A DNA stretch of 64,000 bases from Desulfobacteraceae bacterium (GTDB lineage Bacteria > Desulfobacterota > Desulfobacteria > Desulfobacterales > Desulfosalsimonadaceae). The stretch spans positions 62,001 to 126,000 of the forward strand of contig QZKW01000030.1 in NCBI GenBank assembly GCA_003599885.1. Reading direction: 5' to 3'. Shown here one piece after another: positions 1 through 64,000 of this stretch. A model generated the notes under the pieces. It did not search any database. It was not told the DNA's origin and saw only the letters and a program-made list of their open reading frames with translations. Made by a program: the position numbers and the translations under genes. Each line of letters opens with the position of its first letter. Positions within the stretch are counted from its first letter, which is position 1.

Positions 1-211
1 CTCGTAACCCGATTGATCCAAATCCAAAAGCATCAAGCGATTTCAAAATGCGTTCAGCGTTTTTCTGATCCGGCTTAATCAGTAGATCAATATCACCGGT
101 ATATCGTGGAGAACCATGAAGGGCCAAGGCGTACCCGCCGACAATCAAATAGTCAACGTGATGGACGTTGAATAACTCGAGCAACTCTTTGAAGTCTTTC
201 TGTACTTCCAT
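1..211 (-). CDS. Nucleotidyltransferase (MNT/AbiEii-like fold), C-terminus cut by window edge
   Basis: Seventy codons are visible from an ATG at 211 before the window ends. The translation holds a GG-x-ALALHGSPRYTGDIDLL core. This is the nucleotidyltransferase signature: a GG turn, a Ser/Arg segment, then a paired-Asp DID that would bind catalytic metal. Proteins of this class are often toxin-like members of two-gene modules or resistance-type transferases. The gene's start lies inside the 3' end of the small gene upstream (59-base overlap), which suggests translational coupling and a paired function. Substrate cannot be inferred. The fold is fairly sure; the role as a toxin is only a possibility. 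Confidence 0.8.
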   Translation of the reverse strand, partial: MEVQKDFKELLELFNVHHVDYLIVGGYALALHGSPRYTGDIDLLIKPDQKNAERILKSLDAFGFGSIGLR

Positions 212-341
212 GATATTGTCTCCTCAGAAACTCAACTGCACCCACTCTTTCTTCCGGCGATTTGCTCAGCCAGTATTTCAAGTTATCAGAAATCAGCTCT
301 CTATCACTTAAATTAGAAATTTTAACGACTTTTTTGATCAT
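153..341 (-). CDS. Small conserved-type protein preceding the nucleotidyltransferase
   Basis: This 62-residue basic protein has no signal peptide or membrane segment. It contains a central VEFLRRQYHGSTERLQRV stretch, a pattern I recall from small genes placed directly upstream of nucleotidyltransferases in many bacteria. Its 3' end overlaps the downstream gene by 59 bases, so the two are almost certainly co-expressed. It may be the antidote or accessory half of a toxin-antitoxin-like pair, but that is an inference from position. No enzyme motif is visible. Confidence 0.7.
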   Translation of the reverse strand: MIKKVVKISNLSDRELISDNLKYWLSKSPEERVGAVEFLRRQYHGSTERLQRVARVIQRPSR

Positions 342-548
342 TTACCGGTCCTTCATTATAATTCTTCTTTTGGGGAGTTTTTTTATGGCTAAATAATACT
401 ATTTTTATAACTAAATACAAGAAATATTTATATAATCTATTCAAGGAGGGGGACCAGCCAATCTCGGAAACAGTCTCCCTGCCCAATTTGGCAAGACTGA
501 ACCACTGCCGGATTACACGCTTATGGGGCGTTGAACCATCGCCACCTT

Positions 549-1130
549 TTATGGCTGCCGCGCTAATCCGGCCCACGACAACCTACTTACCCCCAGTGTT
601 TCCTTCAACCCCTTCATCGCCGGCCCATCCGACCGCCAGACATGGCAGGTATTTTCCAGAAACTTCAGGGCCGCGCCCGAAACCGCTGCCCGGTCCACCG
701 GATTCTGCGCCACCGCCGCCCACGCGCCCTGAACAGCGGCCGGGGCCATGGCCAGCAAGAGCGCCACCAGATGGGAACATCCCTTTGCGCCGCCAAGCGT
801 GGACTTGATTTTTTCCGTAAACCCGGCCCGGATTTTCATGCCCACCACCTGCTGCAATGCAGCCACGATTTCACGGCATTCCTCTTTGGGCACCGTAAGC
901 ATTTCCACATCAAGGGCTTCGATTCGCAGGCCCGGCCCTTTGACAACCATCCGGATCACCATATCATGAACAATGCCGGGCGGACGGGACTCGCCGCTCA
1001 GATACCAGGTCTGCCGCAGCCGGTTGTCCGTTAACCGGCCTTCCACCGCAACGGCATCCGATCCATGAACATAGGTGCTGATCTCAATGGTGCGGTCATG
1101 AATTTTCTTTTCCCGATCAATTGTTATCAT
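549..1130 (-). CDS. DUF2889 family protein
   Basis: The translation matches the DUF2889 layout. An early IHDRTIEISTYVHG segment is followed by 'EGRLTDNR', a PPGIVHDMVIRM block and a C-terminal GCSHLVALLLAMAPAAVQ helix. The family has no assigned function; the conserved His and Cys residues could bind a ligand or metal. I chose the ATG at 1130 because AAAGGA lies at a good distance upstream. A longer in-frame start at 1175 adds an unconserved, Cys-rich leader. The C-terminal third is Ala-rich and ends without a recognisable motif. The gene stands alone between the nucleotidyltransferase pair and the divergently transcribed FAD protein. Confidence 0.8.
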   Translation of the reverse strand: MITIDREKKIHDRTIEISTYVHGSDAVAVEGRLTDNRLRQTWYLSGESRPPGIVHDMVIRMVVKGPGLRIEALDVEMLTVPKEECREIVAALQQVVGMKIRAGFTEKIKSTLGGAKGCSHLVALLLAMAPAAVQGAWAAVAQNPVDRAAVSGAALKFLENTCHVWRSDGPAMKGLKETLGVSRLSWAGLARQP

Positions 1131-1253
1131 TTTCAATTCCTTTATGATATCATTCTGGCACAGACAGGAGTCCAAACGGTCACTCCGCTTTCGCTTACTT
1201 TAGCATAAACGTTTATTGAATACGATCAAAGCTTTATAAAGATATATAAATAA

Positions 1254-2804
1254 ATGGGATATAAAGAAATCACCCTTCAGATGCCTCCCGGTTTCCAGCC
1301 GGATGAGCTGAAGCACATGATTGAGAAAACCCTGGGCATCCGGGAATTTTCCTACCAGATTGAGAGCAAAAGCCTCGACGCCCGCAAAAAAAGCCATATC
1401 CACTGGCTGGTGAAGGTGGGGGTGGTGTCCGAACACATCCAAGGACCGGAACCGGAACCTGCGCCGGAACTCATCATCCCATATCAGAAGCGGAACAAAC
1501 GCGTGATCGTCGTCGGCAGTGGTCCGGCCGGATTCTTTTCCGCCTATGTTCTTCAAAAAGCCGGATTTGAAACCACCATCATCGAACGGGGGACGGATGT
1601 CGCCCGTCGGGCCGACGGAATCAAACGCTTTGAAAGCACCGGCGCGTTCAGCCCGAACAGCAATTATGCTTTTGGCGAGGGCGGGGCCGGCACATTTTCC
1701 GACGGCAAACTCACCAGCCGCACCAAACGCATATCACTTGAAAAACAGTTTATTCTGGCAAGCTACATAAAGGCGGGCGCTCCGGAAGAGATCCGGTATC
1801 TGGCCCATCCCCATCTCGGCAGCAACATCCTGAAAAAAATTGTCGTCAATCTACGAAAAGAGTATCTCCAAATCGGCGGGAGTATTCTCTTTGAAACACA
1901 GCTCCAGAATCTGACGGTCAAAAACGCACGAACCATAAATACCGTCACTGACGCCGTCACGCTCACAGGCACCGAGCCGGGGGACTATTTTCTGGTGGCT
2001 CCGGGAAACTCGGCCCATGACACGGCCCGCATGCTTATTCAAAAAGGCGTGGTGTTCCAGGCCAAAAGCTTTGCCATCGGCTGCCGGGTGGAACATCCCC
2101 AGGAACTGATCAACAGGGCCCAGTGGGGCCGCGAAGAGATTCCCGGAGTTGCAGCGGCGGAATACCGCCTGACATTCCGCGATCCTGCGACGCTTCCGGT
2201 ATACACCTTCTGTATGTGCCCGGGCGGGGTCATTGTTCCGGCGACCGCATTTCCGAATGCCAACATTGTCAACGGCATGAGCCATTACCGACGCGATGGA
2301 AAATTCGCCAATGCCGCCTGCGTGGCTGCCGTAAATCCGGACCAGTTAATCGGCAAAAAAGCCGGGCCGCTCCAAATTTTAGGCTGGCTGGGAACCCTTG
2401 AAGAGAAATTCTACCGGTTCTCAGAAGGTTTTCAGGCCCCCGCTTGCAGCATCCGGGACTTTATCGCCAAAACCGAACCTGCCGTAGCTTTTGAATCCAG
2501 CTATCCACTGGGATTAAAACCCGCCCGCCTGTGGGAACTGCTGCCAACGGACATCAGCCATGCCATCCGGGAGGGGCTGAAAAACTTCAGCCGGAAAATA
2601 CGGGGGTTTGAAACCGGCATTATTATGGGACTCGAGAGCAAAACCTCCTCCCCGATCCAGGCCCTGCGCGATGAAAACCGTCTTTGTCCGGGTTTTGACA
2701 ATCTCTATATTGTGGGTGAAGGCAGCGGACATTCCGGCGGCATTATATCCAGCGGCGTGGACGGCATCCGGGCCGCCCTGAAAATCATCGAGAAAAGCAA
2801 TTGA
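1254..2804 (+). CDS. FAD-dependent dehydrogenase of the COG2509 type
   Basis: This 516-residue cytoplasmic flavoprotein has a small N-terminal domain (about 1-80). A Rossmann FAD-binding motif VVGSGPAGFFSAYVL follows near residue 85, ending in the IIERG acidic strand. The family-typical FGEGGAGTFSDGKL segment is near residue 140, and a C-terminal GEGSGHSGGI...GVDG FAD-contact block is near 485. This order is that of the uncharacterised FAD-dependent dehydrogenases of COG2509. The electron donor and acceptor are unknown. The start ATG lacks a clear Shine-Dalgarno sequence, but the N-terminus (EITLQMPPG...) reads as conserved. The gene is divergent from the DUF2889 gene and shares a short upstream region with it. 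Confidence 0.85.
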   Translation: MGYKEITLQMPPGFQPDELKHMIEKTLGIREFSYQIESKSLDARKKSHIHWLVKVGVVSEHIQGPEPEPAPELIIPYQKRNKRVIVVGSGPAGFFSAYVLQKAGFETTIIERGTDVARRADGIKRFESTGAFSPNSNYAFGEGGAGTFSDGKLTSRTKRISLEKQFILASYIKAGAPEEIRYLAHPHLGSNILKKIVVNLRKEYLQIGGSILFETQLQNLTVKNARTINTVTDAVTLTGTEPGDYFLVAPGNSAHDTARMLIQKGVVFQAKSFAIGCRVEHPQELINRAQWGREEIPGVAAAEYRLTFRDPATLPVYTFCMCPGGVIVPATAFPNANIVNGMSHYRRDGKFANAACVAAVNPDQLIGKKAGPLQILGWLGTLEEKFYRFSEGFQAPACSIRDFIAKTEPAVAFESSYPLGLKPARLWELLPTDISHAIREGLKNFSRKIRGFETGIIMGLESKTSSPIQALRDENRLCPGFDNLYIVGEGSGHSGGIISSGVDGIRAALKIIEKSN

Positions 2805-2917
2805 CATCAACAGACAACAAAAAATAACATTGTGTTTACGGATAGAATGCGGGAAATAGAAGAATCAAGGTAAAGATCATCAATTATGACCCATCAGGTT
2901 TGGAGGACACCACCACC

Positions 2918-3859
2918 ATGAAAAAAACTGCCGCCCTGTTCACCATCATCGCCATGGCCGGTTTGTTAAGCGCTTGCGGAGCCGCCCGCTGGGTGCGCAC
3001 CCCGCTTCTGGAAGGCTCACGAACGACTGTCAACCTGGAACACCGGGTGGAAAAGGACCAGATCACCCCTCAGCATTATAATCACCCTTACAAAATGCCT
3101 CTGCAGGATGTGGGAAAACTCCTCGGGGATCTGGCCTATAATGAAAAAGCCGTCCTGCTCGGCCGGCAGAATGAAACACCGGTTTTTCAGGCCATAGAAA
3201 TCGCAACACTTGCCCCGGCCCTGACAGATGCCCTGACCAAGGCTTCTCCCGACCAGCGGATCCAGTTCACCTCCTTCAACAAAGGGGGCGGTCTGCTGTT
3301 TAAAAATACCAGAAAAACCGAAGGTGTCCTGTTTGTGGAACCGAAAGACCGGATCAATCTCGCCTTTAACCTGATCAACGAGGATGTGGTGACGGCCGAA
3401 AGCCAGGATTCCCCACAGATGTATACCAATTCGGATCCATTGAAAGTCAGGTTTTCGGATACCGTCCTTATCCCCAATGCTTCCTATACGGACATCAAGC
3501 AATTCGATAACGGCAAACCGGCCCCCATGTGGGTGGTGGCGGATGCCGGAAAGCTTAAGGAGGCGGTGGCGTCCGCCCCGAAACCGGCGCCGGCCCCTGT
3601 CGTCATAGCACCCGAAAAGCCGATTATCGCGCCCTTCATCCAGACATCGCCGCCCGTCACGCCAGCGCCCAAACCGGTAATGGAGCCGAAACCGGCAACC
3701 GCCGCTCCCCCAGCGCCGGCCGGAGCCGTGCCCCAGGAAACCAATCAGCAAGACATTAAAAATAAACTCCAATACTTAAAAGAACTGTACGAGAGCGGCC
3801 TGATCACTGAGCCGGAATATCAGGCGGAAAAGAAAAAGCTTCTGGATAAAATCAATTAG
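2918..3859 (+). CDS. Lipoprotein with C-terminal SHOCT domain
   Basis: Translation from the ATG at 2918 (upstream TGGAGG) begins with a lysine-rich signal peptide. It ends in a lipobox LLSAC near residue 20, so the mature protein should be a lipid-anchored envelope protein. A TTG 18 bases upstream is in frame but less likely as a start. The middle 190 residues are a soluble domain I do not recognise. Residues about 225-275 are a Pro/Ala/Lys linker of the kind that spans periplasmic space. The last 30 residues (LKELYESGLITEPEYQAEK) are a SHOCT domain, a short helical module found at the ends of many membrane or lipoprotein chains. Function unknown. Confidence 0.85.
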   Translation: MKKTAALFTIIAMAGLLSACGAARWVRTPLLEGSRTTVNLEHRVEKDQITPQHYNHPYKMPLQDVGKLLGDLAYNEKAVLLGRQNETPVFQAIEIATLAPALTDALTKASPDQRIQFTSFNKGGGLLFKNTRKTEGVLFVEPKDRINLAFNLINEDVVTAESQDSPQMYTNSDPLKVRFSDTVLIPNASYTDIKQFDNGKPAPMWVVADAGKLKEAVASAPKPAPAPVVIAPEKPIIAPFIQTSPPVTPAPKPVMEPKPATAAPPAPAGAVPQETNQQDIKNKLQYLKELYESGLITEPEYQAEKKKLLDKIN

Positions 3860-3897
3860 GGTCTATTTTAAACTGCTTCCAATGGAAGTTTCTGTGA

Positions 3898-4827
3898 ATG
3901 AAATTCCTTTTCGTCCTGATGATAACCATGGCAATCAGCGCCTGTTCCCATTCAGATATGTACAGGACAAATTTTTTAAAACAGACTGAACCGGCGAAGC
4001 ATTCCGTTCGGGTGACATGGATGGGAACCGCCGGTCTTTATGTGTCTGACGGGGAAACCGGAATCTATATTGATCCGTTCGTGAGCCGTTACGGCCTGCT
4101 TAAGGTCGGTGCCGGGTTTTCGTTAAAACCGCAGCACCCGCTCATCGACGAATGGATCACACTGACCGGCGGGCAAAACGCCGCCGCGATCCTGGTCTCC
4201 CATTCGCATTATGACCATGTTCTGGACGCTCCCTGGTTTGCTGAAAAGACCGGGGCGACGATTGTGGGGTCCCAAAGCACGGCGAATGTTGCTCTGGGGG
4301 CCGGAATCCCCAACAACCGGATTAAAACCATAAGGGACAGGGACACGGTCAATATCGGAAATTTTGAAATCACATTTATTCAAAGCGTTCACAGCCCTGC
4401 CCTGTTCGGCAAAATTCCCTGGCCGGGAAAGATTGAGCAGCCCCTGACCCCGCCCGCGCCGGCATCCGCCTACCGGGAAGGCGGCGCATATGCCCTTTTC
4501 GTGAAACACCCTAAAGGAACGTTTCTGCACTATGGAAGTCCGGGCGTCAAACCGGGTATTTTTGAAGGTATGACAGCGGATGTGGTGTTTTTAAGCATCG
4601 GGGGGCGCAAAGACACCGGCTCCCTTATAGACCATGTTATCACCCCCCTGCATCCGGCGACCGTCATCCCCATTCATTTTGACGATCTGTTCGGACCGGT
4701 CAGCAAAGAGGTTACCCCGCTCATCGGGGTGAACTTAAATGAATTCTGGACCACCATGGCCGCTTCAAAATCGTCATTTATCGTGAACACCCTGCCGGTG
4801 GGAGAGGAAAGGGTGTTGTTCCATTGA
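3898..4827 (+). CDS. Lipoprotein of the metallo-beta-lactamase fold
   Basis: This 309-residue protein has a lipoprotein signal (lipobox ISAC at residues 13-16). An MBL-fold hydrolase domain follows. Zinc-binding residues appear in SHSHYDH near residue 101, in VHS near 163 and in IPIHFDD near 260. The usual Asp ligand strand is replaced by a LHYGSPG segment, so metal coordination may differ from the canonical fold. The N-terminal half resembles the UlaG/RomA-like MBL group, with its GTAGLYVSDGETGIYIDPF beta strands. The cleaved bond is unknown. It lies 38 bases after the SHOCT lipoprotein and 24 bases before the deaminase, so a shared transcript is likely. Confidence 0.85.
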   Translation: MKFLFVLMITMAISACSHSDMYRTNFLKQTEPAKHSVRVTWMGTAGLYVSDGETGIYIDPFVSRYGLLKVGAGFSLKPQHPLIDEWITLTGGQNAAAILVSHSHYDHVLDAPWFAEKTGATIVGSQSTANVALGAGIPNNRIKTIRDRDTVNIGNFEITFIQSVHSPALFGKIPWPGKIEQPLTPPAPASAYREGGAYALFVKHPKGTFLHYGSPGVKPGIFEGMTADVVFLSIGGRKDTGSLIDHVITPLHPATVIPIHFDDLFGPVSKEVTPLIGVNLNEFWTTMAASKSSFIVNTLPVGEERVLFH

Positions 4828-4851
4828 CCGCATCATTAAACAGAGCCCCCC

Positions 4852-5433
4852 ATGAAACTGCCTGAAGTTGTTATCCGTCTGCCCGAGTGGGTCGGCCCAT
4901 GGATTGAACGGTCGCCGAAAACATTTCCGGCTATCGAAGACCGCATGGGCTTTGTGGTTGAACTGTCGCGGCAAAATATCCGCCGTCAAACCGGCGGACC
5001 GTTTGCCGCAGCAGTATTTGACATGAACGGAGGGCTTATCGCACCGGGCGTCAACACCGTGATAACATCCAACTGCTCCATTCTGCATGCGGAAATCATG
5101 GCCATTGCCCTGGCCCAGCAAACCCTTGAACGATATGATATTAGCGACGGCGGGAAATTCAGTTTCGAGCTGATTGCTTCCACCGAACCCTGCGCCATGT
5201 GTTTCGGGGCAATTCCCTGGTCGGGCATCCGGATTCTGGTTTGTGGGGCACGGAGCGCAGATGCCGAAGCTATCGGGTTTGATGAAGGCCCCAAACCGTC
5301 TGGCTGGGTGGCGGCCCTGAAAAACCGGGGCATTGAGGTGAAACGGAATGTGATGCGGGATGCGGCGGCTTTGGTCCTGAAGGAATATGCGGCATCCGGC
5401 GGACAGATATACAATCCCGGATCAACGACTTAA
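4852..5433 (+). CDS. Zinc-dependent nucleoside/nucleobase deaminase
   Basis: This 193-residue cytosolic enzyme belongs to the cytidine/guanine deaminase superfamily. The catalytic HAE motif (zinc-ligand His, proton-shuttling Glu) is near residue 79. The second zinc motif TEPCAMC follows near 111-117. The expected GGPFAAAVFD strand is upstream at about 47. The size, and the PWSGI segment after PCAMC, fit guanine deaminase/tRNA-adenosine-type enzymes acting in purine or pyrimidine salvage. The exact base is not predictable. The start ATG has only a weak ribosome-binding site. An inverted repeat begins 9 bases after the stop. Confidence 0.85.
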   Translation: MKLPEVVIRLPEWVGPWIERSPKTFPAIEDRMGFVVELSRQNIRRQTGGPFAAAVFDMNGGLIAPGVNTVITSNCSILHAEIMAIALAQQTLERYDISDGGKFSFELIASTEPCAMCFGAIPWSGIRILVCGARSADAEAIGFDEGPKPSGWVAALKNRGIEVKRNVMRDAAALVLKEYAASGGQIYNPGSTT

Positions 5434-5441
5434 CCAATTTT

Positions 5442-5510
5442 TCTCTGCGACTCAGCGGCTCAGCGCGAGTTCTGTTTTTTCTCCCGCAGAGACGCGGGGG
5501 CGCAGAGGGA
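5442..5510. repeat. Interspersed inverted repeat, copy A (CTCTGCG / CGCAGAG arms)
   Basis: The left arm CTCTGCGACTCAGCGGCTCA and the right arm CCCGCAGAGACGCGGGGGCG are imperfect reverse complements around a short T-rich centre. The same arms recur at 49861-49938 and 53032-53108, always between genes. This copy sits between the deaminase and the LysE gene, both on the plus strand, so it may act as a transcript hairpin. Confidence 0.75.
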
Positions 5511-5552
5511 TTTATTATCTTTTACGTTTTCATATAATAGGAAGAAAGCATC

Positions 5553-6185
5553 ATGTTCCCCCTCTCTCTTGAAACCCTCCTGGCATTCGGCATGGCATCC
5601 GTATTGCTGGCCCTGGCCCCCGGTCCGGACAATATTTTCGTGTTGACCCAGTCCGCCATGCACGGCAAAGCCTCCGGTCTGATCGTCACCCTCGGGCTGT
5701 GCACGGGCCTGATCGTTCACACCACCGCCGTAGCCTTTGGCGTGGCCGTCATTTTTCAGGCTTCCGCCCTGGCGTTCACGGCGTTGAAACTAGCCGGTGC
5801 CGCCTACCTGCTGTACCTTGCATGGCAGGCCTTCCGCGCTTCGGCGGCAGCCATAAAGGCGGGGCCAAACGGGCGGCTGACTTTCGGCAAGCTCTATCAG
5901 CGGGGCATCATCATGAATGTCACCAACCCCAAGGTGTCTATTTTCTTTCTGGCGTTTCTGCCACAGTTCGCGGATCCCTCCCGGGGTTCCCTGCCCCTGC
6001 AGCTCATTTTACTCGGCGGGATATTTATCCTGGCGACCGTGGTCGTATTCGGGGGCATTGCATGGATGGCGGGCAGCCTGGGGCAATGGCTCATCCGGAA
6101 CGAAAAAGCCCAGACGTTTATGAACCGCGTGGCAGGCACGGTATTTGTGGGGCTGGCATTGAAACTTGCGACCACGACAAGATAA
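5553..6185 (+). CDS. LysE/RhtB-family amino-acid exporter
   Basis: This 210-residue integral membrane protein has about six hydrophobic helices. The family hallmark is near the N-terminus: LALAPGPDNIFVLTQSAMHGK (the APGP(D/N) motif of LysE/RhtB). A GIIMNVTNPKVSIFFLAFLPQF segment follows near residue 125, the typical NPK signature. Members export lysine, homoserine, threonine or leucine-like amino acids through the inner membrane; the substrate here is unknown. A GGAAGAA site precedes the ATG. The gene follows repeat copy A, and its 3' end faces a small convergent membrane-protein gene. Confidence 0.9.
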   Translation: MFPLSLETLLAFGMASVLLALAPGPDNIFVLTQSAMHGKASGLIVTLGLCTGLIVHTTAVAFGVAVIFQASALAFTALKLAGAAYLLYLAWQAFRASAAAIKAGPNGRLTFGKLYQRGIIMNVTNPKVSIFFLAFLPQFADPSRGSLPLQLILLGGIFILATVVVFGGIAWMAGSLGQWLIRNEKAQTFMNRVAGTVFVGLALKLATTTR

Positions 6186-6215
6186 AAAATCCGGGTTTTC
6201 CTGCTGGTGGCGGGT

Positions 6216-6473
6216 TTACCGGCGCTTTTTATCTCCCAGAATCAGTTTTTTGAATTGCTCGGTGATCCAGCGGGCGGGAACGCCGGTGGCGGAATATCCG
6301 ATGAACGCCATCATTATACATATGACCACCCGGCCGGAAAAATCGATGTCGGGCGTAAAAATCAGGGGCGTCAGCAAGCCGGAGAAAATGATCCCCATCA
6401 GGATTCGCCATGAATCAGGTAAAAACAGAATATAAAAAAATATATAACTCATTGTTATGGGACGTTTTTTCAA
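6216..6473 (-). CDS. Small two-helix membrane protein
   Basis: This is an 85-residue protein starting at a TTG with AGGTGAT just upstream; an ATG at 6452 is the alternative start. Two hydrophobic stretches (ILMGIIFSGLLTPLIF and VVICIMMAFIGYSATGV) are followed by a strongly basic tail (EQFKKLILGDKKRR). This predicts an inner-membrane protein with a positive cytoplasmic C-terminus. I do not recognise the family. It is convergent with the LysE gene (31 bases apart) and divergent from the acid phosphatase gene. Confidence 0.5.
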   Translation of the reverse strand: MKKRPITMSYIFFYILFLPDSWRILMGIIFSGLLTPLIFTPDIDFSGRVVICIMMAFIGYSATGVPARWITEQFKKLILGDKKRR

Positions 6474-6632
6474 AATATCACCTATGGCAATGGGGTTAAA
6501 TTCAGAACCATTTGTTTACCTCATGGCTGGCCCGTTTTGCAATGAAAAAGGTGAAAGGCCAAAACAGCATTCCGGTTTTTTATACACTAAAAATACAAGT
6601 TTTGTATCTTTAACAAAGGAGAGACATAAATA

Positions 6633-7883
6633 ATGATGAACCCCATTCATATTATTAAACGATACAAAATCTTATTTGTTCTGATGTGCGTTGCTGTCGC
6701 CGCCGGTTGTTGTTCACCCGCTGAAAAACAAACAAAGCCTGCAGCAGTTCCGGAAATACGGCCGGGAGTACTTGCGGGATATCTTCAGCCCGAAGCGCTG
6801 CCCGACAGCCTGGCGCTGCTTCCGCCGCCGCCGTCTGAAGGCTCCGCCGCCCTGGCCTGCGATGAAGAGATCAGCCGGAATGGTTTGGCGTTGCGGGACA
6901 CCCCGCGCTGGACCATGGCTGGCGAAGATGCCGAGCTGATGTTCCCGGAGGCCGCAGGTACGTTCTCCTGCGCACTGGGCATCCCGATTACAGAACAGGA
7001 CACCCCGCACCTTTATATGATTTTACGCCGCACCCTCACCGATGCCGGCCTTTCAACATCCAAGGCCAAGAAGCATTACCAGCGAAAGCGACCGTTTCAA
7101 ATCAACCAGCAGCCGATCTGTACGCCGGATGAGGAACCCTTCCTGATCAAAAACGGATCGTATCCTTCCGGGCACACCGCTGCGGGCTGGGCCTGGGCCC
7201 TTATTCTCACGGAAATTGCCCCGGACCGGGCGGATGAACTTCTCGCCAGAGGCCGGGCATATGGTGAAAGCCGCATCGTCTGCAATGTCCATTGGAATTC
7301 TGATGTGGCGGAGGGACGTTTCATGGGAGCAGCGACTGTTGCCCGGTTGCATGCCGATCCCGCGTTCCGTGCAGATCTTGAAGCTGCCAAAGAGGAATAT
7401 GCAGCTGCCCGGGACAAAGGCCTGAGACCTTCACAGGACTGCGAATCCGAGGCCCGGACACTGGCTATCGGTCTGCGCCCGTTAAGTGTCGAGGCTGAAA
7501 TTCTCAAATCCTGGCAAGGAGACTTCCCGTTAAATCAGCTCCATCTGCTGCCGGAGGGACAGCGCCAGTCGCCCGCCGGTTTTATCGATAGTGCCCAAAC
7601 CTTCACGGATGTCTGGAAAGCCTTGAAACCAGGTGAGGGCGTTCCGGTAATCGATTTTAATGCCAACCTCGTCCTTTTTGCCCGCAACACCCAGTTTTTT
7701 AACCGCATTTCAATCGGAAAAGTGGATGTGAAAAACGGCGTGGCCCAATTACTGGCTATGGAAACCATGTCCGCAAATCCTCTTGAAGACAAGGCCGCCA
7801 TGTCGATGGTGGTGGTTTCAAAAAGCGGAGTCAGCGCAATTCAGACCGGCGACAAAATCATTCCTATTGCGAAAAGCCATTAA
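6633..7883 (+). CDS. PAP2-type (class A) acid phosphatase fused to a PrcB-like C-terminal domain
   Basis: This 416-residue secreted protein has an N-terminal signal with a possible lipobox (VAAGC). The PAP2 phosphatase signature is complete: K-x6-RP (KKHYQRKRP, near residue 145), PSGHT (near 175) and SR-x5-H-x3-D (SRIVCNVHWNSD, near 211). That is the arrangement of vanadium-haloperoxidase-fold nonspecific acid phosphatases, which hydrolyse phosphomonoesters in the periplasm. Residues about 290-412 form a second domain that is not part of such phosphatases. It is homologous along its whole length to the N-terminal half of the protein at 18014-18964. Its VIDFNANLVLFARN core resembles the PrcB C-terminal domain. 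A strong AAAGGAGAG site precedes the start. Confidence 0.85.
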   Translation: MMNPIHIIKRYKILFVLMCVAVAAGCCSPAEKQTKPAAVPEIRPGVLAGYLQPEALPDSLALLPPPPSEGSAALACDEEISRNGLALRDTPRWTMAGEDAELMFPEAAGTFSCALGIPITEQDTPHLYMILRRTLTDAGLSTSKAKKHYQRKRPFQINQQPICTPDEEPFLIKNGSYPSGHTAAGWAWALILTEIAPDRADELLARGRAYGESRIVCNVHWNSDVAEGRFMGAATVARLHADPAFRADLEAAKEEYAAARDKGLRPSQDCESEARTLAIGLRPLSVEAEILKSWQGDFPLNQLHLLPEGQRQSPAGFIDSAQTFTDVWKALKPGEGVPVIDFNANLVLFARNTQFFNRISIGKVDVKNGVAQLLAMETMSANPLEDKAAMSMVVVSKSGVSAIQTGDKIIPIAKSH

Positions 7884-7900
7884 GATTGCATTCTCGATAT

Positions 7901-7934
7901 AAAAAAACCGGCCCTTCAAAGACCGGCTTTTTCA
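7901..7934. terminator. Bidirectional terminator between convergent genes
   Basis: A-rich bases, a CCGG...CCGG stem with a short loop, and a following T-run form a hairpin readable on both strands. It lies 18 bases after the acid phosphatase stop and 37 bases from the MscS stop. The stem is short and has one mismatch, so strength is uncertain. Confidence 0.5.
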
Positions 7935-7970
7935 AATTTTAACGGCTGATTTCCAGGGAAGGCCCCTGCT

Positions 7971-9650
7971 TTATTTCTTCCCGGATTCTGAATCCTTGCC
8001 CTCCAACCCCGCGATCGCCTCAAACCATTTTTCTTTGGGTACCCAGACTTTTTCCGGCGGATCCGCAACATAGTGGGGCGACATGATCTGCTCACCGGAT
8101 TCGTTAAATACATCCTGGATATTGGCATGCAGATTGGACAGCACGGTGCTGCGCGCCTTAGGATTTTCAACAATGGCGGAAAACAGGTATTCGACATAAA
8201 AATCGGAAAGCGAGCGCTGCCGGACAATCGGTTCCGGTTTTTTCGCAAGGCCGGGGGTTTTTCGGGCCGCGAGCAGGAGAAGTTCATGGACCTTTCGCCA
8301 TGGCGTGGAATATCCGATGGTAATGCTGGTTGCGAGGATAGCACCAGTGCCGCCGTCAAACCGCGAATAATTTTTAAGCGTGGCGTTGCTCAACACCGCA
8401 TTGGGGATAGTGACTTCCTCGCGGCTGGCGGTCCGGAGTTTGGTCGATAAAACCCCCAGTGACAGGACCAGGCCTTCCATATCACCGAATTTTATGAAGT
8501 CACCGGCCCGAAACGCGCGGGAATACATGAGAACCATTCCGGCCGCTGCCTGATTGACGACACTCGTCGACCCCAGTGACAGAATGACGCCCACCAGAAC
8601 GCTCACGCCTTTGAATGCTTCCGTACCGCTTCCCGGCAGATACGGATAGGCCATGATAAAGGCAAAAACCCATAAAACCCCTCGGGCGATGCGGCTTGTC
8701 GGCCGCACCACTTCCGGATGAAGCCATGACAGACCCACCCGTCCGGTTTCGACATTGCTGAAAAAAGAGTCGAGCCACTGGGACAGGATGCGAAACACTA
8801 AAATGATAATGGCAATGGCAAAAAAATCCGGAATAGCGGCAAGAAATCCAGCGCCGAACTGGTTGAGGATACCCATCAGATATCCGCCCAGGCTTTCACC
8901 CCAGGTCCGGGTTTGGGGAAACTGACGCAGGCAAAAAGTCAGCCAGAGGTGTGTTGTAACCAGAACAACGATCCAACTGGCAAGGCGAAAGATCCATCGG
9001 GTAATGGGAACAATCTGCTGAAAAATATTAATTCCGACGATTTTGATTTTTTCGGCAAACCGGGCTTCGATGGCTTCAAAACGGCGCATCAGAAATCCGT
9101 AAATCCGGTTGAAGATAAACAGGATGAACACAAAGACCAGTGTCGCCACAATACAGTATCCGGCTGCAAGGAAAAGGTATTTAATGTCTTTTGACTCTGC
9201 CACTTCTTTTTGGATGATTGTCAGACTTTTAATCGCACGGTCGATGACGGTTTTTTTGTCTTCCCCGAAAGCCGGGGCAAGATCGTCTTTTGTAATGGTA
9301 AATGCCGGTTCCTCTCCGATAAAAACAACCGTCCCTTCAGGCAGTTCTTTTGTGGTTATCTCTTTTTTGTAATTATTAGAAATAATTCGATTCAGACGTT
9401 GATTCGTATACTCGGCACGGGCCGAAGGAGAATAACCAAAAAGTTTACCTCGGAAAACGGCGATGGCATGGTTATTAAACATAATTATTGCAGGAGCGCT
9501 TTCGGATTCAGAGGCTTGGCCGCCGGAAGATGGCAAATTCATTGGGGGCATAACTGACATCGGGTCTTTCTGAACGGAACAATCTGAAATTTTAGGAAAA
9601 CCCATGGCAATGCCTGCCAGAATCAGAATGCATAAAAGATTTTTTTTCAT
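7971..9650 (-). CDS. MscS-family mechanosensitive ion channel
   Basis: This 559-residue inner-membrane protein starts at the ATG at 9650 (GGAGAGG upstream). An N-terminal signal-like helix leads into a periplasmic domain of about 110 residues. Four or five transmembrane helices follow, with starts near YLFLAAGYCIVAT, WIFRLASWIVVLV and DFFAIAIIILVF. The pore helix GVSVLVGVILSLGSTSVVNQ continues into the beta domain RAGDFIKFGDMEG...VTIPNAVLSN, which is the core of the MscS family. It should open under membrane tension to release solutes during osmotic downshock. It is longer than E. coli MscS (286 residues) because of the added N-terminal region. It is transcribed away from the 9995 gene. Confidence 0.9.
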   Translation of the reverse strand: MKKNLLCILILAGIAMGFPKISDCSVQKDPMSVMPPMNLPSSGGQASESESAPAIIMFNNHAIAVFRGKLFGYSPSARAEYTNQRLNRIISNNYKKEITTKELPEGTVVFIGEEPAFTITKDDLAPAFGEDKKTVIDRAIKSLTIIQKEVAESKDIKYLFLAAGYCIVATLVFVFILFIFNRIYGFLMRRFEAIEARFAEKIKIVGINIFQQIVPITRWIFRLASWIVVLVTTHLWLTFCLRQFPQTRTWGESLGGYLMGILNQFGAGFLAAIPDFFAIAIIILVFRILSQWLDSFFSNVETGRVGLSWLHPEVVRPTSRIARGVLWVFAFIMAYPYLPGSGTEAFKGVSVLVGVILSLGSTSVVNQAAAGMVLMYSRAFRAGDFIKFGDMEGLVLSLGVLSTKLRTASREEVTIPNAVLSNATLKNYSRFDGGTGAILATSITIGYSTPWRKVHELLLLAARKTPGLAKKPEPIVRQRSLSDFYVEYLFSAIVENPKARSTVLSNLHANIQDVFNESGEQIMSPHYVADPPEKVWVPKEKWFEAIAGLEGKDSESGKK

Positions 9651-9994
9651 AGCGCCCTCTCCAGCAGATGAGCTTGAGATATTTCGTTGTCTCATTTTTT
9701 ATATTTTGATACAAAAATGTTTAAGGCAGAGACACAGAATTCTACTTTTTTTGTAATTCCGGAACCGGTTCGATGATTTCCATGCATCGTCATTATGGAC
9801 ACAAATCGCGCCTTGTGCAAGCGGATGTTTAGTAAGAACTGTATTAATAGTGGTCGCTGAAGCAAGTCGCCTGATGTGGCATACAAATTGAGTATAAACA
9901 ATAGTTCAAGGTTCAGCCCGATTTCCCGGCAATGTTCCATAACGGACATTCCCATTTAATCAATAATCAGACATAAACTATAGAAACGAACCCA
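9651..9994. other. Divergent intergenic region, no gene seen
   Basis: This is 344 bases of AT-rich sequence between the divergent MscS and outer-membrane protein genes. It should hold both promoters. A TGGCATACAAATTGAG stretch near 9877 resembles a sigma-54 site, but the -12 element reads TTGA rather than TTGC, so I do not call it. The one open frame of any length on the minus strand looks unlike a protein. Confidence 0.5.
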
Positions 9995-10807
9995 ATGAAG
10001 ATCAAACTGATTTTAATGGTAATGGCGAGTTTTATTCTGAGCATAACCATTCGTATTGATTATGTAAAAGCGGAAAGCAATGAAGAACTGGCCAAAAAAC
10101 TGGCCAACCCGGTGGCCTCTCTCATCAGTGTGCCGCTGCAATACAACTATGACGGGAATTATGGTCCGGACGACATTGGTTCCGTCAGCAAACTGAACAT
10201 TCAGCCGGTCATTCCCATCACGCTGAATAATGAGTGGAATTTGATCACCCGAACCATTGTCCCGCTGATTGATCAAAATGGCATTCCTGTTAAGGATCAG
10301 GACGAATCGGGACTCGGAGACACCACTGCCAGTCAGTTTTTCTCTCCCAAGGATCCGACCTCTCGGGGCTGGATCTGGGGAGTAGGCCCGGTCGAACTCC
10401 TGCCGACGGCATCCGACAAAATGCTCGGCAACGAAAAGTGGGGCCTGGGTCCAACGGCTGTTGTCTTGAAGCAGACAGGGCCATGGACGTTCGGCGGACT
10501 AGCCAACCATGTATGGTCCATCGCAGGCGATGAAGACCGGGGGGATATCAGTTCAACCTTTGTCCAGCCTTTTTTGGCCTACATTACAAAGACCAAAACC
10601 ACGCTGGGTCTGAATACGGAATCCACATATAACTGGGAAACCAACCAGTGGTCCGTTCCGGTGAACGTCACGGTAGCTCAGTTATTAAAGATCGGTCCAC
10701 AGATATTACAAATTCTGGTGGGTACACGCTACTGGGCTGAAGCGCCCGACAACGGACCTGAAGGATGGGGCTACCGGGCGCAGTTGACGTTTTTGTTCCC
10801 GAGATAA
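9995..10807 (+). CDS. Outer-membrane beta-barrel protein (transporter-like, 'neuromedin U'-annotated family)
   Basis: This 270-residue protein has a signal peptide (residues about 1-26). Alternating hydrophobic beta strands follow, and the C-terminus ends in aromatic-rich QLTFLFPR, typical of an outer-membrane barrel. Segments such as SVPLQYNYDGNYGP, LNIQPVIPITLNNEWNLI, SGLGDTTASQFFSP and GVGPVELLPTAS are characteristic of a family usually annotated only as 'transporter' or, by misnaming, 'neuromedin U'. The substrate is unknown. It opens a long plus-strand run of envelope genes. The nearest downstream gene is a DUF3313 lipoprotein 146 bases away. Confidence 0.75.
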   Translation: MKIKLILMVMASFILSITIRIDYVKAESNEELAKKLANPVASLISVPLQYNYDGNYGPDDIGSVSKLNIQPVIPITLNNEWNLITRTIVPLIDQNGIPVKDQDESGLGDTTASQFFSPKDPTSRGWIWGVGPVELLPTASDKMLGNEKWGLGPTAVVLKQTGPWTFGGLANHVWSIAGDEDRGDISSTFVQPFLAYITKTKTTLGLNTESTYNWETNQWSVPVNVTVAQLLKIGPQILQILVGTRYWAEAPDNGPEGWGYRAQLTFLFPR

Positions 10808-10953
10808 GTGAGTGTTAAAACCATTATTTTTATTGATTCTTTTTGGCATGTAGCATCCGGTAGGAATTTTAGGGACATCGTGTTATTTTTTTGATACTCA
10901 ATATGAAAAATGAACATCCGATTAAACCTGATACATTAAATAAGGAGAACCTC

Positions 10954-11658
10954 ATGAAGATCCAACATGTTTTTAACCGATTATTTTTATTTATTTTTTT
11001 GGCAATGCTTTGTGTGTCCTGTGCAACAACCCACCAGGAACGTTCGGTCAAAACATCCGGTTTTTTGAATGATTATTCCCAGTTAAAGGAAGGCACGGAT
11101 GATCAGGCGCTGATGGTTTATATCGATACGGGCGTTCAATTTAATCAATACAGTAAAGTTATCATCGACCCGGTCCGCCTGGTGGCCACTGAAGACAGTG
11201 ATATGGCCAAAATTTCAACAGAGGATCGTCAGGCCATTGCTAATTATTTTTATGCCGCACTGAATGAGAATTTGTCTAAAAAATATACCATTGTCACCGA
11301 ACCCGGTCCTCAAACCATGAGATTGCGGGTGGCTTTGACGGATATGGCCGGATCAAAGGTGGTGCTGGACACACTGTCTTCAATCGTTCCTTTTGGTATT
11401 GCCTTTAATATGATCTCAGTGGTTGCCACCGGAAACAGTCTGTCTGTAGGTTCCGCAACCGGTGAAATGGAGCTGTTGGATTCAACCACCGGGAAAAGGC
11501 TGGCTGCTGCAGTGGATGGTCGTGCGGGTGCAAAATATACCGGTAAATTTGACAAGTGGGAAAAATGGAACGATACAAAAGAGGCCTGTGATTTCTGGGC
11601 CGAGCGGATTGAAACACGACTGGAAGAACTGTCTGGCGCTGGAAAAAGTCTTAAATAA
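10954..11658 (+). CDS. DUF3313 lipoprotein (copy 1)
   Basis: This protein of about 234 residues starts at the ATG at 10954, five bases after TAAGGAG. The signal peptide ends in a lipobox VSCA. Mature residues begin with KTSGFLNDYSQLKEG, the typical opening of DUF3313 proteins. A VYIDTGVQFNQYSKVIIDPV strand block and the FWAERIETRLEEL C-terminal helix follow. DUF3313 proteins are outer-membrane lipoproteins of unknown role. A second, divergent copy lies at 19078. The region after the stop holds a GC-rich hairpin before the cytochrome b gene. Confidence 0.85.
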   Translation: MKIQHVFNRLFLFIFLAMLCVSCATTHQERSVKTSGFLNDYSQLKEGTDDQALMVYIDTGVQFNQYSKVIIDPVRLVATEDSDMAKISTEDRQAIANYFYAALNENLSKKYTIVTEPGPQTMRLRVALTDMAGSKVVLDTLSSIVPFGIAFNMISVVATGNSLSVGSATGEMELLDSTTGKRLAAAVDGRAGAKYTGKFDKWEKWNDTKEACDFWAERIETRLEELSGAGKSLK

Positions 11659-11815
11659 AAAGAAATAATAAAGTCGCAGTTTATTTATGGAGAAATAAGA
11701 AATTGCCTTTGAGTATTTTTCAAAAGGTGAAAAGGAAATAAGACTGGCCGATGAAAAGAACGGCCGGCTTAGTATTCAGGTTCGGTAATTTGATGACGTA
11801 TTCGACATGCGGTCG

Positions 11816-11842
11816 GCCGGGCGGGGAATCACCCCGCCCGGC
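11816..11842. other. Strong GC-rich hairpin upstream of cytochrome b
   Basis: The arms GCCGGGCGGGG and CCCCGCCCGGC pair perfectly (11 bp) around the loop AATCA. No T-run follows on the plus strand, so a simple intrinsic terminator is unlikely. It lies 79 bases before the GTG of the cytochrome b gene and could be a leader structure or transcript-stabilising stem. Confidence 0.6.
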
Positions 11843-11920
11843 AATGATTTGGAGGATGCGCAAAATGGTTTGATGTAGTCATCTGCTTTGTTTTAAATTT
11901 TTCAGGAAAAATTCGGCAAA

Positions 11921-13306
11921 GTGAATACCCATACTGAAAACGATCAGAAACATTTTATCTCAAGATTCCGGCGTTCCATTTCACCGGGACCGATAATTCC
12001 GCGCACCGACAAAGAACGCAAGTCGGCTGTCATCAATTTTTTTGCCCTTCACATTCATCCGCCGACTGTGCCCGAAACCGTTCTCCGCTTCACCCATACG
12101 TTCGGCCTTGGCGGCATGGCGCTGGTTCTTATCCTGATACAATTTGGGACCGGCATTTTGCTGAAATTTGCGTTTGAGCCAACCCCAATGACCGCTTATG
12201 CGTCGATCCAGTCACTTCAGACCAAAACGCCTTTCGGCCAGCTCATCCGCAACCTCCATCACTGGAGCGCCAGTCTGCTGGTGATGATTATTTTTCTTCA
12301 CATGCTGCGCGTGTATTTTACCGGGGCGTTTCATTCCCCTCGCCAGTTTAACTGGATTATCGGGTGGGCGATTTTTGCCTGTGTGCTGGCGGCAAATTTT
12401 ACCGGCTATCTGCTCCCCTATGACCAGCTTGCTTACTGGGCGGTGATGGTTTCAACCGGTATGCTGGGATATATTCCGGTTATCGGGCCCACGCTGCAGT
12501 CATTTTTTCTGGGTGGTGCGGATGTCGGTCCGGCAACCATGCGAATATTTTTTGCCTTCCATACAGCCCTTTTACCGGTCATTGTGCTGATACTTGCGGG
12601 GTTTCATTTCTGGCGGGTACGCAAGGCCGGCGGTGTTGTGGTTCCCAGGGCATCGCTTGCGGAAATATCCGATAATAATCAGGTCCGCGTACCGGTGCTG
12701 CCCAATCTTCTCATGCGTGAGACGGTTACGGCACTGGTGCTCATTGCGGGCATTCTGGCGTTTTCCGTATTTTTTAACGCAACCCTGGGTGATCCGGCCA
12801 ATCCCGGACTCAGCCCGAATCCCACCAAAGCGCCCTGGTATTTTGCCGGATTCCAGGAACTGCTCCTGCATATCCACCCGGCGTTTTCCGTTTTTGTGAT
12901 TCCCCTGGCAATCACTCTTTTTCTGATGCTGGCGCCCTATATCAACTTTGACGACAATTCCGAAGGCGTATGGTTTGTTTCCCCCAAAGGCCGCCGGATG
13001 GCCATTATTTCAGGAGTTTTGTCCGTTCTGCTGACGTTGGTTCTGATTCTTATCGATGACTATGCGGCCACCGGGATAAAAATTCTGAATTCAATCCCAC
13101 CGGAAATCAGTCAGGGCGCACTTCCGACTTTTATTCTGATGATCGGTATGGGACTCTTTTACCGGCTGATGAAATCCCGGTTTTCCGCGACAAATAACGA
13201 AGCCGTTCAGTCGGTTTTTGTATTTATCATGACCGCATTAATTGTGCTGACCATAGTCGGTGCGGTTTTCAGGGGCAAGGATATGGCGCTTTCACTGCCG
13301 TGGTGA
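11921..13306 (+). CDS. Cytochrome b (fused b6/subunit IV type) of a Rieske/cytochrome b complex
   Basis: This 461-residue integral membrane protein starts at GTG. It binds two b-type hemes by paired histidines in two helices. The first pair is spaced H-x13-H (HHWSASLLVMIIFLH) and the second H-x14-H (FHTALLPVIVLILAGFH). The longer second spacing is that of b6-type proteins. The C-terminal half carries a variant of the quinol-site PEWY motif (PTKAPWYFAGFQELL) plus further helices, so the b6 and subunit IV parts are fused. It oxidises a quinol and passes electrons to the Rieske protein encoded next. The stop overlaps possible GTG starts of the Rieske gene, so the two are coupled. Confidence 0.9.
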   Translation: MNTHTENDQKHFISRFRRSISPGPIIPRTDKERKSAVINFFALHIHPPTVPETVLRFTHTFGLGGMALVLILIQFGTGILLKFAFEPTPMTAYASIQSLQTKTPFGQLIRNLHHWSASLLVMIIFLHMLRVYFTGAFHSPRQFNWIIGWAIFACVLAANFTGYLLPYDQLAYWAVMVSTGMLGYIPVIGPTLQSFFLGGADVGPATMRIFFAFHTALLPVIVLILAGFHFWRVRKAGGVVVPRASLAEISDNNQVRVPVLPNLLMRETVTALVLIAGILAFSVFFNATLGDPANPGLSPNPTKAPWYFAGFQELLLHIHPAFSVFVIPLAITLFLMLAPYINFDDNSEGVWFVSPKGRRMAIISGVLSVLLTLVLILIDDYAATGIKILNSIPPEISQGALPTFILMIGMGLFYRLMKSRFSATNNEAVQSVFVFIMTALIVLTIVGAVFRGKDMALSLPW

Positions 13307-13311
13307 CACTT

Positions 13312-13845
13312 ATGGTGAAAAAACAATCGACAGAACATCCACCGGTTCAATCCGAAAGGCGCAGCTTTTTAAACACGATTTGGATGGTCCTTGGCGCAGT
13401 GGCGCTTGGAGAAGCGGCGTGGCTCATCACCTCATTTTTAAAGCCGCGAAAACGGAAAATCCACCAGGGGGATTTCGGCGGCGCCATCACTGCCGGCCCG
13501 GTAAGCAGTTTTACGAATAACACGGTGACCGCGTTTCCCCGGGGCCGGTTCTATCTATCCCGGCTGGATGACGGCGGGTTTCTGGCCGTTTCACGTCAGT
13601 GCACCCACCTGGGGTGCACCATTCCCTGGGAGGAAAAAGAAAAATTATTTATCTGCCCCTGTCATGCATCGGCGTTTGATATCTTCGGCAATGCGGTCAA
13701 ATCACCGGCGTCCCGGGCGCTGGATATATTCAAGGTTTATATCGAAAACCAGACGGTCTATGTGGACACCGGGCAGATGATTAAACGCTCGGAGTTTCGC
13801 AAAGAACAGGCCGTTTATTCAACTGCCCCCGGGAGTAAGGCATAG
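13312..13845 (+). CDS. Rieske [2Fe-2S] protein
   Basis: The cluster-binding motifs CTHLGC and CPCHAS supply the two Cys and two His ligands; the disulfide Cys residues are also present. An N-terminal ERRSFLNTIWMVLGAVALG segment looks like an uncleaved Tat-type signal anchor, as in other Rieske subunits. The ATG at 13312 is used here. GTGs at 13300 and 13303 overlap the cytochrome b stop and are possible starts. The protein takes an electron from quinol at the cytochrome b site and hands it to a cytochrome c, probably the octaheme protein encoded four bases downstream. In this locus cytochrome b precedes Rieske, the reverse of classical petA-petB order. Confidence 0.9.
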   Translation: MVKKQSTEHPPVQSERRSFLNTIWMVLGAVALGEAAWLITSFLKPRKRKIHQGDFGGAITAGPVSSFTNNTVTAFPRGRFYLSRLDDGGFLAVSRQCTHLGCTIPWEEKEKLFICPCHASAFDIFGNAVKSPASRALDIFKVYIENQTVYVDTGQMIKRSEFRKEQAVYSTAPGSKA

Positions 13846-13849
13846 CGGT

Positions 13850-16147
13850 ATGACGGGCTGGAAAATCACCGGCATTATCGCCACTCTGATTATTATTGCG
13901 CTGATACCTATCTATGCCCTGAAAACACAACAGGTCAGAGAACAAACCGGAGAACGGGCACCTGAAGTCACGGCTGAATTTACCGGAAGCGACAGCTGCA
14001 AGGATTGCCACCGTCAGGAATATGACAAGTGGAAAACGTCCCATCACCGCATGGCCATGGCAGCGGCAACCGATGAAAGCGTGCTCGGTGATTTTGACAA
14101 TGCCGAGTTTTCGTATTTCGGCGTAAAGTCCAGATTTTACCGGAAAGACGGGCGGTTTTTTGTGCACACGGCAGGCCCTGACGGGAAAATGGGGGAGTTT
14201 GAAATCACCCACACCTTTGGCTGGTATCCCCTTCAGCAATACCTGGTTCCCTTTCCCGGCGGCCGCATGCAATGCCTGCAAATCGCCTGGGACGTGAAAA
14301 AAAAAACATGGTATCACCTGTCGCCGGAAAAGCCCGTCGATCCGTCGGACTGGCTCTACTGGACCAACAGCGCCCAGAACTGGAACGGCATGTGCGCCGA
14401 ATGCCATTCCACGAATTTGATCAAAGGATATGATGTCAGCGCGGACACATATCATACCACATGGTCTGAAATCAGCGTGGGGTGCGAAGCCTGTCACGGA
14501 CCGGGGTCGCAGCATGTGAAATGGGCCCGGATGCCGGATATGGCCCGGCCCCAGGTGGAGAATTATGGTCTGGTGGTCAGAACAAACGCATTAAGTTCGC
14601 GGCAGCAGGTCGAGCTTTGCGCCCCTTGCCATTCCAGACGGAGTTCTTTGGGTGATAATCCGCACCATCTGGTCGATTTTCTGGATTATGCCATTCCCCA
14701 GGTTCTGGAAGAAGGGTATTATTATGCCGACGGACAGATTCTTGAGGAAGTATACGTATACGGATCGTTCACGCAAAGCAAAATGTACGCCATGAATGTC
14801 CGCTGCAGCAACTGTCATGACGTGCACAGCATCAAGCGGGTAAAGGAGGGCAATGATCTTTGTCTTCAGTGCCACAAGTCGGCGATTTACGATACCAAAG
14901 ACCACCATTTTCATAAAAAGCCGGGGGAAAAGGGTGATCCCGTCAAGGCGGCAAACGGAGACGTCCTGTTTGACGTCGGAACCGGGGCGAAATGCGAGCA
15001 ATGCCACATGCCGGGGCGCTATTATATGGGGGTGGACTATCGCCCGGACCATAGCATGCGGATTCCCAGGCCGGACCTGAGCGCGGCCATCGGAACGCCC
15101 AATAGCTGTAATCGCTGCCATGCCGACAAAACAGTTCAATGGTCCGTTGAAAATATACGCAAATGGTATGGCGAACGGAAAACACCGCATTACGGGACAA
15201 TTCTGGATGCCGGAAGAAAGCAGCTAGAAGTCGCAATAGACGATCTGGTAAAACTCGCCGGCGACCGGCTTTATCCCCCTATTGCCCGCGCCACGGCCCT
15301 GGAATTGATGGCATCGTATGCCAGTGAAAAATGCGTCCGTGCGATTGAACAGGGGCTCACTGATGAAGATAGCCTGATTCGTCTGGCATCGGCACGAAAT
15401 TTAACCGAAACCGACCCGGTCAAACGCCTCACGCTGCTGGGCCCATTACTTTATGATCCCATTAAGGCGGTCCGCATCGATGCGGCCAGGGGGCTGACCA
15501 GCCTGCCGACGGGTATGATGCCGGATGAATTAAGGGAAAAATACCAGACAGTGCTGGCTGAATACGAGCAGGCCATGGAGCATACGGCGGATTTTCCGTC
15601 ATCGCGCCACAATCTTGGCATCATTTACGCCAATCTTGGGCAGATTGACAAATCGGTGGAGAATTACCGCAAGGCGATTGAAATCGACCGGGAATTCTAT
15701 CCGGCGAAAGTCAACCTGGCCATGGTGTATAACCAGATGGGCAAAAATGCTGAGGCGGAAACACTGTTGAAGGAGGCCTTGACCTCCCATCCGAATCTGT
15801 ACGAAGTTAATTATTCCCTGGGTTTATTGCTGGCAGAGGAGAAAAAATACACGGAAGCTGAATCGTATCTTCAAAAAGCCGCTGACGGGTTGCCGGAAAA
15901 TGCCCGGATCAGATACAATCTCGGACTTCTGCAGCAGCAGACGGGAAAAGAACTGGCCGCCGGGGTCTCTTTAAAAGTTGCTCTTGCGATGGAACCTGAA
16001 AATTTTGATTTTTTGTATGCGCTGGCGGATTTTTACATGAAACGAAGCCAGTGGGAAGAAGCTGGACCTGTCGTGGAACAGATGATCGAAAAACATCCGG
16101 ACCAGAGCATCGGTCATGAAATGCTGTCATTTATCAAGAGCCAATAA
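13850..16147 (+). CDS. Octaheme c-type cytochrome with HEAT-like and TPR domains
   Basis: This is a 765-residue protein with an N-terminal membrane anchor (about residues 4-24). Eight CXXCH heme-attachment motifs follow in order: CKDCH, CAECH, CEACH, CAPCH, CSNCH, CLQCH, CEQCH and CNRCH. They occupy roughly residues 48-425, spaced as in cytochrome c554-like multihemes. A helical HEAT-like segment (about 450-560) is then followed by several tetratricopeptide repeats to the end (HNLGIIYANLGQIDKSVENY and similar). It should sit in the periplasm as electron acceptor for the Rieske/cytochrome b subunits encoded just upstream. The TPR tail probably binds a partner protein. The terminal acceptor is unknown. 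Confidence 0.9.
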   Translation: MTGWKITGIIATLIIIALIPIYALKTQQVREQTGERAPEVTAEFTGSDSCKDCHRQEYDKWKTSHHRMAMAAATDESVLGDFDNAEFSYFGVKSRFYRKDGRFFVHTAGPDGKMGEFEITHTFGWYPLQQYLVPFPGGRMQCLQIAWDVKKKTWYHLSPEKPVDPSDWLYWTNSAQNWNGMCAECHSTNLIKGYDVSADTYHTTWSEISVGCEACHGPGSQHVKWARMPDMARPQVENYGLVVRTNALSSRQQVELCAPCHSRRSSLGDNPHHLVDFLDYAIPQVLEEGYYYADGQILEEVYVYGSFTQSKMYAMNVRCSNCHDVHSIKRVKEGNDLCLQCHKSAIYDTKDHHFHKKPGEKGDPVKAANGDVLFDVGTGAKCEQCHMPGRYYMGVDYRPDHSMRIPRPDLSAAIGTPNSCNRCHADKTVQWSVENIRKWYGERKTPHYGTILDAGRKQLEVAIDDLVKLAGDRLYPPIARATALELMASYASEKCVRAIEQGLTDEDSLIRLASARNLTETDPVKRLTLLGPLLYDPIKAVRIDAARGLTSLPTGMMPDELREKYQTVLAEYEQAMEHTADFPSSRHNLGIIYANLGQIDKSVENYRKAIEIDREFYPAKVNLAMVYNQMGKNAEAETLLKEALTSHPNLYEVNYSLGLLLAEEKKYTEAESYLQKAADGLPENARIRYNLGLLQQQTGKELAAGVSLKVALAMEPENFDFLYALADFYMKRSQWEEAGPVVEQMIEKHPDQSIGHEMLSFIKSQ

Positions 16148-16192
16148 AGATAAAAATGGACTGGAAACGAATTTTTCCGGGTAAGGGGACGA

Positions 16193-16642
16193 ATGAACAA
16201 ACAAAAGCAAAAAACATCGAAGCCTAAACCCGCTGGCTCCCGAGTCAGGATGTGGGGCGCATCCGGGTTGGTCCTTATCGCTGTTGCGTTAGCCGCCTTT
16301 GGTTACCGGGCCTGGCATCGGCAGTATCAGACCGCAGATCCGGTGACAATGGCCGGTCAATGGGTGCGTCCCGACGGCGGCTATGTGCTGCAGCTCAGCG
16401 ACATTGGTACGGACGGAAAATTGAAAGCCGAATATTTCAACCCGCGTCCGATCAATGTGGCGCGCGCTGAATGGATGGTGGAGGAGGGCATCCTGGGAAT
16501 TTTTGTCGAACTGCGTGATGCCAATTATCCCGGATCAACCTATAAACTGGCGTATGACACCAAAAACGACCGGCTGAAAGGCATCTATTTTCAGGCGGTG
16601 ATGCAGCAGCGATTTGACGTCGAATTTGAGAGGATGAAATAA
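16193..16642 (+). CDS. Membrane-anchored small protein linked to the bc-type complex
   Basis: This 149-residue protein has a Lys/Pro-rich cytoplasmic start and one transmembrane helix (about 23-41). A periplasmic domain of about 100 residues is rich in beta strands (GQWVRPDGGYVLQLSDIG...). I do not recognise a named family. It follows the octaheme cytochrome by 45 bases and precedes the porin, so it may be an accessory part of the electron-transfer complex. The GQWVRPDGGYVL strand pattern recalls lipocalin-like folds, but that is weak. Confidence 0.6.
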   Translation: MNKQKQKTSKPKPAGSRVRMWGASGLVLIAVALAAFGYRAWHRQYQTADPVTMAGQWVRPDGGYVLQLSDIGTDGKLKAEYFNPRPINVARAEWMVEEGILGIFVELRDANYPGSTYKLAYDTKNDRLKGIYFQAVMQQRFDVEFERMK

Positions 16643-16692
16643 ATTTGCGGGAAGCTGTGTTTATAAACCCAACCCAAAAAGGAGGAAGGGAA

Positions 16693-18003
16693 ATGAAACG
16701 ATCATCTATTTTAATAACGTTTTTATTTATTTTATTAACAGTATCAGCCGGCATTGCGGATGCCTCTGATGAAAACACATATTCAGGAGATCTGTTGTCC
16801 CGGTCGACGATGACCGGTGACTGGGGCGGCATGCGCAATGAACTGGCTTCCAAAGGCGTTACTTTTGATCTGAGCGTCACCCAGGTTGAACAAGGGGTCA
16901 CCAGGGGAGGCAAAAATAAAGAATGGGAATATGAAGGAAGAGGTCTTTTCACGCTCAATCTGGACACCCAAAAACTGGGACTCTGGCCCGGAGGCTTTTT
17001 TACTGTGGAAGCCGAGGGGAATTGGGAAAATGCCGTTAATCCAAAAACCGGGGCGCTCATGCCGGTCAACAGCAGCCATCTCTATCCGCTGCCGGGAGAT
17101 GGCGAGTTTGCCATACCCAATGTATCGTATATGCAGTTTCTTTCCGAACATTTCGGTATTGTCATGGGCAAGCTGGACACCACGACAGGAGATATGAATG
17201 AATTTGCGCATGGGAAAGGAGATGCCCAGTTCCTGAATCTGGCATTTAATGTTAATCCGACGCTTCTCATATCATGCCCCTATTCAACATTGGGGGCCGG
17301 CGCGATCATCTTGCCGGTCAAAGCAAATCCCGATGCCGCAGTTATTTCTTTTTCCGCGCTTTCCGGAGACGGGCAGCCCACCACAGACGGATTTGACGAC
17401 CTGGGTAATGGAAACAACGTATATGCCGGTGAAGGCAGGGTGAGAACCGACTTTTTCGGGAAAACCGGGCACCAGCTCATTGGCGGGGTTTATTCAACCA
17501 AAACCTTTACATCCATTGATCAAAATTTACGGTTTATTATCGAGAATCAGGGAATTGAACAAAAAGAGGATGCCTGGGCTGTTTATTATAATTTCGACCA
17601 GTATATTTTCGAGGAGCAAAAAGGTTCCGGCAAAGGCATGGGCATTTTCGGACGGGTGGGCGTTTCAGACGGTAATCCGAACCCCATGGAATATTTCTAC
17701 AGCATCGGTTTTGGTGGAAAGGGCTTCTTATCCCAGAGACCCAATGACGGGTTTGGCATCGGCTATTATTATCTGGATATCAACTCACCAAAGTTCACCG
17801 GTCCCCTGATGACCCGTTCTGTTTTGAGGGATGAGCAGGGGATTGAGGCATATTACAATATCGGCATCACCCCGTGGATGCAGCTCACGCCCGACATTCA
17901 GGTCATCAAGGGCGCCCAGGAATACAAACGCACCGGCCTTTTGACAAAAGAAGAAATTGATACGGCCACGGTGCTGGGACTCCGGCTTCAGATGATTTTT
18001 TAA
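16693..18003 (+). CDS. OprB-family carbohydrate-type porin
   Basis: This 436-residue protein starts at the ATG at 16693, just after a GGAGGAAGGG site. The signal peptide is about 24 residues. The mature protein opens with the OprB hallmark LTGDWGG-like segment (TMTGDWGGMRNELASKGVTF). It then alternates strands with features such as FFTVEAEGNW, FLSEHFGIVMGKLD, GIGYYYL and a terminal RLQMIF with an aromatic last residue. OprB porins are outer-membrane channels for sugars and other small solutes. Here the neighbours (sulfatase, hydrolases) suggest uptake of a less usual substrate, but that is an inference. Confidence 0.85.
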   Translation: MKRSSILITFLFILLTVSAGIADASDENTYSGDLLSRSTMTGDWGGMRNELASKGVTFDLSVTQVEQGVTRGGKNKEWEYEGRGLFTLNLDTQKLGLWPGGFFTVEAEGNWENAVNPKTGALMPVNSSHLYPLPGDGEFAIPNVSYMQFLSEHFGIVMGKLDTTTGDMNEFAHGKGDAQFLNLAFNVNPTLLISCPYSTLGAGAIILPVKANPDAAVISFSALSGDGQPTTDGFDDLGNGNNVYAGEGRVRTDFFGKTGHQLIGGVYSTKTFTSIDQNLRFIIENQGIEQKEDAWAVYYNFDQYIFEEQKGSGKGMGIFGRVGVSDGNPNPMEYFYSIGFGGKGFLSQRPNDGFGIGYYYLDINSPKFTGPLMTRSVLRDEQGIEAYYNIGITPWMQLTPDIQVIKGAQEYKRTGLLTKEEIDTATVLGLRLQMIF

Positions 18004-18013
18004 GGAATGGCAT

Positions 18014-18964
18014 ATGAATTTAATGAAAAAACCGGCGGCTTTTCTTATCTGCATGACATGGTTCAGTCTGGCAACTGCTTGTCTGACCTTCGCCGCATCC
18101 CCTGCCACAAAGGAAGGAACGCCTTTGGTTGTTTTTCAATGGAGCGGCGACTACCCGGTTGAACGTCTGGGCAGCCTGCCGGAAGGCCAGCACAACTCGC
18201 CAGTCGGCTATATCATTGATAAAAAGACATTCAGTGGTGTGTGGCAAATTTTTAAACCCGGTGAAGAAATGCCGGAAGTCGATTTTACCACCCATTTAAT
18301 CGTGTTTGTCCGTAACATAAATTTCTACAACCAAATCTCCATTATAAAATGCACGCTCAGGGAAAGCACGGCAGAGGTCCTGACAATGGAAACCCGGTCC
18401 GCCAAGCCCATCGAAGACAAGGTGGCCATGGCACTTGCCCTGATCCCCCGCAATGGTGTGAAATTCATCAACGCCGGAGAAATCAGAATTCCTGTATCGG
18501 ACGAAATTAAGCCGGAACGTTCTTCTGCAAAAAACCCGGACAATGCCTGCTATTTTATCGAGAAACAGGCAGTTTGCCTGAATAACGGTCAGTTTGAGGT
18601 TGCGGCCGCCTCGGATTCAGCTTCAAAAATCAAGACCGCGATTTTCGGCGAACCTGTTTTTGGCGATCTGGATGGAAACGGCAGCAAGGATGCGGTGATG
18701 TTTCTGACTCAAAGTTCCGGCGGCAGCGGCACTTTTTATTATGTAGCTGCCGCGCTTAACATGCATGGCTCGTTTTCGGGTACCCATGCGATCTTCCTTG
18801 GCGACAGGATCAGCCCCCATACTATTGCGATTCAAGACAGGATGATTATTATCAACTATACTGATCGCAAAGTGAATGAGCCCATGTCCACGCCTTCTTC
18901 TATCGGCATATCCAGATACATTGCACTGAACGGCAATCAACTTGTCCCGAGCCCGCATCATTAA
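18014..18964 (+). CDS. Secreted two-domain protein: PrcB-like domain plus Asp-rich repeat domain
   Basis: This 316-residue protein has a signal peptide. Residues about 35-155 are homologous over their full length to the C-terminal domain of the acid phosphatase at 6633-7883. Shared landmarks are WxGDxP, LPEGQ, a central VDF/IDF and METxSAxPxEDKxAM. The C-terminal half (about 180-316) contains FGDLDGNGSKDAVMFL, a calcium-loop-like DxDxNxxxD motif, followed by a GGSGTFYYVAAALN segment. That pattern is seen in many secreted proteins of unknown role. It lies 10 bases after the porin, so it is probably in the same operon. Confidence 0.75.
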   Translation: MNLMKKPAAFLICMTWFSLATACLTFAASPATKEGTPLVVFQWSGDYPVERLGSLPEGQHNSPVGYIIDKKTFSGVWQIFKPGEEMPEVDFTTHLIVFVRNINFYNQISIIKCTLRESTAEVLTMETRSAKPIEDKVAMALALIPRNGVKFINAGEIRIPVSDEIKPERSSAKNPDNACYFIEKQAVCLNNGQFEVAAASDSASKIKTAIFGEPVFGDLDGNGSKDAVMFLTQSSGGSGTFYYVAAALNMHGSFSGTHAIFLGDRISPHTIAIQDRMIIINYTDRKVNEPMSTPSSIGISRYIALNGNQLVPSPHH

Positions 18965-19077
18965 TGAGCCGGTTGTCAACACAGGGACCGTGCTGCTAGC
19001 CATCACCAAATCTCTGGGGCTGTTTCGATTGAAACAGAGCAATTAATATTCAAAATCTATAAATAAAAAGGATAATT

Positions 19078-19761
19078 ATGAAAAAACCCACTCTGACTAT
19101 TTTTTGGTTGTTTTTTGTGCCCATTTTTCTGCTTGCTGCCGGATGCGCTTCCAAAAAACCGCATTACTCCGGGTTCCTTGAGGATTATCCGGAATTTCAG
19201 CCGGGTCAAAAAGGGGGCGTTGACCTTGTGTATCTCAAAGAAGGGGTGGATTTTAAAAAATACAACAAGATGATGCTGGATCATATTATTTTCTTTACGA
19301 ATCCGGACGCGAAATTTAAAGGGGTTGAAGCGGACGAGCTCAAGAAACTGGAAGATTCTTTCCATTCGGCCCTGAAAAATGAACTGGAAAAGGAATATCC
19401 GCTGGTGGCGTATCCCATTGTGGATGCGCCAGCCCCGGATGTTATGAAATTACGCATCGCGGTGACCACTTTAAACCCCGGCCGGCCCGTGGTGTGCGGG
19501 GCGGCAATGGCCCTTCTCCCGATCCGGCTTACCGTGGGAGAAGCCAAAAAAGCCATCACAGGAGAGGATATTGGTGCGGGCAGCGCAAGTATTGAGGTGG
19601 AGATGCTGGATTCGATGACGAATCAACGCATCGCCGCAGCAATAGATAACTATAGCGAATCTCCGGATTCCTGTGTTTCAGCAGAGGGGGCCGCCCATGA
19701 AGCATTTGGTTTCTGGGCGAAAAGGCTCCGGTTTTTCATGGACACCATTCATGGCAATTGA
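19078..19761 (+). CDS. DUF3313 lipoprotein (copy 2)
   Basis: This 227-residue protein has a signal peptide and a lipobox LAAGC. The mature start YSGFLEDYPEFQPG parallels SGFLNDYSQLKEG in copy 1 at 10954. The same DUF3313 landmarks follow: a VDFKKYNKMMLDHI strand block, a central 'MKLRIAVTT' strand and an FWAKRLRFFMD C-terminal helix. The two copies are clearly diverged paralogues, not a recent duplication. It precedes the sulfatase by 122 bases. Role unknown; envelope location is likely. Confidence 0.85.
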   Translation: MKKPTLTIFWLFFVPIFLLAAGCASKKPHYSGFLEDYPEFQPGQKGGVDLVYLKEGVDFKKYNKMMLDHIIFFTNPDAKFKGVEADELKKLEDSFHSALKNELEKEYPLVAYPIVDAPAPDVMKLRIAVTTLNPGRPVVCGAAMALLPIRLTVGEAKKAITGEDIGAGSASIEVEMLDSMTNQRIAAAIDNYSESPDSCVSAEGAAHEAFGFWAKRLRFFMDTIHGN

Positions 19762-19883
19762 TTTCAACATTGGCATCAGGTATAAACAGGCAGAAGTTCG
19801 GTATGTTTTTTTCTACTATCTTCTATCAGTTACTTGCAATTTTTTTCAAGAAACATAAAACGCGAACAAAAGGGAGACAGGAC

Positions 19884-22304
19884 ATGAAAAGGAAAACCGT
19901 ATTAAGCATATTCAGCATGGTGCTCGGTATGGTATGCGTCGCAACAGCGACAATGGCGGCAGAACCGGATCGCACAACCCTGCCGATCCCTGAACCGAAC
20001 TATCCCCACAGCACCGTGCTCGACGCGCGTAACGCCACACCGCCGCCCCGATTTGAAGTCAAGGCGCCGGTCGGCGCACCGAACGTGGTCATCGTTCTTG
20101 TGGATGACATGGGGTTCGGTATGCCGAGCGCATTTGGCGGGCCGGTGCACATGCCATCAGCCGACCGTCTTGCCAGTCAGGGGCTGCGCTACAATCAGTT
20201 CCATACCACAGCCGTCTGCTCGCCGACGCGGACCGCCCTGCTCTCCGGCCGCAATCACCACATGAACAACATGGGCGGCATCACTGAAACAGCCACGGCG
20301 TTTCCAGGCAATACGGGACAGCGGCCCAACAATGTCGCTCCCCTTGCCGAGATGCTGCGCCTGAACGGTTACTCCACCGGCTTCTTCGGCAAGAACCACG
20401 AGACCGCGCCCTGGGAAGTCAGCCCCTCCGGACCGACTGACCGTTGGCCGACACGTTCGGGTTTTGACAAGTTCTACGGTTTCTTTGGTGGTGAAACCGA
20501 CCAGTGGGCGCCCACGATCTATGACGGGATGACCCGGGTTCCCACACCACACTATGAGGGATACAACTTCATGACGGACATGACCGACCAGGCCATCGGG
20601 TGGATGAAGTTCCAGAAGTCGCTGACACCGGACAAACCCTTCTTCATTTATTTCGCCCCGGGCGCCACCCACGCGCCCCACCATGTGCCCAAGGAATGGA
20701 TTGCCAAATACAAGGGCAAGTTCGACGATGGCTGGGACAAGCTGCGCGAAGAAACACTGAAACGCCAGATCGCCCTGGGCGTGGTGCCGCCGGGCACGAA
20801 ACTGGCGAACAAGCCCGAGGCCATCAAAGACTGGGACAAACTGACACCCGACGAGAAGAAGCTATTTGCCCGCCAGATGGAAGTGTATGCCGGTTTTGGC
20901 GAATACTGCGACCATGAGATCGGCCGGATGTTCGATGCCATCGGTGAGGCTGGTCAGTCAGAAAATACGCTGGTCTTCTACATCCTCGGCGATAACGGAA
21001 CCAGTGCAGAGGGCGGCATGAACGGCATGTTCAGCGAGATGACCTATTTCAATGGTGTTCAAGAGACGGTTCAGGACATGCTCAAACATTACGACGATTG
21101 GGGCGGTCCCAACACCTATCCGCACATGGCCGCAGGTTGGGCTGTCGCGGGCGACACACCTTTTATGTGGACAAAACAAATTGCCTCCAACTACGGCGGA
21201 ACCCGAAATGGGATGATCGTCTCGTGGCCCAAGCGCATCAAAACTGCCAACGAGATCCGCTCACAGTGGCACCACGTCATTGACGTGGCTCCCACCGTGC
21301 TGGAAGCTGCGAACCTGCCCGAACCCAAGAGCGTCAACGGCACAGTCCAGGAGCCGATCGAAGGCGTGAGTATGCTGTACACCTTTGACAATGCGCGAGC
21401 CAAGAGCACACACACGACCCAGTATTTCGAAATGTTCGGCAACCGCGCCATCTATCAGGACGGCTGGCTTGCCGGCACCCTCCACCGTGCACCATGGGAA
21501 ATGAAGCCCCGGAGACCCTTGTTGGACGACATTTGGGAGCTTTATGACACAAGCAATGACTTCAGCCTCGTGAATGATCTGGCCAAGACCAATCCGAAAA
21601 AGCTTAAGGAGATGCAGGACCTCTTCATCAAAGAGGCCATCAAGTATCGTGCGCTGCCCATTGATGATCGGGTTGTTGAACGCGTCAATGCAGCGCTGGC
21701 GGGCCGACCTGATTTGATGGCAGGCCGCACCTCGCTCACACTCGCGCCGGGTATGGACTCGATGAGCGAGAACGTGTTCATCAACATCAAGAACCGGTCG
21801 CTCTCCATAACTGCAGATATGGAGATTCCGGAAGGTGGAGCGAGTGGCGTGATCCTGGCTCAGGGCGGTCGTTTCGGCGGCTGGAGCCTGTATCTCAAGG
21901 ACGGCAAACCGACCTACTGCTATAACTTCATCGGGCTTGAGGAGTACAAAGTGGCTGCCTCTAATGCGCTCGCACCCGGCAAGGCCACCATCCGCATGGA
22001 CTTCGACTATGACGGCGGCGGGGTCGGCAAGGGCGGTATAGCCACGCTTCTGGTCAACGGCAGTCAGGTTGCCAGCGGCCGGATCGAACGGACGCAAGCG
22101 ATGATTTTCTCTGCCGATGAGACGGCGGGGGTCGGCAAGGATGACGCCACACCGGTCACGGCTGACTATAAGGAGCAAGACAATGCTTTCACGGGTAAGA
22201 TTTTTAAAGTAACCGTGGACGTGAAACCCATTGGTGCTGCTGTCAAGGCGGAAGCGGACAAGGCCAGGGTGGAAGCTGCCCATAAAAAAGCGATGTCGGA
22301 TTAA
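19884..22304 (+). CDS. Large secreted Cys-type arylsulfatase
   Basis: This 806-residue protein starts at the ATG at 19884 after AAAGGGAGACAG; a longer open frame upstream has no initiation support. After a signal peptide, residues about 60-540 form a type I sulfatase domain. Metal-binding DDMGFG comes first. CSPTR at residue 112 follows; its Cys is the residue converted to formylglycine. The GKNHE segment and the late DNGTS metal motif are also present. The enzyme should hydrolyse sulfate esters in the periplasm or outside. The last 170 residues add a lectin-like beta domain (GGRFGGWSLYLKDGKP). No maturation enzyme is encoded in the window. Lysine codons favour AAG here while neighbours favour AAA. 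Confidence 0.9.
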   Translation: MKRKTVLSIFSMVLGMVCVATATMAAEPDRTTLPIPEPNYPHSTVLDARNATPPPRFEVKAPVGAPNVVIVLVDDMGFGMPSAFGGPVHMPSADRLASQGLRYNQFHTTAVCSPTRTALLSGRNHHMNNMGGITETATAFPGNTGQRPNNVAPLAEMLRLNGYSTGFFGKNHETAPWEVSPSGPTDRWPTRSGFDKFYGFFGGETDQWAPTIYDGMTRVPTPHYEGYNFMTDMTDQAIGWMKFQKSLTPDKPFFIYFAPGATHAPHHVPKEWIAKYKGKFDDGWDKLREETLKRQIALGVVPPGTKLANKPEAIKDWDKLTPDEKKLFARQMEVYAGFGEYCDHEIGRMFDAIGEAGQSENTLVFYILGDNGTSAEGGMNGMFSEMTYFNGVQETVQDMLKHYDDWGGPNTYPHMAAGWAVAGDTPFMWTKQIASNYGGTRNGMIVSWPKRIKTANEIRSQWHHVIDVAPTVLEAANLPEPKSVNGTVQEPIEGVSMLYTFDNARAKSTHTTQYFEMFGNRAIYQDGWLAGTLHRAPWEMKPRRPLLDDIWELYDTSNDFSLVNDLAKTNPKKLKEMQDLFIKEAIKYRALPIDDRVVERVNAALAGRPDLMAGRTSLTLAPGMDSMSENVFINIKNRSLSITADMEIPEGGASGVILAQGGRFGGWSLYLKDGKPTYCYNFIGLEEYKVAASNALAPGKATIRMDFDYDGGGVGKGGIATLLVNGSQVASGRIERTQAMIFSADETAGVGKDDATPVTADYKEQDNAFTGKIFKVTVDVKPIGAAVKAEADKARVEAAHKKAMSD

Positions 22305-22310
22305 CAGCAT

Positions 22311-22331
22311 ATCATCATCATCATCATCATC
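22311..22331. repeat. ATC trinucleotide repeat (seven units)
   Basis: Seven perfect ATC units follow the sulfatase stop by six bases and abut the terminator hairpin. Read in another frame they would give CAT codons, but the stop codon lies upstream, so no His-tail is encoded. Such tracts can vary in length by slippage. Confidence 0.8.
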
Positions 22332-22375
22332 AGGGAGGAAAGGAAGCGATGCCCTTTCCTCCCTGATTTATTCTT
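22331..22375 (+). terminator. Intrinsic terminator after the sulfatase
   Basis: CAGGGAGGAAAGG and CCTTTCCTCCCTG form a perfect 13-bp stem with a nine-base loop, followed by a T-rich stretch (ATTTATTCTT). It should end the transcript carrying the porin-to-sulfatase genes. Confidence 0.75.
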
Positions 22376-22450
22376 CAGTAATGCGGATCTTGGGGTTGTG
22401 GGCTTAATCGCAATACAAAACTTAAATACTGGTTTTAAAGGAAATTGTCT

Positions 22451-23398
22451 GTGGAGTTATCTCTTGAAAGAATTTTTCGCCGTCTGACGGCATACGCAGG
22501 TATACTGCCAGTCATTTTAGCGCTCTTGTTCGCGCCCAGGCAAGCCTGTGCCGGCGAGATTGAGCCCAGAGCTTACGGCAACACGCCGGTCGGAGTCAAT
22601 TTTCTGATAGCGGGTTACGCCTATTCTTCAGGAGGCTTGGCAACCGACGGTTCGTCGCCGCTAAAAGATGCAGAGCTGCGTATGAACTCCGGTATTTTGG
22701 CCTATGCGCGGTCAGTGGAGGTGTGGGGCAAACCGGGAAAGTTTGATATCATACTGCCGTATTCCGGTTTGTCCGGCAGAGCAGTGGTCGGGGAGGAACT
22801 TCGGGAACGTGATGTTACCGGTTTTCACGATTCCCGGTTTCGCTTCTCGGTCAATTTCTATGGGGCACCCGTGCTGTCGGTTCAGGAATTCTCCGACTGG
22901 CAGCAGGATCTGCTTATCGGGGCCAGCATTCAGGTTTCTGCGCCCACCGGGCAATATGATCCGGACAAACTGGTGAATCTTGGCAATAACCGCTGGTTCA
23001 TTAAGCCCGATATTGGAATATCCAAGGCGTGGGGAGGGTTTGCGCTGGAGTTTTCCACCGGCGTATTTTTCTTTACAGACAATGATGACTTCTTTGGCGG
23101 CAAAGAACTGGAGCAGAATGAGGTTTCAACCACGCAACTGCATGCCATCTATAACTTTGGCAGAGGGATATGGGCTGCCGTGAGCGGAACGTATGATTAC
23201 GGCGGGCGGACGACAATTAATGGCGTGCGGAGTGATGATCTGCAGAGTAACTGGCGGACGGGGGCGACATTGGGCCTACCCATAAACCGGAATAACTCGA
23301 TTAAGCTTTACGCCAGCAGCGGCATTTCCACCCGCACCGGGAGCGATTACGACTTGTACGGAATTGCCTGGCAGTGCCGTTGGGGCAATGGACTGTAA
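22451..23398 (+). CDS. Outer-membrane protein of the 'MetA-pathway of phenol degradation' type
   Basis: Translation starts at the GTG at 22451, with AAAGGAAA nine bases upstream; a TTG at 22445 is too close to that site. A signal peptide ends near ACAGE. The rest is a beta-barrel pattern with NTPVGVNFLIAGYAYSSGG and a SAPTGQYDPDKLVNLGNNRW block. That block is the signature of the family annotated as putative MetA-pathway outer-membrane transporters. Such proteins are thought to pass hydrophobic compounds. It lies after the sulfatase terminator, so it may have its own promoter within the 75 bases between them. Confidence 0.8.
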   Translation: MELSLERIFRRLTAYAGILPVILALLFAPRQACAGEIEPRAYGNTPVGVNFLIAGYAYSSGGLATDGSSPLKDAELRMNSGILAYARSVEVWGKPGKFDIILPYSGLSGRAVVGEELRERDVTGFHDSRFRFSVNFYGAPVLSVQEFSDWQQDLLIGASIQVSAPTGQYDPDKLVNLGNNRWFIKPDIGISKAWGGFALEFSTGVFFFTDNDDFFGGKELEQNEVSTTQLHAIYNFGRGIWAAVSGTYDYGGRTTINGVRSDDLQSNWRTGATLGLPINRNNSIKLYASSGISTRTGSDYDLYGIAWQCRWGNGL

Positions 23399-23412
23399 TT
23401 AAATTGTGATGT

Positions 23413-23430
23413 ACACTCTTTAGTGTTTTT
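23413..23430 (+). terminator. Weak terminator-like hairpin
   Basis: ACACT and AGTGT form a five-base stem with loop CTTT, followed directly by TTTTT. It lies between the outer-membrane protein and the alpha/beta hydrolase gene. The stem is short, so function is doubtful. Confidence 0.3.
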
Positions 23431-23465
23431 CAAACGCTGTAAAACAGTTGCCGGAGATTTCAGAA

Positions 23466-24569
23466 ATGGTTAAAGGAATGAAGAACAAACAGGTGTTTTT
23501 CGGTATCATGCTTTTTATTGGCATATTGCTGTCCGTCCCGTCGTGCATAACGGAAAAAGAAATGTATCAATCGGCATCCGGTGAAAAAGAGCTGCCCAAA
23601 TGGCGGCTGCTTGCAAGGGCAAGAGAAGCGCATGGCCCCTATATCCAGTGGAAGGAAGGGCTCATCAAAGAGCTTTATGCCGGCAGCAAGATGATTGATA
23701 CGAAAAAAGGGCCCATCGAATATGCCATTCAAGGAGACAGCGGCCCTTACCTGATGGTCATGCACGGTGGCCCCGGCGGGTATGATCAAACAGCGGCTTT
23801 GTTCAGCGACATGTTTGACAAAGGCTTCCGAGTTTTGAGCTGGTCCCGGCCGGGGTATATCCGCACCCCTCTGGAAGTGGCGAAAACCTTTGAAGATCAG
23901 GCGGATGCGGCAATAGCGCTTCTGGATGCCCTGCACATCGACCGGGTGGCCGTCCTCGGTTACTCGGCAGGGGGACCGCCGGCCATCTATTTTTCATCCC
24001 GATATCCCGGCCGCACCTGGGCCCTGATTCTTGAATGCGCCGTGTCAAGAAAATGGGTAATTAAAAAAGAGAATATCGAGGAAAATATTTATTTCGGGTA
24101 TCTGATGTATCAGGATCCTTTTCTCTGGACCTCTGATGTTGTGGGCACCCATGCTCCCCGGATGATCGGCATGTCCACCATTGAAATGGAAAGCTCCCTG
24201 GATAAGGCGGAAACCGAAAAGCTGATGGATAATATCATGAAAGACCCGGAACGGGTGAAGGTGCTTACCGGAATGATGAAAAGCATGAGCCCCGGCGATC
24301 TCCGCGAGGCAGGCATGAAAAATGATGTTGAGCAGCTTGAAAAAGTAAAAGACCTTCCCTTAAAGGACATTAAGACGCCCACCTTGATTATCCACGGAAC
24401 AAAGGATGCCGATGTGTCTGTGGCGGATGCTGAATTCTCCGCAAGTCAAATTCCCGGGTCCGAGCTATTTCTTGTGCCCGGTGGTTTTCATGTCATGGCG
24501 ATAACGGATTCCATAGACACAATCACCCAAAAGCGGGTGGATTTTTTAAAGGAACATTCACCGCATTAA
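23466..24569 (+). CDS. Alpha/beta hydrolase, lipoprotein-like
   Basis: The ATG at 23466 follows CCGGAG by nine bases. The N-terminus has a hydrophobic signal ending in VPSC, a possible lipobox. The fold is clear. The oxyanion-hole strand is VMHGGPGG. The nucleophile elbow GYSAGG places Ser at about residue 167. A late Asp in HGTKDADV and His in GGFHVMA complete the triad. The layout is that of proline-iminopeptidase or haloalkane-dehalogenase-like hydrolases; the substrate is unknown. It is 90 bases before the DUF4105 gene and may share a transcript with it. Confidence 0.85.
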   Translation: MVKGMKNKQVFFGIMLFIGILLSVPSCITEKEMYQSASGEKELPKWRLLARAREAHGPYIQWKEGLIKELYAGSKMIDTKKGPIEYAIQGDSGPYLMVMHGGPGGYDQTAALFSDMFDKGFRVLSWSRPGYIRTPLEVAKTFEDQADAAIALLDALHIDRVAVLGYSAGGPPAIYFSSRYPGRTWALILECAVSRKWVIKKENIEENIYFGYLMYQDPFLWTSDVVGTHAPRMIGMSTIEMESSLDKAETEKLMDNIMKDPERVKVLTGMMKSMSPGDLREAGMKNDVEQLEKVKDLPLKDIKTPTLIIHGTKDADVSVADAEFSASQIPGSELFLVPGGFHVMAITDSIDTITQKRVDFLKEHSPH

Positions 24570-24659
24570 ACATAATCAGAGATGAAGAAAAACTGTATTC
24601 CGCTTTTAATCATTTTATAACGTTCCTATTAACCCTGATTTATTAAAGGAAACAGATTC

Positions 24660-25733
24660 ATGAAAACAGGCGACCAGTGTAAAATGAACCGGCGGGTAAA
24701 AAGCAAACCCAATGGATTTATCAGCGAGGTGCTTCTACGTTTGCTATTTTTGATTCTTCTGTTTCCTTTTTTTTTGTGGGGTTTTTTCGCGTTCTGGTGG
24801 GGAAGCTGGCCCCATTGGGTTTGTGTGACCCTGGCCGTCTTATATTCTTTTTTAAATATTGCGGTTATCTTCATCGCATCCCGGCAATGGATACTCCTGC
24901 TTTGTTTTCTGGTGTTTCTGATTCCGCTGGCATCGTTTTTTCTCATGCAGCCGTCCAATGACCGGAACTGGCAGCCCGATGCCGTATCGATACCCTATGC
25001 AGAGATAAACGGCGACACGCTCATTCTCCATAATGTCAGAAATTGCGACTACAAAACCGAAACGGATTTTGTGCCGCATTTTGAGACTCGGACGTATGAT
25101 TTATCCAAATTGCGCAGCGTCGATTGGATGCTTGTTGACTGGGGCTTGAAATATGTCGCCCACGCCATGGTCAGTTTCGGGTTTGAGGGAGACCAGTATC
25201 TTTGCTTTTCCATTGAGATGCGCAAGGAGGTCGGCGAGGAATATTCGGCAATTAAAGGATTTTTCCGGCAATATGAACTATTGTATATCGTCGGAGATGA
25301 ACGGGATCTGGTTCGCCTGCGCACGAATTTCCGGAAAGGGGAAGATGTGTATTTGTATCGGTTACGGGGAGTATCTCAAAAAAATCTCCGCGGTTTTCTG
25401 ATGGGGTATATCAACCGGATCAATCAGCTTCATGAAAACGCGGAATGGTATAACGCACTCACCCAAAACTGCATGACCAGCGCGTTTCGTATCGCCCGGC
25501 AGAATGCGGCACCCGGTCGTGGAAAATGGCACTGGTCCATCGTCCTTAATGGATTTGCCGACCGCCATGCATATGAAAACGGGGGCATCGACACTTCGCT
25601 GCCCTTTGATGAACTTAAAAAGGCAAGCCTCATCAATGAACGCGCCATAGCGGCAGGTAATTCCGCCGATTTTTCAAAACTAATCCGCCAGGGAATGCCA
25701 GGAATGGATGATGTGCCCGGAAAAGGAGAATAA
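24660..25733 (+). CDS. DUF4105 membrane protein
   Basis: This 357-residue protein has three hydrophobic helices near the N-terminus (about residues 22-98). A periplasmic DUF4105 domain follows with LHNVRNCDYKTETDFVPHFE, TRTYDLSKLRSVDW and VSFGFEGDQYLCFSIEMR. A Cys in TQNCMTS near residue 280 is typical of the papain-like variant of this family (the Lnb N-terminal-like domain) and could be catalytic. A His-containing WHWSIVLNG follows. The reaction is not known. The stop is one base before the next start, with the AAAAGGAGAA site inside this gene's end, so the lipase-like gene is coupled. Confidence 0.85.
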   Translation: MKTGDQCKMNRRVKSKPNGFISEVLLRLLFLILLFPFFLWGFFAFWWGSWPHWVCVTLAVLYSFLNIAVIFIASRQWILLLCFLVFLIPLASFFLMQPSNDRNWQPDAVSIPYAEINGDTLILHNVRNCDYKTETDFVPHFETRTYDLSKLRSVDWMLVDWGLKYVAHAMVSFGFEGDQYLCFSIEMRKEVGEEYSAIKGFFRQYELLYIVGDERDLVRLRTNFRKGEDVYLYRLRGVSQKNLRGFLMGYINRINQLHENAEWYNALTQNCMTSAFRIARQNAAPGRGKWHWSIVLNGFADRHAYENGGIDTSLPFDELKKASLINERAIAAGNSADFSKLIRQGMPGMDDVPGKGE

Positions 25734-25734
25734 A

Positions 25735-27687
25735 ATGCAAATGCTGATTTTTAAAAGAAAAAACCTGCTTCCTTGGATGTTGCTTGGAATTTTTGTGTCG
25801 GCCATGGCCATCCTTTCCGGATGCGCCACTCCGGTGGGTGTCTCCCGGATGGGTGAAACGGCGGTTTATAAGCAGATTGACAGCAGCGCGCTGACGACAA
25901 ATTCATACAGCAGCTACACCGCTGTTGTTCTTCATCGTCATGGATTAAAAGAAGAGGATTTCCTGGATGACCCGGCGAAATTCATCCGCAATCTGCATGA
26001 AATCGCCACCAATGATGACCGCCGGGATCTGCTGTTGTCTTTGTCTGAATTATGCTTTCTGACAGCCAAAAAGGCCAAGGCCGATCAGGAAATGCAACCC
26101 ATCGATAACCGTGAATTCTTTTATTCCCCCACTCCATCGGAAACCATCTTTTCCACCCCTAAACCGGTCGATCCAAAAGATTTTTTTCTGGGATCGGCGG
26201 TTTATGCATATCTATTCCTAATGGGTCCGGGGGACGACCCGCCGCCCGGAGCGTTTGACCGGCGCTTCCGTTTGTCCTGTGATCTGTACAACCGAAGCAT
26301 TGCGAATTTTATGGTTTTCACTGACGGCAAGGTTAACCTTGGAGATAAAATACTGCCGATGCCCGTCGGGAGTCTTCATCTGACCATCAAAACCCTTGAA
26401 GTTCCCTGGGATGTTAAGGAATTGGACCATGTCTATCCGGCTGATGCATTTGCGGTTCATGGATTAAGCGTTCGTAATCGGGTGCCGGGGATGGGGGCCC
26501 CGATTCTTGCGGTCCGGAAAAAGGGACCGGGAAGGCCGACTGCCGCCGCTGTTCCGGCGACTGTTTTTGTAAAAATCAAGGGGGGCATCAAAGATATAGA
26601 AACCGGCCATTGTGTTGCGGAGGCCAGCATTCATTCCACCATGTCCGAAAGCGACATCATGGTGAATGGTAAAAAAATTCCCCTTGAAACCGATTTGACT
26701 GCTCCCATCGCCTATACATTTAATGATCCGATTCTCTGGAGTCTCGGCCTTAATTTATTCCGCATGGGGCGGTCGCTTTTTGAACCGGGTATTTATCCGA
26801 TTCAGCCCTATGAAGCCGGCAAGATTCCCCTTGTGCTGGTGCACGGCACCATGAGCAGCCCGGTCTGGTGGGCGGAAATGCTCAACACATTAAGAAGCGA
26901 CCCACAGATCCGCAACCATTTTCAGATATGGCTTTATCTATACGACAGCGGGAAACCGGTTGTATTTTCTGCGACTCATTTGCGGGAGTCGATAGCGCAG
27001 AGGATAAAAAAATGCGACCCATCAGGTAAAGATCCGGCTTTAAAAAATATGGTGGTGGCCGGGCACAGCCAGGGCGGGATGCTTACAAGATATACCGCCA
27101 TTGATACAGGCGATGCAATCATCAAGGCTCTTTTTGGAAAACCGCTTAAAGACTTGGACTTTTCGCCGGAGGAACTGGAAGTTATCAATCGGTATGCCGT
27201 TGTTCAACCGTTGCCGGAGGTGCGACGGGTTGTTTTCATTTCCACGCCGCACCGGGGGAGTCTGCTGGTCAGCTCTTTTGTCCGCAATCTTGCGGATCGA
27301 TTAATCGCCTTGCCGAAAACGGTTGTTCAGGCCGGAACTGAACTTTTAAAAGTTACCGAAAGATTTTCATCTGCCGGCAGATTGAAATGGAAAATGGCGC
27401 ATACGAGCATTGACAGCATGTCGCCGGATAATCCAACGCTTCCCGTAATAGCGGCCCTTCCGTTTCCACCCGGTGTGAAAGGTCATTCGATCATCGCCAT
27501 CGATGGGGATGAAAACCCTCCGGAAGGGGATGACGGCGTGGTCGCTTACAAAAGCGCCCATATTGACGGCGTCGAATCCGAGCTGGTGGTGCGGCATGGT
27601 CATAGTTGCCAGATGGAACCGGACGTAATTGAAGAAGTCCGGCGGATTCTCATTGAGCATCTAAATGACAGGGAGGAAAGAAAGTGA
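25735..27687 (+). CDS. Lipoprotein alpha/beta hydrolase (lipase/PGAP1-like)
   Basis: This protein of about 650 residues starts at the ATG at 25735, after AAAAGGAG. The signal ends in a lipobox LSGCA. The first 350 residues form a domain I do not recognise. The hydrolase domain begins with VLVHGTMSSPVWW near residue 368. The nucleophile elbow GHSQGG places Ser near 444, and a late His occurs in VVRHGHSC. This resembles bacterial lipases of the PGAP1-like group, acting on esters at the outer membrane. Its stop overlaps the GTG of the next gene, indicating translational coupling. Confidence 0.85.
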   Translation: MQMLIFKRKNLLPWMLLGIFVSAMAILSGCATPVGVSRMGETAVYKQIDSSALTTNSYSSYTAVVLHRHGLKEEDFLDDPAKFIRNLHEIATNDDRRDLLLSLSELCFLTAKKAKADQEMQPIDNREFFYSPTPSETIFSTPKPVDPKDFFLGSAVYAYLFLMGPGDDPPPGAFDRRFRLSCDLYNRSIANFMVFTDGKVNLGDKILPMPVGSLHLTIKTLEVPWDVKELDHVYPADAFAVHGLSVRNRVPGMGAPILAVRKKGPGRPTAAAVPATVFVKIKGGIKDIETGHCVAEASIHSTMSESDIMVNGKKIPLETDLTAPIAYTFNDPILWSLGLNLFRMGRSLFEPGIYPIQPYEAGKIPLVLVHGTMSSPVWWAEMLNTLRSDPQIRNHFQIWLYLYDSGKPVVFSATHLRESIAQRIKKCDPSGKDPALKNMVVAGHSQGGMLTRYTAIDTGDAIIKALFGKPLKDLDFSPEELEVINRYAVVQPLPEVRRVVFISTPHRGSLLVSSFVRNLADRLIALPKTVVQAGTELLKVTERFSSAGRLKWKMAHTSIDSMSPDNPTLPVIAALPFPPGVKGHSIIAIDGDENPPEGDDGVVAYKSAHIDGVESELVVRHGHSCQMEPDVIEEVRRILIEHLNDREERK

Positions 27688-28253
27688 AGACAAAAATCAT
27701 GATTATCGCGTTGAGTCTTTTGATGCTGACGGCGGGGTCAGCATGGGCGGCGGAGCCTGAAACACCCGCAACTTCTGACGAGGGAAAGACAGCCGTCGCT
27801 TCGGAGGAAACCCCGCCACCGGAAACCGTCAGTGAGCCGTCGCACGGCTTCGGGCACAAGCTCCTTTTTTACATTCCCAATCGTATTTTGGATGTGTTTG
27901 ATTTTATGCGGCTTCGTGTGCGGGTCGGCCCCGGATTTGCGGTTGGGGTGCGCGCAACCAAGCTGCTTTCGGCATTTGTTGGCGGATATTCTTCGATTTA
28001 TGCTGGTCTTCCGGGGCCACGGCTTGCGCCTGTCGTCAAGTGGCCCATTGGTTTGGAAAATTACGCCGGGGTGGGTGTGAGCCTGGCGGACGCCACTGCT
28101 GGGGGGAATTTCGGGCCGAATTATTCGAATACGGAATTTGAGGTATCGGTTCATCCGCTCATCATTGGTTTCGACATTGGCGTTGATCCTGTGGAGGTAC
28201 TGGATCTCGCGCTGGGATTTCTGTTTATCGATATCCGGGGTGATGATCTTTAG
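27684..28253 (+). CDS. Conserved secreted protein of unknown function
   Basis: The GTG start overlaps the preceding stop; GGGAGG lies seven bases upstream. This 189-residue protein has a signal peptide ending at AWA and an acidic Pro/Thr-rich linker. A conserved-looking domain follows: LLFYIPNRILDVFDFMRLRV, GPGFAVGVRATK and AGLPGPR. I recall this pattern from uncharacterised Desulfobacterota and planctomycete proteins but cannot name it. The Gly-rich strand pattern suggests an outer-membrane or periplasmic beta structure. It probably works with the lipase-like gene it is coupled to. Confidence 0.7.
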   Translation: MKTKIMIIALSLLMLTAGSAWAAEPETPATSDEGKTAVASEETPPPETVSEPSHGFGHKLLFYIPNRILDVFDFMRLRVRVGPGFAVGVRATKLLSAFVGGYSSIYAGLPGPRLAPVVKWPIGLENYAGVGVSLADATAGGNFGPNYSNTEFEVSVHPLIIGFDIGVDPVEVLDLALGFLFIDIRGDDL

Positions 28254-28363
28254 CAGGCGGACATTCCTATATGGTTTTCAGAAAAATTTCCAAATTTTTT
28301 GATTCAAAGGTTAGTTCCTGTATTTATATTTATTTTAATCAACCGGAATAAGGAGAGAAGTAA

Positions 28364-28942
28364 ATGCGATCAAAATTTTTATCATTCGCGTGCGTCATGT
28401 TGCTGGGCTTAACCATGGGCTGCGGTCTTTTTAATGAAGGCCCTAAACCGGAATTCGCAGCCGGCAATGAGATTTCCACCACGGCGACGGTCGTTGCAAT
28501 CGATTATAAAACCCGCCATGTGACATTAAAAGGCCCTGATGGCAATCTTACGGAAATATCGGTGGGTGAAGATGCGTATAATTTTGATCAGGTAGTGATC
28601 GGGGACCTGGTGGATATAACATATCTCCAGTCAGTTGCGCTTTACCTGCAGAAATCCACCGGTGAGCAGCCATCAGCGGTAACAGGCAGCGGCATGGTAA
28701 GGGCGCCAAAAGGGCAAAAACCCGAGGGCGTTGCTTATAACGTGCTTGAGGTCAAGGCCACAGTGGAAAATATTGATTATGCAAACCGAACCGTTGATAT
28801 TCGTGGCCCTTATGGGAATCTCAAAACCGTAGTGGTTAATGAAACCGTTAAGAATTTCGATAACGTCAAGAAGGGGGATGAAGTCATAGTAAGATATACC
28901 GAAGCGACAGCGATTACAGTGCGCCCTGCGGAATCAAAATAG
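28364..28942 (+). CDS. Lipoprotein with two tandem beta repeats
   Basis: The ATG follows AAGGAGAGAAGT. The signal ends in a lipobox LTMGC. The mature part contains two copies of one unit of about 60 residues. The first has TATVVAIDYKTRHVTLKGPDGNL...FDQVVIGDLVDI. The second has KATVENIDYANRTVDIRGPYGNL...FDNVKKGDEVIV. Each looks like a small beta barrel of OB or SH3 style. A short linker with Ser/Gly/Lys joins them. Function unknown; periplasmic, membrane-anchored. It is the last intact gene of the plus-strand envelope run. Confidence 0.75.
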   Translation: MRSKFLSFACVMLLGLTMGCGLFNEGPKPEFAAGNEISTTATVVAIDYKTRHVTLKGPDGNLTEISVGEDAYNFDQVVIGDLVDITYLQSVALYLQKSTGEQPSAVTGSGMVRAPKGQKPEGVAYNVLEVKATVENIDYANRTVDIRGPYGNLKTVVVNETVKNFDNVKKGDEVIVRYTEATAITVRPAESK

Positions 28943-29014
28943 CGTCTAAAAAGTCTTCATCTGAACAAGATAAGACCAAAATCAGGTAATTCTATAATTT
29001 TAACAATGTATTAA

Positions 29015-29054
29015 GCTCTGGTTCAACCCCGAATAAAGGCGTTCGAACCAGAGC
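29015..29054. other. Inverted repeat in the gap before the rluA-like remnant
   Basis: GCTCTGGTTC and GAACCAGAGC are perfect 10-base complements around a 20-base loop. No T-run follows on either strand, so it is not a clear terminator. A tRNA origin was considered and rejected. Confidence 0.5.
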
Positions 29055-29121
29055 CCAAAAAACAGCTCCCCTCACCTGTCTTGCCAACCCATAGTTATCC
29101 AAAACCGGGAACCAGACCCGC

Positions 29122-29601
29122 ATGATCATAGAAAAAAATGACATTCAGATACCAGTTCTTGCCGCAGGCCGGGGCTGGCTGGCGGTGGATAAACCTTCAG
29201 GCATGAGCGTTCACAACGCGCCGGGAGAAGACCTGTGCGCGATTGTATCGCAAGGGATCGGGGATGAGGCGGAACTCCAGGACCGAATCGGCATCAACCC
29301 CTTGCAAGACGTCCATCCGGTTCACCGCCTGGACAGTGAAACCAGCGGCGTGATCCTGCTGGCTGCCGACCCGGAATGTTTCCGGTTTTTTTCCCGGCAG
29401 TTCAATGACCGGACAATCCAAAAAACATATATCGCGCTGGTGCATGGCCGAGTGGAATCCCCAAAGAACAGGGATATTTGGGGAATGGGGCCGAGGCCGG
29501 GCCTATTTTTTCCGTTATTCCTTCCTAAATTTCAGTTCGCCGACTCCATCCAGCACCCTGCGCACCGTCTCGGCAAGCTGCTGGAGGATTATTGGTTTTA
29601 G
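29122..29601 (+). pseudogene. Truncated RluA-family pseudouridine synthase
   Basis: The first 115 residues are a good RluA-type start. They include WLAVDKPSGMSVHN, a VHPVHRLDSETSGVILLA block carrying the catalytic Asp of the HRLD motif, and KTYIALVHGRVES. After about 29465 the match stops. The remaining codons (WGMGPRPGLFFPLFLP...) are unlike any synthase and overlap the 3' end of the convergent hybrid kinase gene by 87 bases. Intact enzymes need over 200 residues, so this copy lacks the C-terminal half of the catalytic domain and should be inactive. A deletion or insertion at the edge of the signalling cluster is the simplest cause. Confidence 0.75.
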
Positions 29602-31935
29602 TAAATAAGCATTGATCCCGATTTTAGCGGCCTCCTCATCCGATATTTTCCGGCTGTAACCGGTGCAAAGAATCACGGGAATATCCGACCTTATTTTAAT
29701 GAGTTCGATCGCCAGAGTGTTTCCGGTCATCCGGGGCATGGTCATGTCCGTTATCACCAGGTCAAAGGCATCCGGCTTATTCTTAAAGAGCTCTAATGCC
29801 TCAATCCCGGATGTCCGGGTGGTTACAGTATACCCAAGCTTCGCAAGCTGCCTGGATTGCATGTTTACAATTGCCGTTTCATCATCAATCACGAGAATCC
29901 GTTCATTGCCGGTTGGCAAGGGTTCGGTGACAGGGGGCGCAACTCCGGTCCGCTGTTTCAAAATGGGCAGATATACCGTAAAAACCGATCCTTTTCCGGG
30001 AACGCTCTCAACCATGATTTCTCCGCCATAGCTTTTGATAATCCCGTGAATAACCGCAAGTCCCAGACCGGTGCCTTCCCCGGCTTCCTTTGTCGTAAAA
30101 TAGGGCTCAAAGATGGACGGCAAAATATCCGGCGCTATCCCGACTCCGGTGTCCGAAACGGTCAGTTTCAGGAAATGCCCTTCCGGAAGTTCAGGATATT
30201 GTTCGAAAACCGGTTCATCGGAAAAGGCATCGAACAACCCGACTTCCAAGGTTCCGGAATCCGAATCCGCCATCGCATGGGCCGCATTGGTACAAAGATT
30301 CATGATGATTTGATGGATTTGAGAAGGATCTGCCATTACCAAAGATTCACTCCGGATGTCCTGCCGGATGTCGATGGTTGAGGGCAGGGAGGATTTGAGC
30401 AATTTCAATGTTTCTTTCACGATAATACCGACCTGGGTCGGTTTTGGTTCGTTGTCTGTCTGCCGGGCATATGCCAGAATCTGTTTGACCAAATCTCTAG
30501 CGCGTTGGGCTGCTATGTAAACTTCATTTAAATTGTCTTCCAGCAAAGAGCCTTTTTCAACATCATCCAGCGCAAGCTCCGTGTATCCCATGACCGATGT
30601 CAGGATATTATTAAAATCATGAGCAATGCCACCCGCCAGTGTACCGACCGCTTCCATTTTCTGGGATTGCCGGAGCTGATTCTCTATTTTAATTTTCTCT
30701 TCCTCGGTCTGCCGGCGGATGAGGATGCCGGCCAGCGTATTGGCAATGGCAGCTAAAAATTCTTCTTCATGCTGATTGCGAATATGCCCTTTCTTTAAAT
30801 AAACATTTAATACGCCAAGGGTGCGCCCGGCCGCCAGGATCGGCACACAATAATGGCCATGATTGGCCATCCCTTCAAAATGGATATCATGGCGCTCGTC
30901 TATCCGGGAGGCGAATACCGTTTCTTTCAAAATCGCCGCCCGGCCGCAAAGGCATGACCCAATAGAAATTCTGCCACACATTTCCTGAAGCCTTTGTTCA
31001 AATCCGCGTTGTGCGCTTAATATCAGAACGGTGGGATCACTTTTAACAATAAATATCCCTCCCTTTGATTCAATGGTAAGCCAAGGAATGGAAAGTATCA
31101 GATCAAGGGCTTGTTCAAGAAGTTCGTCAAGCGGTATATTTTTAAGGGACAGGCCGAGCAGGGTGTTGATCACGGACTGAGTGTCATAACCTCGCCGGAT
31201 CTCCGTTTCAGCCTGTTTTCGCTGGGAAATATCCCTCATGATTCCTGTAATTTCATATGTTCCCCCGCGACGGACTGCTGACAGGGAAAGCTCGACCGGC
31301 AAGGAGGTGCCGTCTTTTTTTAATCCCTCCACCTCCATTATTCCACCGGCCATCCTGGTTTGTCCTTGGGTCAGGAACTGACTAATGTGTGCATTGTGTT
31401 TCTCTCTGAAGGCTTCCGGTATAATGATCTCAATATTTTGACCAAACGCCTCATTCTCCGTATATCCAAACGTCTTTGCCGCTGCCGTGTTCCACAAAAC
31501 TATCTCTCTATTTGTATTGATGACCACCAGGGCATCATTTAGTGACTCTACAAGTCCGCGATATCGCTCCTCGCTTTCGGTCATTATTGCGATCGCCTCC
31601 TGACGCTCCTTAATTTCCGTTTTTAATTTTTCAGTGGTTTCCGTTAACTGAGCAGTCCGTTGGGCTACCTTTATTTCCATTTGATCATAGGCGGAATGCA
31701 ACTTTTCCTCAGCGTCTTCGCGCTCAGCAATATGGATGTGCATCGGCATGAACAAAAAATAATACAGCGCCGGAACCCCAAATAAAGTCAAAAGGGTTGC
31801 ATCAATGAATATCACGGCAAATGGGGAGGGTAATGGCGGTAAAATATAAAGGATGACCATAATGATGATTTCAGCGATAAAGAAAAAAAACGTTGTATAA
31901 ATGAATAATCTTTTGGGCGACATAAAGGGTTTCAT
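29515..31935 (-). CDS. Hybrid histidine kinase: 2TM-PAS-GAF-HisKA-HATPase-REC
   Basis: This 806-residue membrane sensor has two transmembrane helices within the first 65 residues and a coiled coil to about 115. A PAS domain (about 125-240) and a GAF domain (about 255-415, with SIGSCLCGRAA and HGHYCVPI) follow. The HisKA phospho-acceptor is in GTLAGGIAHDFNN. HATPase motifs are NLCTNAAHAM, DTGVGI and GTGLGLAVIHG. The C-terminal receiver has its Asp in VITDMTMP and Lys in LLKP. It should autophosphorylate and pass phosphate to its own receiver, then by relay to other cluster proteins. It lacks an HPt domain. It is the last gene of the 19-kb signalling run. Confidence 0.9.
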   Translation of the reverse strand: MKPFMSPKRLFIYTTFFFFIAEIIIMVILYILPPLPSPFAVIFIDATLLTLFGVPALYYFLFMPMHIHIAEREDAEEKLHSAYDQMEIKVAQRTAQLTETTEKLKTEIKERQEAIAIMTESEERYRGLVESLNDALVVINTNREIVLWNTAAAKTFGYTENEAFGQNIEIIIPEAFREKHNAHISQFLTQGQTRMAGGIMEVEGLKKDGTSLPVELSLSAVRRGGTYEITGIMRDISQRKQAETEIRRGYDTQSVINTLLGLSLKNIPLDELLEQALDLILSIPWLTIESKGGIFIVKSDPTVLILSAQRGFEQRLQEMCGRISIGSCLCGRAAILKETVFASRIDERHDIHFEGMANHGHYCVPILAAGRTLGVLNVYLKKGHIRNQHEEEFLAAIANTLAGILIRRQTEEEKIKIENQLRQSQKMEAVGTLAGGIAHDFNNILTSVMGYTELALDDVEKGSLLEDNLNEVYIAAQRARDLVKQILAYARQTDNEPKPTQVGIIVKETLKLLKSSLPSTIDIRQDIRSESLVMADPSQIHQIIMNLCTNAAHAMADSDSGTLEVGLFDAFSDEPVFEQYPELPEGHFLKLTVSDTGVGIAPDILPSIFEPYFTTKEAGEGTGLGLAVIHGIIKSYGGEIMVESVPGKGSVFTVYLPILKQRTGVAPPVTEPLPTGNERILVIDDETAIVNMQSRQLAKLGYTVTTRTSGIEALELFKNKPDAFDLVITDMTMPRMTGNTLAIELIKIRSDIPVILCTGYSRKISDEEAAKIGINAYLLKPIILQQLAETVRRVLDGVGELKFRKE

Positions 31936-32062
31936 GTGTCTTTTGTCTCCTAATGGATGTTAACCGGTCGGACTCTTAAGTCGAAATTCAGAACGAAAGG
32001 AACGGAATCGCTATTTCTCTGATGAGAAAATCAGGAAAAAAATCGGGGCACCAACGTTTATG

Positions 32063-34024
32063 TCAATGGCTGTTTCCGCTAAGAGGTCCTGGCGCGTTTT
32101 TGGCGGCATCCAGGACATTCCTGATCATTTTGGCCATTTTCGACTTATCCACCGGCTTCATGAGAAACCCCTCAATCATGATATCCTTTGCGGTTTTCAC
32201 ATTGACCTTTTCACTGAAACCCGTACACAGGATCACGGGAATGCCCGGCCGGATCTCCTTGGCCGACTCCGCCAGTTTGTCGCCGGTCACGCCCGGCATC
32301 GTCATGTCCGTAATGATCAGATCAAAGGAGCCGGGAGTTTTTCTGAAAGCTTCCAGGGCTTCCGTGCTGCTTGTTCTGGCTGCCACGGTATAGCCCAACC
32401 GTTCCAGGGTCTGTTTCTGCATTTTAACGATGGCCGGTTCATCGTCCACCAGCAGAATACGTTCGGTTCCCACCGGCAATGCCTCCGGCTGCCGGATGGT
32501 TACGGCGGGCGCCCGCTGTCCGTAAAGCGGCAGGTAAATATGGAATGTCGTTCCTTTGCCGGCTTCGCTGTAAACAGTAACATGACCGCCGTGGATTTTC
32601 ACGATGCCGTGAACCACGGCAAGCCCCAAACCGGTTCCCTTGTCCGGACCCTTGGTGGTGAAATAGGGATCAAAAATCAGATCGAGATTTTCCTGCGCAA
32701 TGCCGCATCCGTTATCACTGACAAAAATTTTCGCATAACTCCCCGGCGAAAGATCCGGGTATTGGCCGGCGCTGGATTCATCAAGTATTACCTTTTGCAT
32801 GCCGATTTCGATAATCCCGTTGTCGCCAACGGCATGAGCGGCATTGGTGGCAAGATTTAGCAAAATCTGATTGATTTGGGACGGATTGGCATTGATCGTC
32901 AGCATCTCGCAGCCGGCCTGTTCCTTGATTTCAATAGTTGACGGGATGGTTGACCGGAGCATCCGGACAGCTTCCAGAACCAGAGGATTCAATTGAATGG
33001 GCTTCTTCTCCTGTTCGCCTTTTCTGCTGAAGGTCATAATCTGCCTGACCAGGTCCTTGGCCCGGTTGCCTGCGTTAAGAATTTCGAAAAGGTTGGCATG
33101 CAGAAGGGAACCGGGTTCCACATCGTCTAATGACAGCTCGGCAAACCCGATCACTGCGGACAGAATATTGTTGAAATCATGCGCAATGCCCCCGGCCAGT
33201 GTGCCGATGGCCTCCAGCCGCTGCGACTGCTGGAGACGGGTTTCCATTTCCCTGAATTCGGTGATATCCTCCATCAGTCCTTCTAACAGAATCTCCCCTT
33301 TTTTATTTTTCGTTTTCCGGATATGCAGCCGAACCCATATCCGCCCGCCATCCCTGCGCCTGAATTCATATTCGCCGTGCACAAATCCCCTGTTAAGGAC
33401 TTCCTCGACAACAGGCCCTCTTTCTTCCGGCCGGGCGTAGAGTTCCGCAATGCTGCCGATGGATTTCAGCTCCTCAGAAGAAGCGGAATAGCCGAACATT
33501 TCCGTCATTTTCCGGTTGGCGAACAGAACTTTACCTTCAACGGTGGCCTGATAAACCCCCACCAATACATTCTCCAATATGCTTCTGTATTTTTCCTCGC
33601 TTTCCTTTAAAGAGAGTTCATCTGCGTCCCGCTGGTCTTTTAAAGCCTGTTTTTCAATGGCGGCAAAAATGGTCTGCGGCAATTTCCGGATATGCGCGGG
33701 CCGCTTGATGACATAATCGGACACGCCCTGCTTGAGTGCCATTACTGCGATTTCTTCAGAGCCGGTTCCGGTAACAATAATGACGGGCAACCGGGGATCA
33801 TGTGCCTGGACGGCCTCAAGGACCTGAAGGCCTTCAAACCCGGCAATGTTGAAATCGGTTAAAACAAGGTCAAAGATATGGGTTTTCAACATCCTCTCAA
33901 ACGATTGCCTGTCAGAGGCTTCCATGACTTCGAATCCGCCATGCTCTTTTTCAAGAGCGTCTTTGACCAGTTCACGGTCCAGTTCATAATCATCGATATA
34001 CAGTATTCTTATTTTGCCGTTCAT
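32063..34024 (-). CDS. Hybrid histidine kinase: REC-PAS-HisKA-HATPase-REC
   Basis: I chose the ATG at 34024 (AGGAAGGAAT upstream) over a longer frame that would overlap the preceding gene. The protein is cytoplasmic. An N-terminal receiver (Asp in LVLTDFNIAGFEG) is followed by a PAS domain (about 145-260), HisKA (GTLAGGIAHDFNN), HATPase (DNGCGI, GTGLGLAVVHG) and a C-terminal receiver (IITDMTMPGVTG). Two receivers around a kinase core suggest that the first gates activity and the second passes phosphate on. The kinase core closely resembles those at 29515 and 42401. It starts 26 bases after the single-receiver gene, in the same operon. Confidence 0.9.
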   Translation of the reverse strand: MNGKIRILYIDDYELDRELVKDALEKEHGGFEVMEASDRQSFERMLKTHIFDLVLTDFNIAGFEGLQVLEAVQAHDPRLPVIIVTGTGSEEIAVMALKQGVSDYVIKRPAHIRKLPQTIFAAIEKQALKDQRDADELSLKESEEKYRSILENVLVGVYQATVEGKVLFANRKMTEMFGYSASSEELKSIGSIAELYARPEERGPVVEEVLNRGFVHGEYEFRRRDGGRIWVRLHIRKTKNKKGEILLEGLMEDITEFREMETRLQQSQRLEAIGTLAGGIAHDFNNILSAVIGFAELSLDDVEPGSLLHANLFEILNAGNRAKDLVRQIMTFSRKGEQEKKPIQLNPLVLEAVRMLRSTIPSTIEIKEQAGCEMLTINANPSQINQILLNLATNAAHAVGDNGIIEIGMQKVILDESSAGQYPDLSPGSYAKIFVSDNGCGIAQENLDLIFDPYFTTKGPDKGTGLGLAVVHGIVKIHGGHVTVYSEAGKGTTFHIYLPLYGQRAPAVTIRQPEALPVGTERILLVDDEPAIVKMQKQTLERLGYTVAARTSSTEALEAFRKTPGSFDLIITDMTMPGVTGDKLAESAKEIRPGIPVILCTGFSEKVNVKTAKDIMIEGFLMKPVDKSKMAKMIRNVLDAAKNAPGPLSGNSH

Positions 34025-34049
34025 TGTGGTGTATTCCTTCCTATCCGGA

Positions 34050-34493
34050 TTAATCCATAGGCGGTTCGACATTTAAGCTGAGCCAGTAGTCGGAGACTTG
34101 TTTGACGACTTTTAAAAAATCATCAAAAGAGACCGGCTTTACCAGATAACTGTTGGCGCCACGATCATAGCTCATGGCTCTGTCACCTTCCTCATTGGAA
34201 GAAGTGAGGATGATGACCGGCAGACGCTTGAGTATCTCAGTAGTTTTGATTTTTCTCAAGACTTCATGGCCGTCAATGCCCGGCATTTTCAGGTCCAGCA
34301 GCACAATATCCGGCAAAGGGTATTGGTTCCGGTCGGTATATTTCCCTTCACCAAACAGGAATCCCAGCGCTTCATTTCCATTCCGGGCTACCTGGATTTT
34401 ATTTGTCAGGCGCGCTTCCTTAAACGCATCGATAATCAGTTCAACGTCCATTGGGTTATCCTCAACCAGAAGTATGGATGCGGGTCTTGTCAC
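34050..34493 (-). CDS. Single-domain response regulator (CheY/Rcp1-like)
   Basis: This 147-residue protein starts at GTG with AAAGGACA upstream. It consists of one receiver domain. Acidic pocket VEDNPMD, phospho-acceptor Asp in IVLLDLKMPGIDG, Thr in ILTSSNEE and Lys in LVKPVSF are all present. The longer alpha4-region and LFGEGKY insert are typical of Rcp1-type regulators that pair with phytochrome-class kinases. It has no output domain, so it is a phosphate shuttle. It follows the 5TM kinase at 34592-36307, whose HisKA belongs to that same class, and is the likely partner. A perfect 24-base palindrome lies just upstream. Confidence 0.9.
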   Translation of the reverse strand: MTRPASILLVEDNPMDVELIIDAFKEARLTNKIQVARNGNEALGFLFGEGKYTDRNQYPLPDIVLLDLKMPGIDGHEVLRKIKTTEILKRLPVIILTSSNEEGDRAMSYDRGANSYLVKPVSFDDFLKVVKQVSDYWLSLNVEPPMD

Positions 34494-34512
34494 TGCTGTG
34501 TCCTTTCATGGC

Positions 34513-34536
34513 ATCCTGCTTGATATCAAGCAGGAT
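34513..34536. promoter_or_regulatory. Perfect 24-base palindrome upstream of the receiver gene
   Basis: The half-site ATCCTGCTTGAT is followed immediately by its exact complement. It lies 20 bases before the GTG of the single-receiver gene and after the 5TM kinase stop. No T-run follows on the minus strand. It could be a dimeric regulator's operator or an mRNA hairpin that adjusts expression of the receiver relative to its kinase. Confidence 0.5.
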
Positions 34537-34591
34537 CAATTTACGTATTCGGATGAGTGGCGATATCATCCATTCAGTAATAAATTCTTGT

Positions 34592-36307
34592 TTAAATGAA
34601 TGGCGTTGAGGCAGAGCCTGCCTTTAAAAGTTTGATCTTAAACACACTGCCCTTGCCCGGCGAAGACATCAACGAAACCTGGCCGCCCATGAGCTGGGCC
34701 GCTTTTTTTACGGCGGCCAGCCCGATGCCGGTTCCCGGATAATCCTCCTGTGTGTGCAGGCGCTGGAATATATTAAATATCTTTTCATGATAGGCCGGAT
34801 CGATACCGATGCCGTTGTCGGCCACCGTCACCGTCACCCATGACCCTTCCACTTCACATCCGACATCAATCTTCGGCGGCGCATCCGGCTGGCGGTATTT
34901 GATGGCATTTTCCAGCAGATTGATAAAAAGATGGGTGGTCAGAGAGATATCCCCCTGAACAGCCGGCAGGTTTTCGGCAATGGTGATCCGGGCCGCAGTT
35001 GTTTTTATAGCATTTGAAAGGGTTTCTGTCACTGTTTTAAATACCTGTCCAAGGGGCACCGCCTCGGATGTGATGGCTTTTCGGCCCAGCCGGGAAAAAT
35101 TCAGCAGGTCATCGATCAAGCCCCCCATCTGGCGGCTGGCCTTGATGATATTCTCAAAATAGTGCCGGCCTTCTTCGTTTAAAGATGCTTTATGCCTGCG
35201 ATCGATGATTTCGGCAAACCCGGAGATGGAGCGCAAGGGGGCGCGCAGGTCGTGGGATACCGAATACACGAAATCTTCCAGCTCTTTGTTGGTCTCTTCA
35301 AGCTGGGCGGTGCGCTGGCGGACACGCAATTCAAGCTCCTGATTCAGCTTGCGGATTTCTTCTGCGGCGCGATGGTGTTCCGTGATGTCCCTGAATTCAA
35401 CTGTTCTTACATGTTTCCCTTTGTAGGGTATGTTTCGGGCCTCCAGGCTCATCGGGTATTCTTCCCCGTTCTTACGAAGCCCGAATGCCTCATAGGGTTT
35501 TTCGTCACCGGAACGAATCTTATCCCTAACTAAATCTCTTGATTTTTCCGCAATCAGCAATAAACCGTCCATTCCAATCAGTTCTTCGAGAGAATAGCCG
35601 GTCATTGTTGACATCCCCTGATTGCATTCTAAAATGACACCTTTATCGTGGATTGCGATACCGCCAAAAGACGCATTGTGCAGGGCCTTAAAACGGGATT
35701 CACTCTCCAGAAGCGCATCTTTCACTTTCTTGCGCGCATGCCGGAGAGCCAGCAGCCTGCCCAGCAGCACGGTGGCCACCGGAAATATCAGCATGACCGG
35801 TACGCCAATTCTGGAAACAGCAGTTAAGGCTTCTTGTAAGGGCATCAAAAACATCCACAGCAGCATGGCGATATGCACAAAAACGCCAAGGAGGTAAAGT
35901 TCCTGAACGGAAACTTCACTCAGATCTTTCCGGCGCAGATGCCGCCATGCCAGACCCATTCCCCCGGATGTGGCGATCACGGCAACCCCTGTCCACATGC
36001 CGATTCCGCCCGAATACATACGGAATGCCGCCGTCATGACAATGGCGACCCCGGTTGGAACCGCCCCAAAAAACAACCCGGAAACGCTGAGCAGCACCGA
36101 ACGGGTATCAAACACCAGCCCGGGCATCAGTTCCCACCTTGTCATCATGACCGCCATGCCAAGGAACCCGATAAACACACCTGTTAAGAATTGTTTGATG
36201 GAAAAATTCCCGCTATGGTCATCAAACCGCATCGTGTCGTAGAGCAGTCCCAATGCCAGCAGCAAAGCCGCATTGTTGATCAATCCCATAATACTCGCGG
36301 TATTCAT
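34592..36307 (-). CDS. Sensor histidine kinase with 5TM (LytS-like) input and PAS
   Basis: The ATG at 36307 has AGAGGTG upstream. The first 190 residues contain five or six helices and match the 5TMR-LYT sensor type (LLYDTMRF, GFLGMAVMM, FDTRSVLLSVSGLFFG, AFRMYSGG). A PAS domain (about 205-320), coiled coil and HisKA with YSVSHDLRAPLRSISGF follow, then HATPase motifs NLLENAIKY, DNGIGI and GTGIGLA. The HisKA sequence is of the phytochrome/Cph1 class. The membrane domain may sense a small ligand within the bilayer. The likely partner is the single receiver encoded 98 bases downstream. No receiver is attached. Confidence 0.9.
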   Translation of the reverse strand: MNTASIMGLINNAALLLALGLLYDTMRFDDHSGNFSIKQFLTGVFIGFLGMAVMMTRWELMPGLVFDTRSVLLSVSGLFFGAVPTGVAIVMTAAFRMYSGGIGMWTGVAVIATSGGMGLAWRHLRRKDLSEVSVQELYLLGVFVHIAMLLWMFLMPLQEALTAVSRIGVPVMLIFPVATVLLGRLLALRHARKKVKDALLESESRFKALHNASFGGIAIHDKGVILECNQGMSTMTGYSLEELIGMDGLLLIAEKSRDLVRDKIRSGDEKPYEAFGLRKNGEEYPMSLEARNIPYKGKHVRTVEFRDITEHHRAAEEIRKLNQELELRVRQRTAQLEETNKELEDFVYSVSHDLRAPLRSISGFAEIIDRRHKASLNEEGRHYFENIIKASRQMGGLIDDLLNFSRLGRKAITSEAVPLGQVFKTVTETLSNAIKTTAARITIAENLPAVQGDISLTTHLFINLLENAIKYRQPDAPPKIDVGCEVEGSWVTVTVADNGIGIDPAYHEKIFNIFQRLHTQEDYPGTGIGLAAVKKAAQLMGGQVSLMSSPGKGSVFKIKLLKAGSASTPFI

Positions 36308-36536
36308 CTTCACCTCTTTTGGAACATGTGTACAGGTCCGGATCAGGCGGGAAAATATAAAAAAAGAGAGCGTCCTGTAGTATAGGAAATTTGCGGATAG
36401 ACACTGGGCAGGTTCACAGGATGCATCAGGTTCAACAAATCCGTAGGATTAAATAACATATGGATCAGGAACATTAAAGACATTCTTTTTGAAATAAAAA
36501 AAAACAGTAGTCAGAATTTGGGATGCGCAATCCTTC

Positions 36537-37454
36537 TCACCGTCTAACCCTTTCTTCAGAAAGACAAGCGCGGTTGCGGCCCTCTTTCTTGGCCCGATAC
36601 AATGCGGCATCGGCTGCTTCCAGCAGCTCATCCACTGTGCTTTCAGCAGTCGCATAGGCTGCGCCGATGCTAAGCGTAACGGAGAGCGCACCCGATCGTG
36701 TGGTTATCGGACTTTCGGCGACCTGTGTGCACAACCGGTCAAATACGGATGCGGGGTCTGTTCCTGCCTTCATCGGGGTTATCACCAGAAATTCCTCCCC
36801 TCCCATACGCCCCAAAGAATCGTACTCCCGGATACTTTCACTCAATATATGCGTCAGCCCGCAGAGGACTTCATCTCCGGTCTGGTGGCCATACGTGTCG
36901 TTGACTCGTTTGAAATGATCTATGTCGCACATCCCGATGCCGAGTAAACCCCCGTGGCGTCTCGCCCGGCTGAGTTCTTTGTGCAGATGGTTTAAAATGG
37001 CCCGGCGGTTGAGCATACCCGTCAACGGATCATGGGTGGCTTCGTGCGCCAGGGCGTTCCGGGCCTCGATAAGCTTTCCCTGCATCTCAAGCAAGCGGCG
37101 GCCCACCTCCACCCGCGCGCTGAGTTCACCGTGGTCGAAGGGTTTGGGCAGATAGTCGTCGGCCCCGGCTTCCAGCCCGGCGATAATATCCGCCTTATCG
37201 CCCTTGATGGTCAGCATGATAATATAAATCGGCCGGTCCGTTTGGATGGCGCGGACCCGGCGCAAGACCTCCAGCCCCTCCATTTCCGGCATGATCCAGT
37301 CGACAATCGCCAGATCAGGGGCATCAGGCGGTTGCATCGACTGCAAGGCCTCGGCGCCGTTCACAGCTTCCAGCACTTCATGCCCGTTCTTTTTGAGCAC
37401 TCCCGCCAGGGTTTTCCGGGTTGTGCAATCATCTTCGGCGATCAGGATGCGCAA
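36537..37454 (-). CDS. Response regulator diguanylate cyclase (REC-GGDEF)
   Basis: This 305-residue cytoplasmic protein has a receiver domain at residues 1-120, with the phospho-acceptor Asp in AIVDWIMPEMEG. A short helix leads to a GGDEF domain. The active-site loop reads RMGGEEF, a functional variant. The inhibitory I-site RxxD (REYD) lies five residues before it, so product feedback is expected. Active enzymes make c-di-GMP from two GTP when the receiver is phosphorylated. A PilZ receptor is encoded in the same run at 41510, so signal and effector are linked. It follows the Hsp70 gene by 36 bases. Confidence 0.95.
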   Translation of the reverse strand: MRILIAEDDCTTRKTLAGVLKKNGHEVLEAVNGAEALQSMQPPDAPDLAIVDWIMPEMEGLEVLRRVRAIQTDRPIYIIMLTIKGDKADIIAGLEAGADDYLPKPFDHGELSARVEVGRRLLEMQGKLIEARNALAHEATHDPLTGMLNRRAILNHLHKELSRARRHGGLLGIGMCDIDHFKRVNDTYGHQTGDEVLCGLTHILSESIREYDSLGRMGGEEFLVITPMKAGTDPASVFDRLCTQVAESPITTRSGALSVTLSIGAAYATAESTVDELLEAADAALYRAKKEGRNRACLSEERVRR

Positions 37455-37490
37455 GGCGGTCTCCTTTTGCGTTGGTTTGAGGGCTTGGAG

Positions 37491-39170
37491 TTAATGAACA
37501 ACAAGGCACTGGGACCTGGATTTGGCTTTCTCAAAGTCCTCATCCTGGATAACGGATGCAGTATCAACCAGAATGTCTATCTTATGCCCTTCGCCGGTTT
37601 CTACGGCGGAGATCTGAAGCCGCCCCTCTTCATTCAGAACAAACGTTACTTCAATGGCCGAATCTGCCGGAATCAGGGGAGGGAGACTCAGTGTGGCGGT
37701 CCGGATATCAACCGCAAGACCCAATGGGATCTCTACCTGACTGGTGTCGCTTTCCATAATCCGGATCAAAATAGAATGCTGATTGTCGGATGTCGTATAA
37801 AATTTTTGTTTTTTAACAACCGGTATCCCGGTATTTTTCAGGACAAGGTTAAAGACGATAATTTGGTCGTTATCATTGTATGCGACAATTCCAAAACTTT
37901 TGCTGGTGACGTTTTTCACCCGCATTAAGGCGGTTTCAATTTTTAGAAACGAACAGCCGGTCGCTTCACTCACCTGCTGTTTGGCATCCTTAACGTCCTG
38001 TAGGCAGATTTCCTTATTTTTAATCAAATCGGAAATATTTGAAAGCTGATTAATGGGCTTGTTGATTTTTTCAGCCAGCCGCCCACTGAACTCATTACTG
38101 AGCATCAGTTTCCAACCGAATATGGCAGCGCCCTTTGCGACGGCTTCATCCGGGTCAAAAACCTTGGGAACAATGGAAAACTCCTTCTGAATCCGTTCCT
38201 GAACCATTGGCATGCGGGTCGCCCCGCCCACAAGAATAAATTCATCAAAAGACGGATACCCTTTTTCTTTTGCTTCTTCCAGCATCCGGTGAGTAAAGTC
38301 AATGGTCCGGTCCAGCAAATCAGCCGTAAGTTCCTCAAATTTTTCCCGGCCCAGGAGCGTTTTGATCCGTTCTCCGGCATGGGTGATGGAAATGGGGGTA
38401 TTTTGACGCTGGCTCAGATTTTTTTTCGCCCTTTCCACTGAAAGAATAATATCCTGCAAGGTGTCCGGGTCTTCCAGAATGTCTTCATTGGTTCCGGTTT
38501 CATTCTGGAAGACATCGACCAGGTATGAGGAGATCCGGTCGTCCCAGTCTTTTCCGCCGAGATGATGGTCTCCACCCGTACAGATAACTTCAACGGAATC
38601 TTTCCGGATATCGATCATGGTAATATCAAATGTGCCGCCGCCAAGGTCATACACCAGAACCACACCATTGTCAGATTTTGCAAATTCATCATAGGCAATT
38701 GCTGCGGCTGTCGGCTCATTGATAATCTGTCTGACGGTAAGTCCCGCAATTTCTCCGGCCTTGCGTGTGGCTTCCCGTTCATTGATCCCGAAATAGGCCG
38801 GACAGGTGATAACGACATCCGTGACCTTTTCGCTCAGGAAGTGTTCTGCGTCTTTCACCAGCTTTCTCAAGATATAGGCGGAGATTTCCTCAGCCCGTAT
38901 CGATTCACCATTATGCAAAAAAAGAAAATTGGGTTCGCCCATGGACCGTTTTATAAAACTGACCACATCACCGGGATAAAGTTTTGCGCTTTCCTTGGCA
39001 ACTTCGCCGACAATGACGGCGTCCTCGTCAAAAAAAACAACGGAAGGTGTCACACGCTCGTTTTCAGCATTCGGAATCATGACGGCCTTCCCGAACTCAT
39101 CCACATATGCGATGGATGAATAGGTGGTTCCAAGATCAATTCCGAAGATGCGTTTTGCCGTTTCTGCCAT
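37491..39170 (-). CDS. Atypical Hsp70 (DnaK-like) without the lid
   Basis: This 559-residue protein has a complete nucleotide-binding domain: GIDLGTTYSSIAYV phosphate-1, VVYDLGGGTFDITMI phosphate-2 and LVGGATRMPMVQ adenosine motifs. After residue 340 the standard DnaK linker is absent. In its place is about 60 residues (FSGRLAEKINKPINQLSN...). A beta-type substrate domain follows, with NTGIPVVKKQKFYTTSDNQ and a terminal LVVH. The helical lid and its tail are missing. No DnaJ or GrpE is encoded nearby. Its position inside a signalling operon suggests a specialised chaperone or a regulatory ATPase for kinases or regulators. Confidence 0.9.
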   Translation of the reverse strand: MAETAKRIFGIDLGTTYSSIAYVDEFGKAVMIPNAENERVTPSVVFFDEDAVIVGEVAKESAKLYPGDVVSFIKRSMGEPNFLFLHNGESIRAEEISAYILRKLVKDAEHFLSEKVTDVVITCPAYFGINEREATRKAGEIAGLTVRQIINEPTAAAIAYDEFAKSDNGVVLVYDLGGGTFDITMIDIRKDSVEVICTGGDHHLGGKDWDDRISSYLVDVFQNETGTNEDILEDPDTLQDIILSVERAKKNLSQRQNTPISITHAGERIKTLLGREKFEELTADLLDRTIDFTHRMLEEAKEKGYPSFDEFILVGGATRMPMVQERIQKEFSIVPKVFDPDEAVAKGAAIFGWKLMLSNEFSGRLAEKINKPINQLSNISDLIKNKEICLQDVKDAKQQVSEATGCSFLKIETALMRVKNVTSKSFGIVAYNDNDQIIVFNLVLKNTGIPVVKKQKFYTTSDNQHSILIRIMESDTSQVEIPLGLAVDIRTATLSLPPLIPADSAIEVTFVLNEEGRLQISAVETGEGHKIDILVDTASVIQDEDFEKAKSRSQCLVVH

Positions 39171-39201
39171 GTGTCAACCGCCCCCAGTTTATTACAAGCA
39201 A

Positions 39202-39921
39202 TTATTTTTTTTCAATGTTTTCAACTTCAAGGGTCAGCTTCGAGTTTTTTGCCAATTGAAGCAATTCTTTCGAGTCGATCTGCAAGCTTTTTGCGCCTTT
39301 GGCGGCCGGCGGCTTTGAAAAAACAATTCTGGCTTTTCCAAAACCCAGAATTGTTGTAATTGCTTCCTCCCCCTTCTTGCCGCCGCACACCGCATTCTGG
39401 ATGTCCCCTTCATAAAAATAACAAAAACAGGAAGGCCCATCATCGGGAATAAGCTTAAAAACGCATGTTTTCTTTTTTACCGCAATCAGGTTAAAAAATT
39501 CGCGGATCGGTATTCTTTTGGTTTTGGGCGGTATTTTCTTGTTTAATGAGGCGCTTAATGCGGCAAGGATGGCGTCCACGAGCTGTTTGGTTTGAACCGG
39601 CTTTTCAAGAAACCGGAAGATATCATGCGCCACCAGATCCTTTAATTCCTGATCTCCATAGGATGTCATGACAATGCATGGCATGTTGGGAAACCGTTCC
39701 CGAATAAACGCGAGCAGAACCAGGCCGTCGACAACGGGCATCTGGATGTCTGTGACCACCAGGGAAATTGGATGCGCTTCAAGCATCGACATGGCCTCCA
39801 GGCCGTTTCGGGCAAAGACCGGCTCAAACTGGGACTGGTAAGGTTTCAAACAAACTTGCAGGGTGTGGATGATCACGTCGCTGTCATCCACAATAAGAAC
39901 TTTTGTATTTTCTGTTTTCAC
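39202..39921 (-). CDS. Response regulator with DUF4388-like output
   Basis: This 239-residue protein has a receiver domain (1-125) with Asp in VVTDIQMPVVDG and Lys in FLEKPV. A C-terminal region follows with RIPIREFFNLIAVKKKTCVF, FCYFYEGDIQNAVCG and GEEAITTILGFGKARIVF. That second pattern is the DUF4388/PATAN-like domain, a small module seen in gliding- and polarity-related regulators, with no DNA-binding or enzymatic activity known. It likely binds a partner protein. The gene lies 31 bases before the Hsp70 gene. Confidence 0.85.
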   Translation of the reverse strand: MKTENTKVLIVDDSDVIIHTLQVCLKPYQSQFEPVFARNGLEAMSMLEAHPISLVVTDIQMPVVDGLVLLAFIRERFPNMPCIVMTSYGDQELKDLVAHDIFRFLEKPVQTKQLVDAILAALSASLNKKIPPKTKRIPIREFFNLIAVKKKTCVFKLIPDDGPSCFCYFYEGDIQNAVCGGKKGEEAITTILGFGKARIVFSKPPAAKGAKSLQIDSKELLQLAKNSKLTLEVENIEKK

Positions 39922-40039
39922 GGTTGTTCTCTTCTTTGCAGGGGATAAGGGTGGAGAGAAATTTGGGTATCTATATCTTACTTCCGGAAGGAAGCTTCAC
40001 CTAAAATAATATGGGCGAATTGCCAGGTAAAAACCCGTA

Positions 40040-41482
40040 TTATGGAAGTGATAAAAGGTATGTGCGCAAATTGACTTTTTGATTTTTGATTCCAAGTTTT
40101 TTTCGCAGATTATCCCGGTGGAATTCAACGGTCTTAACTGAAGTGTTCAAAATCTGAGCGATTTCTTTATTGCTTTCGCCGTTTTTAATTAAACTGGAAA
40201 TTTTTATTTCGGTTGGCGTCAACCCGTGAAACTTGGAGGACAATCTAAACGCCAGAGGAGACAAGATTTCTTTGACATTTGCTTCAATAAGTCGAAGGTA
40301 TGTTTGCTGCTGATCATCATGGGTGATTTGCTTCAACTTTTGCAAATACGGCAGAATTAACGTATGCGTATTATGCAACATTTTCTCCTCAAGTTCCGAT
40401 TTGTCTTCTTCTCTTTTTTTCAATAATACCTCTAAGGCGGAATTCATTTCCTTTTGCACCTGATTCCCTTTTTCCAGATCGGCATCCGCCTGTTTCTTTT
40501 TTGTAATATCTTGAAAATGTGAGATAAAGGACATCTGTTGCCCGTCATTATCCTGTATCAGCGAGCTCGACACCCTTCCCCATATGACAGACCCGTTCTT
40601 ATGAATATAGCGTTTTTCAAAAACATTCCGCCCGCCGCCGCCGGAAAGATATTGTTGGATCAAATCAGGAATGACAACCGGATCATCCGGATGGGAGATA
40701 TCATATACCGTTTTTTGTGCCAGTTCGCTGGCGGTATAGCCGAAAATTTCGCCCATCCGATGATTCACTTTGATAAATTCGCCATGGATATTGATCAAGC
40801 ATACACCTTCATTGGCGTTTTCAAATGCCTTGCGAAAACGGTCTTCACTGCACCGCAACGATGCATCCATTTCCTTTAGCTGAATAATCTGCTGCCGCAA
40901 TTCCGAACCCAGGGATATGAGAGCTGCAAGTCGAACGAGGGTGTTTTTGTCTTCATTGGAATAATCGGTGTTTTTATTAGCCACCGCCACCATGCCAATG
41001 GCAAGGCCACCACGTTGAAGGGGAACACCGAGAAAACGGGTGAGCGGAACATGGCCTTCAGGAAAGCCGGTCCTTTCCGGATGAGATGCAATATCGTTGC
41101 ATATCAGCGGCTCATTATTGATCATGGGCATTCCCCACACACCACGGATGTCCATTCCGGTGGTTAACTGCCAGGTCAGCCCGCCGGGGAATGCGCAGTC
41201 AGAAAGGGTCCGGCTGTTATAACTGGTCGTGTCGAACTTTCCTTCCTTGTTTATTGTTCCTACCATGCCGTAAACGCTGTCCGTGCACTCAAGACAGGCA
41301 TCCAGCACATCGGCTTCCACATTCCGGTCATCCAAGTTATACTGCATCATCATCTGGAAAATACGGGTAATGGCTCGCAGCTCTTTGGATAATAGCGTGT
41401 TTCCATCTTTACTGCGGATGGCCATCTGCGTTTCCAGCAGCGAGATTCTTTGTTCCAGTTCATCGTAGGAAGGCTTGTTCAT
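40040..41482 (-). CDS. GAF-PAS-LuxR transcriptional regulator
   Basis: This 480-residue cytoplasmic protein begins with a short coiled coil. A GAF domain (about 50-205, with RFLGVPLQRGGLAIGMVAVAN) and a PAS domain (about 220-340, NANEGVCLINIHGEF) follow. A charged helical segment leads to a C-terminal LuxR-type helix-turn-helix (LTPTEIKISSLIKNGESNKE...VKTVEFHRDNLRKKLG). It is the only DNA-binding output in the cluster, so it is the best candidate for turning the sensed signal into transcription. It has no receiver domain, so control must be by ligand or protein contact. Confidence 0.9.
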   Translation of the reverse strand: MNKPSYDELEQRISLLETQMAIRSKDGNTLLSKELRAITRIFQMMMQYNLDDRNVEADVLDACLECTDSVYGMVGTINKEGKFDTTSYNSRTLSDCAFPGGLTWQLTTGMDIRGVWGMPMINNEPLICNDIASHPERTGFPEGHVPLTRFLGVPLQRGGLAIGMVAVANKNTDYSNEDKNTLVRLAALISLGSELRQQIIQLKEMDASLRCSEDRFRKAFENANEGVCLINIHGEFIKVNHRMGEIFGYTASELAQKTVYDISHPDDPVVIPDLIQQYLSGGGGRNVFEKRYIHKNGSVIWGRVSSSLIQDNDGQQMSFISHFQDITKKKQADADLEKGNQVQKEMNSALEVLLKKREEDKSELEEKMLHNTHTLILPYLQKLKQITHDDQQQTYLRLIEANVKEILSPLAFRLSSKFHGLTPTEIKISSLIKNGESNKEIAQILNTSVKTVEFHRDNLRKKLGIKNQKVNLRTYLLSLP

Positions 41483-41509
41483 TATTTCACCGCAAAAATA
41501 ATTCCGCTG

Positions 41510-41947
41510 TTATGTTTTAATCCGCTTTTTGACAAACTCCTGAGAGTCCGTCTTTTGAATCAGAAGCTTTTGGGCATTAATACCCTGATCAATAAAATTC
41601 TCAAACTGGTGTTTCATCTCATCGTTCAGATCGATGAACCGGAACCCCAAACCGATGTTTGCGAAATTTTCCGCATCGAGCACCCATCTGATTTCCATGG
41701 ATATAGTGGATATGATCCGCTTGCGTTCCAGATTATAAAATTCCGCCAGCGTCAGGAAATCCTTCTCATGAAACACCAGATTTGGATGTCGCTGCAAAGT
41801 GCAACCCATTCCCCCGAGGCTGATATCCAGAATTTTTACCGGAATCGCACTCCGGATGCCGGGCAGGGCCAATATCGCCGTCAGGCCCGCTTTGTGGGAA
41901 AAAAATACCCGCTGATGCGTTCGATGTTGTTCCCAGTTCTTGTCCAT
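41510..41947 (-). CDS. PilZ-domain c-di-GMP receptor
   Basis: This protein of about 145 residues contains both PilZ binding motifs: RTHQR (RxxxR) at the N-terminus and DISLGGMG (D/NxSxxG) near residue 48. Together they bind c-di-GMP. No other domain is attached. I use the ATG at 41947, which sits six bases after TGGAGA; nearby ATGs at 41950 and 41959 are possible. With the REC-GGDEF enzyme at 36537 it makes a full c-di-GMP make-and-sense pair in one operon. The four-helix-bundle element lies just upstream. Confidence 0.9.
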   Translation of the reverse strand: MDKNWEQHRTHQRVFFSHKAGLTAILALPGIRSAIPVKILDISLGGMGCTLQRHPNLVFHEKDFLTLAEFYNLERKRIISTISMEIRWVLDAENFANIGLGFRFIDLNDEMKHQFENFIDQGINAQKLLIQKTDSQEFVKKRIKT

Positions 41948-41978
41948 CATTTTCTCCATGCTGTTGAATGGTTTAAAC

Positions 41979-42399
41979 TTCAGGAGTCAGAATTCAGAAT
42001 TCAGGAGTCAGAATTCTGAATGGCCTGCATATAACCTCCCGGTAATTTACTCACTTCCTCAATCAACCGGGTTGATTCAGAAACATCACCATATTCAAGA
42101 TCATTGGCCAGTATCAAATAATACCTCGATTCTTCAAGGGAGCCTTGGGCAATATTGAGAAAACGAACCTTGTCCGCACGTCCACGCTTTCTGAATCCTT
42201 CAGCGATGTTCGCTGCAATGGATACAGCTGCCCGGCGAAATTGAGAAGACAGGCCATAGACTTCAGAACGCGGGATGGATTGCGTCAAACGATAAACAGC
42301 AAGCACAAATTGATGAGCCTTCTGCCACACCACCAAATCTTCAAACCGCTTTGCCGGTTCCCTCATTCTGTCTCCTGACTTCTGAATTCTGACTTCTCA
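41979..42399. mobile_element. Candidate small element: four-helix-bundle gene bounded by inverted repeats
   Basis: Two tandem 21-base units (TTCAGGAGTCAGAATTCAGA and a near-copy) occupy 41979-42020. The opposite end, at about 42371-42398, carries TTCTGAATTCTGACTTCTC, the near-complement. Only one gene lies between, and its stop codon falls inside the left repeat. The unit sits between two signalling genes that are otherwise closely packed. This suggests insertion, though no transposase is present. Confidence 0.5.
42001..42366 (-). CDS. Four-helix-bundle protein (23S rRNA IVS / S23-like)
   Basis: This 121-residue all-helical protein has the family landmarks FEDLVVWQKAHQFVLAVY at the start, SSQFRRAAVSIAANIAEGF in the middle and GSLEESRYYLILANDL near the end. 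The family includes proteins encoded in intervening sequences of 23S rRNA and relatives of the Avd accessory protein of diversity-generating retroelements. It may bind nucleic acid, but no activity is certain. The last codons (QNSDS) come from the flanking repeat. The neighbours are unrelated to rRNA or retroelements. Confidence 0.85.
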   Translation of the reverse strand: MREPAKRFEDLVVWQKAHQFVLAVYRLTQSIPRSEVYGLSSQFRRAAVSIAANIAEGFRKRGRADKVRFLNIAQGSLEESRYYLILANDLEYGDVSESTRLIEEVSKLPGGYMQAIQNSDS

Positions 42400-42400
42400 T

Positions 42401-44719
42401 CTATTTCCCTTTCTTCCCTTCATCCAGAACCTTCCGCACCGTTCTGGCCAGCACTGTCCTGACAATCGGTTTGAAAGCCAGGGCCTTGATGCCGATTTGC
42501 GCCGCCTGTTCATCCGTTATCTTTTTGCTGTGCCCAGTACAAGCAATAATGGGAATATCCGGATCAATTTTTAATAATTCCATGGCCAGTTTGTCGCCGG
42601 TCATCTCCGGCATGGTCATATCCGTAATGATCAAATCGAAATCATCCGGGCTTGAGGCAAACAGCGCCAATGCCTCAACACTGCTGGTCAGCGCGGTCAC
42701 ATGGTATCCCAGACCTTCCAGCATCTGGGTGGAGATTCGGGTAATAGGCAGTTCATCATCCACCAGTAGAATGCGTTCATTTCCGCCCGGCAGCGCTTCC
42801 GCGATATAGCGTTTATCCACCGGAGTCTGCGCCGTTGCCGGAAAGAACAGGGTGAACAGGGTCCCTTTGCCGGCCTCGCTCTCGACGCGGATGTGTCCGC
42901 CACAGCTTTTAACGATGCCGTGGACCATGGCCAGTCCAAGTCCTGTCCCTTCTCCGGGAGGCTTGGTGGTAAAATACGGCTCAAAAATAGAACCCATGAT
43001 TTCCGCCGGGATACCGGATCCTGTATCCGATACCGTCAGTTTGACATATTCACCGGCTTTCAATTCCGGGTCCAACCGGACATGGGATTCATCAAGCTCA
43101 GTCAGACTCAAACCGATTTCTAACTTCCCGCCGGCATCGTCCATGGCATGGGCGGCATTGGTGCACAGGTTCATCAGCACCTGATGAATTCTGACAGGGT
43201 CCGCCATCACCAGGGCGTCACACTCGATATGGGTCACGATATCAATGGTTGCGGGAATAGAAGCTCTTAAGAATTTGGCCGCCTCTTTGACGATTCGTCC
43301 GATCTGTAAAGGCGTGATATTGTCATCTGTCTTCCGGGCAAAGGTCAGAATCTGTTTCACCAGATCTTTTGCCCGGTTCCCGGCTGCAAAAACCTCCTGA
43401 AGATAATTTGCCAGTTCCGTGTCTTTTGAAACGGCATCCAGGGACAGTTCGGTAAACCCTATAATTGAAGATAAAATATTATTGAAATCATGGGCAATGC
43501 CGCCGGCCAGGGTGCCGATGGCTTCCAGTTTTTGCATTTGACGCAGATGCGCATCAAATTCGCGCTTTTCTTTCTCGATTTTCAATCGGCTGCTGATATC
43601 CCGGATCGAGCTGATATTGGTTTTCCGTCCATTGAACGTGAAATAATTGGCAGTAATTTCAACGGGAAAAACAGCGCCGTCCTTTTTCCGATGATAGCGG
43701 ACCGGGATTTCGGTGGCCGCATCCACTTGAATCACACGGATGGTTTTTTCCGTTTCCGCGGACACATCCGTTGCTTTCATCTTTAAAAATTCTTCATGAC
43801 CGTATCCATACAGTCTTGAAGCCGCCTCATTGGCGTCAAGGAGTGCCATTGTTTCCACATCCACCAGAAAGATGGCGTCTGATGCAGATTTAAACAGCAT
43901 GCGGTATTTTTCTTCATTTTCTTTCAAATCATTCTCGGTCTTTTTAAGGACGCTGATATCCGTTGCGACATGAATCACTCTTTCGACCTTCCCGGCGGCA
44001 TCCAGGATCGGTGTGCAGGAAATCAGAAAGTCACCCCCGAATTCTTCAATGACCATTGGGGCCGTCTCCTGGTGTCCGGACCGCAGCAACTTCACCATCG
44101 GACAATCATCCGGCGGCTGGCGGGTTCCATGAACCAGTTCAAAACACTTTTTCCCGATCAGTTCCTCACGGGACAAACCGGTTTTTATAAGCGCGGCATC
44201 GTTGACATCTTCGATGCCATGATGGGGATCAAGTATAAACGTCATCTGGCCGATGGCGTTGAACATGGCGTCCCAGTTCCTCACCGCCTGGGCGCGGCCT
44301 TTTTCGGCGTGATTTTTTTCATTTTTGATGCGGAGTATGGACCGGATGCGCGACAGAAACTCAGCCGTATCAAACGGCCGGGCAATAAACCCGTCCGCCC
44401 CGGCATCGAGCCCTCTGGCCTGATACTCGGGGGTGGTGTTGATGCTGGACATCAGCACCACAAAAATATGTTTCAGCTCCGGATCGGCTTTTATCCGCCG
44501 GCATGCCTCGATGCCATCCATGCCCGGCATGACCACGTCCAGCAGCAGAATATCCGGCATAAACGTTCGGGCCGCTGCAATGGCGTCCGGGCCGGACCGG
44601 GCTTCTTCCACCACATATCCGGCTTTTTTCAGAACCCGGGATACGGCGAACAATTCCCCCGGATCATCATCTGCCACCATCACTTTGTCGGGCCGGAGCA
44701 AATTTTGGGCAGCATTCAT
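42401..44719 (-). CDS. Hybrid histidine kinase: REC-PAS-PAS-HisKA-HATPase-REC
   Basis: This 772-residue soluble kinase starts at ATG after GAGGGGAAA. The ATG overlaps the stop of the preceding regulator (ATGA), so the two are coupled. Domains in order are: receiver (Asp in ILLLDVVMPGMDG), PAS (about 145-265, containing several Cys), PAS (about 275-395), HisKA (GTLAGGIAHDFNN), HATPase (DTGSGI, GTGLGLAMVHG) and a C-terminal receiver (IITDMTMPEMTG). It shares its kinase core with those at 29515 and 32063. The first receiver probably takes phosphate from the kinase at 45357. Confidence 0.9.
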   Translation of the reverse strand: MNAAQNLLRPDKVMVADDDPGELFAVSRVLKKAGYVVEEARSGPDAIAAARTFMPDILLLDVVMPGMDGIEACRRIKADPELKHIFVVLMSSINTTPEYQARGLDAGADGFIARPFDTAEFLSRIRSILRIKNEKNHAEKGRAQAVRNWDAMFNAIGQMTFILDPHHGIEDVNDAALIKTGLSREELIGKKCFELVHGTRQPPDDCPMVKLLRSGHQETAPMVIEEFGGDFLISCTPILDAAGKVERVIHVATDISVLKKTENDLKENEEKYRMLFKSASDAIFLVDVETMALLDANEAASRLYGYGHEEFLKMKATDVSAETEKTIRVIQVDAATEIPVRYHRKKDGAVFPVEITANYFTFNGRKTNISSIRDISSRLKIEKEKREFDAHLRQMQKLEAIGTLAGGIAHDFNNILSSIIGFTELSLDAVSKDTELANYLQEVFAAGNRAKDLVKQILTFARKTDDNITPLQIGRIVKEAAKFLRASIPATIDIVTHIECDALVMADPVRIHQVLMNLCTNAAHAMDDAGGKLEIGLSLTELDESHVRLDPELKAGEYVKLTVSDTGSGIPAEIMGSIFEPYFTTKPPGEGTGLGLAMVHGIVKSCGGHIRVESEAGKGTLFTLFFPATAQTPVDKRYIAEALPGGNERILLVDDELPITRISTQMLEGLGYHVTALTSSVEALALFASSPDDFDLIITDMTMPEMTGDKLAMELLKIDPDIPIIACTGHSKKITDEQAAQIGIKALAFKPIVRTVLARTVRKVLDEGKKGK

Positions 44720-45354
44720 GGCTGTTTCCCCTCAGTTGGTTCATCATAAATATTTAAATCCGGATAATATATTTTTGCGCAATCCGGGCAGATGCTGTGG
44801 CTGAAATCCACCTCCGAATGATCGCAAATGTAGGATTCGATCTTTTTCCAGTAGCCCTTGTCATCCCGGATGTTTTTGCAATGGGCGCAAATGGGCAGGA
44901 GCCCGCTCAACTGCCTGACCTTTGCCAGCGCGTCTTTGAGTTCGGCGATCAAGCGGTCCCGCTCCCGCTCGGCCGTCAGAATGCGCACCATGGCCTTTAC
45001 CCGGGCTTTCAGTTCCTGGTTCGATATGGGGCGCACAATATAGCCGTCCGCCCCGATATCCAGGCCTTCGGCCTGTTCAATGGAAGAGATTTTTAAACCC
45101 GAAAGCAGAACGATGTAAATTCCGGCCAATTCCGGATCAGACTTGATTTCCCTGCACAAATCAGACCCATCCCGGTCCGGCAGCACCACATCCAGCAGGA
45201 TCAGATCCGGACGGGTTTCTTTGATCATCGCCAGGCACTGGGCCGCAGACCCCGCTTTCAGCACCTGGTATCCTTCGGCGCCAAGCACCCGTGATGCGGC
45301 AAACAGCGCGTCCGGGTCATCATCCACTATCAAAATTTTCATATCCTGATTCAA
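44716..45354 (-). CDS. Response regulator with Cys4 tail
   Basis: I choose the TTG at 45354, six bases after AAGGAGAT; an ATG at 45342 lacks a good site. The start is two bases after the kinase stop, so the kinase and this regulator are coupled. The receiver has its Asp in LILLDVVLPDRDG. A helical linker leads to a C-terminal segment with CAHC and CPDC pairs about 30 residues apart (GYWKKIESYICDH between), a likely zinc ribbon. This tail is common in Desulfobacterota regulators but its role is not known to me. No DNA-binding domain is present. Confidence 0.85.
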   Translation of the reverse strand: MNQDMKILIVDDDPDALFAASRVLGAEGYQVLKAGSAAQCLAMIKETRPDLILLDVVLPDRDGSDLCREIKSDPELAGIYIVLLSGLKISSIEQAEGLDIGADGYIVRPISNQELKARVKAMVRILTAERERDRLIAELKDALAKVRQLSGLLPICAHCKNIRDDKGYWKKIESYICDHSEVDFSHSICPDCAKIYYPDLNIYDEPTEGKQP

Positions 45355-45356
45355 TT

Positions 45357-46478
45357 TTATCTCCTTTGATGGGGAAGTATAAACGATACGGTGGCGCCCT
45401 CCCCCGGCGGGCTGTCCACCCATATGCGGCCGCCGTGGGATTCGATGATTTTCCGGGTGATCAGCATGCCGAGTCCCGTGCTTTTTTCACCGCCGGTTTT
45501 TTTGGCGCTGGTTTTTTCGAATGGTTTGAACAGCTTGTCCATCTCTTCGGGGGCAATCCCCGGCCCCTGGTCCTGTACCGAAAACAAAATCGCCTCGTTA
45601 TCGCAAGACAGGCGGATGAAGACAGCCGTTCCCGGCCGGGTATGCTCGATGGCGTTTGAAACCAGGTTCGTGATGACCTGTTCGATCTTGGATGCGTCCA
45701 AAAAAGCGCGGGGGATATCCTCCTGGGCCTGGACTTCCAGCGAAATCCCTTTTTTAACCGACTGAAGATGATTCAGTGTCAGGCTTTGTTCCAGGACGTC
45801 CATAATTTCGGTTGGCTGCAAATCCAGATCAAACCGTCCGGCCTCAATGGCGGAGACATCCAGAAAATCATCCACCAGCCGTTTCATAAAGGTGCAGGAA
45901 CTGTTAATGGTGTTTAAAAACCCCTGATGCTCCTTGCCCAAAAGTCCGGCAGCCTCTTCAATGAGAAATTCGGAATAGGCGATAATCAGCCCGATGGGTT
46001 TTCGCAAATCATGGGCCGCCATGCCCAGAAACTGGTTTTTTTCCTGATTGAGCCGCGAAAGTTGCGCGTTTTTCTGATGAAGCTGCCGCATCAGGTTATT
46101 CAGTTCCTGGTTTAAGGACACCACTTCCTTGCGCATGGCTTCAATTTCCTGGGTATCGAGACGGCCAAAAACCAGAATATAATCAGAAACCGGCTTAAAG
46201 GAAAAATAAAAACTCTGGGGCAAGCCGGACCGGGTGTGGATGTGGAACAGACGTTCCGGGCCGGAAGCCTCTGAAAATGCTGATATATCCAATTCCCCTG
46301 TAAAATTAACAATCAGATTCTGAAATTGTTCCCCGGCTAAAGGACGACCGGCCAAGGCTGTGGCATGGGCGTTTGCCTCAAGAATGACGCCGCTGGGTGA
46401 AAGCTTAAAAAACAAAACCGGGGCTTTTTCATCAAAATAGGCGCAAACTTCATGAAGAACTGCGGCATCGGCAGCCAT
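45357..46478 (-). CDS. PAS-type histidine kinase
   Basis: The ATG at 46478 follows AGGAGATG; a longer frame overlaps a REP-like element and is unlikely. The 373-residue protein has a short PAS-like N-terminal domain (about 15-110), a coiled coil, HisKA with GMAAHDLRKPIGLIIAYSEF, and HATPase motifs NLVSNAIEH, DQGPGI and GLGMLITRKI. There is no membrane segment, so it senses a cytoplasmic cue or a partner protein. The likely inputs are the heme-oxygenase-like and cobalamin proteins encoded just upstream. The regulator encoded two bases downstream is its partner. Confidence 0.9.
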   Translation of the reverse strand: MAADAAVLHEVCAYFDEKAPVLFFKLSPSGVILEANAHATALAGRPLAGEQFQNLIVNFTGELDISAFSEASGPERLFHIHTRSGLPQSFYFSFKPVSDYILVFGRLDTQEIEAMRKEVVSLNQELNNLMRQLHQKNAQLSRLNQEKNQFLGMAAHDLRKPIGLIIAYSEFLIEEAAGLLGKEHQGFLNTINSSCTFMKRLVDDFLDVSAIEAGRFDLDLQPTEIMDVLEQSLTLNHLQSVKKGISLEVQAQEDIPRAFLDASKIEQVITNLVSNAIEHTRPGTAVFIRLSCDNEAILFSVQDQGPGIAPEEMDKLFKPFEKTSAKKTGGEKSTGLGMLITRKIIESHGGRIWVDSPPGEGATVSFILPHQRR

Positions 46479-46515
46479 GTCACATCTCCTGAACCCAGAC
46501 TGGATCATCCTTTGG

Positions 46516-46577
46516 TCCGCAGGAGCGGGCCATGCCCGCGATCATTTCCGCAATCGCGGGCGCGGCCCGCTCCTACA
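46516..46577. repeat. REP-like inverted pair
   Basis: Two GCGGGC-NNN-GCCCGC hairpins (loops CAT and GCG) lie head to head between CAGGAGCGGG and CCCGCTCCTA ends. This is the layout of bacterial REP/BIME units. It lies between the cobalamin-binding gene and the kinase gene. No REP-associated transposase (Y1) is in the window. Confidence 0.75.
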
Positions 46578-46622
46578 AGTAAAATATTATTCATTCATCA
46601 TCAGTTATACCCGAAAAGATAA

Positions 46623-47255
46623 TCAAAGCCGGATCATTTTTTCAAGCGCGTCCAGTGAAGAAACATAATCGGCGCCGGGATAGGATTTGATCATGTCAAT
46701 GCCTCCCCACCGGAAAGCCTGGCCTCCTATAAGAAGGTCCATGTTCGGAAAATCAGCCCGGATCACTTCAATACCGTGCTTCAACTGATCGATGTTGGAC
46801 AGAATCGCTAAAGAAAGCCCCACCACGTCCGGTTTAATTTCCTGAATATATTGGACCATATCTTCAGCAGGGGCATTCGCGCCGATAAAATGCCCGTCCC
46901 AGCCATTGAGTTCAAAAATATCGGCCACCATTTTTCCGCCGACCTGATGATACTCGTTGGGACTGCATGAGATAAGCGCTTTCCGGGACTTGCGGGGGAC
47001 GGCGAAAACCAGCGGATAGGATAAATTCAGCAGGCTTTCAGTGATGGAGGTGGCCAGGTGTTCATTGGCGACCGTAATCCGGTTGTTTTCCCACAGCTCA
47101 CCGACTTGGTACATGCTGCGCTGGAAAAGATCGCCGTAAAGGGCCTTGATGTCAATGTTGGCGTCGACCAGATTCTGAACCGTCTCATGACATTCAGGCC
47201 GCCGGCCGGCCAGAAGCGCGTTAAAATACCGCTGGTAAAGGCTTTCTTCAATCAT
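46623..47255 (-). CDS. CarH-type cobalamin-binding protein, no DNA-binding domain
   Basis: The ATG at 47255 follows AGGAGG and overlaps the stop of the upstream gene. The 210-residue protein has a helical cap with W55-x9-E65-H66 (WENNRITVANEH). This is the motif that contacts adenosylcobalamin in CarH/LitR photoreceptors. A B12-binding Rossmann domain follows, with EYHQVGG; H103 is the expected lower cobalt ligand. The family normally carries a MerR helix-turn-helix, which is absent, so signal must pass to a partner. AerR-type cobalamin antirepressors share this plan. The partner is likely the coupled heme-oxygenase-like protein or the kinase downstream. Confidence 0.9.
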   Translation of the reverse strand: MIEESLYQRYFNALLAGRRPECHETVQNLVDANIDIKALYGDLFQRSMYQVGELWENNRITVANEHLATSITESLLNLSYPLVFAVPRKSRKALISCSPNEYHQVGGKMVADIFELNGWDGHFIGANAPAEDMVQYIQEIKPDVVGLSLAILSNIDQLKHGIEVIRADFPNMDLLIGGQAFRWGGIDMIKSYPGADYVSSLDALEKMIRL

Positions 47256-48526
47256 GATCCGGCCTCCTGTCTCGCTTTTTGGATGATGCGGTTGGCTGCG
47301 GCAATCCATTGATCCGGAAAGCGGGCAGGGTCCATCAGCCAATTCTTCAATGCAGCCACAGCGCCGAGGGTCCCGTTTTTTTCATCGGCAACAGCAGCAA
47401 CCATTAATTTCCCGGCGTTTTGAAACGTTTTGACCAAATCCGCCCCGGCTGTCCGGTCAAATTCATCCACCAGTTTCCCGGTGATCATTTCCGGAAGGGC
47501 GTTTTCCCTTGCCGCCGCCAGGATATCGGCTGATTGTAAAAGTTTTTCATAATTTTTCCCATTTTCGGGTACCACACGCACCAGTTCCTCATACAGGATT
47601 CGCAATGTCTGCTCCAGCATCAGGGTCGGCATGCCACGGGTTGCAAGGACCCGGCCGATCCAGTCAATCTGCTGTTGCATGGCCTCCGGATCAAGATGAG
47701 TCAAAGTGACCAGCCAGCAGGCGTCGCTGTCTGAAAACCGCTTGCCCCGCTCTCCGAAGCGCTGCTCATAATAAGGGAATGAAGCCCAGGCACGGCTGCT
47801 GGCCAAAAGCGCGGCTTCAATCTCCCGCGCATCTTCAGGCATTGGATGGTTTCCGGCTTCGGGATTGATCTGGGCCACATGAACAGATTTTTGTTTTTTG
47901 GATAAAGGATACAAGGCGTTATAAAGTTTTTCCAATCCGGAAAACGCTTCATGAGCAGCTTCAATAAGAGCGTCATGCACTGAAGAATCATCCAAAGCAC
48001 GATTCATTTTTTCCATAAACCGTTGCCAACTGTTTTGGACCTGGTCCCGGTAACTGGCATAATACCGGCAGCCCTCAAGGTTATTTAAGTGAAATGTTGC
48101 CGAAATATCCGGCCGATGCATGCTGTTGCCCAGGGTCGAGCCCTCGAAGACATAGAGATAGCCCAGGAGCGTGACCGGGTTTTCCGCCTGCCGGAGCCTG
48201 ATTTTCCCGGCCATGGCAAGGGCCGCATCAATGGATGTGGCGGCGGCCGGCGCAACCCGATGCGCAAAAAACGCCAGATCCTGTTCCAGAAGCGGGGACT
48301 TTTTCAATCCGTCATCCCATACAGCCAGCACCCGCTCATCGGTTGAGGCGGCAATCGCGGTTTCCATCACGCCGTGGACGACAGCCAGCGCCCTGAGCTG
48401 GCTCACATAGCATTCCAGCGGCAGGGTGTGATGGATCAGCGCCCCAAAATAAGGCAATGATTCCAGCTTGGAATGGTATTCTTTTGTCTCTTCCCTCAGC
48501 CTGTCCATAATTCTTTTTGGAATCAT
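47252..48526 (-). CDS. Heme-oxygenase-like protein with extra all-helical domain
   Basis: The ATG at 48526 follows CAGGAGG. Residues 1 to about 195 match bacterial biliverdin-producing heme oxygenases. The proximal heme His is in LREETKEYHSKLE (H18), and the distal helix has LYVFEGSTLG, the BphO form. Residues about 215-424 form a second helical domain (FPYYEQRFGERGKRFSDSDA, RVLATRGMPTLMLEQTLRIL) that I recall from uncharacterised bacterial proteins. The enzyme would cleave heme with oxygen to biliverdin, iron and CO. In an anaerobe it could instead act as a heme or bilin sensor. It is coupled to the cobalamin protein and heads the signalling run. Confidence 0.85.
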   Translation of the reverse strand: MIPKRIMDRLREETKEYHSKLESLPYFGALIHHTLPLECYVSQLRALAVVHGVMETAIAASTDERVLAVWDDGLKKSPLLEQDLAFFAHRVAPAAATSIDAALAMAGKIRLRQAENPVTLLGYLYVFEGSTLGNSMHRPDISATFHLNNLEGCRYYASYRDQVQNSWQRFMEKMNRALDDSSVHDALIEAAHEAFSGLEKLYNALYPLSKKQKSVHVAQINPEAGNHPMPEDAREIEAALLASSRAWASFPYYEQRFGERGKRFSDSDACWLVTLTHLDPEAMQQQIDWIGRVLATRGMPTLMLEQTLRILYEELVRVVPENGKNYEKLLQSADILAAARENALPEMITGKLVDEFDRTAGADLVKTFQNAGKLMVAAVADEKNGTLGAVAALKNWLMDPARFPDQWIAAANRIIQKARQEAGS

Positions 48527-48632
48527 TTTTATTGACCTCCTGAAGTATTTACTTTTCCCCGGCTTCATTGATCTTTTTTTCCTCATTGAAAAAAAAGTTC
48601 CTTGAGACGATAAATCATAACCACTGATGGGA

Positions 48633-49511
48633 TTATAACCCCCGCAACCGTTCGGACCGTAGCGCGCCCTTGTCCCGTGTTTCCAGAACCGTATTCACTG
48701 CGGCCAGCATTTTTTCCTTGTCCCTCTGGAGGGTGCCGCTGACCGGCAGGTAATTGGAGGCATGGACCCCGACAAATTTCAGATTGTCGATGGTGATGTG
48801 TTCAAACATCAGCTTCATTTCCTCAAGGGTTTCAAAGGGATCGGGCAGCTCAAATTCCCCTTTTTGCACCTTGTGGAACAATACCGTGCCCGGCACCGGG
48901 GTGGTGGTCAGGGCCGCCAGATATTGGGGTTTCATCTGATTGGTGATTTCCGCTGTTGCAATGGCGTGTTCTCTGGCGCGCGCTCCTTTGCCTGCGATTC
49001 CCAGAAGCACCATGGATGACAGATTGATGTTGGCGTTCACCAGATTTTGCCCGGCCTGGAGCATCTCGGCGGCGGTCACCCCTTTTTTGATTTCCTTAAG
49101 CAGCCGGTCATCACCGGTTTCAACGCCCAAATAGGCTTTGGTCAGCCCTGCGGCGCGCAAAGCGCTCAGTTCAGGCATGGATTTCGACAGGGTGCTCTGC
49201 GGCCCCACATAGGTGCCCACATGCCGCAGGGACGGAAATATCCGGTACAATTCATCTAAAATCTCCAGCAGGATGGCGGTTTCCATGGCCACCGCGTCCC
49301 CGTCGCACAAAAACACTTTTTCCAGGTCCCCGTAATGGGCTTTGGCCATCCGGATATCTTCTTTTATTTCCGCAAGAGAGCGGACCCGGTATTTCCGGTC
49401 CTTGTACATGCCGCAAAACGTGCACTGGTTGTGGGAACACCCGATGGTGCACTGAAGCAGATAACTGTTCGCCTCGGAAAATGGCCTGAAAATCTGTCCT
49501 TCGTATCTCAT
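48633..49511 (-). CDS. Radical SAM protein
   Basis: This 292-residue enzyme has a cluster motif CSHNQCTFC, giving CX4CX2C rather than the common CX3CX2C. That spacing is normal for this group, where TIGCSHNQCTFCGM is typical. A TIM-barrel core follows (VFLCDGDAVAME, LTKAYLGVETGDDRLLKEIKKG), then a C-terminal ASNYLPVSGTLQRDKEK. It would reduce SAM to a 5'-deoxyadenosyl radical; the substrate is unknown. The group is often near B12 or tetrapyrrole genes, and here it sits 106 bases before the heme-oxygenase-like gene. Confidence 0.85.
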   Translation of the reverse strand: MRYEGQIFRPFSEANSYLLQCTIGCSHNQCTFCGMYKDRKYRVRSLAEIKEDIRMAKAHYGDLEKVFLCDGDAVAMETAILLEILDELYRIFPSLRHVGTYVGPQSTLSKSMPELSALRAAGLTKAYLGVETGDDRLLKEIKKGVTAAEMLQAGQNLVNANINLSSMVLLGIAGKGARAREHAIATAEITNQMKPQYLAALTTTPVPGTVLFHKVQKGEFELPDPFETLEEMKLMFEHITIDNLKFVGVHASNYLPVSGTLQRDKEKMLAAVNTVLETRDKGALRSERLRGL

Positions 49512-49752
49512 TTATTGATTCCTGTTAAAAGTTGGCATCCCCGCCTTCAGACCCTTCGGTATTGACAGATTATCCATAAAATCGGAAGAATACCCAGCGA
49601 TTCAAACAGGCAGGCAGGGAGACCTGTTTAAAAATGAACGGGTAATAATTTTTGTGAAAAAAATGGGGCAGAACAATGAATATATTGGTTATTTTGTTCA
49701 TTTCAGCGGCTGTATTTTACCGGTGAATGAATATATCCCCAAAAGGAACGGG

Positions 49753-49890
49753 ATGCTGGCCTTCGGCGACATCCTGCTCATCGCCATTGCCCTGGGGGTC
49801 ATCCTTCTCACCATCAATCTGCCGGGTCGCAACAAAGCGCAGCCATCATCGATTTTATTTCCCGCAGAGACGCAACGGCGCAGAGGATAA
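49753..49890 (+). CDS. Possible 45-residue single-helix membrane protein
   Basis: The ATG follows AAAAGGAAC. The frame encodes one hydrophobic helix (ILLIAIALGVILLTI) and a short basic tail. The last 10 codons come from repeat copy B, which also supplies the stop, so the true protein may have had another end. The gap around it (49512-49985) otherwise holds only the repeat. Confidence 0.3.
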   Translation: MLAFGDILLIAIALGVILLTINLPGRNKAQPSSILFPAETQRRRG

Positions 49891-49938
49891 TGCACTGAAA
49901 GAGCGCTCCCCCTCTGCGTCCCAGCGCCTTTGCGGGAG
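49861..49938. repeat. Interspersed inverted repeat, copy B
   Basis: The left arm CCCGCAGAGACGCAACGGCG and the right arm CCTCTGCGTCCCAGCGCCTT (continuing TGCGGGAG) are near-complements around a 20-base centre. It lies between the small plus-strand frame and the minus-strand SEC-C gene, so it may end both transcripts. Confidence 0.75.
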
Positions 49939-49985
49939 AACACTAAAAATGGCCTCAGCCTTCGGCCGCTATTCCTTATTTATAT

Positions 49986-50270
49986 TTATCCGCAGCATTT
50001 TTTGTATTTTTTGCCGCTCCCGCAGGGACAGGGTTCATTGCGCCCGACCGTCTTTTCAACGGTCACGGTTTTGGGAGGATTCTGCAATATTTCCAGATCC
50101 GTGATGTTTTCCGGTTTATCCGCTTCCAGTTTAATTGTAAAATTCCAGCCGTTTTCCTCAAATATGGCGGACACTTCCTTTAATCGTTCTTCCGTCTGCA
50201 CATGCACCACCGCAGGCTTTTTTTTGGTTCCCAGTTTTGCCGACGTTTCTCCACTGAATGGTTTATTCAT
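49986..50270 (-). CDS. SEC-C motif protein (PBPRA1643-like)
   Basis: This 94-residue protein ends in the zinc-binding SEC-C motif [17 protein letters not shown], as in the tail of SecA. The N-terminal part ([21 protein letters not shown]) matches the small PBPRA1643-type SWIM/SEC-C family. SEC-C tails bind zinc and often bring a protein to ribosomes, SecB or RNA. No other domain is present. It may work with the NYN/LOTUS protein encoded just upstream, but the spacing of 72 bases gives no strong link. Confidence 0.85.
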
Positions 50271-50342
50271 TATTTTTCACCTTTATTTATTATTTTTTTT
50301 GGGGTTCACCGGGTAACGCGCAGAGCAAAACAGAAAAAGCAG

Positions 50343-51092
50343 CTATTTTTTCCGGGGATCTTTTAAATACACCGACTTTGAAGGGCCGTCACCCACAGCC
50401 CGTTCCTCAATCTGGAAGAGCTTGGTTGCCGCCACCAGCCCGCCCAGTTTTTTGTATCCGTAATTTCTGGGATCAAACTCCGGTGACTGTTTGGCGATGT
50501 TATTGCCCACGGCGGCCAAGTGGGCCCAGCCGCTGTCGTCGGAAGATGCTTCCACCGCATTCCGCAGCAAACTCACAAGCTTGGTGTCCCGTTTCAGGTC
50601 AGAAGGCGTTTTCCGATGGATCTTTTCCGCATCTTCGTCATCATCGTCCTTGAACCGGAGAACTTCAGTAAAAATAAACTTATCGCAAGCCGACACAAAC
50701 GGTTCCGGCGTTTTTTTCTCGCCGAACCCGTACACAAAAAGACCGGCTTCCCTGATCCGTGAGGCCAGCTTGGTGAAATCACTGTCGCTGGATACAATGC
50801 AGAACCCGTCAAACTTGCCGGTGTACAGCAGGTCCATGGCATCAATAATCATGGCGCTGTCAGTGGCGTTTTTTCCGGTGGTATACCCGAATTGCTGGAT
50901 GGGCTGAATGGAATAGCGCAGCAACACCTCTTTCCAGCCTTTCAGGCCCGGCGCCGTCCAGTCGCCGTATATGCGTTTGACATTGGCGGTCCCGTATTTG
51001 GCGATTTCCGCCAAAAGCCCTTCCACAATGGAGGGTTGCGCGTTGTCCGCATCAATGAGCACCGCCAGTTTTTCCGTTTTTCCGTCTGTCAT
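50343..51092 (-). CDS. NYN-domain putative RNase with C-terminal LOTUS/OST-HTH
   Basis: This 249-residue protein has an NYN (PIN-like) domain with acidic metal-binding residues in LIDADNAQPS, GKNATDSAMIIDAMDLL and SSDSDF. These are the catalytic Asp positions of the LabA/DUF88 group. A charged linker then leads to an OST-HTH/LOTUS RNA-binding domain (VSLLRNAVEAS...GWAHLAAVGNNI...NYGYKKLGGLV). Such proteins are thought to cut or bind structured RNA. The target is unknown. A 53-residue gene lies 91 bases upstream on the same strand. Confidence 0.9.
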   Translation of the reverse strand: MTDGKTEKLAVLIDADNAQPSIVEGLLAEIAKYGTANVKRIYGDWTAPGLKGWKEVLLRYSIQPIQQFGYTTGKNATDSAMIIDAMDLLYTGKFDGFCIVSSDSDFTKLASRIREAGLFVYGFGEKKTPEPFVSACDKFIFTEVLRFKDDDDEDAEKIHRKTPSDLKRDTKLVSLLRNAVEASSDDSGWAHLAAVGNNIAKQSPEFDPRNYGYKKLGGLVAATKLFQIEERAVGDGPSKSVYLKDPRKK

Positions 51093-51183
51093 GATCTTGT
51101 CCTTTTATAATTTCCCCGGCGAACACTCAGACGATACCAGCCCAAAACCGCCCTGATTGAAAACACTATCCCGTAAAAACCGC

Positions 51184-51345
51184 CTATTCCGGTTCCTCTG
51201 CTTCATCCCCGTCTGTCTCTTGTTCCGGGTTCTCGCCCCCGCCGGAATCCGTATTTTCCATTTTGCGCTGTTTTTTTTCTTCCTTCTTTTTTTGTTTGGC
51301 TATTTCTTTCTGCCGTTTCGCGAATTTATAATTGGGTTTTGCCAA
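51184..51345 (-). CDS. Small highly charged protein, 53 residues, TTG start
   Basis: The TTG start is four bases after AAGGAGGAT, a very good ribosome-binding site. The protein begins AKPNYKFAKRQKEIAKQKKK, is extremely Lys-rich, and ends in an acidic tail (DGDEAEEPE). I recall this AKPNY-F-KRQ start from small uncharacterised proteobacterial proteins, so it is likely a real gene. The basic head and acidic tail suggest nucleic-acid or ribosome binding. It is easily missed because of its size and start codon. It is encoded divergently from gltA. Confidence 0.75.
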   Translation of the reverse strand: MAKPNYKFAKRQKEIAKQKKKEEKKQRKMENTDSGGGENPEQETDGDEAEEPE

Positions 51346-51705
51346 TAGATCCTCCTTTATGCGGCGGTTTAAACGCCGTCTGTTTTTCCATTAAGCGGCC
51401 TCTAACTGTTTATTTTTTAAACTTTCTGATTTTTCTTGATTTTATTTACGGGTAAACTATAAACCGCCGGGTAAAATAATGCAAGGCAGGATAACGAGAC
51501 ACGCCATCGAAGCGAATGTTTTCTATAACATTATGAAATATTTGTCATTTTAAATCCTTGACGCAAATGCGGAATTCAAGTACTTTTTTTGCAAAAATGA
51601 CTAAGCGGCCCGCACTGAAAGCGGGGAACATGAGATCTGAAATTCAGATGATGCTTCTGATTTTGAGATGACAACACAACAGATTCAATTAATAAGGAAA
51701 ACATT
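51346..51705. other. Divergent region between the 53-residue gene and gltA
   Basis: This is 360 AT-rich bases. It holds a predicted gltA promoter (51558-51586), a leader of about 115 bases, and a GGCGG-TTTAAA-CGCC near-palindrome at about 51363 close to the small gene's start. No further gene is seen. Confidence 0.5.
51558..51586 (+). promoter_or_regulatory. Predicted sigma-70-type promoter of gltA
   Basis: TTGACG and TACTTT are separated by 17 bases. The -35 box is near consensus; the -10 box is weaker. The predicted start point is about 115 bases before the gltA ATG, leaving a long untranslated leader. Confidence 0.4.
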
Positions 51706-52995
51706 ATGGCAACAGAATACGCCAAATTAATCATTGATGGAAAAGAACTGCAACTGCCGGTGATCACAGGGACGGAAGGCGAAAAAGCCATTGACATCCG
51801 GAGCCTGCGGCAGACAACCGGATTCATCACGTATGATCCGGGGTTCGGCAACACCGGATCATGCAAAAGCGATATCACCTTCATGGACGGCGAAAAAGGC
51901 ATCCTGCGGCACCGGGGCATTCCCATCGAGGAACTGGCGGAACAGTCCACCTTTGTGGAAACCGCTTACCTCATCATCAACGGCAAACTGCCGAGCCGCC
52001 AGGAACTCATAACCAACAGCATCCTGCTCAACGACCAGTCCATGGTCCACGAAGACATGCAGATTTTTTATCAGAATTTCCCCAGGCTTTCCCATCCCAT
52101 GGGCATTTTGTCCGCCATGGTGAACGCCCTGCGCAGCTTTTATCCGGAACTCATGCAAACCGACGAGGATTTCCAAAAAGTCGCCATCCGGCTCCTGTCC
52201 AAGGTCCGAACCATGGCCGCCATGTCCTACAAGATTTCGCGGGGCCACAAGGTGATTTACCCGAGGGCCGACTATACCTACTGCGCCAATTTTTTGAACA
52301 TGATGTTCGACAGCCCGGTCAACCCCTATAATCCGGATGATGATGTGGTCGCGGCGCTCAATACATTCTGGATTCTCCATGCCGACCACGAGCAGAACTG
52401 CTCCACCATGGCGGTGAAGACCGTGGGTTCCGCCAAAGCCAATATTTACGCGTCCATTTCTGCGGGCATTTCTGCGCTCTGGGGCACCCTGCACGGGGGC
52501 GCCAACCAGAAAGTCATTGAAATGCTTACTGAAATTCACAATTCAGGGGCTTCAATCAAGGATGTCGTGGAACGGGCGAAAAGAAAGGACAACCCTGTCC
52601 GGCTCATGGGCTTCGGGCACCGGGTGTATAAAACCTATGATCCCAGGGCCAAAATCATGAAAAAAGTCTGTGACAAGGTGCTGCCCAAACTCAAAGTTGA
52701 CGACCCCCTCCTGGATATCGCCAAACAGCTGGAGGAAGCCGCCCTGAGTGATTCCTATTTTATCGACAAAAATCTGTATCCCAACGTGGATTTTTACAGC
52801 GGCATCCTGCTCCGGGCCATTGGGATTCCCACCAACATGTTCACGGTAATGTTCGCCATCGGACGGCTGCCGGGCTGGATCGCCCAGTGGAAGGAAAACA
52901 ACGACGACCCGGAACAGAAAATCATCCGGCCCCGGCAGATTTACATGGGGGAAACCGTAACTCCCTATGTTCCCTTATCCAAACGTTTGGAATAA
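51706..52995 (+). CDS. gltA: Citrate synthase
   Basis: This 429-residue enzyme matches hexameric type I citrate synthases. The active-site residues are in place: His in LHADHEQNCS, His in LMGFGHRVYK and Asp in NVDFYSG. An N-terminal beta extension (KLIIDGKELQLPVITG) typical of the NADH-sensitive group is also present. It condenses oxaloacetate with acetyl-CoA to citrate, the entry step of the TCA cycle, in the cytoplasm. TAAGGA precedes the ATG. The gene stands alone: divergent from a small gene upstream and convergent with an MBL gene downstream, with repeat copy C between. Confidence 0.97.
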   Translation: MATEYAKLIIDGKELQLPVITGTEGEKAIDIRSLRQTTGFITYDPGFGNTGSCKSDITFMDGEKGILRHRGIPIEELAEQSTFVETAYLIINGKLPSRQELITNSILLNDQSMVHEDMQIFYQNFPRLSHPMGILSAMVNALRSFYPELMQTDEDFQKVAIRLLSKVRTMAAMSYKISRGHKVIYPRADYTYCANFLNMMFDSPVNPYNPDDDVVAALNTFWILHADHEQNCSTMAVKTVGSAKANIYASISAGISALWGTLHGGANQKVIEMLTEIHNSGASIKDVVERAKRKDNPVRLMGFGHRVYKTYDPRAKIMKKVCDKVLPKLKVDDPLLDIAKQLEEAALSDSYFIDKNLYPNVDFYSGILLRAIGIPTNMFTVMFAIGRLPGWIAQWKENNDDPEQKIIRPRQIYMGETVTPYVPLSKRLE

Positions 52996-53031
52996 TGCGA
53001 ACTTTCTAAGGGATTTCCGAGGAAAAAAGAT

Positions 53032-53108
53032 CTCCCGCAGAGACGCCGGGACGCAGAGGGGGTATCCTTCGAAGGAATTATCCTCTGCGCCTTTGCGTCT
53101 CTGCGCGG
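53032..53108. repeat. Interspersed inverted repeat, copy C
   Basis: The arms CTCCCGCAGAGACGCCGGGA and CCTCTGCGCCTTTGCGTCTC (continuing TGCGCGG) flank a centre holding CCTTCGAAGG. It lies between the convergent gltA and MBL genes and is followed by T-rich sequence, so it may serve as terminator for gltA. Confidence 0.8.
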
Positions 53109-53198
53109 AATAATTTTTATCCCGAATCCCAATTGCCGGGATAAAAACTGCTATGCAGATATATTAATTCTAATGTTGAACCAACTTCGGCTGACTTC

Positions 53199-54170
53199 TT
53201 ACAAGGGTCGGTAAGTCACCACTGGGGTTTCGGTATGACGGTGGATTTTTCCCCTGTTTTCCAGATACCGCAGATGGGAAATGGCTTCTCCGGTGGCGAA
53301 CCACTTTTGCGCCACCGGAAAATCATCCCATGAATCCGCCACCAGATCCCAGGTCATTTTTGATGCCACGTCAAACGCCGACAGGGGCGACTGGCGCGTC
53401 AGGATATCCCGGACCTCCTGAAGCCGGAGATGGTGATGGTTCTTCAGCTCATCAATCCGGCCCCTGAAATTGTCAAACAGCCGCCGGTGACCGGGCAGCA
53501 CCCGGTCCACCGGCAGGTCATACACCTTGTCTAGGCTTTCCAGGTATTCCCGCAGCGGATCGCTGTCCTCCATCCAGCACTGGATATTCGGCGAAATGGT
53601 GCCGAGAATATGGTCACCGGCAATGAAAAACCGGTTTTCCGGGTCATACAGGCAGGTATGGCCCTGGGTATGGCCGGGGGTCTGAATGCAGGTCAACGTA
53701 TAGTCCCCGATAGATAGCGTATCGTTATCGTTTAAAATACTTAAAGATGGAATCCATGAAGTGCCGTATTTGAATCCCGGATGCTGGTTCAGGGCTTTGC
53801 GCAGCCAGGATTCCGGAAACCCGTTTTTCCCGGCATAGGCAATCATGGGCTCGAAACCCTCCCAGTGTTCAATCAGTTCCGAATCCGGCCGGTTAAAATA
53901 TACTTTTGTGGTTTCCGTGACCAGCTCGCCCAGGAGTCCGAAATGGTCCGCATGCAAGTGCGTGATAAAAATATCCGCCGTATCCAGGGTGATGTCAAGC
54001 TCGGCCAGCCCTTTCATCATGGCGTCTTTACACTCTTTCCGGTTAAGTCCGGTGTCGATGATCAGGTTCCGGTCGCCGCCTTTGATGACATAGGAATTGA
54101 GATATTTTAACGGGCTTTCCGGCAGGGGAATTTTGATGCGATAGAGATTAGGGTACAGTTCTTCGGGCAT
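53199..54170 (-). CDS. MBL-fold metallohydrolase
   Basis: This 323-residue cytoplasmic protein has a complete metal set: THLHADHFG near residue 70, a GHTQGH motif near 165 and AGDH near 185, plus a late PGH near 225. The C-terminal 100 residues form a helical and winged-helix-like region (GEAISHLRYLENRGKI). That plan is common in glyoxalase II-like or lactonase-like MBL proteins with an added domain; the substrate is unknown. The gene ends 20 bases from the lipoprotein gene upstream on the same strand and is likely co-transcribed with it. Confidence 0.9.
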   Translation of the reverse strand: MPEELYPNLYRIKIPLPESPLKYLNSYVIKGGDRNLIIDTGLNRKECKDAMMKGLAELDITLDTADIFITHLHADHFGLLGELVTETTKVYFNRPDSELIEHWEGFEPMIAYAGKNGFPESWLRKALNQHPGFKYGTSWIPSLSILNDNDTLSIGDYTLTCIQTPGHTQGHTCLYDPENRFFIAGDHILGTISPNIQCWMEDSDPLREYLESLDKVYDLPVDRVLPGHRRLFDNFRGRIDELKNHHHLRLQEVRDILTRQSPLSAFDVASKMTWDLVADSWDDFPVAQKWFATGEAISHLRYLENRGKIHRHTETPVVTYRPL

Positions 54171-54191
54171 GAGGTCTCCTTGTAAAAACGT

Positions 54192-54836
54192 TTATTCAAA
54201 AAATCCGTCCTTGCGATCGATGATGGTCACCCCGGCGGGCACCGCGAACCGGTCGTCGGGAAGATCAAATTCGATATTCTCATAATAAACCGCATCTTCT
54301 TTATTATCCGGAAGGTTCATGGCCGCCAGCGCAATGCCTTTTTCCTTCCACACCGCAAGCCAGTGGTTCCGGAATTTCAGCACATAACACGCCCGGCCCT
54401 CAACAACATCTTCCCCGTCCACAACCGCGCCCTGATAATTGAAATGCGCTTCCCGCGCCTTGCCGTAATTGTCCGCATTCCATCTCCCGTCCGTGGGACA
54501 GCGGTAGGCAATGCGCTCATCCGGGAAATAATGATAATCATGGCTGCCGTCGGCATTGTAAATATACACATAGCGTTTTCCGGACCGGATAAAGTCGGAG
54601 CGGAACCGGAAAAACGGCTTGCCGTCTCGCTCGAATTGAAAATACATGCGCTTGGCCACTTTCCCCATGATGGTTTGATCCAGCGCATAGGAACGGATGG
54701 TGCGGGCACGTGATTCCAGGTCCGCCACAATCCGGGCGTTCGCATCCGGGGCGGCTGTTTTAAATACGGCACAGCCATTTAAAAATAATGATAATACCAA
54801 CATTAATAATGCGATTGATACCGCTGATTTTTTCAT
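54192..54836 (-). CDS. Lipoprotein of the LolA/MucB-like fold
   Basis: The ATG at 54836 begins a signal peptide ending in a lipobox LNGC. The mature part has a pattern of long strands with YALDQTIMGKVAKRMYFQFE, PFFRFRSDFIRSGKRYVYIY and FPDERIAYRCP. That resembles the LolA/LppX-type half-barrel that binds lipids or acyl chains. Identification is by pattern only. An outer-membrane or inner-membrane lipid-handling role is possible. It is 21 bases upstream of the MBL gene. Confidence 0.7.
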   Translation of the reverse strand: MKKSAVSIALLMLVLSLFLNGCAVFKTAAPDANARIVADLESRARTIRSYALDQTIMGKVAKRMYFQFERDGKPFFRFRSDFIRSGKRYVYIYNADGSHDYHYFPDERIAYRCPTDGRWNADNYGKAREAHFNYQGAVVDGEDVVEGRACYVLKFRNHWLAVWKEKGIALAAMNLPDNKEDAVYYENIEFDLPDDRFAVPAGVTIIDRKDGFFE

Positions 54837-55064
54837 GTCGGCCATCCGTATGCAGGTACCGTGTTAAACAGAAATCGTCTTGTGGCCAACCTATCAAACT
54901 TGTTACGGAACCACAACACAATCGCCATGGATGTAAAAAAGCATTCCTTTTTTTGTGGCCATGACCGGGCCAAGGCACTGAAAAGATAAATTTTGACAGC
55001 AAGATATGTGTTACGTATGATTGTACGTGGGAAGGAAACGCATGTCTGAATAAGGAATATTAAA

Positions 55065-55364
55065 ATGAATTTTATCATTGAAATTGAACAAGAAGAGGAT
55101 GGGCGGATCATAGCCGAAATTCCCGGCCTGCCGGGAGCCCTGGTTTACGGGCAATCCCGTGACGAGGCCATTGCGCTTGCCAAAGCCCTTGCGTTGAGGG
55201 TTTTGGCGGATCGGATCGAACATGGGGAGATTGTTCCTGAAATGTCAAATGTCTTTTCGGTCGCTGTGAGCCAGTGGGCTTCAGCAAAATCCCGCCATGT
55301 CTTATCTGCTCTTTTGAGGATTGGATGGCGCATCAAGCGCGAAAGAGGCGGATTCCATTATTAA
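55065..55364 (+). pseudogene. Degenerate HicB-HicA toxin-antitoxin module, fused and truncated
   Basis: Residues 1-68 are a HicB antitoxin N-terminal domain (IIEIEQEEDGRIIAEIPGLPG, then RDEAIALAKALALRVLADR). From residue 69 the same frame continues as the start of a HicA toxin (SQWASAKSRHVLSALLRIG, then WRIKRERGG). In intact modules of this order the two proteins are in different frames with overlapping stop and start. Here they read through. The HicA part ends at GGFHY, just after the His of the GSH-type active site, losing about 45 residues. The toxin should be inactive; the HicB part might still bind DNA or a toxin. Confidence 0.75.
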
Positions 55365-55549
55365 ACTGTTTTTCAAAATCTCCTCAGCCCATTGCCGATT
55401 TTTAATGCCGGAAAGGCAACCCCCAAGACCTCAAGCAGCCCCAATTTGACAGATATTTTAATAATTTTCAATAAGTTAAATTAATACAACAAGTTTATCC
55501 CGTATACATGAATGGTTGTTTTCCTCCTATAAATAGAAACCCGTTATTC

Positions 55550-55903
55550 TCAGTTAGGTTTTGATAAATGTGGATGACTTTTGTGAATTTCAGCGCAAAT
55601 TATCTTTGCAGCTTGCCGCCATGGCGGAAGACTATCAGGCACGAACCATGTTTCTTGAGATAATGGACCATGTAGCTTGGCAATAAAATCCAGCAATAGG
55701 GAATTGGCCACACGGCAAGCAGGCTCTGAACACATTCCCCAGCCATCAGCCCGTTCAAGAGTAAGTAAAAAAGCAAGGGCTTCATCTTCAAAGTGATGGT
55801 CGTCAGATGTCAGAACACCAGCCGAATTTAACCAAGGCTTCGCTTTAAACAGTTCATATATAAGCTCAAATGCTTTTTGTGAATCAATTTTGGCTTTCTT
55901 CAT
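55550..55903 (-). CDS. Uncharacterised partner of the TerB-N protein
   Basis: This 117-residue acidic, probably all-helical protein has no signal or membrane segment. It includes a Cys-containing GWGMCSEPACRVA stretch and a Trp-rich PPWRQAAKII. I do not recognise it. It starts 27 bases after the TerB-N gene on the same strand, so the two probably act together. Both lie in an AT-richer stretch than their surroundings, suggesting acquisition. An immunity-like role is possible but unproven. Confidence 0.6.
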   Translation of the reverse strand: MKKAKIDSQKAFELIYELFKAKPWLNSAGVLTSDDHHFEDEALAFLLTLERADGWGMCSEPACRVANSLLLDFIAKLHGPLSQETWFVPDSLPPWRQAAKIICAEIHKSHPHLSKPN

Positions 55904-55930
55904 GTCGTGTCTTTACCAGATTATTTGATA

Positions 55931-56869
55931 TTATTTTTTTTCTTTTGACCTTTTGGATTCGATTTTTACAGCTTCGTGAACTTCTTTAAAAATGGCACTC
56001 ATTTCATTTTTAAACGGAGAATGCCGGAGAAGATTTGGGAAGCATGGAGTACGAACTTCAGGAGAAAATGAGATGTTTGCAAATATAGGATAGGGTATGC
56101 CCTCGACCTTTTTCAGTGAAAATTGAGATGACAATGGATAGGCTGGGTTTCCAAATTTTTCGGTCAGCACATCTGAGATTTTCTGCATATAAAGTTCAGG
56201 CTTTAACTTAACGTACCGGCGGTTTACGCCAGGCAAACAATTAGCTAGTTGAAACATCATGTCATGAGTTATGTCTAATTTATTATAATAAAGTATAAGT
56301 AAACTAGAGTTATCGAAATAATCAAAACCATCTGCATATATCTGTTGTAATTTATCAACTCTCTTTCTTAATAGACATGAATGGACTATTGCTGACGAAC
56401 TATAACTTTGAAACGAACCATTGTCGTGATGCTTTCTCAATAACATTATTTCATTAATTGCTTCATCAAAATCACCGTACAATAGATGACGCTCAAGACC
56501 ATAGTAATAAACAAATACATAGCCGATATCTATTGGTTTCGTCACGTCGCATAGCCATCGCAAATACAGCCCCCTCTGCTCTGGGGTCATTTCACTGTAA
56601 GAAGGGAAATATGAAAGCTTTGGAACGTTTTCTGGTGAAGATGGATCTCTGGCTGGCAGCGTTGAATAGATGGTGCTCGGATCATCTGGCACTTCCTGGT
56701 TGAGGTCGACATTACCACGATCAGAGATAGAGACTGTGAACTGCAAACCAAAACCGTGCCCACGAGGTTTGTCGTAAGAGATATAAAGAAGCTTTTTGCG
56801 ATACGGGGGAATTTTATTTATCGCTGGCTGTCTTGTTGTCCACGGTATTAATTTGCCCAATAATGACAT
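55931..56869 (-). CDS. TerB-N domain protein
   Basis: This 312-residue protein carries the TerB N-terminal domain signature YFPSYSEMTPEQRGLYLRWL, followed by DIGYVFVYYYGLERHLL. The family is tied to tellurite/stress and phage-defence-related Ter systems, where TerB-N usually precedes further TerB and ATPase domains. Here the C-terminal TerB domain is absent; the protein ends in a Lys-rich tail, so it is a short form. Palindromic TACAG-N-CTGTA sites lie 44 bases upstream. The base composition is AT-richer than that of flanking genes. Confidence 0.75.
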   Translation of the reverse strand: MSLLGKLIPWTTRQPAINKIPPYRKKLLYISYDKPRGHGFGLQFTVSISDRGNVDLNQEVPDDPSTIYSTLPARDPSSPENVPKLSYFPSYSEMTPEQRGLYLRWLCDVTKPIDIGYVFVYYYGLERHLLYGDFDEAINEIMLLRKHHDNGSFQSYSSSAIVHSCLLRKRVDKLQQIYADGFDYFDNSSLLILYYNKLDITHDMMFQLANCLPGVNRRYVKLKPELYMQKISDVLTEKFGNPAYPLSSQFSLKKVEGIPYPIFANISFSPEVRTPCFPNLLRHSPFKNEMSAIFKEVHEAVKIESKRSKEKK

Positions 56870-56912
56870 AATGCGTAGATGCCTCTGAATTTTTTTTGCC
56901 CAACGGTGTATG

Positions 56913-56923
56913 TACAGTCTGTA
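56913..56923. promoter_or_regulatory. Operator-like palindrome TACAG-T-CTGTA
   Basis: The five-base arms are perfect and lie 44 bases upstream of the TerB-N start. The same core recurs at 57049-57059 inside a larger palindrome. A half-site TTTACAGTC lies near 56945. Confidence 0.5.
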
Positions 56924-57042
56924 TAAATCTGTAAAAACAAACGGTTTACAGTCTATCTAAAAAAGTCTTCAAGATTGGTTGTTTTTGAAATAAATATTAA
57001 CATATCAATATTATAAGCATTTTATGATCAAACACCTTTCCC

Positions 57043-57065
57043 GGTATATACAGACTGTATATACC
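57043..57065. promoter_or_regulatory. Perfect 23-base palindrome with TACAG-A-CTGTA core
   Basis: GGTATATACAG and CTGTATATACC are exact complements around a single A. It shares its core with the site at 56913, so one regulator may bind both. The CTG/CAG order is the reverse of an E. coli LexA box. Confidence 0.55.
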
Positions 57066-57422
57066 AAATGGAGGGATTAAGGGAACGTGCTTCCGGCTAT
57101 TGATCATCCCCATTGAAAGTATGAGGACTCTGGTTGCGCCGGATTCGATTCATCGTCATCACAAGAAAACAACGCCATGACGGCGGTTTATAACATTATC
57201 CCGATTCAAAAACCATGTTTTTTTGAAACATCCCGGAATAATTTCATATTGATGCATTGTCCGTGTACCGGAATCCGCCGTCTGGCAAAACTACCTGAAA
57301 TCAAGAGTCGCTTTTCCATTCCTCGTTTCATCCACCCGTCTCCCTATATAATAAGGATACGCCCATGACCGGAACACTGTCTCCGGAAATTGTGATAGAC
57401 GACGCCGGGATCGGTGCATGAT

Positions 57423-57452
57423 TTTCAGTGGAGACATATGTCTCCACTGAAA
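57423..57452. promoter_or_regulatory. Perfect 30-base palindrome without a spacer
   Basis: TTTCAGTGGAGACAT is followed at once by its exact complement. It lies about 120 bases before priA. A terminator would have a loop and a T-run; neither is present, so an operator or cruciform-forming site is more likely. Confidence 0.55.
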
Positions 57453-57573
57453 CCTGATTCTGAAATTTTATAAATCCTCAACCGATTTTGCATCTTCCAT
57501 TCCGGCGGCTTTATCATTTTAAACCGGGATTAAAGTTGAATGTTTCGGCCGGATGGATTAATTGAAAAGGCTT

Positions 57574-60015
57574 ATGGAGGATTTCACTTACATCGACGTG
57601 GCGGTTTCCCTGCCGCTGTATCAAACCTATACCTACAGCGTTCCGGAACCCCTGCGTCCAATGATCGCCGCCGGGAAGCGGGTCCTGGTTCCGTTCGGAA
57701 ACCGCCGGATCACCGGCTATGTCCTGGGTCCGGCGGAGATTGACAGGATCGACGGCATCAAGCCGGTCATTGAAATTCTGGATGAAATTCCGCTGTTTCC
57801 GGCATCCATGATTCCCCTGTTTAAATGGATGGCGGACTATTATATCCACCCGCTGGGGGAAGTCATCAAAGAGGCCCTGCCCGGCGGCATCAACGTCAAT
57901 GATTGTGTTGCCCTGGAAATCACCCCGCAGGGACGGGACCGCTTAAAAACAAAAACAGCCGGTTGCCCGGAAAACGATATCCTGTGCCTGCTGGAAACCG
58001 CTTCCTGCCGGCTTTCCGATGTGAACGGAAAACTGGGCCGGGAAGTCTCCGCTTCCGTGATCTCCAAAATGATTCGCGATGGCTTACTGGTTCGCAAACG
58101 GGAAATATCAAACGCCTCTACCCGGCAGAAAACCGAACGCTGTGTTTGTCTGAATGCTGATTGCGTCCTGCCGCCGGAAGCCCTGTCCGAGGCCAGACAA
58201 CGGGTTTTTCGCCTGGTGGCGGAACATGGGGAAATCGCTGTTTCAGACGTTAAAAAGATCCTGCCCACCGGGCCCGCGCATCTTAAGGCTCTGGAACAAA
58301 AAGGATACGTCTCCATCTTCAGCCAGCCGGTATACCGGGACCCTTTCGGCGACACCGTGCCGCGGGACACGCCACCCAAACTCACCCTGGACCAGCAGCA
58401 TGTGGTCTCCGGCATCGTTAATCCATTGGGCAGGGGATTTGAAACATTTCTGCTGGCAGGGGTCACAGGCAGCGGCAAAACCGAGGTGTATATGCATGCG
58501 GCGGCGGAAGCATTAAAAAAAGGATTGTCCGTGCTGGTGCTGGTTCCGGAAATCGCCCTGATCTCCGAGATTGAGCGGCGGTTCCGGGCCCGGTTCGGAG
58601 AATGCGTGGCCGTGCTGCACAGCGGCCTGTCTGCCGGGGAACGGCTGGATCAATGGGTCCGGGTCAGCAACCGGCAATGCCCCATCGTTATCGGGGCACG
58701 GTCCGCCATTTTCGCGCCCCTGACCGGCATCGGCCTGATTATTGTGGATGAGGAACATGACACATCGTACAAACAGGAAAGCCGGTTCCGCTATAATGCC
58801 AGGGACATGGCCGTCATCCGGGCCCGGATGGCGGAAGCCGTGGTGGTCCTGGGTTCCGCCACGCCATCCATCCAGTCGGTCTATAACGTGGGGACCCGGA
58901 AATTTTCCGAACTGAACCTGCAAAAACGGGTGTTTTCCCAGACCCTGCCGGATATTTCCGTGGTGGACCTGAAACAGCGCAAGGATGATCGGGGAACCCG
59001 CCGGTTTATCACCATCGACCTCCAGCAGGCCATGAAGGAAACCCTGGACCGGGGGGAGCAGGTGCTGCTTTTTTTAAACCGCCGGGGATTCGCCAGTTAT
59101 CCCGTTTGCGCCCAGTGCGGGGAGCCGTTAAAATGCCGGCACTGCGACATCACCCTCACCCTTCACCAGGCCGCCAGCTCCTACAAATGCCATCTGTGCG
59201 GGTTTTCCCTGCCTGCCAGCGCCGCCTGCACGGCCTGCGGGTCCAGGAGCATCAAGCTGATGGGAATGGGCACGGAAAAAATTGAGGCGGCGGTCCGGGG
59301 CCTTTTCCCGGAAGCCCGGGTGGCGCGCATGGACCGGGACACCACGGTCCGGAAAGGAGCGCTGCTCAAAATACTGAAAGGCCTTCGCCATCAGGAAATC
59401 GACATTCTCATCGGCACCCAGATGGTGGCCAAGGGCCATGATTTCCCGAACATCACGCTGGTGGGAATCATCTGTGCGGACCTGTCTTTGAGTTTTCCGG
59501 ATTTCCGGGCCGGGGAACTCACATTTCAGGTGCTGGCCCAGGTGGCGGGAAGGGCAGGCAGGGGAGAGCGGCCCGGCCGGGTGATCCTGCAAACTTACAG
59601 CCCCGAGCATTTCAGCATCACGGCAGCCACGGATCAGGATTTCATGGCGTTTTACAACCAGGAAATCAGCTTTCGAAAAACATTTAACTACCCGCCGTTT
59701 TCACGCATGATCCAGCTCAAAATTTCCGGTGCGGACATGAAAAAGACCCGGCATGAGGCCACAGCCATGGGCGGCATGTGCGATGCGCTTAAACGTGAAA
59801 ACCCGGATTTTAACCAATGGATTGAAGTTTTGGGTCCCATTGAAGCGCCCCTGTCACGGATCGCGGGCCGCTTTCGCTGGCAGATCATCCTCAAATCCCC
59901 CAACGCAACCCTGCTTCATCAGTTCGCCCGCCGCCTGGTTTTTGAAAACAACCTGCACTTGTCCGGCAACGCCGTCAGGGTGGGGATTGATGTGGACCCG
60001 TTTTTTATGATGTAA
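57574..60015 (+). CDS. priA: Primosomal protein N' (replication restart helicase)
   Basis: I use the ATG at 57574 (AAAAGG upstream); a TTG at 57562 is in frame. The protein of 813 residues has the N-terminal 3'BD-type domain and a winged-helix region. The helicase core has Walker A AGVTGSGKTE, DEEHD and GSATPSI. Eight Cys in paired CxxC motifs (VCAQCGEPLKCRHCDI, YKCHLCGFS, ACTACG) form the zinc-binding insertion. The later helicase motifs TQMVAKGHDFPN and QVAGRAGRG follow. PriA recognises stalled forks and reloads the replicative helicase. It overlaps the convergent EamA gene by 11 bases at the 3' end. Confidence 0.97.
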   Translation: MEDFTYIDVAVSLPLYQTYTYSVPEPLRPMIAAGKRVLVPFGNRRITGYVLGPAEIDRIDGIKPVIEILDEIPLFPASMIPLFKWMADYYIHPLGEVIKEALPGGINVNDCVALEITPQGRDRLKTKTAGCPENDILCLLETASCRLSDVNGKLGREVSASVISKMIRDGLLVRKREISNASTRQKTERCVCLNADCVLPPEALSEARQRVFRLVAEHGEIAVSDVKKILPTGPAHLKALEQKGYVSIFSQPVYRDPFGDTVPRDTPPKLTLDQQHVVSGIVNPLGRGFETFLLAGVTGSGKTEVYMHAAAEALKKGLSVLVLVPEIALISEIERRFRARFGECVAVLHSGLSAGERLDQWVRVSNRQCPIVIGARSAIFAPLTGIGLIIVDEEHDTSYKQESRFRYNARDMAVIRARMAEAVVVLGSATPSIQSVYNVGTRKFSELNLQKRVFSQTLPDISVVDLKQRKDDRGTRRFITIDLQQAMKETLDRGEQVLLFLNRRGFASYPVCAQCGEPLKCRHCDITLTLHQAASSYKCHLCGFSLPASAACTACGSRSIKLMGMGTEKIEAAVRGLFPEARVARMDRDTTVRKGALLKILKGLRHQEIDILIGTQMVAKGHDFPNITLVGIICADLSLSFPDFRAGELTFQVLAQVAGRAGRGERPGRVILQTYSPEHFSITAATDQDFMAFYNQEISFRKTFNYPPFSRMIQLKISGADMKKTRHEATAMGGMCDALKRENPDFNQWIEVLGPIEAPLSRIAGRFRWQIILKSPNATLLHQFARRLVFENNLHLSGNAVRVGIDVDPFFMM

Positions 60016-60982
60016 GCTTGCGGGACTTGCGCACCGCCAGCACCACATTGGCCGTCAGTATCAACCCGGCCCCGATCCAGCCGGTGACGGTCAGGGGCGG
60101 GTCCAGAGCGATCCAGGGGCCTAAAACAGCGGCCATGAGAATCCGGGACGACGACAGGACCCCGCCCTCAACCGCCGTGACATACCGGTATCCCAGGGTC
60201 AGCAGATACTGGCCGACGACGCCGAAGCCCCCGCACCAGAACAGATAGTAAAATTCCGCAGGATTCGGCCAGAAAATCCGGTTATGGAACAGGCCGAACA
60301 TGATGACGCTTCCCAGCCCGAACATGTAAAATAAAATGGTTTCCGTGTCATGGAACCTGCGGCTGATGTTTAAACAGAGAATCGCGAAAGCCGCCGTGAT
60401 GCCGGAGGCCAGCCCCCACAAATTGTTGATGTTCGGGGTCATCTGTTCCGGCGCCAGAATCATCCAGATACCGGCAACAGCCACCGCCACCATGGCGATG
60501 GCCACCCCGTCCCGCTGTTCTTTCAGCACAAACCACGAAGCCACGGCTAGAAAAACCGGATAGGTCATGTTCAGGATATTGCCTTCCGCCAGAGACGTCA
60601 CAGCCACAGCCTTGTAGAAACAAAACACCGCCATGCAGTTAAATATTGCCCGGCCCGCCAGCAGGTCATACCGCCGGGGTTTCAGATCCCGGCGTTTGAT
60701 CAGCAGCACACCGCACACAACGAGAAACCCCAGCACAAACCGGAAAAAAACGAAAAATGCCGGGTCAACATCCACTTCCATCCTGGCCCACCGGATATAG
60801 ATGGTTGAAATATAAAAGCATATTTCAGCAAGAAGGATCGCCAGGCACCCCAGCCACACCACTGCTTTCCGGGGCAGCCGGCCAACAGCAGATGTATTGG
60901 ATTGAATAACTGAGTGTTGCCTGTCCGCCCGCTTCACATTCAATTTTCCCGCATCCTTAGAATTCTTAACAATGATTGACAT
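60005..60982 (-). CDS. DMT-superfamily (EamA) transporter
   Basis: The ATG at 60982 begins a 325-residue protein; a longer frame to 61027 is possible. About ten transmembrane helices make up two EamA repeats. Landmarks are FFRFVLGFLVVCGVLL, YKAVAVTSLAEGNILNMTYP in the first half and LTLGYRYVTAVEGGVLSSSR in the second. Such proteins export metabolites or drugs across the inner membrane. A soluble, basic N-terminal part of 35 residues is unusually long. It is convergent with priA and divergent from the sigma-54 regulator. Confidence 0.85.
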   Translation of the reverse strand: MSIIVKNSKDAGKLNVKRADRQHSVIQSNTSAVGRLPRKAVVWLGCLAILLAEICFYISTIYIRWARMEVDVDPAFFVFFRFVLGFLVVCGVLLIKRRDLKPRRYDLLAGRAIFNCMAVFCFYKAVAVTSLAEGNILNMTYPVFLAVASWFVLKEQRDGVAIAMVAVAVAGIWMILAPEQMTPNINNLWGLASGITAAFAILCLNISRRFHDTETILFYMFGLGSVIMFGLFHNRIFWPNPAEFYYLFWCGGFGVVGQYLLTLGYRYVTAVEGGVLSSSRILMAAVLGPWIALDPPLTVTGWIGAGLILTANVVLAVRKSRKLTS

Positions 60983-61143
60983 CCGAAACCGGTGATGTTT
61001 TGAAAAATACTTTTCTTTTTTCACCAATGCCGGGTATCATAAGCGCGCCGCCACAAAAAAACAACCCATACCGGCCATCGTTGACCACTTCAAAAACGAT
61101 TATAAATGATGACCGCGATCACGGAAGGAAATCCATTCACACG

Positions 61144-62475
61144 ATGCTTCAGATACTGGTCATCGACGATGAAACCAATATCCGCAAAACCCTCTCCTAC
61201 TGCCTGACGGCCGAAGGGCATGCGGTTATGGCGGTGAGCAACCCTGCCGACGCCATCCGGGAAACCCGGAGGCGATCCTTTGATCTGGCTTTTCTGGACC
61301 TCCGGCTGGGCGGGGAAGACGGCATGGAACTGATCCCCGTCCTGCTGTCGGAATCCCCCTGGACCAAAATCGTGGTGATCACGGCCCACGCATCTGTCGA
61401 GAGCGCCGTGAACGCCATGAAAAAGGGGGCTGTCGATTATATCGCCAAACCCTTCACCCCGGATCAGGTCAGGCTCCTCACCCGGCGGATCGTCAGGATT
61501 CGGGAACTGGAAACCGAGGTCGCCGCCCTCCGGGAAGACATGCAGCGGCTGGGTCCGGAAAACCGGCTGGAGAGCAAAAATCCCGGCATGCAGCGGATCA
61601 TTGAAATGGCGAAAAAGGTCGCGCCGTCGGAGGCCACGGTGTTGCTTTGCGGGGAAAGCGGCACGGGAAAATCCGTGTTTGCAAAGGCCATCCACCACTG
61701 GAGCCCGAGGGCTCCAAAACCCATGGCGGTGGTGTCATGCCCGGCGGTTCCTTCGGATCTTTTTGAGAGTGAATTGTTCGGACACGTCAAGGGCGCATTC
61801 ACGGGGGCGGTGCGGGATAATCCGGGGCGCATCGCGGCCTGCGAGGGCGGCACGCTGTTTCTGGATGAAATCGGCGATATGGCCCCTTCGGTACAGGCCA
61901 AAGTATTGCGTTTTATCCAGGACAGGGAATATGAGCGCGTCGGGGAATCGACCCCAAGACAGGCGGATGTGCGGTTTATTGCAGCCACCAACGCCCACCT
62001 CGAAAAGCGGGTAGCGGAAGGCCGGTTCCGGGAAGACTTGTTTCACCGGCTCAACGTGATCAGTCTGACGATCCCCCCGCTCCGGAACCGGAAGGAGGAC
62101 ATCATGCCCCTGGCCGTCAATTTCCTTGCCCATTTCTGCCGCACCAACCACAAAACCATCCTTGGCTTCACCGCAGAGGCCGAAAACGCCATGATGAACC
62201 ATGCGTGGCCCGGAAATGTTCGGGAGCTTTGCAATACCATCGAACGCGCCGTGATTTTAGGAAGCGGTGAGCGGATCGAAAAAACCGACCTTCCCGACCA
62301 GATTGCACCCGCTTCCGTCATCCCGGCCATCGGCGACAAGGTGGCCTTATCCGCCATTGAGGAACTGCACATCCGGAAAATCATGGCCAATACCGCCTCG
62401 CTCCAGGAAGCCGCGGATGTTCTGGGTATCGACCAGGCAACCCTCTGGCGCAGGAGGAAGGCTTACGGCATCTGA
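61144..62475 (+). CDS. Sigma-54-dependent response regulator (NtrC/AlgB family)
   Basis: The ATG at 61144 starts MLQILVIDDE; upstream codons look non-coding. The 443-residue protein has a receiver (Asp in LAFLDLRLGGEDG), an AAA+ domain with Walker A GESGTGKSVFAKAIH, the sigma-54 contact loop GAFTGA and Walker B TLFLDEIGD, and a C-terminal Fis-type helix-turn-helix (LQEAADVLGIDQATLWRRRK). It activates sigma-54 promoters when phosphorylated. The kinase encoded downstream is the likely partner. A sigma-54 promoter sits between the two genes, which suggests positive feedback. Confidence 0.95.
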   Translation: MLQILVIDDETNIRKTLSYCLTAEGHAVMAVSNPADAIRETRRRSFDLAFLDLRLGGEDGMELIPVLLSESPWTKIVVITAHASVESAVNAMKKGAVDYIAKPFTPDQVRLLTRRIVRIRELETEVAALREDMQRLGPENRLESKNPGMQRIIEMAKKVAPSEATVLLCGESGTGKSVFAKAIHHWSPRAPKPMAVVSCPAVPSDLFESELFGHVKGAFTGAVRDNPGRIAACEGGTLFLDEIGDMAPSVQAKVLRFIQDREYERVGESTPRQADVRFIAATNAHLEKRVAEGRFREDLFHRLNVISLTIPPLRNRKEDIMPLAVNFLAHFCRTNHKTILGFTAEAENAMMNHAWPGNVRELCNTIERAVILGSGERIEKTDLPDQIAPASVIPAIGDKVALSAIEELHIRKIMANTASLQEAADVLGIDQATLWRRRKAYGI

Positions 62476-62596
62476 TTTTCACTGCACCTGTACGCGCATT
62501 GCATAATGCAATGCCACATTCACCATCTCCTTTCAATTTTCAATATCAATTCGTCTCCGGATATCATAATATCTTGATTTTTAATTTAATAAAAAA

Positions 62597-62613
62597 CGGC
62601 ATGGCTATTGCAT
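62597..62613 (+). promoter_or_regulatory. Sigma-54 promoter of the sensor kinase gene
   Basis: CGGCATG-GCTA-TTGCAT fits the sigma-54 consensus TGGCACG-N4-TTGCW. The essential GG and GC are exactly 10 bases apart. Transcription would begin near 62624, giving a short leader with AAAGGA before the ATG at 62652. Confidence 0.7.
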
Positions 62614-62651
62614 TCTGTATTTTGCGGTAAACCAATAAAGGAACTGGTTTT

Positions 62652-64000
62652 ATGACGTTAAAAAAGAAAATACTGACCGGGTATGGTGTCTCCCTTGTCC
62701 TCATGGGCCTTGTGATCGCGTGGGCGGTTACGAATCTGGTGTCCCTGGGCAGGGCGACCGACGCCATTTTGAGCGAAAACTACCGGAGCATCATCGCCGC
62801 CGAAAATATGGTGGATGCGCTGGAGCGTCAGGACAGCGGCATCCTTCTCCTGTTTCTGGGCGACGCATCAAACGGCATTGCGCAGTTCCGGGAAAACGAG
62901 GGAGAATTTCTGTCGTGGCTGTCCCGGGCCAGGGACAACATCACCATCCCCGGAGAAGCGAAACTGCTTGAGTCCATTGACGCCGGGTACACAACATACC
63001 GGCATCGGTTTTCCGCGCTAACCGATTGGCGCGACAGCGCCAAACCGCCTTTGCGGCTCGCGCATTATAAGGAAACGATTTACCCCATTTTCGCCAAGGT
63101 GCGCGAAGGATGCATCAATCTTCGCAATCTCAACGAGGAAACCATGTATGCCGCCAGCGTAAGGGCTGGCAATGTGGCCCGGCGCGCCTTCTGGTCCACA
63201 ATCCTCGTGGCAGGGGCGGCGCTGATCATGGCCCTGATCTTCAGCCTGTTTCTCGCCGAGCGGATCGTCCGGCCCATCCGGCGTTTCATGGAGGCATCCA
63301 AAAAGATTTCTTCAGGGGATTATGCCGTCCAGGTGCCCGTGGAAACCGGCGACGAGCTGGGCCATCTGGCCGATGAGTTCAACCGGATGGCCACGCAGAT
63401 CTGCCGCTATAATGAAATGAATATCGAGCAGATCATCTCGGAAAAAAACAAGGGGGAGGCGATTCTGGCAAGCATTGAGGATGGCCTGGTGGTTTTCGAT
63501 ACGAAACTTAAGGTGACGGGTATCAACCCTGCCGCCCGGCGGATGATGGGCATGGAATTGAGGGAAATCGCCTCATTGCAGTGTGCGGACTTTTTCGCGG
63601 ACCCCAATGTGTGCAATCTGATTCGCAGAACCGTCGAGACGGGGACACAGCCCAGTCTTCCCGACGAACAGCGGATCATCACGATTCCGGCGGGGGAACA
63701 ATCCCGCCACTATCTGTTTTCCGTAACGGCCATTCATGGACGGGACAAAAAACTTTCCGGCATCGTGCTGCTGCTCAGGGACGTCACCCGCCTGAAAGAA
63801 GTGGAGCGGCTCAAGAATGAATTCGTGATGGCCGCCTCTCACGAGCTGCGGACCCCGCTCACCAGTCTGGGAATGAGTGTTGATCTGCTTCTGGAACACG
63901 CGGCCCAGGGGCTTGCCGAAAAGGACCGGGAGCTTTTGCAGGCCGCTCATGAGGAAGTCCACCGGATGAAGGCGTTGATCAATGATTTGCTGGATTTGTC
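62652..64000 (+). CDS. KinB-like sensor histidine kinase, 3' end cut by window edge
   Basis: The 449 visible residues start at the ATG at 62652 (AAAGGAAC upstream). A helix (about 10-30), a periplasmic four-helix sensor region (31-175), a second helix (about 178-200) and a HAMP domain follow. A PAS domain (about 265-375, ILASIEDGLVVFDTKLKV) leads to HisKA with MAASHELRTPLTSLGMS, the KinB/PhoR class. The ATPase domain lies beyond the edge. The kinase-regulator pair with a sigma-54 regulator first resembles AlgB/KinB, which controls alginate and stress genes in Pseudomonas. Its stimulus is not known. Confidence 0.9.
   Translation, partial: MTLKKKILTGYGVSLVLMGLVIAWAVTNLVSLGRATDAILSENYRSIIAAENMVDALERQDSGILLLFLGDASNGIAQFRENEGEFLSWLSRARDNITIPGEAKLLESIDAGYTTYRHRFSALTDWRDSAKPPLRLAHYKETIYPIFAKVREGCINLRNLNEETMYAASVRAGNVARRAFWSTILVAGAALIMALIFSLFLAERIVRPIRRFMEASKKISSGDYAVQVPVETGDELGHLADEFNRMATQICRYNEMNIEQIISEKNKGEAILASIEDGLVVFDTKLKVTGINPAARRMMGMELREIASLQCADFFADPNVCNLIRRTVETGTQPSLPDEQRIITIPAGEQSRHYLFSVTAIHGRDKKLSGIVLLLRDVTRLKEVERLKNEFVMAASHELRTPLTSLGMSVDLLLEHAAQGLAEKDRELLQAAHEEVHRMKALINDLLDL

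Follow-up and report, generated by a model that had tools for sequence, protein, structure and literature searches.

Photoglobin, reportedly a globin connected to B12 and signalling domains, is said to have been described by Schneider and colleagues in 2022. The closest described systems are the photocobilins, two of which, the fused proteins SasPcob and AbDPcob, were characterised in 2024 (Zhang et al., PMC10979010), their hosts being Saccharothrix and an Acidimicrobiaceae bacterium. That paper describes the photocobilin globins as having no covalent Cys; the word 'oxygenase' is absent from its main text. The BBAG-2 globins (Rockwell et al. 2023, PMC10151467) are presented, in the accessible sections of that report, as binding biliverdin without a CXRD motif and as encoded by separate genes that cluster with the bilin reductase pre-2, the heme oxygenase lying in the cluster for some of them and elsewhere in the genome for others.

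In a 64,000-nucleotide stretch of a Desulfobacteraceae genome (hereafter the window), comparable parts are distributed over two genes of the minus strand. P0002 (47252..48526, 424 aa), which we call an HO-globin, is read here as a heme oxygenase (HO) followed by a bilin-type globin and a helical tail, and P0001 (46623..47255, 210 aa) is a standalone cobalamin-binding protein. Like the photocobilins, the locus has a CarH-like cobalamin domain and a bilin globin of five helices, which carries a Trp and the putative biliverdin-contact Asp but no covalent Cys; unlike the photocobilins, which are one chain, it keeps the cobalamin domain separate, places the globin behind a heme oxygenase and has a separate kinase as output. 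Since a single polypeptide with B12 domain and globin, found in the relatives L022, L024, L040, L042 and L043, is missing in P0001/P0002, we did not file the pair as a photocobilin. With the BBAG-2/pre-2 systems, as described there, the locus shares the separation of globin and B12-binding protein, the associated heme oxygenase and the absence of a CXRD Cys, but P0002 joins heme oxygenase and globin, no bilin reductase was found and the cluster contains two-component genes. A globin linked with B12 and signalling domains is also the likeness to Photoglobin, as the latter is cited in PMC10979010. A limited literature search, with photoglobin architectures outside its range, returned no fusion of a heme oxygenase with a bilin globin in the texts covered. 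What appears to be new here, judged from the sequences, is that the parts of a photocobilin are split, that biliverdin synthesis is built into the globin protein and that both precede a two-component system. We know of no earlier photoreceptor with its own chromophore-making enzyme in the same chain. Should the pair act in the way proposed here, it would show how a bilin antenna joined a B12 sensor, would explain the presence of heme oxygenase in relatives of the Desulfobacteraceae and would provide a two-part photoreceptor requiring heme and B12 only.

Domains and ligand residues of P0002 and P0001

The coupling of the two genes by ATGA, proposed in the preliminary description of this DNA, was borne out: their stop and start overlap by 4 bases (47252..47255), which read ATGA on the minus strand, and AGGAGG precedes, on the coding strand, the starts of both P0002 (48536-48541) and P0001 (47263-47268). 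An Rfam scan of the window gave no match at the gathering score and, therefore, no cobalamin riboswitch was found.

The heme oxygenase domain occupies aa 7-197 of P0002 (47936..48508, minus strand; PF01126, 70.7 bits, cut-off 23). It was the only Pfam assignment obtained for the protein, PF00502 (phycobiliprotein, Pfam Phycobilisome) not being reported, and no NCBIfam family was matched. The first 210 residues of a second AlphaFold2 model (15 sequences, mean pLDDT 91.5, pTM 0.86) matched rat HO-1 (1dvg, Z 27.2, 2.2 Å over 206 residues) and Synechocystis HO-1 (1we1, Z 26.3), the fold match spanning aa 3-210; the hit lists of this second model were dominated by heme oxygenases and support the HO fold, not globin Z-scores. 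The proximal His18 (48473-48475, minus strand) aligns with the His of Synechocystis HO-1, which we take to be the proximal heme ligand of that enzyme. The proximal His and the distal-helix motif, recognised before from the letters alone, were both found to be invariant (His18 and G129-x-T-L-G133) in the 13 homologues: within the motif, GSTLG at aa 129-133 in P0002, G129, T131 and G133 did not vary in any of the 13 HO-globins and S130 was kept in 11. These results indicated that the N-terminal part of P0002 is a heme oxygenase in which the ligand residues are retained and for which turnover of heme to biliverdin is predicted. The HO fold, the proximal His and the GSTLG distal helix are presumably what makes P0002 resemble the BphO-type heme oxygenases, from which it differs in its extra globin domain and in that no phytochrome (PHY) match was found in the source genome (98.8% complete). 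A role as phytochrome helper was rejected on the latter ground, and one as first step to a reduced bilin because the source genome gave no bilin reductase (PF05996) match either. With a single heme oxygenase, no PHY and no bilin reductase found in that genome, the product would therefore be biliverdin.

The extra domain of 200 residues noted behind the heme oxygenase is present, but the designation 'unknown helical domain' for aa 206-424 was rejected, since profile and fold comparisons assign it to a bilin-type globin and a tail. A profile of the P0002 C-terminal part made from six sequences (A1) matched allophycocyanin gamma (E 0.0087), smURFP (0.032) and the photocobilin 8j2y (0.047), and one made from ten sequences (A5) gave E-values from 4e-7 to 3e-6 for allophycocyanin gamma, ApcD and smURFP, and of 0.0024 and 0.027 for the photocobilins 8j2y and 8j2w, respectively. 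Residues 227-343 resembled phycobilisome 9wg7 (Z 12.3), smURFP (Z 12.1) and photocobilin 8j2w (Z 12.3, 22% identity, 2.6 Å over 111 residues), against Z 6.2 or less for heme globins, in Z-scores that derive only from the first AlphaFold2 model, one of mixed confidence (5 sequences, mean pLDDT 60, HO part poor; block pLDDT 39 for residues 221-230 and 60-94 from residue 231 on). Foldseek with this first model returned nothing under E 0.001, SasPcob being the top match at E 0.44. From the profile and fold matches we therefore read P0002 as a heme oxygenase, a bilin-type globin (aa 227-343, 47498..47848, minus strand) and an 80-residue helical tail (aa 344-424, 47255..47497, minus strand; helices between 346 and 423 in the second model). 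Asp268 (47723-47725, minus strand), the putative bilin-binding residue on sequence grounds, and Trp289 (47660-47662, minus strand), also in the globin domain, were invariant in all 13 HO-globins, that is, the source protein and 12 others, and in the same 13 proteins the covalent-attachment Cys was replaced by Ser265. Profile alignments placed Asp268 opposite the RD-motif Asp of phycobiliproteins, and we infer that it is the equivalent of Asp270 of SasPcob. The spacing between Asp and Trp is 21 in the HO-globins versus 26 in the fused relatives and in SasPcob, whose residues are Asp270 and Trp296 according to PMC10979010.

P0001 contained the Pfam domains PF02607 and PF02310 only, in agreement with the earlier statement that it has no DNA-binding domain. 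Its nearest solved structures were the photocobilins 8j2w/8j2x (E 1e-18 with the single sequence, 8e-23 with a profile), the CarH structure trailing at 2.6e-6, and the CarH model NF052513 scored 52.8 bits, under its cut-off of 400; the N-terminal DNA-binding domain of CarH is absent from P0001. The protein is like CarH in the cobalamin domain, the W-x9-EH motif and the His below the cobalt, and it carries the W-x-EH and E/DxH motifs of a CarH-like B12 domain; unlike CarH, lacking a DNA-binding domain, it would signal through a kinase. The CarH-type residues W55, E65, H66 and H103 had been correctly identified: together with E101, G125 and P129 they were invariant in the 17 cobalamin domains aligned (11 P0001-type and 6 fused-type). 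In PMC11796333 these W, E, H and H residues are called proven for AdoCbl binding in CarH, and the signature of light-responsive CBDs is given as GxxW, EH, GxxH and GxxxP. P0001 has G52xxW55, E65H66 and G125xxxP129, and GxxH is replaced by N100xxH103; therefore, three of the four motifs of the published light signature are present and the full signature is not. The residue three places before His103 was Asn in 11/11 P0001-type domains and Gly in 6/6 fused-type ones. By homology, then, P0001 is a standalone cobalamin domain of the CarH/photocobilin type.

Two-component neighbours and conservation of the pair

Downstream of P0001, the minus strand encodes a soluble histidine kinase whose N-terminal part is PAS-like (45357..46508; HisKA + HATPase_c), a response regulator that has a Cys-rich tail at its C-terminus (44716..45342; PF00072, an inner ATG being taken as start) and a hybrid histidine kinase (42401..44719; REC-PAS-PAS-HisKA-HATPase-REC). 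The first of them, introduced earlier as a soluble PAS kinase, is indeed a soluble histidine kinase, but Pfam at E 0.01 gave no PAS domain in it and its N-terminal part can be called PAS-like only. The response regulator was about 60% identical in L019, L038 and L052, and the hybrid kinase had a relative in L020 (42% identity). The Cys-rich tail of the response regulator (CAHC...CPDC) has no Pfam name; in 16 of 31 loci relatives of it were encoded no more than 4 kb from a cobalamin gene, and at times it ends a protein that starts with the PAS-like part. Upstream of the pair, a radical SAM gene (48633-49511) had no match in the seven loci compared. Elsewhere in the window, an NYN nuclease with an OST-HTH/LOTUS domain (50343-51092) is unrelated to the finding.

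HO-globins were collected by searching P0002 against 147 genomes of the class and the globin profile against 389 genomes of the order, and by a scan of named genomes. Thirteen distinct loci were obtained, the source's own included, from relatives among which are MAGs named Desulfobacteraceae, Desulfobacterales, Thermodesulfobacteriota, Desulfopila aestuarii, Caldithrix and 'bacterium', and also Desulfogranum marinum DSM 2058 (L047), which carries the HO-globin, cobalamin and kinase genes alike. Excluded from the counts were L046 and L048 (contigs the same as L038 and L039), L021 (a heme oxygenase without globin) and the HO fragments L015/L024 and L016/L023, while L039 was counted as an HO-globin but left out of the neighbourhood count because its contig ends inside the gene. 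A cobalamin gene lay directly downstream of the HO-globin in 9 of the 12 assessable loci and within 2 kb in 10 of them, at about 1.8 kb and divergent in L020. The cobalamin gene of L050 is on another contig, adjoining its kinase (L054), and in L051 (Caldithrix) none adjoins the HO-globin, a globin-cobalamin fusion being encoded elsewhere (L055). Most HO-globin loci sit among two-component genes, in an annotation by matches to the query set beside which heme-uptake genes outside that set may also adjoin. One Desulfobacteraceae MAG has two HO-globin/cobalamin loci, L044 and L052, in two-component clusters; the cobalamin gene of L052, shortened in frame (170 aa), was counted as present, and the kinase of L044 is a hybrid whose shared portion is mainly the PAS-like part. 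The comparison of gene neighbourhoods thus confirmed the pair as first observed: it is kept outside the source genome together with the kinase, and the objection that it might not be conserved elsewhere fails for this reason.

The identity matrices of the HO-globins and the cobalamin domains were correlated (r 0.83, p 0.0034, 10 loci), a correlation that can be explained by shared descent alone, and each of the two agreed more weakly with the kinase (p 0.06 and 0.07).

A candidate split photocobilin

Taking all analyses together, we consider it probable that P0001 and P0002 form a photocobilin split over two proteins, which would make its own biliverdin and feed a two-component system. The basis of this reading was directly observed, namely the identity of the domains, the conservation of ligand residues and neighbourhood, the alternative fusion described below and the link between heme oxygenase and globin across the order. 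With a heme oxygenase and a bilin globin in one chain, the cell therefore probably produces the second pigment of the light sensor where it is used. In the proposed course of events, heme would be opened with O2 to biliverdin by the heme oxygenase domain of P0002; the biliverdin would pass to the fused globin and be bound there without a covalent link, Asp268 contacting the pyrrole nitrogens and Trp289 lying close by. The globin would dock on P0001 carrying base-off adenosylcobalamin, with His103 below the cobalamin and Trp55, Glu65 and His66 around the adenosyl group. If the pair behaves as SasPcob does, the Co-C bond would be broken when the cobalamin absorbs green light or the biliverdin absorbs red light, and this cleavage would alter the assembly of P0001, a change that the PAS-like part of the soluble kinase may read and relay to the response regulator and the hybrid kinase. 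The sensor of two tetrapyrrole binders put forward in the preliminary description is thereby partly supported: the CarH-like domain and the heme oxygenase ligands stand, but the notion of independent binders does not, as the fusion of heme oxygenase and bilin globin matches a split photocobilin.

Because heme oxygenase needs O2, and biliverdin would be available only once O2 had been present, the red response might be gated by oxygen and occur only where light and oxygen coincide, with the cobalamin half always green-sensitive. We offer such a light-AND-oxygen gate as a possible but rather doubtful extension.

Genome survey and rival readings

Six order-mate loci (L022, L024, L040, L041, L042 and L043) fuse the same globin in front of a cobalamin domain, the fusion of L041 being broken into two frames. 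When five of the fusions were scanned with Pfam Phycobilisome, L040, L024 and L042 passed the cut-off, L022 just missed it and L043 gave no match. In L022 a single-domain heme oxygenase is the separate gene next to the fusion, and L024 has a heme oxygenase fragment at a contig edge. The globin is thus found joined either to a heme oxygenase or to a cobalamin domain, which is the strongest sign that all three cooperate.

Across the 389 order genomes, heme oxygenase was matched in 8 and the bilin globin in 12, all 8 falling within the 12 (hypergeometric 4e-14, uncorrected for relatedness); with the six fused cases dropped and only the two unfused heme oxygenase genes left, the value was 2e-4, likewise uncorrected for relatedness. 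The family search gave no heme oxygenase match in 4 of the 12 globin-bearing genomes (G132, G157, G027 and G120), which are also four of the six fusion genomes and count against a split photocobilin; G120 alone among them has a fragment, at a contig edge.

The cobalamin domain was far more widespread, its profile at E 1e-40 detecting 52 of the 389 genomes (fused forms included), of which 7 had a heme oxygenase match and 45 did not, so that an obligate pair of HO-globin and cobalamin gene was rejected. We fetched 20 cobalamin loci (19 genomes) without an HO-globin neighbour for comparison, and within 4 kb none of them had an HO-globin, L074 alone showing a 41-residue heme oxygenase remnant; 18 of the 19 genomes had no heme oxygenase, and G122 had one beside a separate globin-cobalamin fusion. 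Of 38 genomes checked individually, 8 altogether had a heme oxygenase. The PAS-like kinase part was encoded no more than 4 kb from the cobalamin gene in all 10 loci examined from the HO-globin group (L023, with only a heme oxygenase remnant, among them) and equally close to the cobalamin domain in 15 of the 20 loci without HO-globin, and the HO-globin is therefore not needed for the core module. Heme oxygenase remnants lie directly upstream of intact cobalamin-kinase genes in L023 (7838-8152) and L074 (5069-5191), where the HO-globin gene appears to have been lost while the others stayed. The core thus consists of the cobalamin domain and its PAS-like partner, and the HO-globin is a minority addition, apparently lost again in some loci.

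The rarity of heme oxygenase beside the cobalamin domain and the remnants in L023 and L074 argue against a split photocobilin, as do the absence of an adjacent cobalamin gene in L051 and its location on another contig in L050. A first alternative is that the cobalamin protein and the kinase are the whole sensor and the HO-globin a later, parallel add-on that does not dock on the cobalamin domain and acts as a biliverdin store or as a red-light sensor of its own on the same kinase. The excess of cobalamin domains over globins (52 against 12 of 389), the PAS-like partner retained without HO-globin and the remnants beside intact cobalamin genes all fit such an add-on. We nevertheless find it unlikely, given that the globin is fused directly to a cobalamin domain in the six order-mates and in L055, that the order HO-globin then cobalamin gene recurs in 9 of the 12 assessable loci, and that the globin of SasPcob packs on its cobalamin domain (PMC10979010).

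A second alternative dispenses with light: the pair would sense cobalamin status, heme, O2 or CO, and the kinase would read cofactor occupancy. Heme oxygenases use O2 and heme and make CO, and the source genome encodes a cytochrome bd oxidase. The requirement of heme oxygenase for O2 also counts against the split photocobilin, the named relatives belonging largely to sulfate-reducer groups, yet the cytochrome bd oxidase tempers this objection. A further point for a non-light sensor, and against the split photocobilin, is the NxxH found in 11/11 P0001-type domains where the light signature has GxxH; the Asp-Trp spacing of 21 instead of the 26 of SasPcob likewise speaks against the latter. On the other hand, the W, E, H and H residues regarded in PMC11796333 as proven for AdoCbl binding in CarH are kept in 17/17 domains, and it is not evident what a sensor of cobalamin or CO would do with a bilin-type globin that carries the bilin Asp, and we judge a purely non-light role to be quite improbable. 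That P0002 merely degrades heme for iron or detoxification, its globin collecting the product next to an incidental cobalamin gene, agrees with the intact HO fold and ligands but is very improbable, as every genome found to have a heme oxygenase has the bilin globin as well (8/8, 389 searched) and two-component genes surround most HO-globin loci, even if heme-uptake genes may exist nearby.

In 13 of the 20 loci without HO-globin (L076, L077, L078, L080, L081, L082, L084 and L087-L092), and also in L054, a protein of 150 aa was encoded close to the standalone cobalamin gene. Twelve of these 13 loci belong to genomes without a heme oxygenase match, while G122 (L091) and the genome of L054 have one. 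It had no Pfam family and only a chance-level PDB match, and its comparison with the bilin globin was weak (hhalign probability 64%, 84 columns). The 11 copies aligned share invariant R, G, N, M, DN, N, F and T-x-LWV, and the protein may be a diverged globin with another ligand or none.
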